Assembly: GCA_014239555.1 (NCBI GenBank)
Contig: JAAZYR010000001.1
Span: 1-64,000, forward strand
Length of the DNA stretch: 64,000 nucleotides
From: Acidimicrobiales bacterium
Lineage (GTDB): Bacteria; Actinomycetota; Acidimicrobiia; Acidimicrobiales; Poriferisodalaceae
Reading direction: 5' to 3'
Below, piece by piece: positions 1-64,000 of this stretch. The position numbers and the translations under genes were made by a program. Numbering within the stretch: the first letter of the stretch is position 1; the number at the start of each line of letters is the position of its first letter. Under the pieces are notes generated by a model. It searched no databases. It was not told the origin of the DNA and saw nothing but the letters and a program-made list of their open reading frames with translations.

Positions 1-2
1 TT

Positions 3-203
3 TCGGTCCTGCTAACCGGGTATTCAGGGTTTTTGCTGCTTGCCTTCGCCATTCCAACGACTGTTCTGGTGTGGATTTGGTCATATCGCTCAGTCGGTGG
101 AATTGCGGGTGACAGCCTCGGAGCGATCGCTCAGTTGTCGCAAACTAGCGTTCTGTTAGGAGCTGTTGTCCTCAATGATGGGGTGTGTGCCTGTTCCTGG
201 TGA
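3..203 (+). CDS. cobS: adenosylcobinamide-GDP ribazoletransferase, C-terminal fragment
   Basis: Only the last 66 codons are in the window; the gene enters from the left edge. The peptide is hydrophobic and carries GGIAGDSLGAIAQLSQ followed by a hydrophobic tail. This matches the GGxTGDxLGAxxELxE signature near the C-terminus of CobS, the integral membrane enzyme that joins adenosylcobinamide-GDP and alpha-ribazole in the last steps of B12 nucleotide loop assembly. The match rests on recall of that signature in a short fragment, so it is good but not certain. The stop overlaps the start of the thioesterase gene by about 29 bases, suggesting cotranscription. Confidence 0.72.
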   Translation, partial: SVLLTGYSGFLLLAFAIPTTVLVWIWSYRSVGGIAGDSLGAIAQLSQTSVLLGAVVLNDGVCACSW

Positions 204-699
204 CCTTTCGGCAAGTACCGTGATCGCTGTGCCGATACCGATCAATGGACTCCCAGATGGAGAACGCCAACGTCTTGACGCGCTTTTCCGAACCGATCCG
301 CTCCTAGAACAACTTGACGCAGAGTTATTGGAGTGGCATCCGGGTACGGCGATTGTGCGGGCGACCATACAGATAGCTCACACCAACTTCCTTGGCGGCG
401 GTCATGGAGGGGTCCTTTTCAGCCTCGGTGACCTTGCAATGTCGTTCGCCTCGAATGGCTACGGCCGCCAGGCTGTTGCGACACACATCGATATTTCATA
501 TCACCGTGGGGTGCGGCCCGGCGATCTTGTGACGGCAAACGTGACCGAGATCAGCAGAACTCGACGATTTGGACATTACCGAGTCGAATTAATGGTGAAC
601 GATCGATTAGTCGCGAGCGCCACCGGGACCACCTACAGGACTGACGAATGGCATTTCGGCGCCGACCAGTGGTCTGAAGAATGGCGAGCGAAACATTGA
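175..699 (+). CDS. PaaI-family hotdog-fold acyl-CoA thioesterase
   Basis: A protein of about 174 residues of the PaaI / 4HBT hotdog family, which hydrolyses phenylacetyl-CoA-type or other acyl-CoA thioesters in the cytoplasm. The diagnostic stretch is HTNFLGGGHGGVLFSLGDLA, where family members have Asn, His-Gly-Gly and an acidic residue on the hot-dog helix. It is followed by a VATHIDISYHRGVRPGDLVTA-like strand region and a C-terminal GTTYR strand. An AGGAG at 158-162 precedes ATG 175 by 12 bases; TTG 166 is an alternative with only 3 bases of spacing. It overlaps both neighbours, so it probably sits in one transcript with cobS and the downstream binding protein. The true substrate cannot be read from sequence. 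Confidence 0.85.
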   Translation: MMGCVPVPGDLSASTVIAVPIPINGLPDGERQRLDALFRTDPLLEQLDAELLEWHPGTAIVRATIQIAHTNFLGGGHGGVLFSLGDLAMSFASNGYGRQAVATHIDISYHRGVRPGDLVTANVTEISRTRRFGHYRVELMVNDRLVASATGTTYRTDEWHFGADQWSEEWRAKH

Positions 700-2480
700 G
701 GAGTTGGTCTAAACCCGCTTCGTGCCTGTTAGCTACGCTAGTTGTAGCGGCTGCATGCAGTTCCGACGGACTTCTGGTCGTGCGGGATCCCAACCCATCG
801 CTGGTTCAATCCACAGCTCCCCCTTCGACTGAAGATACGAAGGTTCAGGTGGGGTCAGCGAGCGATGAGCGGAGTGCGAGTCGTCCAGATGGCGGTATTG
901 GTTCGCGGAGTGGGGGGTCAGCGACTGTACTTCTAGCCCAAGATTCAGACCCGATCACTGGTTGGACCCCTTGGGATCATGTGTGCGCTTGGTCGTGCCG
1001 CAACGTTCTCGATCAGGTACTGGAGACACTCACCATCGTTCTTCCTGACGGGTCCACGTTGCCGTGGCTGGCCGAACGCGTGGAATCTAACCCCACAATG
1101 CTCAACTGGACTGTCACCATACGAAAAGGCCTCAGGTTTACCGATGGGAAACCAGTGACAGCTCGTGTGATCAAGGAAGGTTACGAAGAATTCTTAAAGC
1201 GGGGTCGAGTGACTAGTGGTTTACTTCGCGACGCGCGAATAAATGCCATCAAGGTTCTTGATGAACACAGACTGATGATCGATTTGGCGGAACCGAATCC
1301 GGGATTGGATGTCGTGCTCTCGGGCCCAATTGGACGAGTGTTTTCTGTTGAGTCCGCCATGGCCGACCCAGCCGCCTTCCTTCGTAGCCCAGTAGGCACA
1401 GGCCCCTACATCATTGATTCTTGGACGGTTGGCGAACCAGCACTACTTAGCGCAAACCGTGATTATTGGCGAAAAGATGCCGAAGGTGAATCGCTTCCCT
1501 ATCTTGACCATCTGGTTTTTCGTCAGGTCGCAGGTGAGAACGACCGAATCGAAGCCGTTCGCGGTCGCGATGCTGATTTCGCTCATACTCGCTCAGCACT
1601 TGCCATCGAACGGGCGCGAGACCTTGAACTTTCGGTTGTGTCACGGAACGAAAACAACGTGGGAGTAGTGCTATTCAACACACTGAAAGCTCCTGTCGAC
1701 GATGTTCGGGTGCGACGAGCACTCCAACTTTCAACGAGCCAAGAACTCCTAATCAAATCATCGATGGGGGCCGGAGCCGGTGAATCTGCCACTCAATGGT
1801 TTGCTCCCAAAAGCCGATGGTGGTCTGGACTCGCAGCAAACAAATGGCCCAAAACCGATATAGCTCAGGCGAAAGAACTGTTGGCAGCGTACGTCGAAGA
1901 TACGGATCGCTCGGACGGGCGAGCCGAGGGGTCCATGGTTTTAGTGAGCCTGCAGTGCACAGATGACATCCATCTTTCTGCGATGACCCGAGAGTTAGAA
2001 CGACAGTGGGAAGCTACCGGTTTCATCGACGTCGAACTGGAAACGGTCACACGAAACGGCCTCATCCAACGAGTCTTAGGCTCGGTTACTGACAGGCCGG
2101 GCTTTAGTGGAGACTTCCTCGCTACATGCTGGCGTGTTGGAGGTGAAACGGACCCTGCGATGATGTTTGCCTCATTTTTTGGGCCGGTTCGAACTTCCCC
2201 GCTGAATGTCGCCAACCTCCATGACGAATCTTTAAGTTCATTGGTGGAGCTGTTGCACTCGAGCCCAATTGAAACAGTTCGCCAAGCAGCAGTAGAACAA
2301 TTGATGTTGGCACTAGTTGAGCGAATGCCGATGATCTACTTGTCATATTCTCAGTCAGCCGTGATCGGCCATTCCGGCACTGCGGGTCTGGGCTCATGGG
2401 TTCTTCCAGACGGCACAGGGACACTCGGCCAAGTGGCCGGGGTAGGTCGTTGGGCAGAAGTTTGGCTTTCCGATGAATAA
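681..2480 (+). CDS. ABC transporter solute-binding lipoprotein, family 5 (peptide/oligopeptide type)
   Basis: A 599-residue extracytoplasmic solute-binding protein of the DppA/OppA class (SBP_bac_5). It opens with a positively charged hydrophobic signal ending VVAAACSS, a likely lipobox with Cys26 as the lipidated residue, followed by a Ser/Thr/Asp-rich linker to about residue 75. The mature part shows the family pattern: an early lobe with FTDGKPVTARVIKEGYEEF, the central GTGPYIIDSW strand, NRDYWR, and FNTLKAPVDDVRVRRAL. No permease or ATPase gene is adjacent, so it is an orphan here and must work with a transporter encoded elsewhere. The start overlaps the thioesterase stop and the end overlaps rsgA by 8 bases. 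Confidence 0.88.
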   Translation: MASETLRSWSKPASCLLATLVVAAACSSDGLLVVRDPNPSLVQSTAPPSTEDTKVQVGSASDERSASRPDGGIGSRSGGSATVLLAQDSDPITGWTPWDHVCAWSCRNVLDQVLETLTIVLPDGSTLPWLAERVESNPTMLNWTVTIRKGLRFTDGKPVTARVIKEGYEEFLKRGRVTSGLLRDARINAIKVLDEHRLMIDLAEPNPGLDVVLSGPIGRVFSVESAMADPAAFLRSPVGTGPYIIDSWTVGEPALLSANRDYWRKDAEGESLPYLDHLVFRQVAGENDRIEAVRGRDADFAHTRSALAIERARDLELSVVSRNENNVGVVLFNTLKAPVDDVRVRRALQLSTSQELLIKSSMGAGAGESATQWFAPKSRWWSGLAANKWPKTDIAQAKELLAAYVEDTDRSDGRAEGSMVLVSLQCTDDIHLSAMTRELERQWEATGFIDVELETVTRNGLIQRVLGSVTDRPGFSGDFLATCWRVGGETDPAMMFASFFGPVRTSPLNVANLHDESLSSLVELLHSSPIETVRQAAVEQLMLALVERMPMIYLSYSQSAVIGHSGTAGLGSWVLPDGTGTLGQVAGVGRWAEVWLSDE

Positions 2481-3507
2481 CGGCCCTGTGTCCTTAGATC
2501 TGCTCGGATGGAACAAACACAACAAGACGAACCTTCAGCTACCAAATGGTCAAGCAGTCAGCCGAGTTGTCGTAGAACACCGAGGGGCATATGAGCTCTT
2601 AGGCCCCAACGGAGCGCTCGAGGCCGTGCTTGATAGCGCCGCTCGCGAACGAGCTCATGCACCGACGGACTACCCAGCCGTAGGAGATTGGGTCGTACAC
2701 ACTCTTGATCCCATCGACAATCGACGGGTTGCGATTGTGGAAGTCCTAGCAAGGCACTCAATGATTACGCGGCGAGCGACTGGTACCGCGCCTCTCCCAC
2801 AGGTCGTAGGTGCCAACATTGACACACTCGCCATAGTCACCTCCCCAGACCAAGATCTAGACGAGCATCTGGTTGAACGATATTTAGTCACCGCTGTCGG
2901 CGGGGGTGCTTCTCCAGTCCTAGTGATCAACAAAACCGATCTAGGGAACGGAGACGCAATCCGAAGTCTTTTGACTCGACGGGGAGTGAAACAAGAGATT
3001 TTGACGGTCAGTGCAAAAACTGGCGAAGGCATGAGTGCGCTGCAAAGCCTTCTAGCTGGCGGCGCAACGGTCGCATTTACGGGAGCTTCGGGCGTTGGTA
3101 AATCAACTCTCGTGAATTATTTGGTGGGGGACTCGGTTCTCGCTACTGGTTCTGTCAACGACGAAGGTGCTGGTCGCCACACCACTGTCCGACGAGAACT
3201 ACTTGTAGCCGGGGGAGGCGCGTTGATCGACACGCCCGGCCTCAGAGAACTGCAATTGTGGGATGGTGAGGGCCTCGACGAGGTGTTCTCCGATGTTGCC
3301 CGATTTGCTACCCGATGCAAATTCGTTGATTGCAGTCACCGCGACGAACCGGACTGCGGGGTAGCGGACGCTTGCGCAGAAGGTGGCTTGGACCCAGACC
3401 GTTTAGCTTCGTACCTAGATTTGTGTCACGAACTGTCTGAACTCGGTGAGGAAATCGAGGAATATGAAAGGACCCGTCGCAGGCGAAGAGATGCCCGACG
3501 CGGCTAG
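2473..3507 (+). CDS. rsgA: ribosome small subunit-dependent GTPase RsgA
   Basis: A 344-residue circularly permuted GTPase that assists late 30S subunit maturation. The motif order is typical of RsgA/YjeQ: an N-terminal OB-like region, G4 NKTD at 153-156, G5 SAKTGEG from 180, then G1 GASGVGKST at 204-212 and G3 DTPG at 253-256. The C-terminal zinc knuckle is visible as Cys282, Cys287, His289 and Cys295. The gene overlaps the preceding lipoprotein gene by 8 bases. It ends tail to tail with the minus-strand enoyl-CoA hydratase, sharing 4 bases. Confidence 0.97.
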   Translation: MNNGPVSLDLLGWNKHNKTNLQLPNGQAVSRVVVEHRGAYELLGPNGALEAVLDSAARERAHAPTDYPAVGDWVVHTLDPIDNRRVAIVEVLARHSMITRRATGTAPLPQVVGANIDTLAIVTSPDQDLDEHLVERYLVTAVGGGASPVLVINKTDLGNGDAIRSLLTRRGVKQEILTVSAKTGEGMSALQSLLAGGATVAFTGASGVGKSTLVNYLVGDSVLATGSVNDEGAGRHTTVRRELLVAGGGALIDTPGLRELQLWDGEGLDEVFSDVARFATRCKFVDCSHRDEPDCGVADACAEGGLDPDRLASYLDLCHELSELGEEIEEYERTRRRRRDARRG

Positions 3508-4310
3508 TCGCCAGAAAAACGCGGCGTCCGTTTTGACATAAATGCCTCAACGCCTTCGCGATAGTCCGCGCTGTCGAAACATGCGTTGACCAAGTCATTG
3601 ATCTGGCCGAAATCGCGAAGTGACTCAGGCTTCGCCCATTCATCGGTAGCGGCCTTAGCGGCTCTGATGGTCAACGGAGCGTTTTGGCAGATGATATTCA
3701 TCCATTCACTGGTTGCTTCTTCAAGCTCAGCTTTTGGAACCACTCGATTGACCAGTCCCATAGTTAGGGCCTCTTCAGCTCCAAAACGATCCGCTAAAAA
3801 CATGATTCGTTTTGTTGCGGAGGGGCCGATCAATTGAACAAGTTTTCCTAAACCTTCAGAGCGATAACCCAGTCCTAGCCGTGCTGCAGGAATCGTGAAC
3901 TTTGCGTCATCAGAGACAATTCGAAGATCTGCGGTGAGTGCCACGGCGAGTCCTCCACCTATGCAGTACCCGTGAATCATCGCAACCAGTGGTTTTGGCA
4001 TAGTTGCGAGAGCGACGTAAGCCTTATCCGAAACGTTGTCGTAATCACGATTTGTGGAACTGTCTGTTCGTTTATTACTGAACTCACTGATGTCTGCTCC
4101 AGCGGCGAAGGCTTTAGTTCCTTCTCCTCTGATCAACACCGCCCGGATCTCTTGATCGGCAGCCAACTCAGTAGCCGAATCGAGCAACCCTTGCCACATC
4201 TCGGCACTGATCGCGTTATGTCGTTCTGCGTGGTCAAGCACAATGACCCCGATGTGGCCGTCGCGTCGAATATGTATCTGTCCTGTCACCAACTGAACGG
4301 TACACGGCAT
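3504..4310 (-). CDS. enoyl-CoA hydratase/isomerase family protein
   Basis: About 268 residues of the crotonase superfamily. Visible signatures are HAERHNAIS near the N-terminus, the oxyanion-hole segment KAFAAGADISEF, the second oxyanion helix MIHGYCIGGGLAVALTADL, the acidic region RLGLGYRSEGLGKLVQLIG and the C-terminal trimerisation helix. The Glu expected at one catalytic position is Arg/Ser-rich in this paralogue (GYRSEG), so a strict hydratase activity is not assured; isomerase or related chemistry is possible. ATG 4310 was chosen because a longer start would overlap the divergent lipoprotein gene. A second crotonase lies at 5475-6260. Confidence 0.88.
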   Translation of the reverse strand: MPCTVQLVTGQIHIRRDGHIGVIVLDHAERHNAISAEMWQGLLDSATELAADQEIRAVLIRGEGTKAFAAGADISEFSNKRTDSSTNRDYDNVSDKAYVALATMPKPLVAMIHGYCIGGGLAVALTADLRIVSDDAKFTIPAARLGLGYRSEGLGKLVQLIGPSATKRIMFLADRFGAEEALTMGLVNRVVPKAELEEATSEWMNIICQNAPLTIRAAKAATDEWAKPESLRDFGQINDLVNACFDSADYREGVEAFMSKRTPRFSGD

Positions 4311-4326
4311 CAACATCGCCTGATAG

Positions 4327-5457
4327 GTGACTAATCTTCGCTCAATGTTGAGAAACAGATGGCGTGCAGGGTTATGCATAGCAATTGCTCTAGCCACTAC
4401 GAGTTGTGCTGGCACGCCCCCCAGTGCGCGACCGGTGCCGACATCGACGACGACTCAAGAACTAAATGCCCCCAACGAAATTGCGGTAGTCACGGTCCCC
4501 TCAAGTTCTCAGGACCTAGAACAACAGGCTGATGATGGTGTTGCGTCAACATTGCCCCCTGCGCAGCGCGATATCTGGCCGCTCACTGGCGTTAAGGGGG
4601 AAGCAGTGCGGGACTGGCCCGCTCTCGTCGTCAAAATTGACAACCATGACCGAGCTCGACCTCAATTTGGGATCAATTTGGCAGACGTGGTTTTTGAAGA
4701 GATCGTGGAAGGGGGCCTTACTCGATTTGCTGCCGTGTTTCACTCGCAAGGGGCCGACATCGTGGGACCGATCCGATCGGTACGGACGAGTGATTTTGAT
4801 CTCCTCCGCAATTTCAATCGCCCATTATTTGCGAATTCAGGCGGGAACGAAGCCGTTCTTGAACTACTGCGCGACGTTGACTACGTCGACGTGAGTTCCA
4901 ACGCCGATTTCGACTCATACCGACGTCTCACTCAACGCCAGTCACCACACAACCTTGTAACCAGTACCAAATCGCTTCGACTCGTAGGTGACGACCGAGG
5001 CGGTGGAGGAAATCCACCCCTTCTTTTTGCCCGTCGAAACGTGGGCGACCCTCCACCAGACACTGCTGTAGCGGTGAAGGGCGTTGATATTAGCTATGGA
5101 GTTACCAACGTCACGTACCGATGGGATCAAGATCGAAATGGCTGGATCCGTAGCCAAGACGGTTCTCTTCATGTTGATGTGGCCGGTGTTGTCGTTGCTC
5201 CGGAAATAGTGATCGTTCAGATTATTTCGTACAAGCGCAGTTCGGCTGATGGAAGGTCGCCTGAAGCCGTTTTGGTCGGTGAAGGATCAGCGTTGATTTT
5301 ATACGAGGGGCACATAATCGAAGGTTTTTGGGAACGCCAAACGGCAACTGCTCTCACCGGGTACACGGATCGCTCTGGGGAGGCGATTACCTTGCCGCCG
5401 GGCAACACATGGGTAGCGCTCCCACGCGTCGGTCAAGTCCAAATCGTTGAAGAATGA
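4327..5457 (+). CDS. DUF3048 domain lipoprotein (YerB-like)
   Basis: A 376-residue exported protein. A short Arg-rich start and hydrophobic segment end in ATTSCAG, a plausible lipoprotein signal, followed by a Pro/Thr-rich linker. From about residue 90 the DUF3048 signature is clear: WPLTGV, ALVVKIDNHDRARPQ, ADVVFEEIVEGGLTRF, AVFHSQ and VGPIRSVRTSD. A second C-terminal half corresponds to the DUF3048_C region with the VTYRWD and GNTWVALP strands. The family is related to B. subtilis YerB; its biochemical role is not established. GTG 4327 or ATG 4345 could start it; both keep the signal peptide. Confidence 0.9.
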   Translation: MTNLRSMLRNRWRAGLCIAIALATTSCAGTPPSARPVPTSTTTQELNAPNEIAVVTVPSSSQDLEQQADDGVASTLPPAQRDIWPLTGVKGEAVRDWPALVVKIDNHDRARPQFGINLADVVFEEIVEGGLTRFAAVFHSQGADIVGPIRSVRTSDFDLLRNFNRPLFANSGGNEAVLELLRDVDYVDVSSNADFDSYRRLTQRQSPHNLVTSTKSLRLVGDDRGGGGNPPLLFARRNVGDPPPDTAVAVKGVDISYGVTNVTYRWDQDRNGWIRSQDGSLHVDVAGVVVAPEIVIVQIISYKRSSADGRSPEAVLVGEGSALILYEGHIIEGFWERQTATALTGYTDRSGEAITLPPGNTWVALPRVGQVQIVEE

Positions 5458-5474
5458 GCAACTTAACCTCGTCG

Positions 5475-6260
5475 CTACTGAGCTTCCCTTGGCACCCAAG
5501 ACGCATCGCGTCGCTCCCGGAACGCTCCGATGCCTTCTTGCGCCTCTGTGCTTTGGAAAAGTGACTGGCTTAACTCGGCAGTCCATTCCCAGGCGTCTTC
5601 TCGGTTCATCTGTGGAACTTTAGAAACTAATTGTTTGGAGGCTGCAAGGGCGTTAGGTCCTCCCCGTACCACCTTTTCGAGTGTTTCCATTATCTGAGCG
5701 TCCAACTGTTCTCTTGGCACAGCCCGATTTATCAGCCCGACTTCTGCTGCACGAGTGGCGGGAATTCGTTCGCCGTTAAGAAATAATTCGCTGGCGTCGG
5801 CGCGACGTAGCTTTGGTAGACAAACCACAGAGATCACGGCAGGGGCTACCCCTAACCGAACTTCGGTGAAGCCGATGACGATGTCGTCCGCAGCGATAGA
5901 TATGTCGAGTGCCGCTGCGAAACCAACCCCTCCTCCAGTGCAATGTCCAGCTATTCGACCTAAGACAGGTTTGGGCGATTCGATGATGTCATCAAGAATT
6001 TGCACAAAACTGTGACGTGATGCAGGTTGTGGCACCCCCGGTTGATTCGCCTTCAAGTCTGCGCCGGCGCAGAACGTGTTGCCGTTGTTGGTGAACAGGA
6101 TGACTCTCACTTCGTCATCGTTTTGCGCTGTCTCAAAATGATCACCAACGGAATTAACCATCTCGACGCTGAGGGCGTTTTTGTTGTCGGGCCGATTCAA
6201 AGTGATAGTCGCCACACCCTGAAATACGTTGTAAAGAGCTGCTGCATCTGTGTCCGTCAC
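5475..6260 (-). CDS. enoyl-CoA hydratase/isomerase family protein
   Basis: A second crotonase-family protein, about 261 residues. It has VATITLNRPDNKNALS, GNTFCAGADLKAN for the first oxyanion loop and GRIAGHCTGGGVGFAAALDIS for the second, then FTEVRLGVAPAVIS with a Glu in the catalytic region, consistent with a true hydratase-like site. The GTG start at 6260 is preceded on its strand by AGGAT at 9-10 bases. Longer in-frame ORF upstream would run into the divergent MscS gene and lacks family similarity. It converges with the DUF3048 gene. Likely part of acyl-CoA beta-oxidation or aromatic acyl-CoA degradation. Confidence 0.89.
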   Translation of the reverse strand: MTDTDAAALYNVFQGVATITLNRPDNKNALSVEMVNSVGDHFETAQNDDEVRVILFTNNGNTFCAGADLKANQPGVPQPASRHSFVQILDDIIESPKPVLGRIAGHCTGGGVGFAAALDISIAADDIVIGFTEVRLGVAPAVISVVCLPKLRRADASELFLNGERIPATRAAEVGLINRAVPREQLDAQIMETLEKVVRGGPNALAASKQLVSKVPQMNREDAWEWTAELSQSLFQSTEAQEGIGAFRERRDASWVPREAQ

Positions 6261-6294
6261 AAATGTGATCCTAGTGAGCGCGCCAGCAGTGCAG

Positions 6295-7428
6295 ATGGGT
6301 GAACCTAAGCTGGTGTTCGTGACCCAAATCATTCCTCCCATCGCAGCAACGCTGAATGACGCGTGCGGTACAGATCCAGACTGGCTGTGCCGAAAAGTGT
6401 TCGAATGGACCGACAACTCAGACGTTGCTGGCATAGCGACTTGGCTAGTTGATCGCCCAGTCAAGGTGCTCGTCATCGTTTTGCTCGCGTTGCTGGTACG
6501 CCGCATCATTCACAAGGCCATCGATGGGCTAATCGAACGACTCATGTCTGAGAGGTCCTCTGAGGAGCAGGACGCTGTTCGAGCTGCGGAAGCCGCCGGT
6601 GGCATGTTGCGACGCGAGATGCTCGCCCAGAAATTGTCCTCACTTCATGAAAGAACAGAACGTGCTCGCCAACGGGCAAAAACCTTAGGAGTGCTGTTTA
6701 AAAGTATTGCGTCCGCGGTAGTTGGAACAGTGACTTTGATGATGCTTTTAGGGGAGTTCGACATCAACCTCGGCCCGCTAATTGCCGGTGCAGGCATCTT
6801 GGGCGTAGCAATTGGCTTTGGTGCTCAATCGCTAGTTCGAGATTTACTGAGCGGAATATTTATGCTCATCGAAGACCAGTACGGGGTCGGCGACGTAATC
6901 GACGCAGGTGACGCGACTGGGACGGTCGAATCGGTCGGACTTCGTACCACAAAGATTCGCGACCGACATGGGACGTTATGGCACATTCCTAATGGCGAAA
7001 TCCGCCGTGTTGGAAACATGTCCCAGCTTTGGGCAAAAGCAATCCTTGACATTGACGTGGCTTATGACACGGATCTCGACTTGGCGATGGAGACAATAAA
7101 AACAGTTGCAGACGGCGTGTGGGACGAGCAACTGGAGGCAGCCACCATCGTTGAGGAACCAGTCATCTCCGGCGTCCAAAACTTTGGCTCCGACGCAATC
7201 ACGATTCGACTTTCAGTCAAAACTGAACCAGCAGAACAATGGAGCACTGGTCGCGTACTGAGAAAACGCATCAAAGAAGCATTCGATGAGGCGGGGATCG
7301 AAATTCCGTTCCCACAACGAACCGTTTGGCTTCGGAGCGAAGCTGATCAGAAAGCCGTAGTTAAGAAAACCGGTCCTGGGTTCCAAACCGGTCCCCGATC
7401 AGGTGGCGGAGACGACGATGGGGACTAG
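6295..7428 (+). CDS. MscS-family mechanosensitive ion channel
   Basis: About 377 residues. An N-terminal membrane segment (VKVLVIVLLALLVRRII) is followed by a charged helical linker rich in Arg, Glu and Gln. The MscS pore block then appears: SIASAVVGTVTLMMLLG, LIAGAGILGVAIGFGAQSLV as the pore-lining helix, and RDLLSGIFMLIEDQYGVGDVI leading into the beta domain. The C-terminal alpha/beta part and a Gly/Asp-rich tail follow. MscS channels release solutes on hypo-osmotic shock. ATG 6295 gives 35 bases to the divergent hydratase gene; GTG 6250 would overlap it. Confidence 0.92.
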   Translation: MGEPKLVFVTQIIPPIAATLNDACGTDPDWLCRKVFEWTDNSDVAGIATWLVDRPVKVLVIVLLALLVRRIIHKAIDGLIERLMSERSSEEQDAVRAAEAAGGMLRREMLAQKLSSLHERTERARQRAKTLGVLFKSIASAVVGTVTLMMLLGEFDINLGPLIAGAGILGVAIGFGAQSLVRDLLSGIFMLIEDQYGVGDVIDAGDATGTVESVGLRTTKIRDRHGTLWHIPNGEIRRVGNMSQLWAKAILDIDVAYDTDLDLAMETIKTVADGVWDEQLEAATIVEEPVISGVQNFGSDAITIRLSVKTEPAEQWSTGRVLRKRIKEAFDEAGIEIPFPQRTVWLRSEADQKAVVKKTGPGFQTGPRSGGGDDDGD

Positions 7429-7440
7429 AACGCGTCGAAC

Positions 7441-8760
7441 TCAATCAATGACCACGACTTGCGTGCCGACTTTTGTCCAGGCATAAAGGTCTGCCGCTTG
7501 GTCATCTCGTAGACGAATACACCCTTCCGAGCGGTAGCTCCCCAACTGAGACTCCATCTGCATAGCTTCCCCGAAGCCATCAATAGGGATGTTGTGAAAA
7601 CCGATCGCCTGTTCAACTCCCCAGGTAAAACGCACCATGTATTCCATGCGGATATCGTCATGTCCTGCGATGGTGTGACGAGATTTCGAGAAAACCTCGT
7701 AGATACCAGGCAGTGGTTTATCGGCCCGACCGCTGACAAAAAAGTTGCCAGTCACTTCGCCGTCACTCTCAACCAGCCAAACCCTGTGACTTTGATTTGA
7801 AAAGATCACACGTCGACCCGAGCCAGAATCTGGAGGACTGGGAGGAGGTGACGAAGTTGCCATCCAGTAACCCATGCCGGCGCCGCGAACTGCAAAAGCT
7901 GCGACTGGTGCCAGTTCGTGCGCGTTCATTTGACCCGAATGAGCAGCCGAGCCAAAAGTGAAAACTTTGCCGCGCTGACTCACCAGCCAATATCCACGAT
8001 CGTCGGGAGTCCGCTCAGCTGCGACAATCAGACTGCTAGAGACACCGTTGTTCGCGAGAGAACCTCGAAAGCGAGCAGATCCAAAGGGGTGAACAGATCC
8101 ATCCGCGCTAATCAACAAGTAGCCGCTTCCGTCTGTCGTTGACAGCAAATCAATAATCGGCCGATAAAGGCTGCGATCCCCGAGTCCACCCAAGTATTGG
8201 GCTTCCCCGAACGCGAAAACTCCGCCGTCGGCCGCCGTCAGCCAATAACCAGTCCCAGAGGGAAACGGTTCGAGATCCACAACGGGTGCTTGAAGCGAAA
8301 TGTGTCCTAGCGATCCTCGCCAGAGAGCCGTTCCGAATGCGAAAACAACTCCTCGGCTTGTGACAAGCCAGTAACCATTCCCGTCACTCGTTACTGCTAG
8401 ATCCACGACTGGGGAGTCAAGGGAAATTGACCGCAAGTCCCCGCGATGGATGGCATCGCCGAAATGAAAAACCCGGCCATCTTTGCTGGCAATCCAATAT
8501 CCGTCGCCCGTTTTCGTGGAAGTTAATGCCGCGAGGTCGAAATCGTTTTCAGATGCGAGATTCCCCAAATCTGAAGCGTCGCCGAAAGCATGAACTTCGC
8601 CACTTACGTGTGAATCTGCGGACTGGTACACGCCTGGTTCGAGCCAATCGGCAGCGTTGGCCATAGATACGGGCCCGCTGCAAAGCAGAACTGTGAGGCA
8701 CAGAGCGGTTGCAAAACGAAATGGCGGCGAGCCTGCTAGATGAGTCATGGGCGTTGCCAT
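7441..8760 (-). CDS. secreted L,D-transpeptidase (YkuD) with N-terminal GYW repeat domain
   Basis: A 439-residue protein with a signal peptide ending near SMANA-A. Residues about 53-300 hold six copies of a repeat of 41-43 residues centred on GYW(L/I)..DG.VF.FG.A, with the GY pairs at 87, 129, 171, 213, 256 and 297. A Pro/Ser linker leads to a YkuD domain from about 316 with His389 in GFHN and the nucleophile Cys414 in SEGCIR. YkuD enzymes make 3-3 peptidoglycan crosslinks. The residue two before Cys is Glu where the common motif is SHGC, so catalysis should be verified. The repeat probably forms a beta-propeller-like surface. Confidence 0.87.
   Translation of the reverse strand: MATPMTHLAGSPPFRFATALCLTVLLCSGPVSMANAADWLEPGVYQSADSHVSGEVHAFGDASDLGNLASENDFDLAALTSTKTGDGYWIASKDGRVFHFGDAIHRGDLRSISLDSPVVDLAVTSDGNGYWLVTSRGVVFAFGTALWRGSLGHISLQAPVVDLEPFPSGTGYWLTAADGGVFAFGEAQYLGGLGDRSLYRPIIDLLSTTDGSGYLLISADGSVHPFGSARFRGSLANNGVSSSLIVAAERTPDDRGYWLVSQRGKVFTFGSAAHSGQMNAHELAPVAAFAVRGAGMGYWMATSSPPPSPPDSGSGRRVIFSNQSHRVWLVESDGEVTGNFFVSGRADKPLPGIYEVFSKSRHTIAGHDDIRMEYMVRFTWGVEQAIGFHNIPIDGFGEAMQMESQLGSYRSEGCIRLRDDQAADLYAWTKVGTQVVVID
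7861..8604 (-). repeat. six in-gene tandem repeats of about 126 bases
   Basis: The region encodes six degenerate copies of a 41-43 residue unit in the L,D-transpeptidase gene. The protein repeat GYW..(S/A)DG.VF.FG.A is well kept, but the DNA copies have diverged, so this is old duplication rather than recent slippage. Confidence 0.8.
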
Positions 8761-8772
8761 TGACCATAGGAC

Positions 8773-11355
8773 CTATTCGTCAGGTGCGAGGGTTACCTGA
8801 ACCTCAGGACTGGCATCGTGTTGTTCAACCAATTCCAGGCTCGAGATGTGACCGGCTTCCATTAGGTCGCTTCTAACTAGCTCGATGAGGTCAAGACGTT
8901 CGCGTGGAGCCGTCACCAGTACCCGTTCCGCCATCACCCTCAGACTGCGTTTAGCCTCAGTCTTGGCTTTGCGGACTTCAGAAAGAGTTTGGGCTGCGGC
9001 ATCTAAAACTGTTGTGTCGATGGCCGAGTTGAGTTGAGAACTCAAACCTTGATGATCGGGCCATTGCGATCGGTGAATCGATTCGCTGTTTGCCCATGAC
9101 CAAACTTCGGCCGTAACAAAGGGGAGGAACGGAGCGAACAGACGAAGCAACGTGTCTAAAGCCGTAGCAAGAGATGCATGAGCGGACGCTGCTGCAGCCG
9201 GGCCTTGACTGCCGTAGGCCCTCGCCTTCACCAGTTCGACATAGTCGTCGGTAAAGCCCCAGAAAAACTGTTCTGTGCGCTCCAGAGCGCGGGCATAATC
9301 GAAATCTTCGAAAGCTGCCGTAACGGATTCGATGAGAGCAGCCAGCCGGGTCAACAAGGCCTGATCTAGGGGCTCCGTCACAAGATCGAGATTGGGGTTC
9401 GAGTCGCCGGCAAGCGTGAGCACGAACTTTGATGCATTGAGGATTTTAATTGTCAGTCTGCGACCTACCTTCATTTGCCCTTCGTCGAAAGCGGTGTCTG
9501 TACCGGGGCGACCGTTCGCTGCCCAATATCGAACAGCGTCTGACCCGTACTGGTCGAGGAGACCTTTCGGTGTAACAACGTTTCCCTTAGACTTCGACAT
9601 CTTTTTTCGGTCTGGGTCGAGAATCCATCCTGAAAGGGCACAGTGCCGCCACGGAGCAACATCTTCTTCGAGATGGGAACGGACTGCTGTGGAAAACAGC
9701 CACGTCCTGATGATGTCGTGGGCTTGAGGACGCATATCCATCGGATAGGTGCGAGAAAATAGGTCATCGTCTTCACCCCATCCGCACGCGATTTGAGGAC
9801 TTAACGATGACGTAGCCCAGGTATCCATGATGTCGACTTCCCCAACGAAACCTTCAGCAGCCCCCCTGTCTGTTTCTTGGAACCCAGGAGGCACGTCGGA
9901 TGACGGATCTACCGGTAGGTCTCTTTCATCAGGAACGAGAGGATGGTCCCACAAAATATTTCCGTCAGCATCAAGCCCGTACCACAGGGGAATAGGCACA
10001 CCAAAGAATCGTTGACGGCTTATGAGCCAGTCGCCGTTTAGTCCCTCAATCCAATTTGTGTACCTGCTTTGCATGTAGGGCGGATGCCATCGCATCTCGT
10101 CTCCGCGGGCAATGAGCGCCTGATTGAGGTCCTGATCTCGGCCTCCGTTTCGGATGTACCACTGGCGGCTCGTCACGATTTCAAGTGGCCGGTCACCTTT
10201 TTCGAAGAATTTCACGGCATGGCTAATGGAACGAGGTTCGCCGATCATGTCGCCGGAGTTTTGGAGCATCTCAACTATTTCTTTCTTTGCTGAGAACACT
10301 GTTTTCCCGGCCATTTGAGCAAAGGCAGCTTTGCCCTCAGCTGAGATGATGGCCTCCGGGGCTTCGCTCACGATTCGGCCGGTTCGGTCGATGATCGCGC
10401 GAACCGGAAGGTCTAATTCTCGCCACCAGATCACATCGGTCGTGTCGCCGAACGTGCACACCATCGCAATGCCGGTTCCCTTTTCGGGATCCGCTAATTC
10501 GTGACTAAGTACGGGTACTTCGACGCCAAATATTGGCGTTGTCGCCATGGTTCCCAGTAAATGTAGATAACGCTCATCTTCTGGATGGGCAACTAGGGCG
10601 ACGCAAGCTGGGAGAAGTTCAGGTCGCGTTGTGTCTACAACGACGTCTGGTTGGTTTGATGTTCCGCGAAATCGCAGTTCGTGGTACGCGCTTGGTTGCT
10701 CGCGATCCTCGAGTTCTGCTTGTGCGACGGCGGTCTGAAAAGTGACGTCCCATAAGGAAGGAGCTTCACTCTGGTATGCCTCGCCGCGCTTAAGGTTTCC
10801 GAGGAAAGCTCGCTGCGCGACTCGCTGGCAACGTTCGTCAATGGTCGCGTAAGTCATGGACCAGTCCACGCTAAGCCCCAGATGTTTCCACAGTTCTTCA
10901 AATGCTTTTTCATCTTCGACGGTAAGCACATGACATAACTCGATGAAGTTTCGTCTCGAAATGTTGATGTCTCCGCGCTTCTTGATGGCTTTTGCATCGC
11001 CGGCGTCGTTCGGAACCTCAAAGTCACTGACATAAGGGAGTGAGGGGTTGCATCGAACCCCGAAGTAGTTCTGGACTCGGCGTTCTGTAGGCAGGCCGTT
11101 ATCGTCCCATCCCATTGGGTAGAACACTTCGGACCCGGTCATCCGTTGATACCGAGCAATAGTGTCGGTGTGCGTGTAACTAAAAACGTGACCTACGTGT
11201 AGCGATCCACTGACAGTAGGTGGTGGCGTATCGATGCTGAATATCTCGTCGCGGCGCTTGGTCCTATCGAACCGATAAGTACCCTCAGATTCCCAGACTT
11301 GAGTCCACTTGGACTCAAGATCCTCAATAGTGGGTTTGTCGGGAACCTGCGCCAT
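8773..11355 (-). CDS. valS: valine--tRNA ligase
   Basis: An 860-residue class I aminoacyl-tRNA synthetase. The HIGH-type motif is SGSLHVGHVFSYTHTD near residue 50 with FYPMGWDDNGLPTERRV typical of ValS. The editing (CP1) domain occupies the middle, and the KMSKS loop is DRKKMSKSKGNVVTP. The anticodon-binding helical domain follows. The long C-terminal coiled-coil arm of E. coli ValS appears reduced to a short helix plus a small beta segment, in keeping with the shorter length. It is transcribed away from a membrane protein gene across a 125-base divergent gap. I searched the leader for a T-box specifier signature and found none. Confidence 0.97.
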   Translation of the reverse strand: MAQVPDKPTIEDLESKWTQVWESEGTYRFDRTKRRDEIFSIDTPPPTVSGSLHVGHVFSYTHTDTIARYQRMTGSEVFYPMGWDDNGLPTERRVQNYFGVRCNPSLPYVSDFEVPNDAGDAKAIKKRGDINISRRNFIELCHVLTVEDEKAFEELWKHLGLSVDWSMTYATIDERCQRVAQRAFLGNLKRGEAYQSEAPSLWDVTFQTAVAQAELEDREQPSAYHELRFRGTSNQPDVVVDTTRPELLPACVALVAHPEDERYLHLLGTMATTPIFGVEVPVLSHELADPEKGTGIAMVCTFGDTTDVIWWRELDLPVRAIIDRTGRIVSEAPEAIISAEGKAAFAQMAGKTVFSAKKEIVEMLQNSGDMIGEPRSISHAVKFFEKGDRPLEIVTSRQWYIRNGGRDQDLNQALIARGDEMRWHPPYMQSRYTNWIEGLNGDWLISRQRFFGVPIPLWYGLDADGNILWDHPLVPDERDLPVDPSSDVPPGFQETDRGAAEGFVGEVDIMDTWATSSLSPQIACGWGEDDDLFSRTYPMDMRPQAHDIIRTWLFSTAVRSHLEEDVAPWRHCALSGWILDPDRKKMSKSKGNVVTPKGLLDQYGSDAVRYWAANGRPGTDTAFDEGQMKVGRRLTIKILNASKFVLTLAGDSNPNLDLVTEPLDQALLTRLAALIESVTAAFEDFDYARALERTEQFFWGFTDDYVELVKARAYGSQGPAAAASAHASLATALDTLLRLFAPFLPFVTAEVWSWANSESIHRSQWPDHQGLSSQLNSAIDTTVLDAAAQTLSEVRKAKTEAKRSLRVMAERVLVTAPRERLDLIELVRSDLMEAGHISSLELVEQHDASPEVQVTLAPDE

Positions 11356-11480
11356 GACCGGAACGGTATCTGAACCGCTGCCGACCTCCCAAGACCCACA
11401 GCTTTTATGTCCCCAGGCACTCCACGAGTTCCCAAGGTGGATAAGAAAAGAAAGCTTTCTGAAATACCGCGATAACGGAC

Positions 11481-12608
11481 TTGCGTTCCGTACTCTGTCA
11501 TCACATCAGCATTCTCACCTCCCTCCCCGATCTGGGCGACGCACCCGAAGAGGTGCTCGATGACGTGGCAACTGAACCGCCTCGGCTCGTGACTATTGAA
11601 ATGCGACGGAACGCCGCAGCGACAAGAAGAGTCCGCGGATTTTTTGGGATCGTATTGGTCTTAATGCTCTGGGCGCAGGCAGCTGATTCCATTCCCGGAG
11701 CTAGCCTTCCTCCGCTTCCCCTTGGTGTCATCCTCGGCGGGCTTTTGCTCTTCGTTAACTTTGTTGATCCGACCCGCGACCCAGGCGTGACCGAAAAAGT
11801 TGCACGACATCGACTCCTCATTGAGCTATCACTTGACACGGCAATCGTTTTTTCTGCGATTTGGCTAGTCGGATTAAATCCTGCGAGCAGTCTTTGGGCG
11901 ATGTTGACGTTCCCAATGATTCAGGCTGTTCTGCGCCTCGACGCCAAACAAACGGGCTGCTTCTTTGTGGCTATCACCGGCATGTACGCGTTAGGGGAAT
12001 GGTGGGCAGCGAGCCGCTACCAAGATTTAACCCTTGAAGCCGGCGCCCTCGCACAACAGGTAGGGATCCTTCTTGTTGTTGGGCTCGCTGCGGCGAACCA
12101 TCGACATCTTTCGTCAATCGCGTCGACCATCTTCCAAAATAACTCCACGACGGAACGACAACGAGAACGCCGGCGCTCCCCGGGTGATGGTTTTGCTGTC
12201 GTCTATGTCGATGTAGCTGTGGAAGGTGACCTCCCCTCAGGAGTGGCACCTGAGGTCCTTCGCGAAGTCATAGGTCGACGAATCAGCGGTTGTGTGCGAG
12301 TCGAAGACCAGGTCTTGACTAGTGACGCCGATGCCTTCGCAGTTTTGTTAGAAGGTTTGCACGAGTTGATGGACGCGACCGTGGTCGCCGAGCGAGTACT
12401 GAAACGCTTGGATGGACCGGTGGCGGTTTCGGGAGGCACTGTCAATATCGACACGCGTGTTGGTGTCGCCTTCAGGTCAAACCGTGTCGGCGATCCAGAT
12501 GAGTTAATTGAAGCTGCCGGCAGAGAAGTTCACGATGCGCGACGCCGAGGTGGCGATCGACTCGTGATACATGACCTCGCCGAAGAATTGCAGTCAGCAG
12601 TCGGATAG
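11481..12608 (+). CDS. membrane protein with degenerate GGDEF-like domain
   Basis: Up to 375 residues. The N-terminal half contains about five membrane helices, starting with RGFFGIVLVLMLWAQAA and ending with QQVGILLVVGLAAANH. A basic linker is followed by a cytoplasmic alpha/beta domain of about 140 residues: FAVVYVDVA, a central DADAFAVLLEG, VAVSGGTVNIDTRVGVAF and AGREVHDARRRGGDRLVIHD. The strand order and the D.FAVLL hairpin resemble a GGDEF domain in which GG(D/E)EF has become DADAF, so it should not make c-di-GMP. A sensory or nucleotide-binding role is possible. TTG 11481 is the longest start; ATG 11601 would still keep all helices. Confidence 0.6.
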   Translation: MRSVLCHHISILTSLPDLGDAPEEVLDDVATEPPRLVTIEMRRNAAATRRVRGFFGIVLVLMLWAQAADSIPGASLPPLPLGVILGGLLLFVNFVDPTRDPGVTEKVARHRLLIELSLDTAIVFSAIWLVGLNPASSLWAMLTFPMIQAVLRLDAKQTGCFFVAITGMYALGEWWAASRYQDLTLEAGALAQQVGILLVVGLAAANHRHLSSIASTIFQNNSTTERQRERRRSPGDGFAVVYVDVAVEGDLPSGVAPEVLREVIGRRISGCVRVEDQVLTSDADAFAVLLEGLHELMDATVVAERVLKRLDGPVAVSGGTVNIDTRVGVAFRSNRVGDPDELIEAAGREVHDARRRGGDRLVIHDLAEELQSAVG

Positions 12609-12661
12609 CAGCCCTGGTATCCGGTTTCTTTCTCGCGAATTCTTACTGCAATTGCCGCGAC

Positions 12662-12679
12662 AGTTACCCATGAGTAACT
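12662..12679. promoter_or_regulatory. palindromic operator candidate before acyl-CoA dehydrogenase
   Basis: AGTTAC-CCATGA-GTAACT: two perfect 6-base inverted arms with a 6-base spacer, ending 7 bases before the ATG at 12687. Such TTAC/GTAA palindromes are typical sites for TetR-type regulators of fatty acid genes. Binding would block the start region. The regulator is unknown; a TetR gene lies at 18936-19541. Confidence 0.5.
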
Positions 12680-12686
12680 TAGTGGT

Positions 12687-13898
12687 ATGGATTTCAACCC
12701 AGAACTAAACGAAGATCAAATACAAATTCAGCAATGGGTGCATGATTTCGCCGCCGAAGTGGTGCGACCCGCCGCAGCCGACTGGGATGAACGCGAAGAG
12801 ACGCCCTGGCCCATCATCAAAGAAGCCGCTGAGATCGGTTTGTACAGTTGGGAATTCATGGCTGAAGCCATGATGAATGACCCGACCGGACTGACAATGC
12901 CTGTCGCACTCGAAGAACTTTTTTGGGGTGACGCCGGAATTGGTTTATCGATCATGGGTAGCGGCCTAGCCGCTGCAGGAATAGCGGCTTCTGGCACCCC
13001 TGAACAGGTAATGGAGTGGGTACCCCAATGTTACGGAAGCGCCGAAAACCTGATGCTTGGGGCCTTTGCGGCGTCAGAACCCGATGCTGGTTCCGACGTT
13101 GCCGCAATACGAACACGAGCGGTCTATGAAGAATCCACCGATGAGTGGGTAATTAACGGGACTAAAACCTGGATCACCAACGGCGGAATTGCCGACGTGC
13201 ATGTCGTGGTAGCAGTCGTTGATCCCGAATTAGGTAGCCGAGGTCATGCCAGTTTCGTCATTCCGCCGGGCAACCCAGGGCTTTCCCAAGGCCAAAAGTT
13301 CCTGAAGCACGGTATTCGAGCGAGCCACACAGCGGAGGTCGTGCTCACGGAGTGCCGCATACCCGGGAACTGCGTACTGGGTGGCAAAGACAAACTTGAA
13401 GAACGCCTCGCGCGCGTTCGAGAAGGCAAATCAGGGAATGCGCAAGCCGCCATGCAGACCTTTGAGTCCACCCGTCCAGCGGTGGGTGCTCAAGCGGTTG
13501 GGATCGCCCGCGCAGCATATGAATACTCACTCGAGTACGCGAAAGAGCGACGCCAATTCGGTCGCCCGATTATTCAGAATCAATCAATCGCGTTCATGTT
13601 GGCGGATATGGCGATGGAGATAGATGCTGCTCGTGCTCTCGTTTGGCGAGGAGCCTGGCTAGGAAAGCACAAAAAATATCGGAATGCCGAAGGCTCGATG
13701 GCCAAACTCAAAGCGGGACGCGTCGCGGTATGGGCGACTGAACGCGCGATTCAAATCTTGGGTGGATATGGCTATGTGCGGGAGTACCCCGTAGAACGGT
13801 GGCATCGTGACGCCAAAATTTACGACATCTTCGAAGGCACCGAACAAATCCAACAACTAGTCATCAGTCGAGCCATCTCGGGAATGCGCATCGAATAA
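12687..13898 (+). CDS. acyl-CoA dehydrogenase
   Basis: A 403-residue flavoenzyme of the acyl-CoA dehydrogenase family, which introduces the alpha-beta double bond in acyl-CoA and passes electrons to EtfAB. It shows the helical N-terminal domain, the LGAFAASEPDAGSDVAAI motif, the beta domain with GTKTWITNGG, and the C-terminal helical domain with YAKERRQFGRPI, QILGGYGYVREYPVERWHRDAKIYDIFEGTEQIQ. The Glu in FEGTEQIQ is the usual catalytic-base position. The gene stands alone with a palindrome directly before its start. Substrate range cannot be assigned. Confidence 0.95.
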   Translation: MDFNPELNEDQIQIQQWVHDFAAEVVRPAAADWDEREETPWPIIKEAAEIGLYSWEFMAEAMMNDPTGLTMPVALEELFWGDAGIGLSIMGSGLAAAGIAASGTPEQVMEWVPQCYGSAENLMLGAFAASEPDAGSDVAAIRTRAVYEESTDEWVINGTKTWITNGGIADVHVVVAVVDPELGSRGHASFVIPPGNPGLSQGQKFLKHGIRASHTAEVVLTECRIPGNCVLGGKDKLEERLARVREGKSGNAQAAMQTFESTRPAVGAQAVGIARAAYEYSLEYAKERRQFGRPIIQNQSIAFMLADMAMEIDAARALVWRGAWLGKHKKYRNAEGSMAKLKAGRVAVWATERAIQILGGYGYVREYPVERWHRDAKIYDIFEGTEQIQQLVISRAISGMRIE

Positions 13899-13972
13899 CG
13901 GGTCACCCATCGGGCAGTTCACAGGCGGAAGGTCAGCCATGTACAGCCTTGGGTTGGATCCTCCGTACCTCA

Positions 13973-13999
13973 AAAGAGACTGGTAGTTACCTGTCTCTT
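13973..13999. repeat. near-perfect palindrome / hairpin
   Basis: The arms AAGAGACTGGTA and TACCTGTCTCTT are reverse complements except for one central mismatch, separated by 2 bases. No T-run follows on either strand. It covers the end of the small minus-strand ORF at 13987-14184, so it could be a terminator lacking a U tract or a protein-binding site. Confidence 0.45.
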
Positions 14000-14184
14000 C
14001 CTCCCGTGCGTTTTGCACTGCCTCCCGAGAATCCTGTGTTCTTCTGTCCTGAGCCCTTACCGCTTTCCCAACCAGATTCCTGTGATTGTTTAGCCTCGAT
14101 CGCGTGTCGGACGTTGTCTGGCAGCTTCGATATTTTGGGACTCTTGGCCTTCGCTGGCTTTTTGACTTTCTTCATTCTTGCCAC
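13987..14184 (-). CDS. hypothetical small basic protein
   Basis: A possible 65-residue protein starting at GTG 14184 or at an internal ATG three codons later. It is Lys/Pro/Ala-rich at the N-terminus (KKVKKPAKAKSPKISKLP), has one potential amphipathic helix (NVRHAIEAKQSQ) and ends in a Gly/Ser-rich tail. The composition is coherent for a disordered nucleic-acid-binding or nucleoid protein, but I do not recognise a family and see no strong ribosome-binding site. It is the only ORF in the 13.9-14.4 kb gap that reads like a protein. Confidence 0.38.
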   Translation of the reverse strand: MARMKKVKKPAKAKSPKISKLPDNVRHAIEAKQSQESGWESGKGSGQKNTGFSGGSAKRTGGRDR

Positions 14185-14414
14185 GTGTGAATCTTAGGTC
14201 GCGTGCATAGGTGAAAATGTTTCCTCACGAAGTCGTGTGTCGAAATCGCACCAAGGAACACGGTGATTTGTGTACGACGGCCCTTCTCCAGGCGGACGAA
14301 ACGATGTTTGGCTAGTCGAAGAACGGGTAATTGCGTATTCCCTTAGTTGGCTGAGCAAGGCGGGTTCTATCGTCTTTGAATCTCAGGAGGTTGGTTTCCT
14401 ATTAGCGTTACTCG
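14185..14414. other. intergenic stretch without a confident gene
   Basis: Together with 13899-13986 this forms most of a 0.5 kb gap. It contains a 58-codon plus-strand reading frame at 14270-14446 without a convincing start, and an AGGAGG at about 14383-14391 that lies too far (24 bases) from ATG 14415 to be its normal ribosome-binding site. Nothing else was identified. Confidence 0.4.
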
Positions 14415-14666
14415 ATGGCCGAGGAAGAAAACTCCGATCACCGTAGGTGGTTAAAAGAAAACAAAGCTCGTGAAGATAGGGAAAAGCTGACCCAAATGTC
14501 CAACGCTGTCCGTGCCTCACAAGAAACTGAGAATGAAGTGGCCCTTCAACGCTCATATCGGGAACTGGCTGAAGAAGAAATAGCTGAGTTGCAAGCGGAT
14601 GGACGCATTACGGAAGAACAGGCCCGGGAGGTACTCGAAAGTTTGTTCGGACACCTTGACGATTGA
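14415..14666 (+). CDS. hypothetical small coiled-coil protein
   Basis: An 83-residue, highly charged protein that appears almost entirely helical. Residues 1-40 are Glu/Lys/Arg-rich (HRRWLKENKAREDREKL), and the second half holds ELAEEEIAELQADGRITEEQAREVL, a pattern compatible with a helical hairpin. No catalytic motif and no membrane segment. I do not recognise the family. The codon pattern and uninterrupted composition make it a likely real gene. It ends directly in three copies of a 7-base repeat. Confidence 0.6.
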   Translation: MAEEENSDHRRWLKENKAREDREKLTQMSNAVRASQETENEVALQRSYRELAEEEIAELQADGRITEEQAREVLESLFGHLDD

Positions 14667-14685
14667 TTGCCGATTGCCGATTGCC
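14665..14685 (+). repeat. three tandem copies of GATTGCC
   Basis: Three exact 7-base units follow directly on the stop codon of the 83-residue gene, preceded by a partial GATT. Likely slippage-prone; no function is implied. Confidence 0.85.
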
Positions 14686-14831
14686 GTGTAGCGCAGTTCA
14701 AAAAGAGAAAACAGGGGCGGAGGCAATAACAGCGATCCACAAAATGGGGTAGGGCGGATTTCTGAGGTGCGTTACCCGACGTCTCGTAAAGAACCTATAC
14801 AGGTAGCCGTTTACTGTTTGATGGTGGCCGC

Positions 14832-15677
14832 TCACTGTGAAGCTTGGGAAAGCACTCGGGCTGCGTTGTCGTGGAGATATTTGCGCTCTACATCTGCAGA
14901 TAATTTCCATTCACCGATCGTTTTTCGCAGGTCGGTCAGTGAGCCGCAGTTCGGGTAAACGCTTCCGAAAATAATTTGGTCCTGGCACTGATGCTTCAAC
15001 GCGTGGACGTATTCGTTCGATCCCGCGAAGTTGTAGTGAACGTATTGACCCGGCACTAGGAATACATTCGGTTGTTTATACAAGACGCCTATCGCCTCAA
15101 GAACGTAGGGCCAACTCCCATGCTGAATAACGATCGTTAAGTCTGGGAAGTCAGTGGCCACATGGTCCACATATTCAGGTCGGCAATCGTCCATATATGG
15201 GCCGAGAAGACAACTTTGGGTTGTGGTCACAAGCATTCCGCATTCTTGAACTTGTTCATACAGGGGATAAAGAGACCGATCATGAAATTTCCGACTGACT
15301 TGTGCCGTCGACGGGTCAATCGTCACGCCGGTAATTCCAGCCGCTCCCATTTGCCGTACCTCAGCGATGGCTTCGTCAACGTTGCTTGGTTCAACGGATC
15401 CGAAACGGATGAACATCTCAGGATGATCATCGATCACATCTTGAGAACCAGATGCGCCGATAGGGTCAAGGCCCCGGATTTCTGTCGGCCCAGGGACTCC
15501 AATAACGCCGACGGCGATACCCGCAGCTTTCATCTCTTCGAACATCAGATCAGGTGATTGTTGAAGGAAAGAAGGAGTCGGTTCGAGCCCCATGCGTCTG
15601 AGGTAGTGAAACGTTGTATCTCGCGTCCAGCTCTGTGAGCCCACTGGCCGAAATCGGAAATCAATCACATCATTCAT
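14832..15677 (-). CDS. amidohydrolase-2 family protein lacking canonical metal ligands
   Basis: A 281-residue TIM-barrel protein of the Amidohydro_2 family (relatives of ACMSD and 2-pyrone-4,6-dicarboxylate hydrolase). ATG 15677 gives MNDVIDFRFRP. The fold signatures are the N-terminal strand, IQHGSWPYVLEAI (a conserved His on strand 5-6), NVFLVPGQYVHYNF and the C-terminal QIIFGSVYPNCG with helix YLHDNAARVL. Functional members carry HxH on strand 1 and a catalytic Asp in FGSD.P; here strand 1 reads FRFRP and the Asp is Val. It therefore belongs to a subgroup unlikely to bind the usual metal and may have other chemistry or a non-catalytic role. Confidence 0.75.
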   Translation of the reverse strand: MNDVIDFRFRPVGSQSWTRDTTFHYLRRMGLEPTPSFLQQSPDLMFEEMKAAGIAVGVIGVPGPTEIRGLDPIGASGSQDVIDDHPEMFIRFGSVEPSNVDEAIAEVRQMGAAGITGVTIDPSTAQVSRKFHDRSLYPLYEQVQECGMLVTTTQSCLLGPYMDDCRPEYVDHVATDFPDLTIVIQHGSWPYVLEAIGVLYKQPNVFLVPGQYVHYNFAGSNEYVHALKHQCQDQIIFGSVYPNCGSLTDLRKTIGEWKLSADVERKYLHDNAARVLSQASQ

Positions 15678-16111
15678 AGTGGTGACTCTACGAAACTCGG
15701 CACCATGCATTCATTGCCGTTAGTGCTCTATGGGCTGAGGGCACGGCAGCAGGTTTGTTGTGATCCGAAATAACCCAAGTAGGGAGAGGAAAGTTGCCGT
15801 CAAAAGGCTTCAGCTTCGAGACCTGTTTTTAGAGCAACGACCCGGAGGCGAAACTGGCGAATCTATCTGCCCGTAATGACGAATCTCGCCGGGAAGAGTT
15901 CCTTCAGTTCGCTTCTTTCCATCGCCACCTGCAGAAAAAGGGCTATTACTAGCAAAAAGTTAGAAAAGAAAGCCTTAAAAAGTAAAAAACTAGATATGCG
16001 CGACGGGTGTCAATACGTTAAGTACCATGTTATTAGTGCTCCAGCGGGCCCTAATTCGGTGCTGGTCTGGTGCACGGCCAGTTTTTTAGACCAAAGGGGG
16101 TCCTGGCAAAT
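15678..16111. other. 434-base gap between amidohydrolase and small membrane protein genes
   Basis: The gap holds the amber-interrupted small ORF at 15794-15952 and an A-rich segment (about 15950-15995). It probably contains the promoter of the amidohydrolase on the minus strand and of the membrane protein on the plus strand, but no clear -35/-10 pair was found. Confidence 0.4.
15794..15952 (+). pseudogene. small ORF interrupted by one in-frame TAG
   Basis: A purine-rich GGGAGAGGAAAG lies immediately before TTG 15794. The frame reads twelve codons ending in ETCF, then TAG at 15830-15832, then 39 further codons (including EAKLANLSARNDESRREEF and ending HRHLQKKGYY) to TAG at 15950. The downstream part looks protein-like: amphipathic, charged and aromatic at the end. 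It may be a small gene broken by a point mutation, a site of amber readthrough, or chance. No family is recognised. Confidence 0.3.
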
Positions 16112-16447
16112 ATGATGTCGACAATTTTGACCATAATCATCATGGGCATGTTGCTTCAAGGTGTGATGGCAGTCATCGACAGCGTTCTCGACACCGTGAA
16201 CGTGAACTCAATGTTGAAATCCATTCCAGTAGTTGGATCAAACCTCAACCTAATCTGGGCGTATCTCTTCGTACTTATTAGCAACGTCAACGATGGTGGC
16301 GGCGTTTTTGGGTATGGAGGAAGCACAGAAATCTTGAATATGGGTAGGTTCGGAGCCGATGTTGCGACCGCTATCGCTATTCTCGCTTTCATTCCTATTC
16401 GGGATGCAGCGATTTCGGCGCTTGGCAAAGGTATCGGTGGCCGCTAG
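16112..16447 (+). CDS. hypothetical small membrane protein
   Basis: About 111 residues. An N-terminal hydrophobic helix (STILTIIIMGMLLQGVMAVI) is followed by an amphipathic stretch, a second hydrophobic segment (LIWAYLFVLISNV), a Gly-rich loop (DGGGVFGYGG) and a third helix (VATAIAILAFIPI). The ATG at 16112 follows AAAGGGGG by 11 bases. The gene stands alone and is closed by a strong intrinsic terminator, which suggests a single-gene transcript that matters to the cell. I do not recognise a family. Confidence 0.62.
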   Translation: MMSTILTIIIMGMLLQGVMAVIDSVLDTVNVNSMLKSIPVVGSNLNLIWAYLFVLISNVNDGGGVFGYGGSTEILNMGRFGADVATAIAILAFIPIRDAAISALGKGIGGR

Positions 16448-16491
16448 CTAACCAACGAGTTATTACATAGGGCGCGTCAAGCGTCTTAGTG

Positions 16492-16527
16492 TTGGGGACC
16501 GCCAAATCGGCGGTCCCCAAACATTTT
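16492..16527 (+). terminator. Rho-independent terminator
   Basis: A perfect 12-base stem TTGGGGACCGCC / GGCGGTCCCCAA (16492-16503 and 16509-16520) with a 5-base loop is followed by ACATTTTT. It ends the transcript of the small membrane protein and is the clearest intrinsic terminator in the window. Confidence 0.9.
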
Positions 16528-16650
16528 TGTTGGGTCATCTGAGATCCCAAAGACTTGACCCGCTAGGTACCAAGAGAAAGAGCCGCCACTCGTGTCAGAA
16601 TCGTGGACGGGAATAGTTGCATATAGTCCTACTCAGTGAGGGAGCGTTAG

Positions 16651-17685
16651 ATGCGTGTTGGGTTGATCACCGGCAAGGGCCAATTCGAACTCATCGAAAA
16701 AGGAGATCCCACCCCCGAACCACACGACGTGGTCGTAGCTGTGGAGCGATGCGGGATCTGCGGCAGCGATGTCCACGCCTATGTGGAGGGATGGAAGTAC
16801 GCGCCAGGGATATGCGGCCACGAATGGGTGGGAGTCGTGGCGGCGGCAGGCAACGAGGTCCTCAACGTCACCGAAGGAGAGCGGGTAACGGGCGCGCTTG
16901 CCCCTGGTTGCGGTAGATGCATGGAGTGCAGAAATGATCTCAGTCAATATTGTCGGACCGCGTGGTCTGACTACTCAGGCCCCACGGGGCCAACATCGGG
17001 AGCATTCGCTCCGTTTCTACAGCTGAAAGCTGAACGCGTCATTCCCATCCCAGAGGGAATCAGCACCGATGACGCTGCACTCATCGAGCCCGCATCAGTC
17101 GCGTTCCACGCGGTTCGCCGGAGTCGACTCAGAGTTGGAGACGTGGTGTGTGTGGTGGGGTGCGGCCCTATCGGACTACTAACGGCTCAGGTCGCAAAGG
17201 CCGCAGGTGCGGGAGTAGTTGTTGCCGTTGAGCCAGATGAAAATCGTCGCAAACTCGCGGTAATGACTGGAAGTGACATAGCGGTTTCTCCCGGCGAAGA
17301 ACTCCGAGCCACCCTGGACGACTTGACCCAAGGCCTTCGAGCGGACGTTGCCTTCGACTGTGCAGGGATTCCTCAGACACTGCAACAGTCAGTGGATATG
17401 GTGCGACGAGGTGGTTCTGTATGTCTTGTGGGAGTCACGAGCCAAGAGGCGCGAATCAGCCCTCTCCGTTGGATCGGCAAAGAAATAAGTCTTGACGCAT
17501 CAATGGTTTTTACATTGGAAGAAATGAAAGCCACGGCAAACATGATCCTTGATGGACGGCTTTTGGTTGCTCCCCTACGCAACAGCGAGGTCATCGACCT
17601 CGATGCTCTCGGCGCAACCATTGATGACCTCGCAGAACGACGTATCGATGCAGTCAAAATCCTCGTGGATCCGAGCGCCGGTTAA
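16651..17685 (+). CDS. zinc-dependent alcohol dehydrogenase family (MDR) protein
   Basis: A 344-residue medium-chain dehydrogenase. The catalytic zinc region is CGICGSDVHAY with GHEWVG; the structural zinc lobe is CGRCMECRNDLSQYC with the four spaced cysteines. The Rossmann fold is CVVGCGPIGLLTAQVAKAAGA. The family oxidises alcohols or polyols (threonine, sorbitol or aryl alcohol dehydrogenase-like) with NAD(P). The substrate is not evident. A good GGGAG lies shortly before ATG 16651. It converges with the CoA-transferase gene, with which it may share a catabolic context. Confidence 0.93.
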   Translation: MRVGLITGKGQFELIEKGDPTPEPHDVVVAVERCGICGSDVHAYVEGWKYAPGICGHEWVGVVAAAGNEVLNVTEGERVTGALAPGCGRCMECRNDLSQYCRTAWSDYSGPTGPTSGAFAPFLQLKAERVIPIPEGISTDDAALIEPASVAFHAVRRSRLRVGDVVCVVGCGPIGLLTAQVAKAAGAGVVVAVEPDENRRKLAVMTGSDIAVSPGEELRATLDDLTQGLRADVAFDCAGIPQTLQQSVDMVRRGGSVCLVGVTSQEARISPLRWIGKEISLDASMVFTLEEMKATANMILDGRLLVAPLRNSEVIDLDALGATIDDLAERRIDAVKILVDPSAG

Positions 17686-17695
17686 CTGGAAACAG

Positions 17696-18895
17696 CTACG
17701 AAGTGACGGTCACTACACCCTCGGTAACCAAGGCCGAGATTGTTTCACCGTCGTATCCAAGTTCTCTTAATAATTCAGCACTGTGTTGTCCAAGCCGGGG
17801 GGCATGCAGACGAAGTTCCGTTGTGCTTTCAGAGTAAATAACGGGGTCTCGGACATACCTGTAGTCGCCCTCGGTTGGATGATGGGCTATCTGGACGAGT
17901 TCGACTTCCGCTAAATGCGGATCAGCCGCAAATTCGGATAAATCCATGACCGTTGCCGCGGGAATGGAAACCTGATCGCAAAACTCGATCCAGACGCCAG
18001 TTGTTTTGGTCTGCGCCACTTCAGCAATCAGGTCGTACAGCTCAGAGGTGTGAACCACGCGTGCATTGTGGGTAGCGAAACGGTCGTCTTCCGCCAAGTC
18101 GGGGCGATCGATGAAGTCGAAAAAATCCCGAAAGTTGTCATCGGTATAGGGCAACAAACAGATGAATCCGTCAGATGTTGAGTACGGTCGACGCGCTGGC
18201 GATAAGAGTCGCTCGTACCCGAAGGGGCCTTCAGGTGGCTCAAATGCAGCACCTCTGAGATGTTCAACCAAATTAAAACTCACCATGGTTTCGAACATTG
18301 GCACTTCAATATTTTGGCCAACGCCAGTCCTATAACGATGTATTAGTGCTGCCATGATGGCTTGCACGACATGGAGTCCGGTGACCTTGTCTGCAATTAC
18401 CGAAGGAACGTAGGTGGGGCGACCGTTCGTGGCGGAAAAGAGTCCAGCAAGCCCTGAAGCAGCCTGGATGGCGTCGTCGTAAGCGGCTTTGTTCCCGTAA
18501 GGCCCATCACTCGAAAAGCCATTCGCTCTGCAATAGATCAAGGCCGGATTGACCACATTTACAGAAGCCTCGTCTAAACCAAGACGTTCCAGAGCGCTCG
18601 CTCGCATATTGGTCACAAGCACGTCTGCCGTTGCAATCAAGTCAAGGAAGACCTGTCGTCCAGCTTCATTTTTTAAGTCAACGCTTAGCGATCTTTTGTT
18701 GCGCTGAAGATTCAAGCTGAACCCTGACATACCGGGATGGCGACTCGGAAGGCCATTTCTTGTTGAATCGCCACTGGTGGTTTCCACGCGGATTACGTCG
18801 GCACCATGATCACCCAGCATGCGCGTGGCCATCGGGCCCATGAGAACTGTAGTTAAATCGATGACTCGAATACCGACTAGAGCGCCTTGTTCCAT
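17696..18895 (-). CDS. CaiB/BaiF family III CoA-transferase
   Basis: A 399-residue family III CoA-transferase. It begins GIRVIDLTTVLMGPMATRMLGDHGADVIRVE, followed by the LNLQRNKRSLSVDLKN region and YGNKAAYDDAIQAASGLAGL, where the Asp is the expected catalytic residue that forms the aspartyl-CoA intermediate. These enzymes move CoA between carboxylic acids such as carnitine, formyl/oxalate, bile acid or benzylsuccinate derivatives. The partner acids cannot be read from sequence. The TetR gene lies just upstream on the same strand with a 40-base gap and may control it. Confidence 0.93.
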   Translation of the reverse strand: MEQGALVGIRVIDLTTVLMGPMATRMLGDHGADVIRVETTSGDSTRNGLPSRHPGMSGFSLNLQRNKRSLSVDLKNEAGRQVFLDLIATADVLVTNMRASALERLGLDEASVNVVNPALIYCRANGFSSDGPYGNKAAYDDAIQAASGLAGLFSATNGRPTYVPSVIADKVTGLHVVQAIMAALIHRYRTGVGQNIEVPMFETMVSFNLVEHLRGAAFEPPEGPFGYERLLSPARRPYSTSDGFICLLPYTDDNFRDFFDFIDRPDLAEDDRFATHNARVVHTSELYDLIAEVAQTKTTGVWIEFCDQVSIPAATVMDLSEFAADPHLAEVELVQIAHHPTEGDYRYVRDPVIYSESTTELRLHAPRLGQHSAELLRELGYDGETISALVTEGVVTVTS

Positions 18896-18935
18896 GTCTT
18901 GATGATGGCAGGAGTGTGCGTCTCGCGAACTACTT

Positions 18936-19541
18936 CTAGTTATTTTTGGTTTCGGCTGCGACTTCGATAAGACCTTGTAACCCGGTCAGAATCAATCCAG
19001 CCAGTTGCTCTGCTAATTCCTCAGCGGAGGGGCGGTCACTTTGAGTGAGCCAGTGCCTGCAGACACCTTCCGACATAGCGACGATTGCTCTGGCATAAAT
19101 CTCAACCTCAGCTACGTCGAGCCATCGACGAAGTATCTCAGCGATAGTTGCCGACATTCTACTTTCGACCATTTGACTGCCGTTGACGGTGTCTTCGTCC
19201 CGTGACGCTGCGCGCCCAAACAACAACTGAAACTCGCGCTGGTTTTCTTCAACGAAGCGAAAATACGCGCTTAAGGCATTCACTGTTCTTTCTACGGCAG
19301 TATCGGCAGCATCGGCGGCACCAACAACGTCGTTCGCCAAACGGTTAGCCACGTCATCCACCAATTCAACGTACAGATCTCTCTTGGACGCGAAATGTTG
19401 GTAGAGAACCGGTTTGGTTACCCCAGCGGCGCGCGCTACATCATTCATCGATGTGCCGTGATAACCCGCTGCAGCGAAGGCTGTCATCGCTACATCAAGC
19501 AACTGTTCTCTGCGCTCTGGGGCGGGAAGACGGTTTGACAT
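18936..19541 (-). CDS. TetR/AcrR family transcriptional regulator
   Basis: A 201-residue repressor. The N-terminal HTH is textbook: RREQLLDVAMTAFAAAGYHGTSMNDVARAAGVTKPVLYQHF, followed by ASKRDLYVELVDDV. The C-terminal ligand domain is helical, ending LAEQLAGLILTGLQGLIEV. It lies directly upstream of the CoA-transferase gene in the same direction and most simply regulates that unit and itself. The AGTTAC/GTAACT palindrome at 12662 is another possible target, but I found no second copy in the promoter of this gene. Confidence 0.93.
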   Translation of the reverse strand: MSNRLPAPERREQLLDVAMTAFAAAGYHGTSMNDVARAAGVTKPVLYQHFASKRDLYVELVDDVANRLANDVVGAADAADTAVERTVNALSAYFRFVEENQREFQLLFGRAASRDEDTVNGSQMVESRMSATIAEILRRWLDVAEVEIYARAIVAMSEGVCRHWLTQSDRPSAEELAEQLAGLILTGLQGLIEVAAETKNN

Positions 19542-19627
19542 ACTTTCTGGTTCTCCGAAATTACCAACGATTTACGAACGCTTGAATGATTTCAGAACTG
19601 ACAGGTGCTCTACCAATCCGCTTCCGG

Positions 19628-19900
19628 CTAGTGACCATGGGGAAGCCCCTGCTCTTCTCGTTCGGCCGCGTTCACCGCGTAACCAAAAATGATCGATGGA
19701 GCCAGGACAAGTGAACCGATTACGAGCAGAGCTATCGTGAGAAAAATCCAAAATGAGGATGATCCCAAGTAGTAATTGACGACAAACACGGCGAGAGCCG
19801 CCAAAAAACAGCCGTATCCCAAGCGTCTGCCCGCGCCTGTGAGCATCCGTATGCGCTCACGGGAACGAATTACGGGATCCTTGGCCTCGCCCTCAGTCAC
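19628..19900 (-). CDS. small two-helix membrane protein
   Basis: A 90-residue protein with two hydrophobic segments (LGYGCFLAALAVFVVNYYLG and FWIFLTIALLVIGSLVLAPSII), a charged N-terminus and a short soluble tail. Its start overlaps the end of the DUF5317 gene by 4 bases, so the two are translationally coupled. Similar small proteins occur in actinobacteria; function unknown. Confidence 0.72.
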   Translation of the reverse strand: MTEGEAKDPVIRSRERIRMLTGAGRRLGYGCFLAALAVFVVNYYLGSSSFWIFLTIALLVIGSLVLAPSIIFGYAVNAAEREEQGLPHGH

Positions 19901-20643
19901 TTTTCCTCTTCATCAGGACTAAGCGATGCAGATCCTTGAAGCGTGTCGAGTTCGGTTTGTGGAGTCGGTGGTGGAATCGTTTGAGAAGTCGCACCTGACT
20001 CGTTTGCTGTTGGTTCCACCCATGTCGGCTCATTTGGGTTGTAGTCGTCGAATGGATCAGGCTGGTTTGGATCACGGTATTGGTCATAATCCGAGGCCTC
20101 GTCGTAGTAAGTCGCTGTTTCTCGAAGCGGGAAAAAGAGCCGAAACCCGAGGTTGGCTAATCCGCACACTATGACCAAGTCTCCGAAGGAAAAGACTTCG
20201 TTGAGCCACTCGATGGGTACGGTTGCGCCTAGGAACCGAAGTGTTTCGTCCCCGGTCTCGAATGTTCTGGTAGCTCCTAAGCGCACCAGATCGATCGACG
20301 CGGAGTCTGCAATTCCCGCCTTAACCACGGCCCCCACCTTTACGGGCATGTACCCGTTGAACACCAAAGGGAGCAAATTAAGTACGGTCCCGAAAAGGAC
20401 CACCGATGCTCCGGTGAGATGCAGATTCATTGCACATGTGACCGCGATCAGAACCATAGCGATACCGGTTAGCAAAGTTGGGTAAGGCACTCCGAGGCCA
20501 GAGCCCACAAGGCCCTGAAGGGTGACACCAATGACAGGAATTGGCCAGAACACGACCCTGGTAGCTAACAAATAGTCGAATGAGCCACGGACAAAAAGCC
20601 CGACAGCGGCACCGATTAGTAAAGCCAGCGGGATCAAGTACAT
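19897..20643 (-). CDS. DUF5317 family membrane protein
   Basis: About 248 residues. Starting at ATG 20643 it has about five hydrophobic segments (YLIPLALLIGAAVGLFVRG; PIPVIGVTLQGLVG; LLTGIAMVLIAVTCAM) and the DUF5317 hallmarks LNLLPLVFNGYMPV, then FLGATVPIEWLNEVFSFGDLVIVCG. The C-terminal 70 residues are Pro/Asp/Thr-rich and probably disordered. The family is widespread in Firmicutes and Actinobacteria without known function. It forms a two-gene unit with the downstream small membrane protein. Confidence 0.8.
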   Translation of the reverse strand: MYLIPLALLIGAAVGLFVRGSFDYLLATRVVFWPIPVIGVTLQGLVGSGLGVPYPTLLTGIAMVLIAVTCAMNLHLTGASVVLFGTVLNLLPLVFNGYMPVKVGAVVKAGIADSASIDLVRLGATRTFETGDETLRFLGATVPIEWLNEVFSFGDLVIVCGLANLGFRLFFPLRETATYYDEASDYDQYRDPNQPDPFDDYNPNEPTWVEPTANESGATSQTIPPPTPQTELDTLQGSASLSPDEEEK

Positions 20644-20777
20644 CGTTGACGATGGTACTGGCCCCGTCGAGTTTCGGAGCGCCCCTTCACTTTGATTAAG
20701 CCACCTATTGAGCAAGGAGCTGATAAGACAGCTAGTTTGGCCGCGCTGAACTGGGATGCCACGGAAGGAGCAGCTCT

Positions 20778-20993
20778 ATGGAGGTGCGAGCAGAATTGAC
20801 CGCCACAGTCTGGAAAGTCGTTGCCGAGGTGGGTGCGACGGTCGCTGAAGGCGATGAACTGGTCATTCTCGAATCAATGAAAATGGAGATCCCGGTAGTG
20901 GCGCCAGTCCCAGGAACAGTCTCTGAGATGCGTGTGGCCGAAGAGGATCGAATTAGCGAAGGTGATGTAGTAGCCGTCATAGACGTGTCATAA
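20778..20993 (+). CDS. free-standing biotin/lipoyl attachment domain protein
   Basis: A 71-residue protein that is a single biotinyl domain. The biotin site is ESMKME with Lys as the acceptor, preceded by VGATVAEGDELVIL and followed by VVAPVPGTVSEMRV, the two half-barrels of the domain. GGAAGGAGC sits at good spacing before ATG 20778. Such small biotin carrier proteins serve acyl-CoA or pyruvate-type carboxylases, but no carboxylase subunit gene is in the window, so its partner must be encoded elsewhere. It lies 90 bases before ccmA, likely in a separate unit. Confidence 0.9.
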   Translation: MEVRAELTATVWKVVAEVGATVAEGDELVILESMKMEIPVVAPVPGTVSEMRVAEEDRISEGDVVAVIDVS

Positions 20994-21083
20994 AGGTTCA
21001 CGGTCGCAGGTTCAGACCGAACTGAAGCTGTCGCGAACATCTTTGGTGGGCTCTAGGCGGCCTCGTCGTAACATCAGGGGGAG

Positions 21084-21737
21084 ATGTCAGCAGTCGTTAA
21101 CTTTCGCGAGGTGGTCGCCGTAGCAGGTGGCTTTCCTGTGCTGGCTGGGCTCGACATAGAAATAGTCAAAGGCGAAATTGTTCACCTACGGGGATCGAAC
21201 GGCGCCGGTAAGACCAGTTTTATGCGCGTCTGTGCAGGTCTAATTCCAGTCAGGGCCGGAGACGCCAATGTCTTGGGATTTGACATGCGAGACGACCGCA
21301 GGTCTCCGCGTCGTTATATCGGGCTGTTAGGCCACGACAACCATCTCTACAAAGATCTTTGGGTACGAGAACACTTGGAATTTCGGGCAGCTGCTACCGG
21401 GGCTGATGCAGGTGATGTAAGCGCTGCGTTGCTAAGACTTGGGCTACCTGATCGACTTTGGTCAGTTCCAATTGAACGGCTCTCTGCGGGCCAACGTAGA
21501 AGGGTCGCGATTGCCTCAATGCTCGTCGGCCGCCCCCAGCTTTGGTTACTTGATGAACCGCATGCGGCGCTAGATCACGAAGGCCGAGAGCTTCTCGACG
21601 AAATCTTGGTGGAAGCAGCGTCATCCGGCGCAACGGTGGTGTTTGCTAGCCACGAGCGAGATCTCTCTAAATCTGTTGCCACCCGAGTAGTTACATTGCA
21701 GGGCGGTCGTCTTTTGGAGGATTCCGGTGCTGCGTGA
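21084..21737 (+). CDS. ccmA: cytochrome c biogenesis heme exporter ATP-binding protein CcmA
   Basis: A 217-residue ABC ATPase. Walker A is GSNGAGKTS (about 37-45), the signature motif is LSAGQRRRVAIA and Walker B is LWLLDEPHAALD, with the downstream switch His in FASHERD. The identity as CcmA rests on its place as first gene of a ccmABCDEFGHI series and on its short length. CcmAB with CcmC and CcmD loads heme on CcmE and releases holo-CcmE. AGGGGGAG lies immediately upstream. It overlaps ccmB by 11 bases. Confidence 0.93.
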   Translation: MSAVVNFREVVAVAGGFPVLAGLDIEIVKGEIVHLRGSNGAGKTSFMRVCAGLIPVRAGDANVLGFDMRDDRRSPRRYIGLLGHDNHLYKDLWVREHLEFRAAATGADAGDVSAALLRLGLPDRLWSVPIERLSAGQRRRVAIASMLVGRPQLWLLDEPHAALDHEGRELLDEILVEAASSGATVVFASHERDLSKSVATRVVTLQGGRLLEDSGAA

Positions 21738-22395
21738 AGCCCTGCTGGTAGCTCGAAAAGACCTACGAGTCGAATGGCGGTCCAAAGTAACCCTGGGCCA
21801 TGTTGCACCCCTGGCATTGCTCATACTTGTTGTTTTCGCCTTTGCGTTTGACGCCAACGTCCGCCTACTTGAACTAGGTGCTGGCGGCCTCTATTGGGTA
21901 GCGGTTCTTTTTGGTGGGACACTGCTAATTCAGAGGGCCTTTGACGTTGAAACTGAAGATGGCAATTTCGATGCCTTTCGAATGTCGGCGATTGGAGCTC
22001 CATCGCTTTTTCTCGGTAAATCGCTCGGAATTTTTCTCCAAGTTGTGCTCCTTGAGATCGTGCTTGTCCCAGGAATAGCTCTGCTGTACAACGTTCGAAT
22101 CGAGAACTGGGTTCTACTGCTGTCAGCAGCTGTGGGTGGAACATTGGCATTTTCGGTTTGCGGAGTTCTTTGGGGCGCAATGGCGGCAGGACTTCGTGTC
22201 CGAGCTACTCTGCTTCCGCTGCTTCTCGTACCCGTCTTGGCCCCCGTCCTGCTCGCAGGTTCTCGGGCATTCGAGACGGCCTTAGGGGTGCGCGCTGAAG
22301 CAGGCTGGACGTGGACCAGCTTGATGTTCGTAATCGCCGCGGTGCACACCGCCATAGGGCTCGGAACTTTTGGATTCTTGCTGGAGGAGGGTTGA
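21727..22395 (+). CDS. ccmB: heme exporter membrane protein CcmB
   Basis: A 222-residue membrane protein with about six helices. The N-terminus LLVARKDLRVEWRSKVTLGHV, the GGLYWVAVLFGGTLLIQRAF segment and EDGNFDAFRMS are typical of CcmB. It is the membrane partner of CcmA. The gene overlaps ccmA and is followed after 2 bases by ccmC, so translation is coupled. System I members are easily recognised by order; CcmB by itself would be a moderate call. Confidence 0.92.
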   Translation: MLREALLVARKDLRVEWRSKVTLGHVAPLALLILVVFAFAFDANVRLLELGAGGLYWVAVLFGGTLLIQRAFDVETEDGNFDAFRMSAIGAPSLFLGKSLGIFLQVVLLEIVLVPGIALLYNVRIENWVLLLSAAVGGTLAFSVCGVLWGAMAAGLRVRATLLPLLLVPVLAPVLLAGSRAFETALGVRAEAGWTWTSLMFVIAAVHTAIGLGTFGFLLEEG

Positions 22396-22397
22396 AG

Positions 22398-23159
22398 ATG
22401 ACACAGGTTCTCGGTAACAAACACATGACGGCAACCCCTGCCACTCGAGTGCTAGGAGTGGTAGCGCTGGTCGCAGTATTGCTCATGGCGTTACTAGGTC
22501 TCGTCGTGTCTCCGGCAGATGTGGTGCAAGGACAAGCAGTACGCATGCTTTATCTGCATGTTCCCTCGATTTGGATTGCCTATGGGGCCTTTGTTCTCAC
22601 GTCCCTTTCGAGTGCTTTATTTTTGGTGCGGAGCAGCCGCAGGCCCGATGGTGGCCGCCACTACGACCGGCTGGCGGGTTCCGCGGCTGAGGTTGGTGTC
22701 GTATTTACAGGGATCACATTGGCTACTGGGATGCTGTGGGGACGCGTCACGTGGGGGACCTATTGGCAGTGGGATGCGCGGCTCACTACCACGGTGCTCC
22801 TCTTCGTCACCTACCTTGGGTATCTTGCACTTCGGCGGCTCCCAGCCGACCCCAGGACGCGGGGGCGTAGGGCCGCCGTAATGGCGCTGATTTCTTTTGT
22901 CAACGTGCCGATCGTCCACTTCTCAGTCGATTGGTGGCGCACGCTTCACCAAAAAGCGAGCTTAAGCGTTGGTCGACGACCGGAAATTACGGGTGAAATG
23001 TATTGGACTTTGCTCTACTCAACTTTGGCGGTGACCATTGTCGCCATCTGGTTAATTGTCCATCGCTACCGAGTCATTCGATTGGAAGAGATGAGAGATG
23101 AGGAAGCGTTGGAAGCACTTATAGCCTCTCGTCTTAAAGAAGACGATGTACAAGCCTGA
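22398..23159 (+). CDS. ccmC: heme exporter protein CcmC
   Basis: A 253-residue membrane protein of the heme-handling family. The tryptophan-rich WWD motif reads WGTYWQWDARLTT. The two heme-ligand histidine contexts are MLYLHVPSIW and VPIVHFSVDWW. About six hydrophobic helices are seen. CcmC delivers heme to CcmE on the outer side of the membrane. ATG 22398 follows GGAGGAGGG by 5-6 bases. Confidence 0.96.
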   Translation: MTQVLGNKHMTATPATRVLGVVALVAVLLMALLGLVVSPADVVQGQAVRMLYLHVPSIWIAYGAFVLTSLSSALFLVRSSRRPDGGRHYDRLAGSAAEVGVVFTGITLATGMLWGRVTWGTYWQWDARLTTTVLLFVTYLGYLALRRLPADPRTRGRRAAVMALISFVNVPIVHFSVDWWRTLHQKASLSVGRRPEITGEMYWTLLYSTLAVTIVAIWLIVHRYRVIRLEEMRDEEALEALIASRLKEDDVQA

Positions 23160-23174
23160 CGGTCGGGAGGGAAT

Positions 23175-23345
23175 GTGAGCGAAGTAACAACCGTCGTGGC
23201 AGGGTGGGGTCTTAGTTTCATTGTCGTCGTGACATACGCTCTCTGGATCGTGGGACGCGGAAAAACCGTAGGTCGAGAGCTAGGAATCGGTGGGCAGGAA
23301 GAACTGGACTCTGGAAGCGATAGCAGCACGCCTGCGGATGTTTAG
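23175..23345 (+). CDS. ccmD: CcmD-like heme exporter subunit
   Basis: A 56-residue protein starting at GTG 23175, 4 bases after GGGAGG, and ending 2 bases before ccmE. It has one hydrophobic helix (VAGWGLSFIVVVTYALWIVG) followed by a basic turn (RGKTVGRELG) and an acidic tail. This is the size, topology and location of CcmD, the small CcmABC partner needed for release of holo-CcmE. CcmD sequences are poorly conserved, so the name depends largely on position. Confidence 0.78.
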   Translation: MSEVTTVVAGWGLSFIVVVTYALWIVGRGKTVGRELGIGGQEELDSGSDSSTPADV

Positions 23346-23347
23346 CT

Positions 23348-23899
23348 ATGGACCTCAGCCCCCGGAACGAAGTTGAAAACCCCGGAGAATTCCGACGAAA
23401 AGTCCACCGAAACAGGCGATGGGCGGTTCTCGCCGCGACGGTGGTACTGATTGCCGCCGCGGGCTTCATCACAGCCCAAGGTCTCAGGAACGCAACGCTC
23501 TTCTTTCGAAACGTAGATGAGGCTGTGGAACAACGACCCGAACTAGTTGATCGTCGTTTCCGCATACAGGGGCGGGTAATCCCCTCGACTGTTCGTAGCG
23601 AGAGCGGCGTAACCACCTTCCAAATCACTCACGGTTGCGTCGTCGCCTTCGTGCAACACACGGCGGACCCACCGGAGTTATTTACGTCTCCATGGATTCC
23701 TGTTGTACTCGAAGGCCAGTGGGTCTCTAGCCAAGCTCAAACCGTCGCTGGCGTCGATACCCATCACTTCCAGAGCGACCGGATGCTGGTGAAACACACC
23801 AACGAGTACGCGTCAGTCAATGAGCAGCGCGTCAGCGAAAAGCTCCCGAAGGGCTTTCTGAATGATTGCGCCTTCGAGGTTTCGGCATCGGAATCATGA
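23348..23899 (+). CDS. ccmE: cytochrome c maturation heme chaperone CcmE
   Basis: A 183-residue protein with one N-terminal membrane anchor (WAVLAATVVLIAAAGFIT) and an OB-fold heme chaperone domain. The strand ATLFFRNVDEAVEQ and RRFRIQGRVIPSTV are typical, and the heme attachment segment is DRMLVKHTNEY, with His in the place of the covalent heme His of the HxxxY motif. It is therefore the His type rather than the Cys type described in archaea and some bacteria. It shares ATGA with ccmF. Confidence 0.94.
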   Translation: MDLSPRNEVENPGEFRRKVHRNRRWAVLAATVVLIAAAGFITAQGLRNATLFFRNVDEAVEQRPELVDRRFRIQGRVIPSTVRSESGVTTFQITHGCVVAFVQHTADPPELFTSPWIPVVLEGQWVSSQAQTVAGVDTHHFQSDRMLVKHTNEYASVNEQRVSEKLPKGFLNDCAFEVSASES

Positions 23900-25839
23900 C
23901 AGCGCTGCTGGGTACGTTGGGCGTCGGCATCGCATTAGTCGGATCGGTAGGCGCACTGACAAGCCTAATCCTGGCGCTCGGCTCTCATCGAAGTGACAGG
24001 CACCGCCGTGCCCTCTTTTGGATTGCCGTCATGGTTAGCGGATGTGTCGTTGCTGTTGTAGCGATGGAGATTGCGCTACTCACCGATAATTTTTCGCTCG
24101 CGTACGTTGCTTCGAACTCAACTAAATCGACGCCTGTCCTCTACAAATTCGCCACCTTGTGGGGTGCTCTTGAGGGTTCGCTCCTCCTTTGGGGGCTAGT
24201 TCTTTGCATCTACGTTGGCGCTGTTTCGCTTAATTTCCGTCGCCAAATAAGCGATCGACTAGTTGCCTGGGCGCTTTTGACCATGCTCGTTATCTGCGTG
24301 TTCTTTTTCGGGTTGCTAGCGGGTCCGGCGGATCCATTCGGCACGTTATCGAGCCCACCAGTCGACGGCGATGGGCTCAACCCGTTGCTACGGAATCACC
24401 CACTCATGGCAATACATCCAGTCATGCTGTATTTCGGTTACGTAGGTTTCACTGTTCCCTTCAGCTTCGCCATAGCAGCGTTAGTCACTGGCCGACTTGG
24501 GGAAGGGTGGTTGGTGTCGACCCGTATCTGGACCTTGATTGCTTGGGGAAGCCTTAGCGTGGGAATCCTCCTCGGAGCGTGGTGGTCATATGAGGTTCTG
24601 GGCTGGGGCGGTTACTGGGCGTGGGATCCTGTGGAGAATGCATCTTTTTTGCCATGGCTCACCGGAACCGCCTTTATTCACTCGGTAATCGTCCAAGAAC
24701 GAAGAGGGATGTTGCGGGTATGGAATCTGTCGCTGCTCTTGGCCACGTTCGCCTTGACGATTTTTGGCACATTTTTGACGCGGTCAGGAGTAATCGAATC
24801 GGTACATGAATTCAGCGCCTCAAGTTTGGGACCCCTGCTGTTGGGGTTCTTTGCTGTCATTTTGGTTGTGTCGGTTGCCCTGGTTGGTTGGCGCGGAGAT
24901 GAATTGCGTTCGCCTGGCTCGATCGACTCACCTTTGTCGCGCGAAGGATCCTTTCTCGCAAACAACCTTCTTTTCGCCCTATTTGCCTTTGTCGTGCTGC
25001 TCGGCACTGTTTTCCCGCTAATTGTTGAATCTATTAATGGCGACCAGTTAGCGGTTGGTCGACCATATTTCGATCGGATGCTCTTACCCATCGGAATAGC
25101 GTTGCTATTGGCAATGGGTCTCGCCCCCCTGCTTACGTGGCGTTCTACCTCTAGACAGGTGCTTGCCCAACGAGCTCTGGGACCCGCTGCATGCGGAGCC
25201 GCAGTGATGGTCGTTTCGGTGGTTCTGGGCGCCGAAGGACTCGGCCCTGTTCTAGGTATAGGTCTTGGAGGATTCGTAATTGGCGCTGCGATGCGGCACC
25301 TGGTGTTCGCTTGTCTGCGGAACGGCTGGCGAGGACTAACCGGCCGATCTGGAGGCGGCATGGTGGCTCATGTGGGCATCAGTCTGCTGGCCTTCGGATT
25401 TATCGCCAGCACCGCTTTTAGTGAACAAGGAGAGTTTCAACTTCGACCCGGAGACACTGGCTCGGTTGCGGGTCATCAAATAACTTTTGTCGAATTGACT
25501 GACACGATGGACGGCCCAAATCGAGTGGTGCGAGCTTTGATTGACGTCAAAGGTCGTGGGCGATACTCGCCGGCCATCACCCAATATCCGACCTTTGGTA
25601 GACCAATATCAACTCCGTCTGTCGCCACGAGTTTCGTTGACGACGTTTATCTGAGTCTCATTGCTATTCCCGAAACAGGCAGTGACTTGGTAGTCATACG
25701 AGTGCTCATAGAGCCGCTAGTTGCGTGGATATGGGTCGGTGGTCTCGTGATTGGTATTGGCACCCTGCTCGCCATTATTCCACTTAAAAGCTCGCGCGAA
25801 TCTCGGCGCGAAGACGCTGTAAGTGAGACAGCGTTGTGA
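23896..25839 (+). CDS. ccmF: heme lyase CcmF
   Basis: A membrane protein of about 647 residues with some 14 helices. The WWD motif is GGYWAWDPVENASFLPWL and the conserved flanking segment LFGTFLTRSGVIESVHEF is nearly invariant in CcmF. CcmF with CcmH and CcmI transfers heme from CcmE to apocytochrome c. ATG 23896 overlaps the ccmE stop as ATGA; an in-frame upstream start would lie inside ccmE. The C-terminal large periplasmic loop (FQLRPGDTGSVAGHQITFVEL) is present, so the protein is full length. Confidence 0.97.
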   Translation: MTALLGTLGVGIALVGSVGALTSLILALGSHRSDRHRRALFWIAVMVSGCVVAVVAMEIALLTDNFSLAYVASNSTKSTPVLYKFATLWGALEGSLLLWGLVLCIYVGAVSLNFRRQISDRLVAWALLTMLVICVFFFGLLAGPADPFGTLSSPPVDGDGLNPLLRNHPLMAIHPVMLYFGYVGFTVPFSFAIAALVTGRLGEGWLVSTRIWTLIAWGSLSVGILLGAWWSYEVLGWGGYWAWDPVENASFLPWLTGTAFIHSVIVQERRGMLRVWNLSLLLATFALTIFGTFLTRSGVIESVHEFSASSLGPLLLGFFAVILVVSVALVGWRGDELRSPGSIDSPLSREGSFLANNLLFALFAFVVLLGTVFPLIVESINGDQLAVGRPYFDRMLLPIGIALLLAMGLAPLLTWRSTSRQVLAQRALGPAACGAAVMVVSVVLGAEGLGPVLGIGLGGFVIGAAMRHLVFACLRNGWRGLTGRSGGGMVAHVGISLLAFGFIASTAFSEQGEFQLRPGDTGSVAGHQITFVELTDTMDGPNRVVRALIDVKGRGRYSPAITQYPTFGRPISTPSVATSFVDDVYLSLIAIPETGSDLVVIRVLIEPLVAWIWVGGLVIGIGTLLAIIPLKSSRESRREDAVSETAL

Positions 25840-26387
25840 CCCATTGGAGTCTTCGTATGGTGCGCATAGTCAGCGCGGCTGCGGGGCTAGTTCTCCTGAG
25901 TTTCGTGCTGGTGCTAGCGACTCGCGACGGAGGGAACGGAACGCAATCGAAGAGCCCGCTGATCGGTGAGCTTGTGCCTCACGTTGAAGGCATTCGTTTT
26001 GATGGCGAATCGTTCGATGTAGATGACGTCACTTCCGGGTGGGTGCTAATCAACTTTTTTGCCTCATGGTGCGTTCCTTGCGTGCGAGAACACCCAGAGT
26101 TAGTGGAGTGGAACCGGCGTCACCGACGTGACGGAGTTGTCATCAGCGTCCCCTTTGGGGACACAGAAAAAGATGCCAGAGCCTTCTTCGTCGAGCATGG
26201 AGGAGACTGGCCGGTTCTGACAGACAACGAGTCTGCGTGGGCAGTTGCCTTCGGTGTGCTGCGCCCACCTGAGTCTTTCCTTGTAGCCCCTGGAGGGGTT
26301 GTTGTCGCTAAATGGCAGGGGCAAATCACGGCTGATGAAGTTGACCGTGTGGTTGCGAACCTTCAAGAAAGAAACGCTGCGTCATGA
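25836..26387 (+). CDS. ccmG: thiol:disulfide thioredoxin-like protein CcmG (TlpA/ResA type)
   Basis: A 183-residue membrane-anchored thioredoxin. One N-terminal helix (LVLLSFVLVLATRDG) is followed by the redoxin fold: WVLINFFASWCVPCVREHPEL with the WCVPC active site, later GVLRPPESFLVAPGGVV with the cis-Pro loop. It reduces the cysteines of the apocytochrome CXXCH or of CcmH. The GTG start overlaps the ccmF stop by 4 bases. Confidence 0.94.
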   Translation: MTHWSLRMVRIVSAAAGLVLLSFVLVLATRDGGNGTQSKSPLIGELVPHVEGIRFDGESFDVDDVTSGWVLINFFASWCVPCVREHPELVEWNRRHRRDGVVISVPFGDTEKDARAFFVEHGGDWPVLTDNESAWAVAFGVLRPPESFLVAPGGVVVAKWQGQITADEVDRVVANLQERNAAS

Positions 26388-26842
26388 AGCGCTACCGCCG
26401 AATTGGCTGGCTCCTCGTTCTCATAATTGTGTCGGCTGCACTTGTTGCATCCGTGGTGGCGGACGATGGGCCTGCTACCCAGTCAGAACGGGCTTATGAG
26501 ATCAAATCGACCATGTTGTGCCCGGTGTGTGACGGTCAGAACGTACTGGAGTCGAACGCTCCAGTGGCTGCTGCTATCCGCGCACAAGTCGATGATCTTG
26601 TTGCCGAAGGACGAAGCGACGGTGAAATTCGGGCGTGGATGGCACGTCAATATGGCAGCGATGTGAATGCGAATCCTCCCCGTTCGGGGTTGGGTGCGCT
26701 CGTCTGGATCCTTCCTGTACTTGTCGGTGTTATGGCGGTGGGTCTTCTCATTCTCGCTTTCGCGCGGTGGCGATCAGGAAGAGAAATCGAACCGTCAGAG
26801 GAAGACATACGAATAGTGCAAGCGCTTCGGGAGAAAAATTGA
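26384..26842 (+). CDS. ccmH: cytochrome c maturation protein CcmH
   Basis: A 152-residue thiol oxidoreductase. A signal/anchor helix leads to STMLCPVCDGQNVLESNAPVA, the LRCxxC-type active site, then EGRSDGEIRAWMARQYG and a C-terminal anchor (LGALVWILPVLVGVMAVG). It keeps the apocytochrome thiols reduced for heme ligation by CcmF. The start overlaps the ccmG stop as ATGA and the end overlaps ccmI. Confidence 0.95.
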   Translation: MKRYRRIGWLLVLIIVSAALVASVVADDGPATQSERAYEIKSTMLCPVCDGQNVLESNAPVAAAIRAQVDDLVAEGRSDGEIRAWMARQYGSDVNANPPRSGLGALVWILPVLVGVMAVGLLILAFARWRSGREIEPSEEDIRIVQALREKN

Positions 26843-27675
26843 CCAACCCCAAGGAACCGCTGTCAAACATGCCCAAATTAGAAGAGGAACGTGAATTTCT
26901 CCTGCGTTCTCTCGACGACCTTGACCGAGAACATGGAACTGGTGAACTAACTGACCAAGAGTATGAAACTCTCCGAGATGATTACACCCGCCGTGCTGCT
27001 GCAGTCGTTCGAGTTCTGAACGAGACAGAGCCCCCTAAGGCCGGCTCGGCAATTTCGGACAGATTTTGGCGATGGCTCGCGGTCATACTTTCCGTTGGGG
27101 TTCTTTCGGGGTTCGCGGTGGCACAATTCTCCGGACTGCGCTCGCCGGGAGAAACCATTTCCGGTGAAATCGACCGGTCTCCTAGGAGTCGCTTGCCTGA
27201 TGCTCAACGCCTTTTCTTTACCGATGATTTAGACGGTGCTCGCTTAGCTGTTGAAGAAATCCTTCGAGACGCACCAGGGTTAGCAGGTGCCTTGGTTTTG
27301 TCCGCTCAACTGCATGAACGAGCGGGCGATCCGTTGCCCGCAATTCGACAACTTGATCAAGTTCTCAAACAAAGACCGGGACACGTAGACGCGCTTACCC
27401 TACGCGGCTGGATTCTCGTCCGTATTAATGATCAAGCTCTTCAAGAAGAAGGAATACGGAACCTCGATAGCGCAGTGTCGCAGCAACCAGACAGCTTCGA
27501 TCCTTATGTCTTTCGCGGGTTTGTGGCGCGAGAACTTCAAGGAGACCTAGATCTAGCTATCCAAATGTACGAATCGGCACTCGATCGTGACCTACCCCCA
27601 GAAATGCGCAGACAGTTGGAAGCAACTGTCGAAGAAATGAGATCGGATCTGGACCTCGTCGCGGAGAGCCGTTGA
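26839..27675 (+). CDS. ccmI: CcmI-like TPR protein of cytochrome c maturation
   Basis: About 278 residues. The first part, EEEREFLLRSLDDLDREHGTGELTDQEY, matches the N-terminal region of CcmI and is followed by one membrane helix (WRWLAVILSVGVLSGFAVAQF). TPR-like helical pairs fill the remainder (AQLHERAGDPLPAIRQLDQVLKQRPGHVDAL). CcmI holds apocytochrome c for the heme lyase. TTG 26839 overlaps the ccmH stop and follows GGGAG; ATG 26869 is an alternative that removes ten residues. Confidence 0.87.
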   Translation: MTNPKEPLSNMPKLEEEREFLLRSLDDLDREHGTGELTDQEYETLRDDYTRRAAAVVRVLNETEPPKAGSAISDRFWRWLAVILSVGVLSGFAVAQFSGLRSPGETISGEIDRSPRSRLPDAQRLFFTDDLDGARLAVEEILRDAPGLAGALVLSAQLHERAGDPLPAIRQLDQVLKQRPGHVDALTLRGWILVRINDQALQEEGIRNLDSAVSQQPDSFDPYVFRGFVARELQGDLDLAIQMYESALDRDLPPEMRRQLEATVEEMRSDLDLVAESR

Positions 27676-27684
27676 GGCGTTGAC

Positions 27685-28389
27685 CTACACGGAGGTTGTG
27701 CAGACCGAATCACCCATGGCAAGTGAACCCTCCAGATGTGGAGTTGTTTCTCCGTGTAATGCTGCCAACATTCCTCTGACGAGCCCTCGATCGATAGCGC
27801 AAAGCACAGGATGGTCAATAGCGGCTTGACCGAAGGGGCAATGTTCGGACACGATGCGGAGTTCTCCAACGGCGCCCTCACTGCGGGCTGCGAAACCATG
27901 AGATGTAAGGGCTTGTGCCACCATCGTGACAGCGGACTGCAGGGAACGTTGAGCTTCGCCGGGTGCCATCGCCGCGGCCAAATGAAGCCCGTATTCGTGC
28001 CCAACGTCTTCGGCGAGCTGTTCGGCCTCACTGTTTGACAGAAGCGCTAGAGCCCTACCCAACAACGTTCCAAGCAGATCGTCGTGGCGTACTGGGAACT
28101 CAAGCGTGATATCAGAGCTAGCAGCACGATAACGCTTAGAGGGACGCCCAGCTCCGGCAGCTCGACGTATGTCCACGACGACGTGGCCTGCTGCTGCCAG
28201 TTTGTCTAAATGATGTCTAGCAACGTTGTTATGCAGACTTACTGCTTTCGCGACCTCGGCCGCGGTCAGCCCCTCTGCCGACTCTCGAACTCGAAGATAG
28301 ATGTCTCGTCGAGTCGGATCACCAAATGACGCGGTAATGGATTCAACGGTGGCGGAGAAAGTTTCTGGGGTGAGTGAGTGACCGTCCAC
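27685..28389 (-). CDS. SufR-like ArsR-fold transcriptional regulator with Cys cluster
   Basis: About 234 residues. The N-terminal winged helix reads ITASFGDPTRRDIYLRVRESAEGLTAAEVAKAV with NVARHHLDKLAAAGHV as recognition region. The C-terminal domain carries EHCPFG, HPVLCAIDRGLVRGMLAAL and GDSVC, three cysteines placed as in SufR-type regulators that bind an iron-sulfur cluster. It is divergent from the Mrp-type Fe-S carrier gene, so the likely role is Fe-S-dependent control of that gene and itself. GTG 28389 or TTG 28422 may start it. It converges with ccmI, with only 9 bases between. Confidence 0.85.
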   Translation of the reverse strand: MDGHSLTPETFSATVESITASFGDPTRRDIYLRVRESAEGLTAAEVAKAVSLHNNVARHHLDKLAAAGHVVVDIRRAAGAGRPSKRYRAASSDITLEFPVRHDDLLGTLLGRALALLSNSEAEQLAEDVGHEYGLHLAAAMAPGEAQRSLQSAVTMVAQALTSHGFAARSEGAVGELRIVSEHCPFGQAAIDHPVLCAIDRGLVRGMLAALHGETTPHLEGSLAMGDSVCTTSV

Positions 28390-28458
28390 GGCACTAGATT
28401 CTACTGATGCTCCACCCACCAAGTCCGAATTTGCTCTTTTGCAGGTAGGAACCCGGTA

Positions 28459-29601
28459 ATGACGATTTCCGATAATGAGCTAATTGAGATAGTTGGCAAG
28501 GTCGTTGACCCCGAACTTCGTCGTGACCTACACACGATGGGCATGCTCCGAGGGGTGTCCCTCGCGGGTGGCACGGTTCACGCGGTGGTTGCGTTGCCCT
28601 CCGAAGATTGGCCAGCACGCGAAACGCTAATAAATCTAATTGAAACTTCGATAACAACCCGAGACGGAGTGGAAGCAGTATCAGTTGAGTTCTTGGTAAT
28701 GGATGAAGCCGAGCAAGCCGCGGTGCGCGAACAGCTCATTGGTGACCCCTCAGCAACCGGTGGGAGTCAGGAAGCACAAGGACACGCTGAAGGCAGAGCT
28801 ATTCCATTCGCGGAAGCTGGGAATCGCACACGTGTTCTGTTAATCGCGAGCGGAAAAGGCGGAGTTGGCAAATCTACCGTCACTGCGAACTTGGCCATTG
28901 CTCTTGCCCAACGGGGGCTCCGGAGCGCGGTGGTGGACGCAGACGTCTGGGGGTTTTCTATTCCCCGGATGCTTGGAGTTGATCGCCCACCAACGGTAAT
29001 TGATCAGATGGTGGTGCCTGTTGAAGCTAATGGCGTTCGTTGCATTTCGATGGGGTTCTTCGCTAGAGAAGATCAACCAGTCATTTGGCGCGGACCGATG
29101 CTCCACAAGGCCTTGGAACAATTTCTCACTGATGTGCATTGGGACGATCCCGATTACCTTTTGGTTGACTTGCCGCCTGGAACAGGCGATATCTCCTTGT
29201 CTCTCTCACAATTTTTGCCAAAATCTGAGTTGATAGTCGTCACTACTCCACAGCCGGCAGCCCAAAAAGTTGCGCAACGCGCTGCCTATATGGCCGAGAA
29301 GGTCAACCTCTCCGTGCGCGCAGTGATCGAAAATATGAGTTGGTTTCGCGGTGATGACGGAAAGCGTTACGACATTTTCGGATCTGGCGGGGGTGAGGCA
29401 CTTGCCGAAGAACTTGATGTTCCTCTACTCGGTCAAATCCCGTTATTGCAAGAACTTCGCGAAGGAGGAGACACCGGTAGTCCCATTACCGTGGCAGACC
29501 CGAACAGCGAAGCAGCGAATGTTTTCGCTGAAATGGCGCGCCTTTTGACGGAAGAATATTTGCCTACGCGCAGGTACAACGAAGGTTTGAAGCTCGTTTG
29601 A
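28459..29601 (+). CDS. mrp: Mrp/ApbC-family iron-sulfur cluster carrier ATPase
   Basis: A 380-residue protein. Residues 1-80 form the DUF59/MIP18 domain (VDPELRRDLHTMGMLRGV). The deviant Walker A ASGKGGVGKSTVTANLA starts near 130, with LLVDLPPGTGDISLSL as Walker B/switch. The C-terminal segment reads ENMSWFRGDDGKRYDIFGSGGGE; the CxxC that holds the cluster in many Mrp/ApbC proteins is absent there, as I recall for actinobacterial homologues. It probably transfers or senses Fe-S clusters with the SufR-like gene beside it. The stop overlaps a possible TTG start of selO. Confidence 0.93.
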   Translation: MTISDNELIEIVGKVVDPELRRDLHTMGMLRGVSLAGGTVHAVVALPSEDWPARETLINLIETSITTRDGVEAVSVEFLVMDEAEQAAVREQLIGDPSATGGSQEAQGHAEGRAIPFAEAGNRTRVLLIASGKGGVGKSTVTANLAIALAQRGLRSAVVDADVWGFSIPRMLGVDRPPTVIDQMVVPVEANGVRCISMGFFAREDQPVIWRGPMLHKALEQFLTDVHWDDPDYLLVDLPPGTGDISLSLSQFLPKSELIVVTTPQPAAQKVAQRAAYMAEKVNLSVRAVIENMSWFRGDDGKRYDIFGSGGGEALAEELDVPLLGQIPLLQELREGGDTGSPITVADPNSEAANVFAEMARLLTEEYLPTRRYNEGLKLV

Positions 29602-29615
29602 GCCAAAATAGAGCG

Positions 29616-31205
29616 ATGGTGATGATTGACGACCTACGTTTTGACAACCAGTTCACCAAATCGCTCCCTGCTGACTTCCACGTCGGGACAGGGCGTCGCC
29701 AAGTTGAACAGGCCTGTTACAGCCGGGTGAACCCGGCGGCTGTTGCTGCGCCCAAGCTTGTCGCCCACAGCGCTGAGATGATCGAATTGCTGGGTCTCGA
29801 ATCCGCGGAAGCTCTGCAACCCGGTTTCGTTGAGGTTGTCGCAGGAAACCGGCTACTTGCAGGAATGGATCCCCACGCCGCGTGTTATGGCGGACATCAG
29901 TTCGGAAACTGGGCCGGACAATTGGGAGACGGAAGGGCGATCGGCTTGGGTGAGGTCGTCGACATCAACGGTCGACACCAGATGCTTCAGTTGAAGGGAG
30001 CTGGTCCGACACCATATTCGCGCACAGCTGATGGCTTAGCAGTGTTGCGATCATCGGTTAGAGAGTTCTTATGTAGCGAGGCCATGCACCACCTGGGTGT
30101 TCCCACCACCAGGGCTCTGAGTTTGGTTACAACGGGTGAAGAAGTAGTTCGCGACATGCTTTACGACGGCAACCCGCGACCGGAACTTGGTGCCATCGTC
30201 TGTCGGGTAGCGCCCTCTTTCATTCGATTCGGAAACTTCGAGATATTTGCTTCCCGAGACGATCGCGAAACACTTCAATGTCTTGCCGATTTCGTTATTG
30301 CAACCGAGTTCCCACATATTGAAGATCCCACTCCTCATCGCTACGCAGCGCTTCTGAGGGAAGTGGGAGAACGAACGGCAGACATGGTTGTCGAATGGCT
30401 ACGCGTCGGCTTCGTTCACGGCGTCATGAATACAGACAACATGTCGATCTTAGGTCTGACCATCGACTACGGCCCATATGGCTGGCTTGATAACTACGAC
30501 CCGAATTGGACGCCCAATACGACCGACGCCCAACACCGCCGATATCGGTACGGACATCAAGCAAATATCGCGCAATGGAATCTTGTTCAGTTGGCTAACG
30601 CCCTTTATCCCCTGGTGGAAGAAGTTGAACCTCTACAAGACGCCATTCAGCACTACGCGGAACGATTTCAAACTAAATGGTCACAAATGATGGCCTCAAA
30701 GCTCGGTCTCTCGTCGCTGGACGATTCGCGCGATCAGAGTTTGGCTGACGAGGCATTATCGGTGATGCAAACCGCTGAGACCGACATGACGAAGTTCTGG
30801 AGAGAACTTGGCCGAGTTGATTGCTCGGCCTCCCTTGATTCCGTTGAGCGAACTAAACCTCTCCTCAACTCGATCTACGAGCGAGAATCAGCTACGCGCA
30901 CGCAAATCTCAGGGTTCGTTGACTTTGCTGAACGATGGGCGGCTCGACAGCGTGAATTAGGAGTGAACGACGTTGAACGTCAGATGTCGATGGATGCAGT
31001 GAATCCGAAGTATGTGCTTAGGAACTACATGGCACAGTTAGCAATCGAGCGCGCCGAGGAAGGTGACGGATCGATGGTTGAAGAGTTATTAGACCTCATG
31101 CGACGCCCATATGACGAACAGCCAGACCGAAACCAATTTTCTTTGCTGCGCCCAGACTGGGCCCGTACCAAAGTCGGTTGCTCCCAACTTTCCTGCTCCT
31201 CCTGA
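29616..31205 (+). CDS. selO: protein adenylyltransferase SelO (YdiU/UPF0061)
   Basis: About 529 residues of the SelO pseudokinase family, which transfers AMP to Ser/Thr/Tyr of target proteins during redox stress. Key segments are GGHQFGNWAGQLGDGRA, QLKGAGPTPYSRTADG, SSVREFLCSEAMH, FGNFEIFASR, HGVMNTDNMSILG and DYGPYGWLDNYDP. The C-terminus ends LSCSS, with Cys at the position third from the end that is selenocysteine in animal SelO; the codon is TGC. Start alternatives are TTG 29598 (overlapping mrp) and ATG 29616. Confidence 0.95.
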   Translation: MVMIDDLRFDNQFTKSLPADFHVGTGRRQVEQACYSRVNPAAVAAPKLVAHSAEMIELLGLESAEALQPGFVEVVAGNRLLAGMDPHAACYGGHQFGNWAGQLGDGRAIGLGEVVDINGRHQMLQLKGAGPTPYSRTADGLAVLRSSVREFLCSEAMHHLGVPTTRALSLVTTGEEVVRDMLYDGNPRPELGAIVCRVAPSFIRFGNFEIFASRDDRETLQCLADFVIATEFPHIEDPTPHRYAALLREVGERTADMVVEWLRVGFVHGVMNTDNMSILGLTIDYGPYGWLDNYDPNWTPNTTDAQHRRYRYGHQANIAQWNLVQLANALYPLVEEVEPLQDAIQHYAERFQTKWSQMMASKLGLSSLDDSRDQSLADEALSVMQTAETDMTKFWRELGRVDCSASLDSVERTKPLLNSIYERESATRTQISGFVDFAERWAARQRELGVNDVERQMSMDAVNPKYVLRNYMAQLAIERAEEGDGSMVEELLDLMRRPYDEQPDRNQFSLLRPDWARTKVGCSQLSCSS

Positions 31206-31308
31206 ATGGTCGAACAGCAGTGGTAGACGTCAACCCGCGGCATACGATGTGTCTCGAGTCGTGTTGACGTTCGTCAATGCATCAAGGCCAGAAGAGAAGG
31301 CATTACCC

Positions 31309-31539
31309 GTGGAGATCCGAATCGGCATCATGAATGTGGCCCGCGAGCTCACGCTTGACATCGACGACGACGACGCTGAAAAGCTCAAATCGGAGTCGGA
31401 GTCTGCGTTAAGTGGCAGCGCCAACATGCTTTGGATAACCGATCGCGACGGCCGACAGGTCGGCATATCAGTGGCAAAACTTGCTTACATCGAATTTGGT
31501 GCAGCAGGCGACCGCCGTATCGGATTTGCCACCGACTGA
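31309..31539 (+). CDS. DUF3107 family protein
   Basis: A 76-residue protein starting at GTG 31309, 8 bases after GAAGG. It begins VEIRIGIMNVARELTLDID and ends with LWITDRDGRQVGISVAKLAYIEFG...RRIGFATD, the DUF3107 pattern of small actinobacterial proteins. Upstream in-frame codons have no family similarity, so the longer ORF was rejected. Function unknown; it lies 100 bases after selO in the same direction. Confidence 0.85.
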   Translation: MEIRIGIMNVARELTLDIDDDDAEKLKSESESALSGSANMLWITDRDGRQVGISVAKLAYIEFGAAGDRRIGFATD

Positions 31540-31620
31540 CACTTCGAATGTGGAGCCGAATTCGTCACCCACAAGGTGCACCGTTGCTGACCGGTTCGAA
31601 ACGGCTGTAATTTCTGACCT

Positions 31621-33096
31621 ATGGCCACATTGGCGGAATTGACTCGCATAGGCACAGACCTATCGCAGCAACAGCTAATGCACCTTCAACGCCTTGTCGC
31701 TTGGTGGGGAATTTTGGCTGATCTTTCGTTCTCCGATTTGCTGTTGTTTGTGCCGACCGATGAGGTCGGAACAGAGTTCGCGATTGCCGGGCAGATCCGA
31801 CCCACTACGGGCCAAACTCTCTATCGAGATGACCACGTAGGGCTACGAGTAGACGACATTGATCGACCCCTAGTGGCACGAGCATTCGCTTTAGGTGAAG
31901 TCGTAGAAGGCGAGGTGCCGATCAAACCTACAAATCGTCGAGCACGGGTTATGTGCATTCCCATAGCCCACGACGGAATAGTGATTGGCGTACTGAGCCG
32001 GGAACTAGTTCCTGACTTTGCTGAACGTCGAGATCCCGGCGAACTTGAGCGCACTTACCTTCAGACTTTCCACCAATTAGCAAGAATGATCGCATCAGGT
32101 GCGTTTCCCTTTGTTGGACATGATGTCGATATGGATGAGGTGCCCAGAGTTGGCGATGGCCTCTTGGTGGTAGATCGCGAGGCTCGAATTCAATATGCCT
32201 CACCGAATGCGCTTAGCACGCTGCACCGGGTAGGAGTGGTGGGAAACGTTGCTGGTCGTCGGCTCGGGGACTTGGGCATCGAACAGCCGGTCATGCGTCA
32301 AGCTATGAAAAGTTTTGGGCCGATTACTGCTGAGGTTGAACGAAACGACACTGCCGTTCAACTCTTGGCTGTACCCCTTATCGATCGAGAGATTTCTAGA
32401 GGAGGGGTCGTATTACTCAGAGACATCACTGAGTTGCGTGTAAGAGATCGACTCCTGGTTTCGAAAGACGCGACGATCCGCGAGATCCATCACCGCGTCA
32501 AAAACAATCTCCAGACCATTTCGTCGCTGTTGCGCGTGCAAGGCCGGCGTCTTGAATCGGTCGAAGCCAAATTGGCGATTGACGAGTCGGTGCGTCGAAT
32601 CCGAGCGATCGCGTTGGTGCATGAGACGCTGGCGAGCGAGTCATCCGATGATGTGAGCTTGGCAGAAGTAGCGAACATGTTGGCGCGAACTGTCCAAGAC
32701 AGCTTCACTTCTCCAGAGCGCCCTATCCGTTTCGAAGTACATGGCGACGCAGGTCTAGTCCCGTCTGATGTAGTGACGCGTCTTGCTGTAGTACTAAACG
32801 AATTACTCCAGAACACAGTTGATCATGCTTTCCCCGATGATCTGCCACTCGTGGAGGGTCGCGTAGGGCTCGTTGAGATCTTGCTCTCTCGCGATACCGA
32901 GCACATCAGGATGATGGTGCGAGACAACGGAGTGGGGGTGCCCGATGATTTTGATAGCAGTTCCCAAGGCGGCTTAGGGGTTTCAATTATTCGGGCCTTG
33001 GCAACTTCGGAACTTGGGGGCGAGATCGTGATGCGAAGGCGAACTGACTCGGCGGGGTCAGAAGTTCTAGTTGAAGTTCCCCTGTTAGACGATTAA
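31621..33096 (+). CDS. pdtaS: PdtaS-type sensor histidine kinase
   Basis: A 491-residue soluble histidine kinase. The N-terminal GAF domain (AWWGILADLSFSDLLLFVPTDE) is followed by a PAS domain (about 180-280, GLLVVDREARIQYASPNAL) and the HisKA_2 phosphoacceptor segment TIREIHHRVKNNLQTISSLL. The HATPase_c domain has N box LNELLQNTVDHAF and G boxes DNGVGVPDDF and GGLGVSI. The M. tuberculosis orthologue phosphorylates the antitermination regulator PdtaR. As there, it lies next to whiB1, here convergently. No pdtaR gene is visible nearby. Confidence 0.92.
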   Translation: MATLAELTRIGTDLSQQQLMHLQRLVAWWGILADLSFSDLLLFVPTDEVGTEFAIAGQIRPTTGQTLYRDDHVGLRVDDIDRPLVARAFALGEVVEGEVPIKPTNRRARVMCIPIAHDGIVIGVLSRELVPDFAERRDPGELERTYLQTFHQLARMIASGAFPFVGHDVDMDEVPRVGDGLLVVDREARIQYASPNALSTLHRVGVVGNVAGRRLGDLGIEQPVMRQAMKSFGPITAEVERNDTAVQLLAVPLIDREISRGGVVLLRDITELRVRDRLLVSKDATIREIHHRVKNNLQTISSLLRVQGRRLESVEAKLAIDESVRRIRAIALVHETLASESSDDVSLAEVANMLARTVQDSFTSPERPIRFEVHGDAGLVPSDVVTRLAVVLNELLQNTVDHAFPDDLPLVEGRVGLVEILLSRDTEHIRMMVRDNGVGVPDDFDSSSQGGLGVSIIRALATSELGGEIVMRRRTDSAGSEVLVEVPLLDD

Positions 33097-33142
33097 ACCG
33101 AGAAACAGAAGACCCATTGTTGTTATTGATCCGCTAGACGGA

Positions 33143-33160
33143 TGAGCTCAACTCAGCTCA
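33143..33160. terminator. weak hairpin at the convergent pdtaS/whiB1 ends
   Basis: TGAGCT-CAACTC-AGCTCA: 6-base arms with a 6-base loop overlapping the whiB1 stop. No T-run. It may act as a bidirectional terminator, but the stem is short. Confidence 0.3.
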
Positions 33161-33437
33161 CGTGACGGCGAGCCCTATTTCGCTGACGTCGGATTTGTCT
33201 ACGTTCTTCCTCCGACGCCCCTCCCCATACCCCAGAGTCTTGGTTGGTGTTGAGTGCAAACTCGAGACAAAGATCTTTGACGCAACATTCACCACAGACC
33301 GCTTTGGCTGCAGCGATCTGACGTAAAGCGCTCCCTGTCGACCCAATGGGAAAAAAAACGGTCGGATCGATCTCGCGGCATTTAGCAGTGTTTCGCCAGA
33401 CGCCGCTCTCCAGCAGCATGGTTCCTCGTGCGCTCAC
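33153..33437 (-). CDS. whiB1: WhiB1-type iron-sulfur transcriptional regulator
   Basis: A 94-residue WhiB protein. The four cluster cysteines are in AKCREIDP and in the VCGECCVKDLC region, followed by the GVWGG turn (NQDSGVWGGASEEERR) and a basic tail (RRQRNRARR). The DPTVFFP segment and ALNTNQDSGVWGG resemble WhiB1 of mycobacteria more than other WhiB groups, as does the neighbourhood with pdtaS. WhiB1 carries a NO-sensitive [4Fe-4S] cluster and binds the vegetative sigma factor. GTG 33437 is preceded by GGAGG at 10 bases. Confidence 0.92.
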   Translation of the reverse strand: MSARGTMLLESGVWRNTAKCREIDPTVFFPIGSTGSALRQIAAAKAVCGECCVKDLCLEFALNTNQDSGVWGGASEEERRQIRRQRNRARRHVS

Positions 33438-33460
33438 GTCTATATTTCCTCCAGGTGCTA

Positions 33461-33480
33461 CTCGCGAGGGGGTTCGCGAG
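33461..33480. promoter_or_regulatory. palindrome in the whiB1 leader
   Basis: CTCGCGA-GGGGGT-TCGCGAG: perfect 7-base arms with a 6-base spacer, 24-43 bases upstream of the whiB1 start. A second inverted pair TCGCCGC / GCGGCGA lies at 33489-33495 and 33513-33519. They may be operator sites or transcript hairpins. Confidence 0.5.
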
Positions 33481-33689
33481 CGTTTATCTCGCCGCTGAAG
33501 CTTTGTCTGTCTGCGGCGAAAACTGCTAAAGCGTCCGAGCGGCAGACCTCATAGAGCTCTCACCGAATGTACTCATGACGCAGTCACAGCGATACGACAG
33601 GTTACGGTTGGACTGATGCTCCGGCAAGAGATTCTTTCGCGCAGAGTCGGGCTTTCATAAAGAACTGAAAAGGTCGGGGGAACAAAACG

Positions 33690-34373
33690 TTGACGCGACC
33701 ACAGGTATATGCCCATCGAGGAGCATCGCTACAGCAAAGAGAAAATAGCATTGAGGCCTTCCTAGCAGCAGCAGAACTCGGGGCAGACGGCATAGAACTC
33801 GATGTACGAAGAACCCTCAACGGACAATTGGTGGTTCATCACGACTCGCATGCAGAAGGCCTGCTTATAGAGCGTTCTGAAAGAGCAGATCTCCCGGGTT
33901 ACATACCCGACTTAGGTGCAGCTCTCGATGCTTGCAATGGACTTCGTGTGAATATCGAAATAAAAATTGACGGCACCGATGTGAGCGAATCGTCGAACTT
34001 AGCCAGCGAATTGGAACAATATCTACGATCACGGGCAGAGCCGATTAACCGTTGGATAGTTTCGTCTTTCGATCACGCAATTATTAACCAGATACGCGAA
34101 CTTTCTCCAGGGTTGCCAACAGGGCTACTTTTTGGGCGAGGGTGCTGGCCGGAAGTGATCAATCAAGCCGTTGCTAATGGCCATTCGGCGATTCATCCTC
34201 ACGAGTCGGTCATTGATGACCGTCTCGTGCAGACAGCTCACGCTGCTGGAATCAACGTAAATGCCTGGACAGTCAATGATGTTGCGCGCTCGTTGGAACT
34301 TGCTGCACTTGGCATCGATGGCCTAATTACAGACATACCTGATGAAGTGCTCGGAGCATTAAGCGATTTTTAA
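33690..34373 (+). CDS. glycerophosphodiester phosphodiesterase
   Basis: A 227-residue TIM-barrel enzyme of the GDPD family, which splits glycerophosphodiesters into glycerol-3-phosphate and an alcohol. Signatures are VYAHRGASLQQRENSIEAF, GADGIELDVRRTLNGQLVVHHD (Glu, Asp and His of the metal/catalytic site), VNIEIKID, and C-terminal NAWTVND with GIDGLITDIPDEV. No signal peptide, so it acts in the cytoplasm. TTG 33690 follows AGGTCGGGGG at about 9 bases. The 252 bases upstream hold the whiB1 leader and otherwise no gene. Confidence 0.93.
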   Translation: MTRPQVYAHRGASLQQRENSIEAFLAAAELGADGIELDVRRTLNGQLVVHHDSHAEGLLIERSERADLPGYIPDLGAALDACNGLRVNIEIKIDGTDVSESSNLASELEQYLRSRAEPINRWIVSSFDHAIINQIRELSPGLPTGLLFGRGCWPEVINQAVANGHSAIHPHESVIDDRLVQTAHAAGINVNAWTVNDVARSLELAALGIDGLITDIPDEVLGALSDF

Positions 34374-34389
34374 TAACTTCACCTCACCG

Positions 34390-35346
34390 CTATAGAGGCT
34401 TTACCAATCTGAGTGCTTGGGGGCACCAACTGAATTTGAGACTCTTAACAGCTCCCAAATAATCGCCATCCAGCTGATGAGGAAATGGGCCGTACCCAGT
34501 CAACACAAGCTCGGTCAGGTCGTGGGCAACGTGGACGAGCTCGTTGTTCTGCGGCGATTTGCCCTTCAAGAGATCAGACAACAGGCCAGTCATGGCACTC
34601 AACGACAACGTTCGCAAAGCTACGACGCTCAGGCCTCGATCCAGAGTGGCCTGCGGAGCCAGAGACAGAGGGCGACTCCCCAAATAGGTGTACGGATCTG
34701 TGTTCAACACCACGGTGAAGTAGCTGTCATCAACGCCGCCTTGCTCGTGCCGTACCGTCATTCTTGGCCTGGTTCGGTCATAGTGACGGAGCCAAGTATT
34801 GAAGCCCGCCCAAATGAACAAAGGATGTCCTGCATAGCGTTTCAAAGAGGATCTCCGCTCCACCTGCTCGACCACTGCAGCGTCGAAACCACTCCCGCAA
34901 TGGAAAAGAAAATAGCGGCCATCGACCTCACCGAGACCGACTGATTCAACCGAATTTGCCGCAATCGCGGCAACGAGCTGATCCGTCGCCTCCAGCGGCT
35001 CGTCAGCTACTCCGATGGTCCGCGCAAAGACGTTGGTGGAACCGCCGGGCAGGGCAGCTAACGCGCACTCTGTTCCCACCAGGCCATTAGCCGCTTCATT
35101 GAGGGTTCCATCTCCGCCTAGTACAGCAACGATATCTGTCCCAGTCGCAGCCGCGCCTCTAGCCAGTCGCGAAGCATGACCCCGCCGGCTGGTCATGGCT
35201 AATTGCACGTCATGATGTTCAGCTAACGCCGTTTGAATAAGCACTCTCGTTCGGGCCGTGACCGACGAAGCCGATCCGTTGACGAGGAGCAAAATCTGCA
35301 CTCGGCTAGTGTCGCCGATTTCTAAGCTGATAGTCGAACTGAACAT
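34390..35346 (-). CDS. diacylglycerol kinase-family lipid kinase
   Basis: About 318 residues of the DAGK catalytic family (YegS/DgkB-like). The nucleotide-binding core is VAVLGGDGTLNEAANGL and ALAALPGGSTNVFAR, with HCGSGFDAAVVEQVE and the C-terminal beta domain (ELVLTGYGPFPHQLDGD). It phosphorylates diacylglycerol, sphingosine-like or other lipids, and could work in phospholipid recycling with the nearby glycerophosphodiesterase. ATG 35346 is used; GTG 35301 is a compact alternative. It diverges from etfB. Confidence 0.9.
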   Translation of the reverse strand: MFSSTISLEIGDTSRVQILLLVNGSASSVTARTRVLIQTALAEHHDVQLAMTSRRGHASRLARGAAATGTDIVAVLGGDGTLNEAANGLVGTECALAALPGGSTNVFARTIGVADEPLEATDQLVAAIAANSVESVGLGEVDGRYFLFHCGSGFDAAVVEQVERRSSLKRYAGHPLFIWAGFNTWLRHYDRTRPRMTVRHEQGGVDDSYFTVVLNTDPYTYLGSRPLSLAPQATLDRGLSVVALRTLSLSAMTGLLSDLLKGKSPQNNELVHVAHDLTELVLTGYGPFPHQLDGDYLGAVKSLKFSWCPQALRLVKPL

Positions 35347-35406
35347 CAACAACAACGCTTGTGTGCCAGTTAGAGAACTCAGATCTAAAACTTTTTCTAG
35401 TTAACA

Positions 35407-35422
35407 TTTGGATATGTCCAAA
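35407..35422. promoter_or_regulatory. palindromic operator candidate before etfBA
   Basis: TTTGGA-TATG-TCCAAA: perfect 6-base arms around a 4-base centre, ending 20 bases before the etfB ATG at 35443. It lies where a repressor would block etfBA or the divergent lipid kinase gene. The regulator is unknown. Confidence 0.5.
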
Positions 35423-35442
35423 CCTCCGGGCAGAATCCACGC

Positions 35443-36222
35443 ATGAAGGTCGTTGTCTGTGTCAAACAGATCCCAGATCCGGCTTTGCCCGGTGAGTTGG
35501 ATCCCTCTACTAACTACCTCAAACGGGACGACAAACTGATCCTAGATGAGTCTGATTCCTATGGAGTGGAGATGGCACTCCAACTCGTAGAGTCTGCCGG
35601 CGGCGGCGACGTCTCACTGGTTTCAATGGCGCCCAACGGAGCAGTGGGTGGGCTACGGACCGCGTTGGCGATGGGTGCCGAGGATGCTGTTCTCGTAAGT
35701 GACGCGGCTCTTGTCGGAACCGACGCGCTTGGGACAGCGAAAGTACTCGCTGCCGCAATATCGAGGATGTCACCAGATTTGGTGCTCGCTGGAGTTGAGT
35801 CATCTGACGGTTACACCGGGACAGTCCCGGAGATGATTGCAGGTGCCCTTGACATTCCATCAATAACTTTTGCCAAGCAAATACAAGTTGAAGGCGGCAG
35901 CGTAAAGGTGCAACGCCAGACAGAAGCAGGATATGACGACGTTGAGTGTCCGACCCCAGCGTTGGTGTCTGTTACGGCTGGTGTCGTAGAGCCTCGCTAC
36001 CCGTCGTTCAAGGGGATCATGGCAGCTAAGAAAAAGCCCGTTGAGGAACTCGACCTCAGTGCCTTGGGAATCGACTCCAGTTCCGTAGGGAAAAATGGTG
36101 CTCGCCAGGAGACCGTTCAGGTTACGGATGCAGAAGAACGCCAAGCTGGTGAAATCATCGAAGATGACGGTGACGCCCACGAAAAGATTATTGAGTTCCT
36201 GGGTGAACTCAAGGTCATCTGA
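35443..36222 (+). CDS. etfB: electron transfer flavoprotein subunit beta
   Basis: A 259-residue EtfB/FixA protein. It begins MKVVVCVKQIPDPALPG and shows DESDSYGVEMALQL, the AMGAEDAVLVSD loop, LVLAGVESSDGYTGTVPEMIAGAL and PALVSVTAGVVEPRYPSFKGIMAAKKKPVE near the C-terminus. With EtfA it accepts electrons from acyl-CoA dehydrogenases, such as that at 12687, and passes them to ETF-quinone oxidoreductase. It is 11 bases from etfA, in one operon. Confidence 0.97.
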   Translation: MKVVVCVKQIPDPALPGELDPSTNYLKRDDKLILDESDSYGVEMALQLVESAGGGDVSLVSMAPNGAVGGLRTALAMGAEDAVLVSDAALVGTDALGTAKVLAAAISRMSPDLVLAGVESSDGYTGTVPEMIAGALDIPSITFAKQIQVEGGSVKVQRQTEAGYDDVECPTPALVSVTAGVVEPRYPSFKGIMAAKKKPVEELDLSALGIDSSSVGKNGARQETVQVTDAEERQAGEIIEDDGDAHEKIIEFLGELKVI

Positions 36223-36233
36223 GGAGGCTGGAT

Positions 36234-37196
36234 ATGTCGATTGAAACCATCCTGGTATTCGCCGAAGGCGACGAAACCGGCCCCAGCGGTCTAACTCTGG
36301 AGCTAATGACCGCTGCCCGGAGCCTCGCAGCTAACGTCGAGACCTTCGTGGCTGGCGATGGAGCTGCGATGGCCGAACAACTCGGTGCCCATGGAGCCTC
36401 CAAGGTTTTTAGCACTGGTGCTCTTGAAGGCAAGCTGATGGGTGTTCACGCCGCAGCAGCGCTGCAAGCCCACGTTGAAGCGACCAATCCCGATGCCATT
36501 TTCTTTGGACAAACCCCAGATGGGCGAGATACAGCCGCCCGTCTCGCTGTCCGAATAGACCAACCAGTCGTAACAAATAACGTTGGTGCCTCAGTAGAGG
36601 ACGGAGTTCTCGTAGTCGAAGAGCCAGTTTTTGGTGGTACTCAGAATGTTTTCACTGCCTTTCGAAACGATGGCCCGGCGCTAGCACTTTTTCGACCGAA
36701 GTCGTTCGAAGCTGAACCAAATGGAGGCGGAGCAGCTGAAGTTGTGGGAGTTGAGGCCGTAGACCCTGGCGTCGCCGGATCGGCTGTCGTGACCGGCCGT
36801 CACGCGGAAGAACGCTCTGGTCCGAAGCTGGATGAGGCGGAAGTAGTGATTTCAGGTGGTCGTGGCCTCGGCCAGCCAGAGGCATACTCGATGATCGATG
36901 AATTAGCGGGCCTGCTTGGAGCTGCTTCGGGAGCGTCCCGAGCGATCGTAGACGCGGGATGGGTTCCATATGCCAAACAAGTAGGCCAGACCGGCAAGGT
37001 TGTAAAACCCAACCTTTATGTGGCATGCGGGATTTCAGGAGCGACTCAGCACCTTGTTGGAATGAAGGGCTCTAAAAATATCATCGCAATTAACAAGGAC
37101 CCTGAAGCACCTATCTTCGGGGTTGCAGATCTTGGCATCGTCGGCGACGTGCACAAAGTTGTTCCGGCGTTGATCGAAGCTTTGAAATCGCGTTAG
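36234..37196 (+). CDS. etfA: electron transfer flavoprotein subunit alpha
   Basis: A 320-residue EtfA/FixB protein. The C-terminal FAD-binding domain is clear: VVISGGRGLGQPEAYSMIDELAGLLGAASGASRAIVDAGWVPYAKQVGQTGKVV, then CGISGATQHLVGMKGSKNIIAINKDPEAPIFGVADLGIVGD. GAGGAGGC precedes the ATG at 36234. It forms the heterodimer with EtfB. Confidence 0.97.
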   Translation: MSIETILVFAEGDETGPSGLTLELMTAARSLAANVETFVAGDGAAMAEQLGAHGASKVFSTGALEGKLMGVHAAAALQAHVEATNPDAIFFGQTPDGRDTAARLAVRIDQPVVTNNVGASVEDGVLVVEEPVFGGTQNVFTAFRNDGPALALFRPKSFEAEPNGGGAAEVVGVEAVDPGVAGSAVVTGRHAEERSGPKLDEAEVVISGGRGLGQPEAYSMIDELAGLLGAASGASRAIVDAGWVPYAKQVGQTGKVVKPNLYVACGISGATQHLVGMKGSKNIIAINKDPEAPIFGVADLGIVGDVHKVVPALIEALKSR

Positions 37197-37258
37197 ATCA
37201 TCCGGTTGATTGTGCGCAACCAACGGCAGGCTTTCTCAGGTGCTTAGCCGGCCGTGAA

Positions 37259-38020
37259 TCAGATCAATGGCCAAGGCCATCGATAGCCATCATCTGCGGG
37301 AAAAACTTGTGATTCGGTCAGCCACTTTGCCCGTTGCGTGAGTGCATCAACTTCATCTTCTTCAAGCCACGGCGCTAATTGTTCTAAAGCTCCGTTCGCA
37401 ATATGTCGCACGCCTTCAAGTAAATGGTCATCGATTGGTTCGTCGGCGAAGTCCCAAATGACTGTCCGTAACTTGAATTCGCTCGAGAAGCAGAGGCCGT
37501 GATCGATTCCGTACACACGCCCCCATTCTGACAAGAGACAGTGACCCGATTTCCTATCAGTGTTGTTAGCTAACAAATCAAGAACGCAGAGCTTTCGAAG
37601 GTCTGGATGATGCAGCGGGTTCTTCACGAGAGTGAAATGATGCTGAGCGAAGTCGGCGTCGATAAATAGTTGGATAGATCCGGTTCCGTGGGGGCCTACC
37701 CGTTCCACCGTGGGAGGTACAACATCCCAACGCAACTCCTTACTTAACTCGTAGGCAGCGATTTCCCTCCGATGTAACCCTGGCGGGAAATCCCAGAGCG
37801 GCCGTTCCCCCTTGACAGGCTTGTAGATTCCGTTCACCGCTAAATCATCCCGCTCAACACGGACGAGGAATGTGGCATTCGAGCTGTAGGGCATGCGAGC
37901 GAGTAGCTCGATGTCGCCGTCGGTTAGCACCTTACGGGCAGTCTCAAGGTCCACAAAGCTGCTCGACTTAGAACCGCCAGGTTCAGCGCTCTCGTCATTC
38001 ACCGATGGGTTTATGGCCAT
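37259..38020 (-). CDS. SCO1664 family protein
   Basis: About 253 residues. After a short polar leader the conserved part reads ARKVLTDGDIELLARMPYSSNATFLVRVE, NGIYKPVKGERPLWDFPPGLHRREIAAYELSKEL, VLDLLANNTDRKSGHCLLSEWGRVYGIDHGLCF. This is the SCO1664 family, distantly related to the PI3/4-kinase fold; the NNTDRK and DHG segments resemble catalytic and metal-binding loops. Function not established. It overlaps the DUF3090 gene by 26 bases and is the last of a three-gene unit. Confidence 0.88.
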   Translation of the reverse strand: MAINPSVNDESAEPGGSKSSSFVDLETARKVLTDGDIELLARMPYSSNATFLVRVERDDLAVNGIYKPVKGERPLWDFPPGLHRREIAAYELSKELRWDVVPPTVERVGPHGTGSIQLFIDADFAQHHFTLVKNPLHHPDLRKLCVLDLLANNTDRKSGHCLLSEWGRVYGIDHGLCFSSEFKLRTVIWDFADEPIDDHLLEGVRHIANGALEQLAPWLEEDEVDALTQRAKWLTESQVFPADDGYRWPWPLI

Positions 38021-38447
38021 TTTGTCGCCCAAAATCTCGGCCGTACTCGATCAAAAACAGTGCGTGATCCACAAATGCTTTCGCCTGCCCCAAGCTGATT
38101 TGAATGTGAGCTTGTGAGGGTTCACTTTCCTCCTGATCAGGGAGCTCTTGGGCCACGACAACGATCTGTTCGGGTTCTTCACCAGGGCCGATGGCTATCG
38201 CTCCTACCGTCCATACTGCGTTTGGCGGCTCAATCATTTCAGTGGCGGAAACGCTTGACGCCGGGGTGCTGCCTTCCAGCATTTCAGCGAGGTGGCTTGC
38301 GAGCGACTGAACTTGATCTTTCTCGACTTTGAGGGTTAAAACAAGACTTTCGTCGTGCGCTTGAAGATAAAAGATGCGGGCTCCGGGTGCTCCAACGGTT
38401 CCGGCAACGAAGTTCTGGGGGTTCTTAATTTCGTAGTTGTCAGTCAT
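37995..38447 (-). CDS. DUF3090 family protein without the usual Cys ending
   Basis: A 150-residue protein. FVAGTVGAPGARIFYLQAH, LKVEKDQVQSLASHLAEML, WTVGAIAIG and HIQISLGQAKAFVDHALFLIEYGR match DUF3090 from actinobacteria. In the homologues I remember, the C-terminus continues into a CPxCG...C zinc-ribbon-like tail; here it reads RDFGRQNGHKPIGE with no cysteine, so that element is lost. It lies between the phosphatase and SCO1664 genes, the standard order. Confidence 0.87.
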   Translation of the reverse strand: MTDNYEIKNPQNFVAGTVGAPGARIFYLQAHDESLVLTLKVEKDQVQSLASHLAEMLEGSTPASSVSATEMIEPPNAVWTVGAIAIGPGEEPEQIVVVAQELPDQEESEPSQAHIQISLGQAKAFVDHALFLIEYGRDFGRQNGHKPIGE

Positions 38448-38475
38448 TGTTCCTATTGAGAAATTGGGGTGTTCT

Positions 38476-39117
38476 TCAGGCTGGTGTTAGTGATTTCAGG
38501 TCACCGGTGTTGTTCACCGCTAACACAACTGGGCCACTAGACGTGTACAGGATTGCAGTAACGGAGCATGGTGACACAACTATGCGTTGAAAGAGATCCA
38601 AGTGGGTTCCCATCGCGTGTGCGACTAAAGCTCGAATCGGATCAGCGTGGCTGACTGCGATTACCGTTTTCCCAGGATGGGTTGCCACTAAACCGTCTAC
38701 GGTCTGCGACATTCTGGTTTGCATTTCGACGAAAGACTCTCCGTTGGGGAACCTAAATCCCGAGGGGTACTTCTGCACGTTCGACCACGCCTTTAGCTTG
38801 CGCAATTGACTTAGCTTTCGGCCAGTCCAATCTCCAACGTCGAGTTCAATGAGCCCGCGACTTTTTTTGATGGGAATTCCTACTCCCTTGGAAATGGGAA
38901 TAGCTGTTTCTCTCGTACGCTCCAAAGGACTTGAGTAGATAGCGGCAATGGCACGTTGATTCATCTCAGAAATCCGGTCCGCCACCTTCTCCGCTTGACC
39001 CACCCCCACGTCCGATAGGTGGACCCCTGGCTTCCTGCCATACAACTCGACACCAGTTGTCGGGGTCTGTCCGTGTCTGATGAGAAGCATCAGCGTAGGT
39101 CGTTCGGAAGAAGCCAC
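38476..39117 (-). CDS. histidine phosphatase family protein (MSMEG_4193 type)
   Basis: A 213-residue phosphoglycerate mutase-like protein. The phosphohistidine motif is LLIRHGQTPTTG; the second half-site is IAAIYSSPLERTRETA, the acidic loop is LIELDVGDWTG and the second His is VIAVSHADPIRALVAH. The combination with DUF3090 and SCO1664 homologues downstream is an actinobacterial cluster, which in Mycobacterium and Streptomyces lies near mshC; no mshC is present here. The substrate is unknown. GTG 39117 starts it. Confidence 0.92.
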   Translation of the reverse strand: MASSERPTLMLLIRHGQTPTTGVELYGRKPGVHLSDVGVGQAEKVADRISEMNQRAIAAIYSSPLERTRETAIPISKGVGIPIKKSRGLIELDVGDWTGRKLSQLRKLKAWSNVQKYPSGFRFPNGESFVEMQTRMSQTVDGLVATHPGKTVIAVSHADPIRALVAHAMGTHLDLFQRIVVSPCSVTAILYTSSGPVVLAVNNTGDLKSLTPA

Positions 39118-39178
39118 GAAGTGACCGTAGTCGGTGGAGTCACCGGACTCCGCTTCATAGTCTGCAACACTCGGCGAC

Positions 39179-39868
39179 GTGGACTCTTTGGTTTCGCTCG
39201 CTGCTGAGATAGCAAACTGCCGTCAATGTGATCGTTTAGTCGAGTGGCGTGAACAAGTCGCCTTAGAGAAGCGGGCGGCGTTTCGTGACGAAGACTATTG
39301 GGGGATGGGTGTACCCGGGTTTGGAGACCCAGCAGCGAAAGTAATGATCATTGGCCTAGCGCCCGCAGCCCATGGTGCCAATCGAACCGGGCGTGTCTTT
39401 ACTGGTGATCGTTCGGGAGACTTTCTTTTCGCTTCTCTACACAGGACAGGGTTCGCCAATCAATCTTTTGCCAGGCATGTTGGAGACGGACTTCAACTGG
39501 CGGACGCCTATGTCACGGCCGCTGTACGGTGCGCCCCCCCGGGGAACAAGCCGACGACTGAAGAGCGTGACAACTGCCGGCCCTATATCGAACGTGAGTT
39601 GGATCTGCTTCGCAAGGTCCGCGTATTTGTAGCGCTGGGGCAGTTTGGTTACCAAGTCGCCTGTTCAATCCTGGGAGTGCGGCCTCGTCCCAAGTTTGGC
39701 CACGGAGTCGTGGTGCCATTGTCAGAGCACGGCTGTGAGCGCACCGGGAATATCGTTTGCTCGTTTCATCCAAGTCAACAGAACACGTTCACGGGACGGC
39801 TTACCGAACCGATGCTCGATCAAGTTTTCTTGACGGCGCGCGAACTTGCCGAACTAGAGCCCGCCTAA
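39179..39868 (+). CDS. type 5 uracil-DNA glycosylase (UdgB-like, Fe-S)
   Basis: A 229-residue uracil-DNA glycosylase of family 5. The Fe-S cysteines are in NCRQCDRL at the N-terminus and in VRCAPPGNKPTTEERDNC. The uracil pocket motif is GLAPAAHGANRTGRVFTGDRSGDFL; GLAPA with Ala rather than Asp/Asn is characteristic of family 5. The C-terminal VCSFHPSQQNTFTGRLT holds the catalytic/binding His. It removes uracil and related deaminated bases from DNA. It diverges from the phosphatase gene across 61 bases. Confidence 0.93.
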   Translation: MDSLVSLAAEIANCRQCDRLVEWREQVALEKRAAFRDEDYWGMGVPGFGDPAAKVMIIGLAPAAHGANRTGRVFTGDRSGDFLFASLHRTGFANQSFARHVGDGLQLADAYVTAAVRCAPPGNKPTTEERDNCRPYIERELDLLRKVRVFVALGQFGYQVACSILGVRPRPKFGHGVVVPLSEHGCERTGNIVCSFHPSQQNTFTGRLTEPMLDQVFLTARELAELEPA

Positions 39869-39877
39869 TCTTCGACC

Positions 39878-40456
39878 ATGGCTCCTTGCATAAATATCAG
39901 AGGCCTTCTTCGCCGAGTTGTTGTCTTTGGTCTCGTGCTCACCAGCGCTTGTTCGATACAAGACACCTCAGTCAGTTATCAAGATGAGACAGCTACTTCA
40001 TTCGATAACCCCGGCACTCTGGTCGTGGCTGATGAACCTCCTGTCGGCGGCTATTTACTCGACATTGGTACCACGGTCGCCTTTTTGGATTCATGCATCG
40101 CGAATTCAGGTTTGGTTGGACCATGTCATTGTGCATCCGATCTATTGGTTTACGACGTCGATATCGCCGACGTCATAGGGCTTGAAGATCGGATGAGTGC
40201 ATTCAACAAATTTCCGCCTGAATTAGCAGGTTTGTTAGTCCAATGTCGTGGCGCTGCTCGACCCGCTGAGTGGTCGCCTTCGACAAAAGAGCTTTATCTG
40301 TCGGCCTGCAGCCACGGCTCAGATCGTTTGGACCGACTGTGTCGTTGCTCCGCATCTCGGGCCGCTGATGTCATCCCTGAGGAGCGATTGTCAGAATTTT
40401 TGAGTGCAACCGACCTGCGCCCCAACATGGTGGATCTCATCAACACATGTCTTTGA
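39878..40456 (+). CDS. lipoprotein with two Cys-rich repeats
   Basis: A 192-residue protein of unknown family. The signal peptide (LRRVVVFGLVLTSACS) ends in a lipobox with Cys at about 25. The mature part contains two similar units of about 55 residues: FLDSCIANSGLVGPCHCASDL...LLVQC and LYLSACSHGSDRLDRLCRCSASR...LINTC. Each has the spacing C-x(9 to 11)-C-x-C followed 35-40 residues later by C. Eight cysteines in the mature repeats could form disulfides in the exported protein or bind metal. It starts 9 bases after the glycosylase gene. Confidence 0.75.
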   Translation: MAPCINIRGLLRRVVVFGLVLTSACSIQDTSVSYQDETATSFDNPGTLVVADEPPVGGYLLDIGTTVAFLDSCIANSGLVGPCHCASDLLVYDVDIADVIGLEDRMSAFNKFPPELAGLLVQCRGAARPAEWSPSTKELYLSACSHGSDRLDRLCRCSASRAADVIPEERLSEFLSATDLRPNMVDLINTCL

Positions 40457-40481
40457 CCAAGATGCGATAGCCACGACGGAG

Positions 40482-41651
40482 CTATTTACGGGTTGGAGTC
40501 GGCAACATGGCGGGTTTGTCCCAGGCGAACTCAGGCCATCTTGCTCGAGACTTTTGACTTAGTTTGTGCATCAGTTCGATCGCCGCCGGGTCGTCATCTC
40601 CGGGTCTGCCGATCAAATAACCGTCCTCAAGCATTTTCATAATGATTTCTCGGCCTATTGGAGTTCGCACGATTGTCAGTGTCCAATCGCTGTACATACC
40701 AATGCCTCCAGTCGAGATATCAGCATGCTCTGCGGCAAAATCCGGGCAGTAATTACAACCTTCTCGTGTCCAAGCGTGGCATTCCTTGAGGTTGATTTCG
40801 TAGTAGCCGCCATCGTGCGTCCAGATTTGGAAAACACCTTTGATGTTTGTTTTCTTGATCGTGTGACGATCTAGCCCATATTTCTGCTCGAACAATTCTT
40901 CAAAGATTGCCTCATCAAAGGACTTCGAACACAGCAGCCCGATGTTGAGAGCAAACCTGTTACCGACTTTTCCGATTTTTCGGGACTTAGCAACCGGCAG
41001 AATTGAGCTTTGGCAACTCATCCCAACCAGCGCGATTTTCTTTGCCCCGGCTTCAATCGCTTCGCTATATGCAAGGGTGTTCGCAGAATAGGTGTACCGA
41101 CTGCCGGCACCTCTAATGACATCATCTCGATTAAAGGCGACCCCGGGAGAGGCGGTCCATTGAGAGCCTTCGCCTTCGCCCACATATGAGGTGAGAGCGG
41201 CATCTATGTACCCGTTGTCTAGGGCCCAGATGAGGATCGCGGACACAAGCCCGCCGTCTTGCCCGACCTCGTGGATGAAGTCATCGGATGCTCGAGTGAG
41301 GATGATGTCCTTGTACACCCCTGACGGTTCCTCGGGTGTGCGAGTCCGATCAAACAAAAACTCGTCGGCTTCGTCTTCCCACGTTCGAAAGCGCGGACAG
41401 GCCCTCGTGCAACTCGTGCAGCCTTTTTCCCCATGCCCGCAGTTGTCCGGCCCTAACTCATCCTCGATATGGAACGGCTTAAATCCACCTTGGACGTGGT
41501 CGTACCCAATTACGTCGTGGGGACAACTGATCACGCAGCCCGCGCAACCGGTGCACAGACCCGATGTGATGACTTCTTCGTGAAGTTCTTTCCATTGGAA
41601 TGACCAACGCTCTTTTTTGGGTGCTTCGGTGTCGTTTTCTGTCACGGCCAT
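40482..41651 (-). CDS. coenzyme F420 hydrogenase/dehydrogenase beta subunit (FrhB) family protein
   Basis: A 389-residue iron-sulfur flavoprotein. Two ferredoxin-like clusters lie in the first 100 residues: LCTGCAGCVISCPHDVI and NCGHGEKGCTSCTRACPRF. The FrhB N-domain follows (QDGGLVSAILIWALDNGYID) and the FrhB C-domain includes KIALVGMSCQ, NIGLLCSKSFDE, ECHAWTREGCNYCPDFAAEHADISTGGIG. The family oxidises or reduces F420 or related deazaflavin or tetrapyrrole substrates. Divergent to a putative F420-dependent enzyme, which supports an F420 role. Confidence 0.88.
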   Translation of the reverse strand: MAVTENDTEAPKKERWSFQWKELHEEVITSGLCTGCAGCVISCPHDVIGYDHVQGGFKPFHIEDELGPDNCGHGEKGCTSCTRACPRFRTWEDEADEFLFDRTRTPEEPSGVYKDIILTRASDDFIHEVGQDGGLVSAILIWALDNGYIDAALTSYVGEGEGSQWTASPGVAFNRDDVIRGAGSRYTYSANTLAYSEAIEAGAKKIALVGMSCQSSILPVAKSRKIGKVGNRFALNIGLLCSKSFDEAIFEELFEQKYGLDRHTIKKTNIKGVFQIWTHDGGYYEINLKECHAWTREGCNYCPDFAAEHADISTGGIGMYSDWTLTIVRTPIGREIIMKMLEDGYLIGRPGDDDPAAIELMHKLSQKSRARWPEFAWDKPAMLPTPTRK

Positions 41652-41762
41652 ACCAAGAGACTACGCCGCGAGCCCAGTTCTTACATGGCTGGACGGCTTC
41701 TTGGCTCATCCAGTTGGGTGAGGAAGTAGCTCCGGCTAGTGTGACCCATCGCGTTACCGCCG

Positions 41763-41778
41763 TCGTCGTTTACGACGA
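41763..41778. promoter_or_regulatory. palindrome between FrhB-like and F420 enzyme genes
   Basis: TCGTCGT-TT-ACGACGA: perfect 7-base arms with a 2-base centre, 23 bases before ATG 41802 in the 150-base divergent gap. It could be an operator controlling one or both genes, or a leader hairpin. Confidence 0.5.
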
Positions 41779-41801
41779 GGTAGGCACACCCCCGAGGACT
41801 A

Positions 41802-42212
41802 ATGAACGAAACAGAATTATTGGAGTTGCTCAGCCATGCTCGCGTAGCGACATTGGCCACTATCCGAGCAGATGGTCGAGTGGACTTGGTCCCAATCACT
41901 TTCGCTTTTGATGACCAGGTCGTTGTGACAGCGATTGATCACAAAAAGAAATCGACCACCGAATTGAAACGGTTGGACAACATTCGCCAATTCCCTGAAG
42001 TAACTCTCCTAGCCGATCATTACAACGACCAAGATTGGACGCATCTTTGGTGGGTTCGGATCCGCGGACGCGCAAAAGTCCACCAAGCCGGCAGTGAATA
42101 TGAACGCGCCCTGGATTTGCTATCCGATCGCTACACCCAATACGCCGAGACCAGACCTAAAGGCGCGGTGATCGTTATCGATCGGACCGAGCTAACGGGC
42201 TGGAAGGCATAG
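41802..42212 (+). CDS. PPOX-class probable F420-dependent enzyme (Rv0121 type)
   Basis: A 136-residue split-barrel flavin/deazaflavin-binding protein of the TIGR03668 / Rv0121 group. It begins with an amphipathic helix and the strand RVATLATIRADGRVDLVPITFAF, then VVTAIDHKKKSTTELKRLDNI (basic residues that contact the cofactor phosphate), THLWWVRIRGRAKVH and the C-terminal VIVIDRTELTGWKA. Family members bind F420 or FMN; the reaction is not known. Neighbouring FrhB-like gene is consistent with F420. Confidence 0.9.
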   Translation: MNETELLELLSHARVATLATIRADGRVDLVPITFAFDDQVVVTAIDHKKKSTTELKRLDNIRQFPEVTLLADHYNDQDWTHLWWVRIRGRAKVHQAGSEYERALDLLSDRYTQYAETRPKGAVIVIDRTELTGWKA

Positions 42213-42217
42213 CTACG

Positions 42218-42997
42218 CTAGTCATGGGGCTGTGTCGAGATTCGACCGTCGCCAACAGCGGAAAAAGAGCAACCGAGTACAACGGTGACGACCGTTACGG
42301 TGATCCCGCCGAGAACAAGAAACGTCACCACCATTTGGGTCATCACAGCATCAATTGGATCGGCTCCAGCTAATAGCATCCCGGTCATCGTGCCAGGTAG
42401 CAGCACGAGTCCAATCATGCGCATTCGTTCGATCTCGGGAGTCAACGCCGTCTTTATTGCCCTAGCCACTTGTGGACGTACAGCGTCTTTAGGCTTAAAA
42501 CCGAGTGCGAGCATTGCTTCGATTTGGCCGCGTTCTTCCGTAACCAGCTCAATAAACCGAATGGCGCCCGCCGCAGTCGCTGGAAGCGTATTTCCAAGAA
42601 TGATCCCTGCCATAGGTACAAGAGTCCACGGTTTTAGGGGGAGTACACCACAGCAAAAAACTACAATCAGGCCGGCGGCAAGGGGACAAGTCACAGCCAC
42701 GGCGGATAGAACAATGGAAGGGCGATTTTCTTCCAATGGTTTCGTTCTTCTGCGCACCACCCCGGTAGCAAAAACCACCATCACTCCACTCCAAAGCCAC
42801 GCCCACCCCAAATGCGCATCTGGTCGAAGGGCTGGGACCAAGAGGAGCCCCGTAGCCAGTAGCTGCACTACAGATCGAGTTGAACTCAGGAAAACGACCT
42901 TGTGTAAGCCGAGATTGAGGCGCCATGAAACAACGACAGTGAGGGCAACTAGGGCGGCCGTGACCGCCACCCCCCATGGAGATACGGTGACGGCCAT
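42218..42997 (-). CDS. fetB: FetB/YbbM-family iron export ABC permease
   Basis: About 259 residues with seven hydrophobic segments. The family signature region is STRSVVQLLATGLLLVPAL near the N-terminus, GIILGNTLPATAAGAIRF in the middle and EAMLALGFKPKDA-like loop (IEAMLALGFKPKDAVRPQVARAIKTALTP), then LVLLPGTMTGMLLAGADPIDAV. It belongs to UPF0014/FetB, which in E. coli exports iron with the ATPase FetA. No fetA gene is adjacent in the window. The substrate may differ. Confidence 0.87.
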   Translation of the reverse strand: MAVTVSPWGVAVTAALVALTVVVSWRLNLGLHKVVFLSSTRSVVQLLATGLLLVPALRPDAHLGWAWLWSGVMVVFATGVVRRRTKPLEENRPSIVLSAVAVTCPLAAGLIVVFCCGVLPLKPWTLVPMAGIILGNTLPATAAGAIRFIELVTEERGQIEAMLALGFKPKDAVRPQVARAIKTALTPEIERMRMIGLVLLPGTMTGMLLAGADPIDAVMTQMVVTFLVLGGITVTVVTVVLGCSFSAVGDGRISTQPHD

Positions 42998-43054
42998 CAG
43001 CGTGCTTCTTAGCATGGCGTTACATGAGCACTGAATCATTTACCAGTTGTTTTG

Positions 43055-43126
43055 CGCCCTCGGCAGGATTCGAACCTGCGCTCATGGCTCCGGAAGCCAA
43101 TGCTCTATCCCCTGAGCTACGAGGGC
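43055..43126 (-). tRNA. tRNA-Arg (CCG anticodon)
   Basis: On the minus strand the sequence folds as a cloverleaf: acceptor GCCCTCG paired with CGAGGGC, D arm AGCTCAGGGGATAGAGC, anticodon loop TTCCGGA with anticodon CCG, and T arm GCAGGTTCGAATCCTGC. The discriminator is G and CCA is not encoded. It reads CGG arginine codons and lies divergently 118 bases before argS. Confidence 0.95.
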
Positions 43127-43244
43127 GGGTTAGCGAATGTACCGCTTTCAATAGAACCCTCCACAACCAGACCGCGGCATAGGCGCAAAGCATAAGTCAC
43201 TTCAAGCTTGCTTGGTCTCAGCGGTACAGTCGGGTGTGGTTCCC

Positions 43245-44900
43245 ATGGCAACGAAGCTGCGGGATTCCAACGCTGACCTTAGGGAGCTGAAGCTGGTGAT
43301 CACTGAAGTCTTGGCGACAGCCTTGGCTGACGCTCTAAGCGAACTCGGAATTGCTGTCGCCTCGTCGGAGATTCACCTAGAGCGGCCAGCTCACCGAGAA
43401 CATGGTGACTGGTCTTCTAACGTTGCGTTGGTGATGTCCAAGCAAGCTGGACGTAAGCCCCGCGACCTGGCGGTTGATCTGGTGAAGGTTCTGGAGTCCA
43501 TGCCGGCCGAGCAAATTCAAACACTCGAAGTCGCGGGTCCCGGGTTCGTGAACTTCTACCTCTCCAATCAGTGGTTGCATGACGTCCTAACTGAAGTGGT
43601 GTCTCGAGGAGAGAGTGCATATGCGCGATCAGAAATTGGGAATGGGCAATCGATCAACCTTGAGTTTGTTTCAGCAAATCCGACCGGACCGCTGCATGCA
43701 GGAGGCGGTCGCTGGGGTGCCTACGGCGACAGCCTTGCACGTATCTTCCGGCGCTGCGGGTATGAGACTTTCACCGAGTACTACGTAAACGATCGCGGTC
43801 TCCAAACCGAGTTGTTCGGTGCCTCCCTTCTCGCGCGAAGAAACGACGCTGAGCTTCCCGAAGGCGGCTATGCGGGGGAATACGTTGTCGAATGGGCTTC
43901 GGAAATGCCTGACGATGCCGATCCCGTCACATGGGGATGCGAGCGAGCTCTTGCAGATGTGCAGGAATCGCTCGCGTCCATGAATGTGGCTTTTGATCAT
44001 TGGGCTAGCGAGAAAGCTTTGGTGAAATCTGGCGCTATGGAAACCGCTATCGAAGCTTTGAGAGCGGGCGGTTGGGTAGACGATCGCGACGGAGCCACGT
44101 GGCTTCGCACATCGACTTTCGGTGATGAAAAAGACCGTGTCTTAGTAAAAAGTGATGGAGAACCCACTTATTTTGTGCCCGACATCGCTTATCACAAGCA
44201 AAAATTTGGCCGCGGTAACCTCGTTATCGATGTTCTGGGTGCTGACCACCATGGGTATGTCCCTCGAATGTCAGCTGCCCTGCAGATGCTCGGACACGAA
44301 GCGTCATCTTATGAGGCGATCATTGGTCAAAATGTGACTTTGGTTCGCGACGGTAAAGAAATCAAGCTCTCGAAACGAACGGGCACCATGGTTGAAGTCC
44401 GGGAGCTTATTGAGGCTGTAGGTCCAGACGTCGCTCGATTCGCCTACCTTCTCCAGTCAATCGACACCCGTCAGACCATAGATATCGACGTCCTCTCGAG
44501 CCAAGCTAACGAGAATCCCGTCTACTACGTCCAATACGCGTATGCGCGCATCGCGTCAGTGGGGCGCGAAGCGAACAAACGGGGAGTTACCCGCAACCCA
44601 CTGAGTGAAATTGATCCGACGCTGTTAACACACGAGCGAGAACTCGAACTTCTACGGGCTTTATCCACCCTGCCGGATACGATCGAGATAGCGGCTCGCG
44701 ACCGCGCTCCCCACAAAATTTCTACGTGGATCCGCGAGCTGGCAGCTGTCTTTCACGGTTTTTATCACGATTGTCCAGTCCTGCGTTCTGACGTGGAATC
44801 CGACCTTCAACAAGCACGACTTTGGTTAGTTGAGTCAGCTCGAATCGGGTTCTCGATAGGTCTGGACCTGCTCGGCTTGACGGCCCCCGAGGAAATGTGA
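43245..44900 (+). CDS. argS: arginine--tRNA ligase
   Basis: A class I synthetase of about 551 residues. The N-terminal Add-1 domain is followed by the HIGH-type motif NPTGPLHAGGGRWGAYGDSLARI, EYYVNDRGLQ, and YFVPDIAYHKQKF. The KMSKS position reads IKLSKRTGTMV, and the C-terminal anticodon domain has NPVYYVQYAYARIAS and the DALR-type helices. ATG 43245 is chosen; upstream GTG codons exist. It begins the argS-lysA-hom-thrC series. Confidence 0.97.
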   Translation: MATKLRDSNADLRELKLVITEVLATALADALSELGIAVASSEIHLERPAHREHGDWSSNVALVMSKQAGRKPRDLAVDLVKVLESMPAEQIQTLEVAGPGFVNFYLSNQWLHDVLTEVVSRGESAYARSEIGNGQSINLEFVSANPTGPLHAGGGRWGAYGDSLARIFRRCGYETFTEYYVNDRGLQTELFGASLLARRNDAELPEGGYAGEYVVEWASEMPDDADPVTWGCERALADVQESLASMNVAFDHWASEKALVKSGAMETAIEALRAGGWVDDRDGATWLRTSTFGDEKDRVLVKSDGEPTYFVPDIAYHKQKFGRGNLVIDVLGADHHGYVPRMSAALQMLGHEASSYEAIIGQNVTLVRDGKEIKLSKRTGTMVEVRELIEAVGPDVARFAYLLQSIDTRQTIDIDVLSSQANENPVYYVQYAYARIASVGREANKRGVTRNPLSEIDPTLLTHERELELLRALSTLPDTIEIAARDRAPHKISTWIRELAAVFHGFYHDCPVLRSDVESDLQQARLWLVESARIGFSIGLDLLGLTAPEEM

Positions 44901-44910
44901 GGAGGGGCAG

Positions 44911-46203
44911 ATGAACCAGACAAACTCAAATACCGGACCGATCCCCTTTGACCTTTTACCCGACTCTGCCGAAATTGGTTCACGAGGCGAGCTGCTCATC
45001 GGAGGGATCGCTGTCGACGACCTCGCCGCAGAGTATGGGACGCCTCTGTTTATTTACGATGAAAACCATCTTCGGTCGCGTTGTCGAGAAGCCCTGAGAG
45101 CATTCGGGGATGGCGCTGCCTATGCGTGTAAAGCTTTTCTTTGCCTCGCCATGGCCCGGCTAGTGCATGAAGAGGGATTACATCTAGATGTGGCCAGCGA
45201 GGGAGAACTTCATACGGCCATCGCAGCTGGGGTTCCAGGGGAACGCATTGTTCTCCACGGGAATAACAAATCACTTGATGAGCTTTCCTTAGCTCGAGTT
45301 CACGGCGTGAGTCGGGTGGTGGTGGATTCATATGACGAACTTGACCGTCTCAGCGAACTCCACTCCCATGACGGAGTCATCGCGTCCGTTCTTTTACGAG
45401 TCACGCCTGGAGTGGAAGCTCACACCCACGAATTTGTTTCGACAGGACAGAACGATTCGAAGTTTGGTTTCGGGTTGGCATCGGGGGCCGCATTGGCTGC
45501 GGTGAGTCAAGCGAGATCCAATCCTGGGATCAATCTTGTCGGAATTCACAGTCATATTGGAAGCCAAGTATTTAACGTCGAAAGTTTTGCCCGAGCGCTC
45601 GAAATAGTGGTTGAGTTCTCTGAACCGCTTGAACTGCCCGAACTATCGGTGGGTGGTGGCCTGGGTGTGGCATACGTGGAATCTGAATCCGCACCATCGA
45701 TCGCTCAGTGGGGAGAACTGCTTAGCGACACCTGCCAGCGTCTAGGTGTAAAGGCGCGCATCTGTGCTGAACCCGGTCGTTCGATTGCAGCCCAAGCAGC
45801 AATAACGGTTTATTCGGTCGGGACGGTGAAAGAGTTGCCTGGCATCAGAACATACGTCGCTGTGGACGGCGGCTTCGGTGATAATCCCCGGCCCATGCTT
45901 TACGGCAGTGGTTACACCGCTTTTGTTCCCGGCAGAGTGGCTGAGCCTCGGCCTGCAGTTGCTCGTATCGTCGGAAAGCACTGCGAATCGGGGGATGTAT
46001 TAGTTCGCGAAGCTTCCCTCCCGAATGGGGTGGGCGTGGGCGACCACGTCGCGACACCGGTAACCGGGGCGTATGGATACTCCATGGGCAGTAGCTACAA
46101 CCGGATACCTCGGCCCGCAGTCGTGTTTGTTTCCAATGGTTCAGCGAGACCGGTGGTTCGAAGAGAGACGCTCGAAGACCTGATCAGCCTCGACGTTGAA
46201 TGA
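44911..46203 (+). CDS. lysA: diaminopimelate decarboxylase
   Basis: A 430-residue PLP enzyme making L-lysine from meso-diaminopimelate. The PLP lysine is in AYACKAFLC, with HGNNKSLDELSLA, GVEAHTHEFVSTGQNDSKFGFGL, VGIHSHIGSQVFN, LSVGGGLGVAY, AEPGRSIAAQA and CESGDVLVREASLP (catalytic Cys of the dimer partner) and GAYGYSMGSSYN at the end. It is 10 bases after argS with GAGGAGGGG upstream, so both are in one operon. Confidence 0.97.
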   Translation: MNQTNSNTGPIPFDLLPDSAEIGSRGELLIGGIAVDDLAAEYGTPLFIYDENHLRSRCREALRAFGDGAAYACKAFLCLAMARLVHEEGLHLDVASEGELHTAIAAGVPGERIVLHGNNKSLDELSLARVHGVSRVVVDSYDELDRLSELHSHDGVIASVLLRVTPGVEAHTHEFVSTGQNDSKFGFGLASGAALAAVSQARSNPGINLVGIHSHIGSQVFNVESFARALEIVVEFSEPLELPELSVGGGLGVAYVESESAPSIAQWGELLSDTCQRLGVKARICAEPGRSIAAQAAITVYSVGTVKELPGIRTYVAVDGGFGDNPRPMLYGSGYTAFVPGRVAEPRPAVARIVGKHCESGDVLVREASLPNGVGVGDHVATPVTGAYGYSMGSSYNRIPRPAVVFVSNGSARPVVRRETLEDLISLDVE

Positions 46204-46286
46204 CTCTTACGCGTTGAGTGAAACCCGGGACTTTCAGTCGGAAATCGAAACGAAGAACTGTCGCTCCGCCCGCTACCGTTGAAAGT

Positions 46287-47579
46287 ATGCAATCGCACTC
46301 TCACTCAGTCTTTCGTCTTGGGATCCTCGGTTGCGGAACAGTTGGTGGTGCTCTTATCAGGCTGATTCAGACTGATGCTGATCGGATCGCCGCGCGTACC
46401 GGTATCCGCCTCGAGGTGTCGAGAGTTGCCGTTCGTAATTTGTCCGCAGACCGAGACGTCAACCTACCTTTAGATAGGTTCACCCGAGACTCCGCATCGT
46501 TGGTCAATTCCCCGGACATTGACTTGGTTGTGGAAACAATTGGGGGAATTGAACCGGCACGCCAGTTGGTAATTGATTCCCTGAAGTCCGGTAAACCAGT
46601 CGTTACCGCAAATAAAGAGCTCGTCGCCAACGTAGGGCAGGAGCTGTTTGAGGCGGCATCAGCTGGAGGTGTCGACCTTTTCTTCGAGGCAGCCGTTGCT
46701 GCGGGCATTCCGCTCATACGGGTGCTGCGCGAATCTCTTGCGGGAGAACGCATAAGTCGCGTCATGGGAATTGTCAACGGAACAACAAACTTCATCCTGA
46801 CCAAGATGACCGAGGAAGGCGCTGAATACGCCGACGTTCTCGCCGAGGCCCAAAACCTGGGGTTCGCTGAAGCCGACCCAACAGCAGACGTTGAAGGTGG
46901 TGACGCGGCGGCAAAGGCCGCAATCTTGGCTTCTATTGCTTTTGGTGCCAAAGTCGTCGCCGGAGACGTCTACCAAGAAGGCATCAGCCGTATTTCACCT
47001 GCGGATATCGCAGCCGCATCACATATGGGTCACGTTATAAAACTTCTTGCCGTAGCTGAGTTTGACGGCGGCGAAGTAGCTGTGCGAGTCCATCCGACGA
47101 TGGTTCCTGAACACCACCCCCTGGCTTCCGTCCGAGAAAGCTTTAACGCAGTCTTTCTAGAAGGTTCAGAAGTCGGAGATCTCATGTTGTATGGACGCGG
47201 GGCGGGAGGTGGCCCTACTGCCTCAGCGATTTTGGGTGATGTCATTTCTGCGGCGCGAAATCTTCAACAAGGTGTAGCTAGCGACTTAGGGGTTTTGTCG
47301 GAATTCGCGATTCGACCCATCGATGAAACCGCTAGCGCTTTCTATATGCAATTGGACGTGGAAGATAAGCCGGGAGTCCTTGCTGTGGTAGCAGGCGTGT
47401 TCGGCGACCACGGTGTGTCAATCCGATCCATGGAGCAACAAGGCCAAGGATCGACTGCGCACTTAGTCTTCATCACCCATCAGGCGCGCGAAGCCGATGT
47501 TGACGCCACGCTTCGCGACTTGCGCAACCTCAGTGAAGTCAAAGACATTGGTGCGCTGATCCGAGTCATAGGCGACTAA
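46287..47579 (+). CDS. hom: homoserine dehydrogenase
   Basis: A 430-residue enzyme that reduces aspartate semialdehyde to homoserine. NAD(P) binding is LGILGCGTVGGALIRLI, followed by VVETIGGIEPARQL, VTANKELVA, FFEAAVAAGIPLIRVLRESLAGERISRVMGIVNGTTNFIL and GGDAAAKAAILASIAFG. A C-terminal ACT domain (YMQLDVEDKPGVLAVVAGVFGDHGVSIRSMEQQG) suggests feedback regulation by threonine. ATG 46287 starts the family similarity; the longer frame upstream does not. Confidence 0.97.
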   Translation: MQSHSHSVFRLGILGCGTVGGALIRLIQTDADRIAARTGIRLEVSRVAVRNLSADRDVNLPLDRFTRDSASLVNSPDIDLVVETIGGIEPARQLVIDSLKSGKPVVTANKELVANVGQELFEAASAGGVDLFFEAAVAAGIPLIRVLRESLAGERISRVMGIVNGTTNFILTKMTEEGAEYADVLAEAQNLGFAEADPTADVEGGDAAAKAAILASIAFGAKVVAGDVYQEGISRISPADIAAASHMGHVIKLLAVAEFDGGEVAVRVHPTMVPEHHPLASVRESFNAVFLEGSEVGDLMLYGRGAGGGPTASAILGDVISAARNLQQGVASDLGVLSEFAIRPIDETASAFYMQLDVEDKPGVLAVVAGVFGDHGVSIRSMEQQGQGSTAHLVFITHQAREADVDATLRDLRNLSEVKDIGALIRVIGD

Positions 47580-47602
47580 CGGGTGCGGGAGATCTTTAAA
47601 AA

Positions 47603-49006
47603 GTGAAGTATCAGAGCACGCGCGGTGAAGCACCAATTCTTGAATTCGGTGATGTGTTACTTGCCGGACTGGCGGTAGATGGAGGGCTTTACATGCCCGT
47701 GGAGCTGCCTAAAATAGGTCGGGCGGATTTGCGAGCGTTTGCCAACTTGCCCTACACAGAAGTTGCGACACGTGTCTTAAGTCCGTTCGTCGCACCTTCA
47801 ATCGACGAAGACAGCCTTGGGCAAATGGTTGAGGAGGCCTACGCGACTTTTCGTCACTCGGACGTGGTGCCGATCACAAAATTGCCCTCCGAAGGTGCAA
47901 ATGACCACCACCTCATTGAGTTGTATTGGGGTCCCACATTTTCTTTTAAAGACGTGGCACTCCAGTTATTAGGGCGACTCTTCGAACACGAACTGGAGCG
48001 TCGCGCCACTTCGGTCACGATTGTTGGTGCAACTTCTGGCGACACCGGAAGCGCCGCCATTGAAGCCTGCCGAGACCGCGAAGGTATCGAATTGGTAATG
48101 CTGCATCCTCGTGGACGCATCTCCGAAGTGCAACGACGACAGATGACCACCGTCGCCAGTTCAAACATTCACAACGTTTCGATAGATGGCACCTTCGATG
48201 ACTGTCAGGACCTTGTGAAAGCGATGTTTGCAGACAGTTCATTTCGAGAGCAGCGTCGACTGGCCGCGGTGAACAGCATCAATTGGGCTCGGGTCGCAGC
48301 CCAGACGGTTTATTACTTCACCAGCGGCACGCAACTGGGAGGCGGAGAGCGCCAAACTTCTTTTTGTGTGCCGACAGGTAACTTCGGCAACATTTTGGCC
48401 GGCTACATTGCCGCTCAAATGGGATTACCGGTTGACCGGCTGATTATTGCTAGCAATCACAACGACATCCTGACCCGAACCCATCTTTCAGGGCTCATGG
48501 AGATCGAACAAGTTCTGCCCTCGACGAGTCCAGCGATGGACATACAAGTCTCTAGCAACTTTGAGCGTTTGCTTTTTGACCTAAGTAATCGCGAAGCGGA
48601 ATGGTTGCGTACCGCAATGCAAGACTTTCGCGGTAATGGGCAACTACGACTCGGCGAGTCTCTGATTACTCGTTTACGCAATGTCTTCGACGCAGGCCGA
48701 GCATCGGAACTTGAGGTTGAGGAAACGATCGCGGATGTTCACTCAGCCACCGGGCAATTGATAGACCCGCACACGGCTGTCGCTGTCAGTGTTGCGCGCC
48801 GTCTAGAAGCCGGTAGTAGCCCGATGGCAATTATGTCGACGGCGCATCCGGCGAAGTTTGGTGACGTTGTGGAAGACGCAACTGGAGTAGCTCCCACCCA
48901 ACCCAAAGAAATCAAAGACCTATATGGCCGTACAGAAAGTTGCACTGATCTACCCAACGAACTCAATGCAATTATGGAATTCGTATCTTCTGCCATAAAT
49001 GGATGA
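47603..49006 (+). CDS. thrC: threonine synthase
   Basis: A 467-residue PLP enzyme converting O-phosphohomoserine to threonine. It is the long class with the N-terminal YQSTRGEAPILEFGDVLLAGLAVDGGLYMP. The PLP lysine lies in PTFSFKDVALQLLG; VGATSGDTGSAAIEA and FCVPTGNFGNILAGYIA follow. GTG 47603 is preceded by GGGAG. The substrate requires homoserine kinase (thrB), which is not between thrC and rho as it is in mycobacteria. Confidence 0.96.
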   Translation: MKYQSTRGEAPILEFGDVLLAGLAVDGGLYMPVELPKIGRADLRAFANLPYTEVATRVLSPFVAPSIDEDSLGQMVEEAYATFRHSDVVPITKLPSEGANDHHLIELYWGPTFSFKDVALQLLGRLFEHELERRATSVTIVGATSGDTGSAAIEACRDREGIELVMLHPRGRISEVQRRQMTTVASSNIHNVSIDGTFDDCQDLVKAMFADSSFREQRRLAAVNSINWARVAAQTVYYFTSGTQLGGGERQTSFCVPTGNFGNILAGYIAAQMGLPVDRLIIASNHNDILTRTHLSGLMEIEQVLPSTSPAMDIQVSSNFERLLFDLSNREAEWLRTAMQDFRGNGQLRLGESLITRLRNVFDAGRASELEVEETIADVHSATGQLIDPHTAVAVSVARRLEAGSSPMAIMSTAHPAKFGDVVEDATGVAPTQPKEIKDLYGRTESCTDLPNELNAIMEFVSSAING

Positions 49007-49186
49007 GAACTAGATCGACGTTGTAACTGGCAGTGCTCGCTGAGTAGCCTGACACCACCGTCCCGTTGCCCGTGTGTTTCGCGAATCCGGCAATCGGTTC
49101 AGCTCGGCGCCCGCTGGTTTGATCCGACCGGGCGGCCCCAAACCAATCCCGGCGCAATTCGTGTGTGCCGACACCATGAGGATGAC

Positions 49187-50725
49187 ATGTCCGATCAGCC
49201 AGACCGAGCACTTCTCGAGTCGAAGTCCCGTGATGATCTGGTGGCAATGGCCGCTGCCTTGGGCCTAGGTATTGCCCCCAGAGCTAGAAAGGCCACCATC
49301 ATTGACGACATCTTGAAGGGCCCCACGAGCGGACAAGCAACCGACAACGATCAGCCGACACCGGTTCGCCGAGTTCGTCGGTCCGTTGAACAAAGTGGTG
49401 GAGATGCCTCTAATTCCAATTCTTCTCAACAAACACCACCAGTAGTTGCTTCTGTTGACGACGAGGAAGAGTCGCCGAAAGACGAAGAGACAGCAAAACA
49501 GGACCGAGACGAAGCTGAACCCGGTGTAGCTGAACCTGGTGTAGCTGAACCCGGTAACCGTCGACGTAGACGGCGAGGCCGCGACCGCGACGACAATTGG
49601 CAGGGTGAACCAGTTGAATGCGAAGGAATATTGGACCTGAGAGATGAGGGCTACGGGTTTCTCCGTACTCGAGGCGCCTTACCATCCAATGACGACGTCT
49701 ATGTCGCCGCGAAACAGGTTCGTTCCCACGGTCTGCGCAAAGGAGACATCGTTAAAGGTGCCAGCCGCCCAGCCGCCCGTAACGAAAAGAACCCCGCGTT
49801 ACTTCGAATCGACGAAATTAACGGAGCAGAGCCCGACGAGACACTTGAACGACCCCTTTTCGAAGACCTCACGGCAGTGCACCCGCGAGAACCCTTGACA
49901 CTTGAGGGCAACGGAGGAGAAAACATTACGGCCCGGGCAGTTGACCTAATCGCCCCGATTGGCAAAGGCCAACGTGCGTTAGTGGTCTCACCACCCGAAT
50001 GTGGAAAGACTTCCACCATTCGAGAATTGGCGGTCGCAATAGAGACGAATCACCCCGACCTGCACCTGATTGTTCTCCTCGTTGATGAACGACCCGAAGA
50101 GGTCACGGACATAGCTGCCGCGGTCGAGGCAGAGGTTCTGGCGTCCACCTTCGACCGACCTGCCGACGAACACATACAGGTCGCCGAACTCACACTAGAG
50201 CGCGCCAAGCGAATGGTCGAAGGCGGTCTGGACGTTGTCATCCTGTTGGATGGACTCAGTCGACTAGCCAGGGCCTACAACTTAGCGGCGCCGGGCAGCG
50301 GAAAAGTATTGGTCAACGGGGTTGATGCTGCCGCCCTATATCCACCCAAACGTTTCTTTGGCGCTGCTCGAGCCCTAGACGAAGGGGGCTCATTGACCGT
50401 CATCGCGACGGCAGCTGTTGAGACTGGTTGGCTGTTGGACGAAATGATTCTTGAATCCCTGCAGGGCACCGCTAATTCTGTGATTCGTCTAGATCGGCGC
50501 GCCGCCGATCGCAGGGTTTACCCAGCCATTGACGTCGTCGCCTCATGTACGCGAGAAGTTCACCGCCTCAACGGTGAAGAACGAGCGCACAAGGCTCAAG
50601 TACTTGCAGACACTCTCGTGGGGATCGAGGATGCTGATGAGAACCAACACGGATCTGCGCTGGACTGGGTACTTGAACGGATCTCAGCCACCGGTTCAAA
50701 CGAAGAGATTCTTAGCGGGCTATAA
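49187..50725 (+). CDS. rho: transcription termination factor Rho, divergent
   Basis: About 512 residues. An N-terminal SAP-like Rho_N helix region (LLESKSRDDLVAMAAALGLG) is followed by an acidic/basic low-complexity insert of about 80 residues with three VAEPG-type repeats and an Arg-rich tract. The RNA-binding cold-shock domain (GILDLRDEGYGFLRT) and the RecA-like motor follow. The P-loop reads SPPECGKTST with Glu271 and Cys272 where common Rho proteins have PPKAGKT. Other segments are VDERPEEVTD, LLDGLSRLARAYN, PPKRFFGAARALDEGGSLT and LQGTANS in place of the F/L-K-GTGN loop. GAGGA precedes ATG 49187. Confidence 0.94.
   Translation: MSDQPDRALLESKSRDDLVAMAAALGLGIAPRARKATIIDDILKGPTSGQATDNDQPTPVRRVRRSVEQSGGDASNSNSSQQTPPVVASVDDEEESPKDEETAKQDRDEAEPGVAEPGVAEPGNRRRRRRGRDRDDNWQGEPVECEGILDLRDEGYGFLRTRGALPSNDDVYVAAKQVRSHGLRKGDIVKGASRPAARNEKNPALLRIDEINGAEPDETLERPLFEDLTAVHPREPLTLEGNGGENITARAVDLIAPIGKGQRALVVSPPECGKTSTIRELAVAIETNHPDLHLIVLLVDERPEEVTDIAAAVEAEVLASTFDRPADEHIQVAELTLERAKRMVEGGLDVVILLDGLSRLARAYNLAAPGSGKVLVNGVDAAALYPPKRFFGAARALDEGGSLTVIATAAVETGWLLDEMILESLQGTANSVIRLDRRAADRRVYPAIDVVASCTREVHRLNGEERAHKAQVLADTLVGIEDADENQHGSALDWVLERISATGSNEEILSGL
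49514..49555 (+). repeat. 15-base tandem repeat inside rho
   Basis: Two full and one partial copies of GCTGAACCCGGTGTA encode AEPGV-AEPGV-AEPG in the low-complexity linker of Rho. One base differs between copies 1 and 2, so the expansion is recent and copy number may vary. Confidence 0.9.
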
Positions 50726-50822
50726 GTTCCCAGCCCTTCTCCCGTCAATTAACAGAGCGCGCAGTGCTAATTGTGCGTCCGCGTGTGCGATTTGTCGATC
50801 TAACCGCCAGAATGGTTGAACC

Positions 50823-51104
50823 ATGAAGAGTGACATTCACCCGAACTACCGCCCCGTCGTGTTTCGCGATGCTGGTGCTGAGTTCTCTTTTATTACCCAA
50901 TCAACCGTCGAGACAAGCGACACGGTCGTTTGGGATGACGGCAATGAGTACCCGCTTGTCACTGTCGAGTTGTCGAGTGCGAGTCATCCTTTCTTCACTG
51001 GGCAGATGAAGATCGTTGATACAGCTGGCCGCGTAGAACGGTTTGAGCGGCGTTACGGACGCCGTCGGGGCTCAGATCAGAACGCTGACAGCGACGACCA
51101 ATAG
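50823..51104 (+). CDS. rpmE: 50S ribosomal protein L31, type B (zinc-free)
   Basis: A 93-residue L31. [28 protein letters not shown] and [31 protein letters not shown] are typical of the type B form. The CxxC zinc ligands of type A are absent (no cysteine in the protein). In many bacteria the zinc-free form is made under zinc limitation, but here it occupies the standard position after rho and may be the main L31. Confidence 0.94.
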
Positions 51105-51112
51105 CCCACGTT

Positions 51113-52111
51113 GTGGCGCTAGACCCTGCACGTCGCCGCCAACTGCATGCGACGAAACTTCGGTCACTTGCTGGCGAATATCTGGATGGTTCAATCGAAG
51201 ACGTCGTCGGAAATGACTACGGTGCCCTAGCTACTCTCAGCGACCGGCGAGTGGTGGCGCTCGCGGAAGAGCGCCCCGAACGTGCCCTAGGAGGAGCGCT
51301 GGCTTCAGCGGTGCGCTCAGCGGCAAATGAGGTGCATATCTTCGCGACAGGTTCTGGCGATGTGCTCGCGAGACGGGCCCAGCTTTTCTCAGGTTCTGTA
51401 ACTGTCTGGGAGATAAGTGACGGTCTCGTAACGCCAGCTGTCCTCCCCGATGTAGCAATTGGAAAAGCCGCTCCTCATGTGCCTGAACTTGTTTCGATCC
51501 TTGAGGAGTCAGGCCTTGAAGTCGTCACTGAACATGGAATTATTGTCGGTGAAGTCGCCGGACTTGAGGTAGCTCGAATTATTTCCGACGAACATGGCGA
51601 CAGAATCGAAGTTGGCGTTGGTGCCCACGATCGTGAAGCATTCGCTCTATTGCATGGCAAGATGCCTACAGCAGAAGCCATCGAACGGGTGGCTAACGTA
51701 GTTCGGTCGCATCGGCAGCCCGGCGCAGAGCCGCACCCCTTGAACCGGCTTGGATCGGAACGATGGTTGCGATCCCACCTTGTTGCCCAACCAGCGCGGA
51801 TAGGAGTATCTGAACTAACTACTGCCCCCCCACCCGTTCAACGGATGAACCTCAAAGAAGCTGTCCCGGCCGTGGCGATAGGACGATTACCCCAGGGGGA
51901 CGATGTTGTGGTGGTCTGTGGCGTGGGAATCGACCTCGACCTAATCCCCTTCGCAGCCGACGCACGACTGTTTCTTGATCCCCAAGCCACGCTGATGGTC
52001 GTCGTTCCTCAACGCGACGCTCATTCAATCCTTTACAAATTATCGGATCAATTAATCGATCCGGCCATAGTTGCGCCCATTGACGATGGTTGGCGCGAAT
52101 GGACCAGCTGA
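51113..52111 (+). CDS. unrecognised 332-residue protein between rpmE and prfA
   Basis: A soluble protein with alternating alpha/beta pattern. It starts at GTG 51113, 8 bases after rpmE, and ends 19 bases before prfA. Segments worth noting are VGNDYGALATLSDRRVVALAEE, ANEVHIFATGSGDVLARRAQLF, VVTEHGIIVGEVAGLEVARI and a C-terminal beta-rich part (DDVVVVCGVGIDLDLIPFAADARLF). No signal peptide, membrane helix or catalytic motif that I can name. Tight packing between translation genes suggests a role in ribosome function or simply cotranscription. Confidence 0.72.
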   Translation: MALDPARRRQLHATKLRSLAGEYLDGSIEDVVGNDYGALATLSDRRVVALAEERPERALGGALASAVRSAANEVHIFATGSGDVLARRAQLFSGSVTVWEISDGLVTPAVLPDVAIGKAAPHVPELVSILEESGLEVVTEHGIIVGEVAGLEVARIISDEHGDRIEVGVGAHDREAFALLHGKMPTAEAIERVANVVRSHRQPGAEPHPLNRLGSERWLRSHLVAQPARIGVSELTTAPPPVQRMNLKEAVPAVAIGRLPQGDDVVVVCGVGIDLDLIPFAADARLFLDPQATLMVVVPQRDAHSILYKLSDQLIDPAIVAPIDDGWREWTS

Positions 52112-52130
52112 TGATCGGTAGCCTGACAGG

Positions 52131-53204
52131 GTGCTGGATCGTCTGCAGGGACTCGAGGAAGAGTTGGTTCATATTGAGTCTCAACTCGGCGACCCCGAAG
52201 TCACCTCAGATCGCAATCGGTTTGTAGAAGTAAGTCGTCGTCATTCTCAACTTTCAGAAATGGTGGAAGTCGGATCTGCATGGCGAAGGGCTCTTGAAGA
52301 TGCGGCCGCTGCTCAGGAAATGGCGGAGTCCAGCGATGGAGACGAGTTAAGCGAAATACGAGAAATGGAGTCCATTGCGACTTCCAATGCAGCGGTCTTG
52401 GCAGAACAATTCCGGGTGCTGCTGCTACCTCGTGACCCAAACGACGGTCGAAATGTGATTGTTGAGATTAGAGGTGCCGAAGGGGGAGAGGAAGCGAATC
52501 TTTGGGCACGTGATCTTTTCGAAATGTACCGCGCGTATATCAACACCAAGGCTTGGGGTATAGAGGTGTTGGGCAGTCACTTCAGTGATATGGGCGGTTA
52601 TACCGACATCGCCTTTCTAGTTAAGGGCGATGGGGTTTGGAGTCACCTCAAACACGAGGGTGGTCCGCACCGAGTTCAGCGAGTGCCAGTAACGGAATCG
52701 CAAGGACGCGTCCATACCTCTTCTGCCACTGTCACAGTTTTGCCTGAAGCTGACGAAGTGGAAGTCCAAATTGACCCAAATGATCTTGAAGTAGACACCT
52801 ACCGGTCATCTGGACCGGGTGGCCAATCAGTCAACACCACCGATTCTGCGGTGCGAGTCACGCACCTTCCTACCGGTCTAGTGGTGTCAATGCAGGACGA
52901 AAAAAGTCAATTACAGAACAAGGCAAAAGCGCTGCGTGTTCTGCGCGCGCGACTTCTGAAACTCCACCAAGAGGCACAAGCATCAAGCCAGGCAGCCCAA
53001 AAAAGGGACCAAGTTAAGGGGGGTGGACGTGCAGAGAAGATTCGGACCTACAACTTCAAAGAAAATCGGGTGACTGATCACCGTATTGGGCTGACTCTTT
53101 ACAAACTGGAACGCGTTCTGGCCGGCGATCTAGACGGCGTTGTCGAGCCGTTGATGATCCACGAGCGAGAGCAGCAACTCGAGGTTGGAAATGGCGAAGC
53201 CTGA
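52131..53204 (+). CDS. prfA: peptide chain release factor 1
   Basis: A 357-residue class I release factor for UAA/UAG. The recognition tripeptide is PVT in RVPVTESQGRVHTSSATV, the RF1 form. The catalytic GGQ lies in YRSSGPGGQSVNTTDSAVRVTHLPTG. The C-terminal part has RAEKIRTYNFKENRVTDHRIGLTLYKLE. GTG 52131 is used. The end overlaps prmC-sua5 by 14 bases; the encoded methyltransferase modifies the GGQ Gln of this protein. Confidence 0.97.
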   Translation: MLDRLQGLEEELVHIESQLGDPEVTSDRNRFVEVSRRHSQLSEMVEVGSAWRRALEDAAAAQEMAESSDGDELSEIREMESIATSNAAVLAEQFRVLLLPRDPNDGRNVIVEIRGAEGGEEANLWARDLFEMYRAYINTKAWGIEVLGSHFSDMGGYTDIAFLVKGDGVWSHLKHEGGPHRVQRVPVTESQGRVHTSSATVTVLPEADEVEVQIDPNDLEVDTYRSSGPGGQSVNTTDSAVRVTHLPTGLVVSMQDEKSQLQNKAKALRVLRARLLKLHQEAQASSQAAQKRDQVKGGGRAEKIRTYNFKENRVTDHRIGLTLYKLERVLAGDLDGVVEPLMIHEREQQLEVGNGEA

Positions 53205-54678
53205 GATCGAATCGGGCGAGGTGCTGACGTTGTCGCAGTTACGCAACGAGGTTCTCGACAAGTTGCTTCAAGCGGGTATAAGCGACGCTGAAATAAGTGC
53301 GCGTCGAATTGTTGAGGAAGCAACAGGAATAGAACCCCATTTGTTCAACCTCGAACAAGAGCAGCTGGTCACCAAGGGTGCAGTCGTTCGAGCAGACGCA
53401 ATGACGACTCGCCGTGCCCGAGGAGAGCCGCTGCAATACGTCCTAGGCCACTGGCCATTTCGATACTTGGACCTGGCCGTGGATTCTCGAGCCCTTATTC
53501 CGCGACCGGAAACCGAAGTCGTCGCCGGGTTTGTTATAGATCTGTTGCATTCGCAGAGCCGAAATAATGGGCGGAAACTAATAGTCGCAGACATGGGCAC
53601 CGGCAGCGGCGCGATTGCATTGTCGATCGCCCATGAAGTTCCAAACGCAGAGATACATGCTTCGGATGTATCAAGGGAAGCGTTGGCACTTGCAAGATCG
53701 AACCTTGCAGGATTAGGTCGACCAGCGACGCGAGTTCTACTGCACGAGGGCGATTGGTTTGACGCCTTACCCGACGAGTTATTTGGCACTCTCGATGCTT
53801 TGGTTTCCAACCCGCCGTACGTTTCGCCACACTACGAACTGCCATCAGAAGTCGCGAACTGGGAACCACCGAACGCGCTGATAGGAGGAAGCACTGGCTT
53901 TGTTAACTTGGAGCACATAGCGCGCGGAAGCAGACAGTGGCTTTCTCCGGGAGGATGGCTAGCTCTTGAATGTGGATCAGATCAAGCAGTCCGGTTACAC
54001 CACCTTTTAATAGCTCGCGGTTATACAGAAGTCAGCATCAAAAATGATTTAGCGGGGAACGCGAGAGCAGTGATGGCATGCCGACCCGTTGATGACGTAG
54101 AGGAACGACACTTGTCTGCAGCGTCCGTGGCCCTGCGCAACGGGAACCTTGTCGTCGCTCCCACAGATACCCTCCCGGGGCTGCTGGCGAGATATGTTGA
54201 CGCCGAAGCGGTGAAAGCTTCATATAGTGCGAAAAAGAGGCCACATAGCGAGCCCATGCCCGTGTTAGTAAGTGGCATCCATCAAGCTGATGAGCTCATC
54301 GAACTGGATGCAAACAGCAGACAACTCATCGAACGCCATTGGCCTGGAGCATTGACGATCGTCGCGAGACGTCGTGATGGAGCGGACCCTGTGCACGGAG
54401 GCACCACGTTGGGAGTTCGCTGCCCCGAACCTGGCTGGCTGCGTCTCCTAATCGACGACGTCGGCCCTGTCACTGGATCTAGCGCAAACTTGCATGGAAT
54501 CGAAACCCTCCACAGCGCCCAAGACGCGGCGGCCGAACTTTCAGCCAACATCGACTACGTGATCCCGGGCCGGTCGCCAGGTGGAACCGCGTCGACTGTT
54601 GTAGACGTAACAGGCGACACCCCCAGGTTGCTTCGCTCAGGCCCCATTGGAGAGATCGAACTCAATTTCGATGTCTAA
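53191..54678 (+). CDS. prmC: PrmC-Sua5 fusion: release factor Gln methyltransferase plus threonylcarbamoyl-AMP synthase
   Basis: A 495-residue two-domain protein in one uninterrupted frame. Residues 1-285 are PrmC: helical N-domain, RGEPLQYVLGHWPFRYLDL, LIPRPETE, VADMGTGSGAIALSIA as the AdoMet site and VSNPPYVSPHYELP with catalytic NPPY. After a short linker, residues about 305-495 are Sua5/YrdC: NLVVAPTDTLPGLLARYVD, KKRPHSEPMPVLV, HWPGALTIVAR, TLGVRCPEPGW, VTGSSANLHG and GTASTVVDV. The first half methylates release factors; the second makes threonylcarbamoyl-AMP for t6A tRNA modification. GAGG sits 6 bases before ATG 53191. Confidence 0.94.
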   Translation: MAKPEIESGEVLTLSQLRNEVLDKLLQAGISDAEISARRIVEEATGIEPHLFNLEQEQLVTKGAVVRADAMTTRRARGEPLQYVLGHWPFRYLDLAVDSRALIPRPETEVVAGFVIDLLHSQSRNNGRKLIVADMGTGSGAIALSIAHEVPNAEIHASDVSREALALARSNLAGLGRPATRVLLHEGDWFDALPDELFGTLDALVSNPPYVSPHYELPSEVANWEPPNALIGGSTGFVNLEHIARGSRQWLSPGGWLALECGSDQAVRLHHLLIARGYTEVSIKNDLAGNARAVMACRPVDDVEERHLSAASVALRNGNLVVAPTDTLPGLLARYVDAEAVKASYSAKKRPHSEPMPVLVSGIHQADELIELDANSRQLIERHWPGALTIVARRRDGADPVHGGTTLGVRCPEPGWLRLLIDDVGPVTGSSANLHGIETLHSAQDAAAELSANIDYVIPGRSPGGTASTVVDVTGDTPRLLRSGPIGEIELNFDV

Positions 54679-54713
54679 ACCGTCGGACGCGAGCTACGAG
54701 CAAAACAGTTCAC

Positions 54714-54735
54714 CGCGCGTGCCTGTTCACGCGCG
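54714..54735. terminator. strong hairpin after prmC-sua5, no U tract
   Basis: CGCGCGTG and CACGCGCG form a perfect 8-base stem around the loop CCTGTT, 36 bases after the stop and 33 bases before rpiB. It is followed by AAGATAACG rather than T-run. It could be a terminator of the U-less kind proposed in actinobacteria or an attenuating structure. Confidence 0.45.
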
Positions 54736-54767
54736 AAGATAACGACGCACCCGTCGAGAGGTCTTCG

Positions 54768-55226
54768 TTGTCTGTTATTGCTCTTGGAGCCGATCATGCA
54801 GGATTCTTGCTCAAACAAATCATTGCCCAACACCTCTTAGACAGCGGTCACGAAATCATCGATTGCGGAACCAACGACGAGAGCCGAGTGGATTATCCCG
54901 ATTATGGAGCGGCGGTCGGGGTATCGGTTGCCAATGGTGACGCAGAGCACGGCATCGTTGTGTGTGGGAGTGGCATTGGCATCGTCATGGCCGCCGGAAA
55001 AATTTCCGGAATTCGAGCTGCCACAGTTCACGACACCACTTCCGCACGCTTGACGCGTGAACATAATGACGCCAACGTGATCGGCATTGGGGCTCGTTTC
55101 GTCGCTGAGCAGATGGCGTTGGACATGGTCGAGGCCTACCTTGATGCCTCATTCGAAGGCGGGCGCCACGAGCAACGAATCGCGAAGCTGGATGCTCTTG
55201 ACAGCGCAGACGAAGGCTTGGTGTAG
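54768..55226 (+). CDS. rpiB: ribose-5-phosphate isomerase B
   Basis: A 152-residue RpiB/LacA family protein. IALGADHAGFLLKQIIAQHL and VDYPDYGAAVG define the substrate site; GIVVCGSGIGIVMAAGKISGIRAATVHD holds the catalytic Cys; EHNDANVIGIGAR follows. It interconverts ribose-5-phosphate and ribulose-5-phosphate. The start is TTG 54768. It lies before glyA. Confidence 0.95.
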   Translation: MSVIALGADHAGFLLKQIIAQHLLDSGHEIIDCGTNDESRVDYPDYGAAVGVSVANGDAEHGIVVCGSGIGIVMAAGKISGIRAATVHDTTSARLTREHNDANVIGIGARFVAEQMALDMVEAYLDASFEGGRHEQRIAKLDALDSADEGLV

Positions 55227-55304
55227 AACGCGCGCATAAACACTCAACGTTCGAGGCATGCTTTTGAAGCAACCAGCCTCGACAATTGCGAAAGGCGCAG
55301 ATCG

Positions 55305-56564
55305 ATGACGACCCCCAACGCCGTGTGGACGGTTGGACCGGACCCTGAAATCGAACAACTCATCAAGCAAGAAATAGAACGTCAAGCCACAAGCCTCCAA
55401 CTCATCGCCTCAGAAAACTTTGCTTCGCCCGCAGTGATGAGCGCGACTGGCAGTGTCTTCACGAACAAGTACAGCGAGGGCTACCCGCGTCGCCGGTACT
55501 ACGGAGGTAACGCTCATGTTGACGTGGTGGAGCAATTAGCAATAGACCGAGTTAAAAAATTATTTGGTGCTGAACACGCGAATGTTCAACCTCACTCGGG
55601 GTCACAAGCCAACGCCGCGGTCTACATGGCGCTCCTCGATGCTGGTGACACGGTGATGGGAATGAGCCTTGACCACGGCGGACACCTCACCCACGGCTCA
55701 CCTGTAAACGCCAGCGGACGTTTCTATAACTTTGTTTCTTATGGCCTGACGGCGAGCGACGAAAGAATCGACTACGAAGCGATGCGCTCGATCGCTCTCG
55801 CTGAACGTCCAAAGTTGATTGTCGCCGGTGCTACCGCGTACCCGAGACGGATCGACCCCGAGCCGTTCCGACAAGTATGCGATGAAATCGGCGCATACTT
55901 CATGTTTGATGCAGCTCACATAGCTGGGTTGATTGCGGGAGGGCAGCACCCCAATCCTGTTCCCCTCGCCGACGTGGTTACGTTCACCACCCACAAGACT
56001 CTTCGAGGACCTCGAGGCGGTTGCATCCTCTCAACTGAAGCCCTCGCAAAAAAAATTGATAGCGCAGTGTTTCCAGGTAACCAGGGCGGCCCCCTAGACC
56101 ACGTGATTGCAGCCAAAGCGATCGGATTTCGAGAAGCACTCGACCCTGGGTTCGCTGAGTATTCGGCGCGGATTGTTCAGAATGCTGAAGCGTTGGCAGA
56201 TGCCCTCGCCACCCAGGGGTTCAGATTAGTTTCAGGAGGTACGGATAATCATCTTCTGCTCGTTGACCTGCGAAGCTTTGACGCTGACCTGACAGGGAAA
56301 GTTGCCCAAGAAGTACTCGATCTTGGTGGAGTAACTCTCAACCGCAACACGATTCCTGATGATCCTCGTTCTCCCTTTGTGACGAGCGGTGTACGGATCG
56401 GAGTGTCTTCAGTCACTACCCAGGGAATGGGGATCGATGAAATGGCAATGATTGCTGACTTCACGGCACGCATACTGCGCCAACGTGACGACACGGACGC
56501 AGTTCAAGCAATCGCTCTTGAGGTAGCTGAGCTTTGTGCGAAGTTTCCCCCGTACCCAGATTGA
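55305..56564 (+). CDS. glyA: serine hydroxymethyltransferase
   Basis: A 419-residue PLP enzyme exchanging serine and glycine with tetrahydrofolate. [67 protein letters not shown] and [12 protein letters not shown] are typical. The PLP lysine is in [15 protein letters not shown]. Full length. It provides one-carbon units and sits in a unit with rpiB. Confidence 0.98.
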
Positions 56565-56695
56565 ACTCCAGGGCAGGGAGTCAAACCTCCCAACGGCGCC
56601 CCTCCCCACGAGATCTCCATAGCGTAACTAGGCTTGAGAGGTGAGCACACGGGTCGCAACCCGCGACTGATTTTGCCGGTAAGTAGGACAGTCCA

Positions 56696-57835
56696 GTGAG
56701 TAGGACACTCCAACACGCACTTGTCCTGGGTGCAGCAACGATCGTGACCTACTTGAGCACGTTCGTTGTGATGAAAATCGCGCCAAAAATGGGTGCCGTT
56801 AAGAACCCTAACGACCGAGGTGTTCATCAGCGTCCAACAATGACCGGAGGCGGCGGCGCGATGTTCTTGGGCATGCTGGCTGCATTGGTACTGGCAAGTC
56901 GCCTATCGGGGTTTGCTCAAGTTTTTGCTGGATCTTCTGAGGCGTTAGCCGTTGTAGTCGCGGCCAGCGTCATGTTCGCTATCGGCACGATCGACGATCT
57001 ACGAGAGTTATCAGCGCCAGCGAAAGTTGCAGGACAAGTGCTATCTGGGAGCCTCCTCGCTGTTCTAGGTGTCACCCTCTTTTACTTCAGAGTGCCCTTT
57101 GGGCAGTTAGTGGTCCTTTCAGCGGACTGGGCGACCCTCATTACGGTTCTCTTGGTCGTGGTGGTCGCAAATTCAGTGAATTTAATTGACGGCCTTGACG
57201 GCCTTGCTGCCGGGACCGTGGCTATTGCAGCGGGAGCCTTCTATCTCTACAGCGGGGCATTGCAGGATGCCGGCCTGATCAGCGATACCAACATCGGCCC
57301 ACTGCTCGCACTCGTGACCCTCGGGGTGTGTCTCGGCTTCCTCCCTCACAACTTCCACCCGGCCCGAATTTTCATGGGCGATGGGGGAGCGCTGTTATTG
57401 GGATTACTGATGGCTTCTGCGACCATGACTGTGGGCGGCCGAGTCGTTGATCAGTTCAGTGGCCAGGTTTATTTCTTCTTCGCTCCGATAGCGATCCCGT
57501 TCTTAATTCTCGGTGTGCCGTTACTCGACGTTGCCCTAGCTGTCGCCCGTCGCGCCTATAGACGCGAAGGGATCGCGACAGCGGACAAAGACCACCTTCA
57601 CCATCGACTCCTGCGAATGGGACATGGTCATCGCCGAACAGTTCTTCTTCTCTGGGCTTGGACTGGTTTGCTGTCGGGAGTCGCGTTGGTGCCAACCATG
57701 ACGGGCAGCGGGGATGCGATATTGCCGTTCGCTTTGGCTGGCGTGGCCGTTCTGTTACTTCTTCTCCTGCGACCCCAAGCTCGAGTGGGCCCAGATAACA
57801 AGACCGAGATCCAGAGCGCATCACCACGCCTGTAA
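56696..57835 (+). CDS. WecA/TagO-type polyprenyl-phosphate sugar-1-phosphate transferase
   Basis: A 379-residue membrane enzyme with about 11 helices of the MraY/WecA family. NPNDRGVHQRPTMTGGGGAMFLG, IGTIDDLRELSAPAKVAGQ, VVANSVNLIDGLDGLAAG and NFHPARIFMGDGGALLLGLL are the active-site loops, followed by DKDHLHHRLLRMGHGHR. It transfers (N-acetyl)hexosamine-1-phosphate to undecaprenyl or decaprenyl phosphate, starting cell wall linker or polysaccharide synthesis. The mycobacterial homologue (rfe/wecA) lies at the same position before atpI. Confidence 0.94.
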   Translation: MSRTLQHALVLGAATIVTYLSTFVVMKIAPKMGAVKNPNDRGVHQRPTMTGGGGAMFLGMLAALVLASRLSGFAQVFAGSSEALAVVVAASVMFAIGTIDDLRELSAPAKVAGQVLSGSLLAVLGVTLFYFRVPFGQLVVLSADWATLITVLLVVVVANSVNLIDGLDGLAAGTVAIAAGAFYLYSGALQDAGLISDTNIGPLLALVTLGVCLGFLPHNFHPARIFMGDGGALLLGLLMASATMTVGGRVVDQFSGQVYFFFAPIAIPFLILGVPLLDVALAVARRAYRREGIATADKDHLHHRLLRMGHGHRRTVLLLWAWTGLLSGVALVPTMTGSGDAILPFALAGVAVLLLLLLRPQARVGPDNKTEIQSASPRL

Positions 57836-57949
57836 ATTTCCTACACAGATGATTGGCAGGGCGCTTGCAACGAGTGGGTACCCCCAATAGGGTGAGGCTG
57901 CTTCTCGAAGCATCCGTCATTTCGCACCGTTCCGGAGACTGTCTGTCGC

Positions 57950-58291
57950 ATGCGAGCCCGAGCGCTCCCTAAGAATCAACGACAATTCGGCACCGACGAC
58001 GCCTTTTCTCGTTCGGTTGAGATTGTGGTGACCCCGGCGATATTTGCTGGAGGCGGTTGGCTCTTTGACCGTTGGTTAAACACGGGTCCATGGATTGCCG
58101 TCGCTTTGGGTTCTCTGGCCTTTCTAGGAAAGATCACCGCTGAGTGGTACCGGTACACGGGTCGCATGGGCGGGATCGAACTGGAGATGGTCGCCAATCG
58201 CGTCAGCAATAGCCGTGGCTTAGACCTACCTCAAGAAATAGATGACCGGCTGCCGCCCGGCGTAACTCTCGACGCGCAGGCGGATCAATGA
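57950..58291 (+). CDS. AtpZ/AtpI-family small membrane protein
   Basis: A 113-residue protein with two hydrophobic helices: VVTPAIFAGGGWLFDRWL and WIAVALGSLAFLGKITAEWY, the pattern of the putative F0F1-ATPase subunit family (AtpZ). It begins the ATP synthase cluster, overlapping the next atpI gene by 4 bases. AtpZ/AtpI proteins are thought to aid c-ring assembly or cation supply to the synthase. Confidence 0.78.
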   Translation: MRARALPKNQRQFGTDDAFSRSVEIVVTPAIFAGGGWLFDRWLNTGPWIAVALGSLAFLGKITAEWYRYTGRMGGIELEMVANRVSNSRGLDLPQEIDDRLPPGVTLDAQADQ

Positions 58292-58773
58292 ACGACAAAT
58301 TGGACGAGCGTTTGATGACTGCCCAAGACGGCACCGTTGTCAACATAGAGCCTGAAAAAAAGATCGTTGCCGACATGCTCTGGCGAGGAATCAAAGTCGC
58401 CCCGGTTTGGCTCATACTTTCATTATTGGTTTGGGGCACAGATGGTGTTGCCTCAGCGGCATACGGGATCGCTTTAGTCTTCGCCAATTTCATCGCTGCA
58501 GCTGCGTTGCTGACATGGGCGGGTCGAATTTCCCCGGGAGCCCTGATGTTTGCCGCTCTTGGAGGTTTCATTCTGCGGTTGGTTGTCCTGACCATCGCCG
58601 TCATCGCCGCAAGTAAAATCAGCGTTTTTGCTCCAGTTCCCTTGGGGATAACGATTATCGTTTCTCATCTTGGGTTGCTGGTCTGGGAGACGCGCTATGT
58701 TTCTCTCTCACTTGCGTACCCAGGTCTAGGACCTAGCAACATGACGCCGAAGAAATGCAAGGAGATCAAGTGA
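58288..58773 (+). CDS. atpI: ATP synthase protein I-like
   Basis: A 161-residue protein with four membrane helices (VAPVWLILSLLVWG; AAYGIALVFANFIAAAALLTW; ALMFAALGGFILRLVVLTIAVIA; PLGITIIVSHLGLLVWETRY). Position and topology match AtpI. It lies in frame overlap (ATGA) with the gene before and GTGA with atpB after, so all are translationally coupled. Confidence 0.8.
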   Translation: MNDKLDERLMTAQDGTVVNIEPEKKIVADMLWRGIKVAPVWLILSLLVWGTDGVASAAYGIALVFANFIAAAALLTWAGRISPGALMFAALGGFILRLVVLTIAVIAASKISVFAPVPLGITIIVSHLGLLVWETRYVSLSLAYPGLGPSNMTPKKCKEIK

Positions 58774-59573
58774 ATCAACTGCTTGCCGCTGGTGATGGTG
58801 GCAGTTCCGGTGGACTGCACTTCCCTCCAATCGAGAGCCTTCTCGAGTGGCCTGGATTCCTTTTTGAAGGCAACACTTTTCTCGAACTGAACAAAGTAGG
58901 CGTCATTTATCTCTTCGCGATGGTCGCCCCACTAGTGATATTTACCCTGGCTATTCGGAAGAGCGCCTTGGTCCCCCGTGGAGTTCAAACCGTTGCAGAA
59001 TCTTCCGTTGGCTTTGTGCGCGAAAACGTCGTGATGCAAACCATGGGCCCCGATGGCATGAAGTTCATGCCCTTCCTTCTCTCGCTCTTCTTCTTCATCT
59101 TCTTCGCCAACATCACCGAAGTGATCCCTTTCATTCAATTCCCCGCCAACTCGCGAATGGCGGCACCCGCTTTCCTAGCGATTCTTGTCTGGGTCGTCTT
59201 CAACGCGGTGGGTATTAAGAGTCAAGGGTTCTTCAGTTACTTCAAGAACACCGTTATTCCACCCGGGGTCCCGGGTGCTTTGCTTCCTCTGGTTGCAGTT
59301 ATCGAATTCGTTTCAACATTCTTGGTGCGTCCCTTTTCGCTAGCAGTCAGGCTCTTCGCCAACATGCTCGCGGGCCACCTTTTGTTAGTTACATTCGCAG
59401 TACTATGCGAAAATTTGTGGGCTAAGAACATTTTGGTTTCGATCATTTGGGCCCCATTTATTGTGTTAATTGGCCTCACAGGTTTCGAGATTCTCGTGGC
59501 CTTCTTGCAGGCCTTCATCTTCACAATTCTGACTGCCGTGTACATCGGTGGCGCACTACATCCCGAGCACTAA
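58770..59573 (+). CDS. atpB: F0F1 ATP synthase subunit a
   Basis: About 267 residues with six helices. The essential stator Arg is in RPFSLAVRLFANMLAGHLLLVTF and the last helix reads VAFLQAFIFTILTAVYIG. AAGGAG at 58759-58764 lies 5 bases before GTG 58770, which overlaps the atpI stop as GTGA, so this start is preferred to ATG 58755. It forms the proton channel with the c ring. Confidence 0.96.
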   Translation: MNQLLAAGDGGSSGGLHFPPIESLLEWPGFLFEGNTFLELNKVGVIYLFAMVAPLVIFTLAIRKSALVPRGVQTVAESSVGFVRENVVMQTMGPDGMKFMPFLLSLFFFIFFANITEVIPFIQFPANSRMAAPAFLAILVWVVFNAVGIKSQGFFSYFKNTVIPPGVPGALLPLVAVIEFVSTFLVRPFSLAVRLFANMLAGHLLLVTFAVLCENLWAKNILVSIIWAPFIVLIGLTGFEILVAFLQAFIFTILTAVYIGGALHPEH

Positions 59574-59852
<279 letters not shown>

Positions 59853-59861
59853 GGAGAGACA

Positions 59862-60398
59862 ATGAATTCAATTGGACTCCTAGCGGCGGCTGACGCCGGA
59901 GGGAAGGCTTCGAACCCGATACTTCCCGTTTGGAATGAAATTATTTGGGGAGGCGCTGCCTTCGCGATTCTTTTCATTGTGATGGCCAAGTTCGCGTACC
60001 CTGCGATTCAAAAGGTGATGGACGCTCGATCTGAAAAGATCCAAAGCGATCTTGATGCTGCTGACTCTGCTCGCAGCGACGCTGAGAGCTTGCGGGGAGA
60101 ATACGACGCGAAACTGGCCGAAGCACAAGCCGAAGCGGCGCGAATTATTGAAGCCGCCAGGTCGGACGCTGAACAGGTGCGACAAGATCGCATTGCGGCG
60201 ATCGAGCCAGAGATCGCTGAGAAACGAGCCCAAGCCGAAGCTGATATTGAAGCTGCCAAGGACCGGGCTCTTACTGACTTGCGGGCCCAAGTGACCTCTC
60301 TTGCCGTTGGAGCAGCAGAGCAGGTAGTCCGATCGAGTTTGGATGAAGCTGCACACGCCCGGTTAGTTGATGACTACATCGAGTCGGTTGGCAACTGA
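59862..60398 (+). CDS. atpF: F0F1 ATP synthase subunit b
   Basis: A 178-residue protein. One N-terminal membrane helix (IIWGGAAFAILFIVMAKFAYPAI) is followed by a long Ala/Glu/Arg-rich coiled coil, from VMDARSEKIQSDLDAADSARSDAESLRGEY to the tail. It is the peripheral stalk. In mycobacteria the next gene is a b-delta fusion; here b and delta are separate proteins. Confidence 0.96.
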   Translation: MNSIGLLAAADAGGKASNPILPVWNEIIWGGAAFAILFIVMAKFAYPAIQKVMDARSEKIQSDLDAADSARSDAESLRGEYDAKLAEAQAEAARIIEAARSDAEQVRQDRIAAIEPEIAEKRAQAEADIEAAKDRALTDLRAQVTSLAVGAAEQVVRSSLDEAAHARLVDDYIESVGN

Positions 60399-60405
60399 CG
60401 CTGGC

Positions 60406-60501
60406 ATGAAGAAAGCCTCCCTTGCGTTTGATGGTGAGGCCCCGGTACTGCGGTCCAATGGTCGTGGTGCCCCGATTTGGATAGAACGAGGAAAGCGATG
60501 A
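60406..60501 (+). CDS. possible 31-residue ORF between atpF and atpH
   Basis: ATG 60406 opens a frame of 31 codons (MKKASLAFDGEAPV...PIWIERGKR) whose TGA overlaps the atpH ATG as ATGA. All neighbouring genes in the operon use such overlaps. No ribosome-binding site is seen before ATG 60406, and the sequence may be open by chance. If real it could couple atpF and atpH translation. Confidence 0.25.
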   Translation: MKKASLAFDGEAPVLRSNGRGAPIWIERGKR

Positions 60502-61025
60502 CCGAGAAAGTGGAGGAGTACGCCGCTGGGCTGGCCAAATTGGCTGGCGCCGAGGGTGAACTTAACCGCGTCGCGGATGAGCTATATCAACTTGGTAAGA
60601 CCGTCGAATCTTCTGACGAGTTGCGTACAACCCTCAGCGACCGAGCGATACCAGCATCACGTCGAATCGGAGTGCTTGAAGACCTCCTAGGTGCGACCGC
60701 ATCACCCACCACCATCAATTTGGTGAGCATGTTGGTCGGTGCTGGTCGAGGAAGCCAAATTGGCCCCATATCCGATGATCTCCTCCGCCAAGCCGCCGCA
60801 ACGCGCGGTCAAGCAGTGGCAGAAGTTCGGTCCGCTGTAGCTCTAAATGATGATCAACGTGATCGTCTCCGATCTGCTCTCTCCAGTGCAACTGGAATGA
60901 ATATCGACGTCGTTGTGGTTGTTGATCCCGACATCCTTGGCGGCGTCGTTGCCCAAGTAGGTGACACCGTGTTTGACGGATCAGTTCGTACTCGTCTCGA
61001 AAAAATGAAGGAGCGTCTGTCGTGA
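60498..61025 (+). CDS. atpH: F0F1 ATP synthase subunit delta
   Basis: A 175-residue delta subunit. The N-terminal helical bundle ([30 protein letters not shown]) and the C-terminal hallmark [35 protein letters not shown] are clear. GAGGAAAG precedes ATG 60498. It links F1 alpha to the b stalk. Confidence 0.95.
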
Positions 61026-62563
61026 CTGATTTGAGCTTCGATGCTGCTGAGATATCCGCAGCCATCAAAAAGAACCTAGAAGGCTTTGACTCCTCCATAG
61101 AGTCAGGCACCGTCGGGCGAGTCCTCGAGGTGGGCGACGGAATTGCTCGAGTCTCGGGGCTGCCCAATGTATCTGTAAATGAAATCCTCGAGTTCGAGAG
61201 CGGTGACGTGGGACTCGCCTTGAACCTCGACGCGGATTCGATTGGCGCTGTGATTCTTGGCGATGTTCAAAACATCGCCGAAGGCCAGAACGTCAAATCT
61301 ACCGGCGGAATTCTTTCGGTACCTGTAGGCGATGCCGTTCTAGGCCGAGTCGTAGACGCCCTCGGTGAACCGATCGACGGTAAGGGCCCCATAGCGGGCG
61401 CTGAACCGCGTCGTATGGAGATTCAGGCCCCGGGGATTATGGGTCGACAACCGGTTCATGAGCCCCTCCAAACAGGTATAAAAGCCATCGACTCAATGAC
61501 CCCTGTAGGACGTGGCCAGCGGGAACTGATTATCGGTGATCGAAAGACCGGTAAGACATCGATAGCTATCGACACCATCCTTAACCAAGCAGGATTGGGC
61601 GTGAAGTGCATCTACGTAGCCGTGGGCCAAAAAGGCTCCACTGTCGCTCAGGTCGTTAATGTTTTAGAAGAACGCGGCGCGATGGATTACACCGTTGTTG
61701 TTGCAGCGCCGGCTGCGGATTCCGCTCCGTTTAAATACTTGGCACCCTACGCGGGTTGCGCAATGGGTCAGCACTGGATGGAAAATGGCGAGCACGCCCT
61801 CATCGTCTATGACGACCTGTCAAAGCAGGCTGAGGCATATCGACAGTTGTCGCTGTTACTGCGACGTCCGCCCGGACGCGAGGCATATCCCGGCGATGTG
61901 TTCTATCTCCACAGCCGGTTGTTAGAACGCGCGGCGAAACTCTCCGACGAACAAGGTGCTGGCTCGCTCACTGCCTTGCCTGTCATTGAGACCAAGGCCG
62001 GCGATGTTTCCGCGTACATCCCCACGAACGTCATCTCGATTACCGACGGTCAAATTTATCTTCAAGATGACCTTTTCAAATCGGGTGTACGCCCCGCGGT
62101 GGATGTCGGCGTATCGGTGTCTCGAGTCGGTGGCGCAGCTCAAACCAAAGCAATGAAGAGCGTCGCCGGGACATTAAAAATTGATCTCGCTCAATTCCGA
62201 GACCTTGAAGCGTTCGCAACCTTTGGTTCAGAGTTAGATGCCGTTTCCGCAGCTCAGCTGGGGCGCGGATATCGGCTCGTCGAGTTACTCAAACAAGGTC
62301 TTAACAGTCCGATGCCGGTCGAAGAGCAGGTGATTTCGATCTACACAGGCACGAATGGCCTTCTCGATGATCTACCAGTCGAAGATGTTCAACGTTTCGA
62401 AGCGGAACTGTTGGACGCTCTGAAAACCCGTCACGCCGGACTCTTGGACGAGATCCGCACTACGGGTTCGCTGCCTGAAGATCAGGTCAAGGCGGCTGTA
62501 GAAAACTTTAAGGCGACGTTCCAGGTAAGCGTTGACACCCAAGAGAGCGACTCCGAGGTCTGA
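61022..62563 (+). CDS. atpA: F0F1 ATP synthase subunit alpha
   Basis: A 513-residue protein. The P-loop is [16 protein letters not shown], the catalytic Arg finger region is [31 protein letters not shown] and [12 protein letters not shown] is typical. The GTG start overlaps atpH stop as GTGA. Forms the alpha3beta3 hexamer; regulatory nucleotide site. Confidence 0.98.
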
Positions 62564-62569
62564 TTTAAA

Positions 62570-63541
62570 ATGGCAGGTGGTCAGGAGCGTATTCTTAGGC
62601 GTCGAATTAGTTCGATTGACGCCACAAAAAAGATCACGCGAGCGATGGAACTCATCGCTGCTTCGCGCATTGTGAAAGCGCAAGGCCGAGTCCGGTCCGC
62701 TAAGCCGTATTCTGAAAAAGTTACAGACGTAATCGCCAATTTGGCTGGTGGGGGTGCCGGTGTGGACCACCCGCTCCTCAAACAAGCAGATCAAGTGACG
62801 CGAGTCGCGTACGTTGTAATCGCCGCAGATCGAGGGTTATGCGGGGGCTACAACAACAATGTCCTGAGAGCAGTAGAGCGAGCGATCGCAGCTGACCAGG
62901 CGCAAGGTCGACAATATGCGCTAGTTATTTCAGGCAAAAAGGCCGCCGGCTACTTCAGCTTCCGGGAGTATGAGGTTCACGCGTCGTATGAAGGGTTTTC
63001 TGACCAACCGAACTACAGCGACGCCAAAACCATGGCGGAATCAGTAGCTGAACTTTTTGAGAACGGTGATGTTCAGGAGGTCCGTCTCGCCTACACGCGC
63101 TTCCTTTCGATGGGTACTCAGGAAGTGACTGTTGATCAATTTATGCCACTTGAAGCCTCTGAAATCGGTGCGGACGCCAGTGAGAACACGGCTGGAGGCG
63201 GCTACGAATTCGAACCGGAACCAGCGGAGATTCTCAGCCGGCTTCTGCCCCGGTATGTGGAAGCCCGCCTCTACGCCGCTTTGTTGGAAGGATCGGCGTC
63301 CGAGCACGCAGCACGTCAACGTGCAATGAAAGCGGCGACCGACAACGCGGAGGACCTAAAAACCAATCTCACGCGAATAATGAATCGTGCCCGTCAAGAG
63401 GCGATTACTACCGAAATCATGGAGATCGTCAGTGGATCCGAAGCAATGAGTGACGACGGTGACGGCGATCTTGATGACGCCATCACACAATCTTTAGAGG
63501 GTTCGCTCGCAACCCTTATATCCGACCGAAGCGACGCCTGA
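62570..63541 (+). CDS. atpG: F0F1 ATP synthase subunit gamma
   Basis: A 323-residue rotor subunit. The N-terminal helix RRRISSIDATKKITRAMELIAASRIVKAQ and the C-terminal helix region AARQRAMKAATDNAEDLKTNLTRIMNRARQEAITTEIMEIVSG are nearly invariant. A tail of about 30 acidic residues (SDDGDGDLDD) extends beyond the usual end. The middle VIAADRGLCGGYNNNVLR is typical. Confidence 0.97.
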   Translation: MAGGQERILRRRISSIDATKKITRAMELIAASRIVKAQGRVRSAKPYSEKVTDVIANLAGGGAGVDHPLLKQADQVTRVAYVVIAADRGLCGGYNNNVLRAVERAIAADQAQGRQYALVISGKKAAGYFSFREYEVHASYEGFSDQPNYSDAKTMAESVAELFENGDVQEVRLAYTRFLSMGTQEVTVDQFMPLEASEIGADASENTAGGGYEFEPEPAEILSRLLPRYVEARLYAALLEGSASEHAARQRAMKAATDNAEDLKTNLTRIMNRARQEAITTEIMEIVSGSEAMSDDGDGDLDDAITQSLEGSLATLISDRSDA

Positions 63542-63560
63542 GCCTTCAGGAGACCAAAAA

Positions 63561-64000
63561 ATGACAATGACCGACGACAACACTGAAACCAAGGACGGCA
63601 GGGTTATTGCCATTGCCGGTCCCGTGGTAGACGTTGAGTTTCCGCTCGACGCGCTCCCCGAGATCAATTCTTTCTTGGAGATGGATGTGGACCTGGAAGG
63701 TTCGACGGTGACCATCGGCGGAGAGGTCGCCCAGCAAATTGGTGAAGGCAGAGTACGCGTCGTCTGTCTGAAGGCGACCGATGGCTTGACTCGCGGCACA
63801 GTGGTTCGAAACACCGGACGTGGAATCACGGTTCCGGTTGGGGACAGTGTCCTTGGACACATCTTTAACGTTCTTGGAGAACCTCTCGATACCGATGACA
63901 TAGGCGAGGTCTCTGACCGTTGGGAAATACATCGACCCGCTCCTGATTTCGACACCCTGGAACCCAAATCCAAGATGTTTGAGTCAGGGATTAAAGTGGT
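63561..64000 (+). CDS. atpD: F0F1 ATP synthase subunit beta, N-terminal part
   Basis: The first 146 codons run off the right edge. After MTMTDDNTETKDG the beta-barrel domain reads VIAIAGPVVDVEFPLDALPEI, followed by TDGLTRGTVVRNTGRGITVPVGDSVLGHIFNVLGEPLD, the typical start of the beta subunit. The P-loop lies beyond the window. A GGAGA precedes ATG 63561 by 8 bases. Confidence 0.97.
   Translation, partial: MTMTDDNTETKDGRVIAIAGPVVDVEFPLDALPEINSFLEMDVDLEGSTVTIGGEVAQQIGEGRVRVVCLKATDGLTRGTVVRNTGRGITVPVGDSVLGHIFNVLGEPLDTDDIGEVSDRWEIHRPAPDFDTLEPKSKMFESGIKV

What the first reader, a model, noticed from the sequence alone, without database searches (positions are those of the whole stretch)
39878..40456. 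Exported protein made of two Cys-rich repeats
After a lipoprotein signal, two units of about 55 residues share a C-x(9 to 11)-C-x-C ... C pattern and similar helical ends. This internal duplication is not explained by a family I know. It could be a disulfide-stabilised surface module or metal trap.
Basis: partly seen in the sequence, partly recalled or inferred. Interest (0 to 1): 0.5.

Follow-up and report, generated by a model that had tools for sequence, protein, structure and literature searches.

The report
Two-unit cysteine-rich lipoprotein, unnamed module
A marine-type bacterium makes a membrane-tethered protein of two copies of a small, probably disulfide-stapled helical module; the module matches no family in the libraries searched but occurs singly in many related bacteria, also joined to a signalling kinase and to zinc peptidases, so it looks like an overlooked outside-the-cell module.

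Summary
The ORF at 39878-40456 (192 aa) has a signal peptide with lipobox (Cys25), then two units: U1 (res 65-125, C-x9-C-x-C-x37-C) and U2 (res 135-192, C-x10-C-x-C-x33-C). All eight unit cysteines are present in 29 of 29 two-unit sequences. Profile comparison shows a real duplication (above all 200 Cys-preserving permutations), although the two single sequences alone would not. Both units are under purifying selection.

Beyond the finding: of 110 loci of the neighbouring uracil-DNA glycosylase (UDG) gene examined in the order, 38 carry the module downstream of UDG on its strand, 35 as single-unit genes, 3 as the two-unit form. The module also ends a transmembrane Ser/Thr kinase, precedes PF04228-type zinc peptidases, and follows zinc-ribbon plus transmembrane segments. 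No Pfam, NCBIfam or PHROG model and no PDB sequence matched at E 0.001.

Best reading: a disulfide-stapled helical module outside the membrane, working as a binding or sensing ectodomain, here doubled. Location and duplication are well supported; the ligand is unknown. A metal trap is not supported. Three two-Cys relatives suggest pairing C1-C2 and C3-C4; one member without C4 does not fit that simply.

The parts
39878..39949 (+). Signal peptide, residues 1-24, ending in lipobox LTSA
   Evidence: hydrophobic segment and lipobox Cys aligned in 28 of 28 two-unit sequences that reach it; read by eye, no signal-peptide program was on hand
39950..39952 (+). Cys25, predicted lipidated N-terminus of the mature protein
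   Evidence: Cys column kept in 28 of 28 sequences that have this region; lipidation itself inferred
39953..40057 (+). Poorly conserved tether, residues 26-60, predicted mostly disordered
   Evidence: block means of pLDDT 33 to 51; few conserved columns apart from NPGT, which most sequences have
40070..40252 (+). Unit 1 (residues 65-125), four predicted helices (63-77, 80-92, 96-109, 114-122); Cys73, 83, 85, 123
   Evidence: single-unit profile matches it, hhalign E 1.8e-10
40253..40279 (+). Inter-unit linker (residues 126-134)
   Evidence: dN/dS 0.73 against 0.06 in the units, window vs L041 (only 9 codons)
40280..40453 (+). Unit 2 (residues 135-192), four predicted helices (134-145, 149-165, 168-176, 178-191); Cys144, 155, 157, 191
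   Evidence: single-unit profile matches it, hhalign E 1.2e-7
39179..39868 (+). Uracil-DNA glycosylase superfamily gene just upstream, same strand, 9 bases between the genes; anchor of the conserved slot
   Evidence: PF03167 E 1.6e-28; precedes the two-unit gene in 26 of 27 loci, the 27th starting at a contig end
40482..41651 (-). FrhB/FdhB-like F420-linked Fe-S protein, other side of the slot
   Evidence: PF04432 E 3e-30, PF04422 E 2.2e-16; follows in 27 of 27 two-unit loci

Best explanation
The gene makes a lipoprotein anchored on the outer face of the cytoplasmic membrane by Cys25. A flexible tether carries two tandem copies of one small four-helix module. In each copy two disulfides (inferred C1-C2 and C3-C4: 73-83 and 85-123; 144-155 and 157-191) would staple helix 1 to helix 2 and helix 2 to helix 4. 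The module is an extracytoplasmic binding or sensing unit: in Acidimicrobiia it occurs singly on a lipid or membrane anchor, at the outside end of a transmembrane Ser/Thr kinase, next to a zinc peptidase, and behind zinc-ribbon plus transmembrane segments. In the window family it is doubled in one chain, by duplication of the unit or by fusion of two adjacent single-unit genes, which probably gives a two-site binder. Shown by computation: lipobox, duplication, homology to single units, architectures, purifying selection. Inferred: disulfide pairing, surface position, binding role. Unknown: the ligand.
For: Duplication: control. Homology of both units to single-unit proteins: (scores 47.6 and 35.4 against Cys-kept permutation maxima of 19.2 and 20.5, 150 each), and with a model that excludes the window family. 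Conserved Cys and lipobox. Selection: dN/dS 0.063 (U1), 0.057 (U2), 0.73 (linker), UDG 0.069, all window vs L041; U1 and U2 stay between 0.046 and 0.137 against L042 and L043 as well. Helical units. Extracytoplasmic architectures: kinase-TM-module L212 (Pkinase E 3e-48; module spacing C-x9-C-x-C-x37-C, the same as U1), module plus PF04228 L196 (E 4.8e-26; HExxH read also in L202, L215, L230, L232), zinc ribbon-TM-module L194, L233. Pairing: two-Cys relatives L197, L235, L236 keep C3 and C4 and lack C1 and C2. DsbB-type oxidase with CRWC and a second Cys pair in the genome.
Against: No ligand, partner or phenotype is known; 'binding or sensing' rests on domain company alone. No kinase or peptidase with the module was detected in the window's own genome, so an in-genome partner of that kind is not seen; a single-unit paralogue with shifted Cys spacing exists (L178). 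L084, a slot member, has C1 and C-x-C but no C4, which C3-C4 pairing does not explain. No VKOR was found and no convincing secreted DsbA. The U1-U2 likeness is insignificant at single-sequence level with Cys held. The full AF2 model is moderate (pLDDT 70, pTM 0.58, the five models ranging from 39 to 70; U1 weaker than U2), and I had no coordinates with which to measure Cys-Cys distances. The two-Cys relatives match weakly (14-16 bits), and for L235 and L236 the profile aligns only from the residue before C3 onward.
Confidence: 0.53

Rival explanations
1. Metal-binding module: the four Cys of each unit (with His84 in the C-H-C of U1) bind one metal such as Zn or Cu, and the lipoprotein scavenges or delivers metal.
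For: CxC is a common metal motif (general knowledge); C-H-C in U1 of 28 of 29 two-unit sequences; eight Cys in one exported protein.
Against: In U2 and in single-unit proteins the middle residue varies, no non-Cys column is invariant across the module, the C1 to CxC spacing ranges from 8 to 22 residues, and two-Cys relatives lack C1 and C2 as a pair.
Confidence: 0.13
2. Redox-active thiol module: C-x-C works as a thiol-disulfide exchanger or redox sensor outside the membrane, signalling through the kinase in fused forms.
For: CxC pairs can be redox-active (general knowledge); kinase fusion; F420-linked and Fe-S redox genes beside it in the window; L084 keeps C1 and CxC while lacking C4.
Against: All four Cys are conserved together in nearly all members rather than one catalytic pair; the predicted units are all-helical, not thioredoxin-like; C2 is missing in the two-Cys relatives; the gene neighbourhood also holds DNA repair, phosphomutase and aminoacyl-tRNA synthetase genes.
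Confidence: 0.14
3. Plain structural envelope lipoprotein: the stapled helical units are rigid spacers that bind cell wall or other envelope proteins without sensing anything.
For: Small lipoproteins of this kind are often structural (general knowledge); acidic, compact mature protein of 18 kDa, pI 4.2.
Against: The module is joined to a kinase and to peptidases; the units are tightly conserved while the tether is not.
Confidence: 0.2

Closest known systems
Single-unit CxC lipoproteins of Acidimicrobiales in the UDG-FrhB slot (unnamed; e.g. L074, L090, L093, L131)
   Same: Same slot downstream of UDG, lipobox, one module with the same four Cys, profile match to both U1 and U2
   Different: One unit instead of two; longer and more variable loop between C1 and CxC
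Ectodomain of a transmembrane Ser/Thr kinase, L212 (Pkinase PF00069)
   Same: C-terminal end, outside if the hydrophobic segment spans the membrane, is one module with the spacing of U1, C-x9-C-x-C-x37-C
   Different: Kinase and TM instead of lipid anchor; single unit
Zn_peptidase PF04228 proteins with an N-terminal module (L196, L202, L215, L230, L232)
   Same: Lipobox followed by one module
   Different: Carry a downstream HExxH peptidase region; the window protein has none
Twin CX9C (CHCH) proteins (recalled, not searched by sequence)
   Same: Small helical units with Cys spaced by nine, two disulfides expected
   Different: CHCH has two CX9C pairs in a hairpin; here C-x9/10-C-x-C and a distant fourth Cys

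Membership tests
Bacterial lipoprotein | N-terminal signal peptide with lipobox and Cys at +1 | tested here: met
   LTSA-C25; aligned Cys in 28 of 28 sequences that reach it; by eye
Bacterial lipoprotein | Lipidation and membrane location | not testable with these tools
   needs biochemistry
CxC module family defined here (single-unit lipoproteins of Acidimicrobiales) | Profile-level similarity beyond the Cys pattern | tested here: met
   E 1.8e-10 (U1), 1.2e-7 (U2), above all 150 Cys-kept permutations each; E 3.8e-6 with the window family left out of the model
CxC module family defined here (single-unit lipoproteins of Acidimicrobiales) | Four Cys in order C, C-x-C, C | tested here: met
   both units, 29 of 29 two-unit sequences; exceptions among single-unit relatives: L084 lacks C4, L178 has C-x4-C, L197, L235, L236 have two Cys
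Twin CX9C (CHCH) family | Two C-x9-C pairs on two antiparallel helices | tested here: not met
   U1 C-x9-C-x-C-x37-C, U2 C-x10-C-x-C-x33-C; no second C-x9-C pair in a unit; definition recalled
Any Pfam-A or NCBIfam family | Window protein scores above a curated cut-off | tested here: not met
   window protein: pATOM36 11.2 bits against cut-off 27 in Pfam, no family in NCBIfam. Relatives: best E 0.1 for 12 members of A1 (Pfam), 0.029 for 18 members of A2 (Pfam), 0.002 for A2 (NCBIfam)
Known fold in the PDB | Significant structural match | tested here: inconclusive
   no Foldseek match at E 0.001 for the whole model or for U2 alone; VIA Z at most 4.2 and 3.2; U1 was not folded alone
Metal-binding four-Cys site | Conserved ligand set bound to metal | not testable with these tools
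   indirect evidence against

The most novel reading that the evidence does not exclude
The unit is an unnamed bacterial extracytoplasmic sensing domain, a two-disulfide four-helix module, that Acidimicrobiia put on kinases, zinc peptidases, zinc-ribbon membrane proteins and lipoproteins, and that at least one genus of another class has on a membrane anchor; the window protein is its tandem, membrane-tethered, receptor-like form without an enzyme attached.
Probability: 0.4. Interest if true: 0.62.

Novelty: new variant of a known kind. Interest (0 to 1): 0.47.

Why it matters
It gives a profile-level definition to a module that the curated libraries searched here do not hold, with several architectures. 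The kinase and peptidase joins make a testable prediction: that this is an input module for signalling or proteolysis in a group of actinobacteria that is, in my judgement, little studied. The slot beside UDG, found empty, with one gene, with two genes, or with one two-unit gene, is a small natural record of domain duplication.

Tried and rejected
Known-family explanations: Pfam, NCBIfam, PHROGs and PDB sequence searches gave no match at E 0.001 for the window protein or for members of A1 and A2 (best values 0.2, none, 0.5, 0.1, 0.018, 0.029, 0.002, none). I put the lipoprotein-type models (LptM, cytochrome c551 and others) down to signal peptides, without checking each position. PADLOC was not searched. 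Fold searches gave only low-Z helical matches, serum albumin subdomains among them for both units (Z about 2.3 to 3.3); not used.

Chance pattern: rejected by permutations. Spurious ORF: rejected by conservation and dN/dS. Single-sequence U1-U2 alignment: not significant with Cys held, told as a result against.

Breadth: the one scan of genome contigs with A1 (144 pattern matches, 27 relatives) returned records whose titles name Acidimicrobiia or groups in it, one of them only Actinomycetota and one only 'marine actinobacterium'. Plasmid search with one single-unit protein: no match. Whether the module exists outside the phylum was not tested further. Phylum search with A4: 13 of 346 genomes, 2 of them outside the class, both of one genus. 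Earlier phylum search with A2: 17 of 346; A2 includes signal peptides, and I did not count its weak hits L198, L199, L200, L201 and L203 as members, although L198 and L203 beat all 200 shuffles (8.1 and 11.7 bits); L199-L201 were not tested so. The two-Cys query: 3 of 198 genomes, its own source included. L180 was rejected: 1 of 200 shuffles scored at least as high.

Literature: searches found no paper with all their terms; one search listed one (PMC3601408) and one (PMC4916215). I saw the listings only and read no paper. No claim of absence from print is made beyond these searches.

Full report
What is there. Window 39878-40456 (+) encodes 192 residues. Residues 1-24 form a signal peptide ending in LTSA and Cys25 follows (lipobox, read by eye). 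After a poorly conserved tether come U1 (65-125) and U2 (135-192). Cys are at 73, 83, 85, 123 and 144, 155, 157, 191, besides 4 and 25. The start codon lies 9 bases after the stop of a UDG-superfamily gene on the same strand; an FrhB/FdhB-like gene is convergent on the other side.

The two-unit form elsewhere. A search of 61 genomes (the window's own and 60 relatives) found it in 29, all of the same family: 29 of the 37 genomes of that family and 0 of the 24 from other families of the order. In the alignment of these 29 sequences, window included, all eight unit Cys are present in 29 of 29, and the lipobox Cys in 28 of 28 that reach it; L017 is cut by its contig end. Named relatives found in genome contigs are MAGs titled Acidimicrobiia, Acidimicrobiales, Acidimicrobiaceae, Candidatus Microthrix, Microthrixaceae, marine actinobacterium MedAcidi-G3 or Actinomycetota (27 loci). 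In those 27 loci (L041-L067) the FrhB-like gene follows in 27 and the UDG gene precedes in 26; L055 begins at the contig start. The order in most of them is SCO1664 family, DUF3090, phosphomutase, UDG, this gene, FrhB-like, F420-dependent oxidase, ArgS.

Is the duplication real? U1 against U2 profiles: probability 92%, E 7.8e-7, score 33.8. Permuting all U2 columns gave at most 18.4, and permuting only non-Cys columns at most 24.2, 200 trials each. The two window sequences alone do not reach significance when Cys are held (5.1% of 2000 shuffles score as high). The copies have therefore diverged far.

Selection. Window vs L041 (95% identical over residues 62-192): dN/dS 0.063 in U1, 0.057 in U2, 0.73 in the 9-codon linker, 0.069 in the UDG gene. 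Against L042: 0.046 (U1) and 0.097 (U2). Against L043 (86% identical): 0.137 (U1), 0.075 (U2) and 4.9 in the linker, where dS is tiny. UDG was compared with L041 only. Of four more distant sequences, several comparisons were saturated at synonymous sites, and L044 was skipped for an ambiguous base (all).

Single-unit homologues. An order-wide search with the two-unit profile (298 genomes) gave ten matches in the same family (own genome included) and two weak hits in another family, L039 and L040. Both lie between a UDG and an FrhB-like gene and have one unit behind a hydrophobic segment, as read from their ORFs. I therefore used UDG as an anchor: 142 of 148 genomes had a match, 126 places being strong (E below 1e-48, my count of the table). 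I examined 110 of the 126: 30 returned loci with flanks on both sides where the contig allowed, and 80 fetched stretches that hold only the downstream side. The 16 left out were lower-ranked, second or partial matches, near contig ends, or G122, already seen as L039. A profile built from 40 single-unit domains finds the module in 38 of 110, on UDG's strand and downstream of it; the best opposite-strand hit has E 8.6. Because the fetched stretches hold no upstream side, 'downstream' is a test only for the 30 returned loci, 15 of which have a hit. Of the 38, 27 had gone into the profile, so 11 are independent, including the three two-unit loci L068, L070 and L080. The other 35 loci carry proteins with exactly one C-x-C unit each; three of them (L146, L156, L161) hold two adjacent single-unit genes. 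One of the 35, L084, has no fourth Cys. In L069 (same family), L076 and L078, the matched ends of UDG and FrhB-like genes lie about 70 to 135 bases apart with no module found between them.

Both window units match the single-unit profile: U1 E 1.8e-10 (47.6 against a Cys-kept permutation maximum of 19.2), U2 E 1.2e-7 (35.4 against 20.5), 150 permutations each. Sequence-to-profile scores of the units alone are lower (14.4 and 17.5 bits; 0 of 200 shuffles reach them, but the best U1 shuffle comes to 13.6).

Other architectures. Searches with the domain profile A4, which includes window-family units, found matches in 24 of 198 genomes of the class and 13 of 346 of the phylum. The matches include a Ser/Thr kinase (Pkinase E 3e-48) with a hydrophobic segment and a C-terminal module (L212; the search alignment counts one TGA, and the reading frame ends just after the fourth Cys); PF04228-type proteins with the module between lipobox and peptidase region (L196 tested, E 4.8e-26; L202, L215, L230, L232 read from sequence, with HExxH); zinc-ribbon-TM-module proteins (L194, L233; the zinc-ribbon scores lie just below Pfam's cut-offs); and membrane-anchored single units, two of them (L237, L238) in one genus outside the class. 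Names of the G genomes are not given by the tools. In the window's own genome only the two window units reached E 0.001 with A4; with A2 a paralogue, L178, did too (E 9.7e-6).

Cysteine pairing. L197, L235 and L236 match the domain profile weakly (16.2, 14.8 and 14.1 bits, 0 of 500 Cys-kept shuffles each) and keep C3 and C4 while lacking C1 and C2. For L235 and L236 the profile aligns only from the residue before C3 on, so the loss of C1 and C2 there is read from the absence of other Cys in the domain. Cysteines lost together suggest C1-C2 and C3-C4. Two of the three are of one genus (G564 and G475). Against it stands L084, which lacks only C4.

Structure. AF2 on 28 sequences: mean pLDDT 70.4, pTM 0.58, four helices in each unit. 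U2 alone: pLDDT 87.2, pTM 0.70, four helices. PDB searches gave no significant match, which does not show a new fold.

Oxidative folding in the genome. DsbB family: one match above cut-off, E 2.2e-12, with CRWC and a second Cys pair. VKOR: none. Thioredoxin_4: one match below cut-off whose ORF has no Cys and no evident signal peptide, so not a convincing exported DsbA.

Conclusion. It is the two-unit form of an unnamed, probably disulfide-stapled helical module of exported proteins. The role I think most likely, binding or sensing outside the membrane, rests on the company the module keeps and is not shown.

Noticed in passing
L178 1495-1827 (-), G000:C44: Single-unit lipoprotein paralogue in the window's own genome with C-x4-C in place of C-x-C; 0 of 200 Cys-kept shuffles reach its domain score.
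   Followed up: partly
L146, L156, L161, downstream of UDG: Two adjacent single-unit lipoprotein genes in the slot, an alternative route to a pair of modules.
   Followed up: partly
L084, downstream of UDG: Slot member with C1 and C-x-C but no fourth Cys; does not fit simple C3-C4 pairing.
   Followed up: no
L212 (G038:C1): Transmembrane Ser/Thr kinase whose C-terminal end is one module with the spacing of U1.
   Followed up: partly
L196, L202, L215, L230, L232: Lipoproteins with the module followed by a zinc-peptidase region of PF04228 type; in L196 Pfam gives two matched stretches, so the peptidase part looks duplicated as well.
   Followed up: partly
window 40482-41651; L074, L090, L039, L040: The FrhB-like gene is convergent with UDG in the window family and in L076, L078, L082-L084, L086, L087, L089, L092, L094, but on UDG's strand in L074, L090, L039 and L040, so the slot's far neighbour has flipped.
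   Followed up: no
L233 (G606:C93): Zinc ribbon-TM-module protein with a further C-terminal region of well over 100 residues that matched no Pfam model.
   Followed up: no
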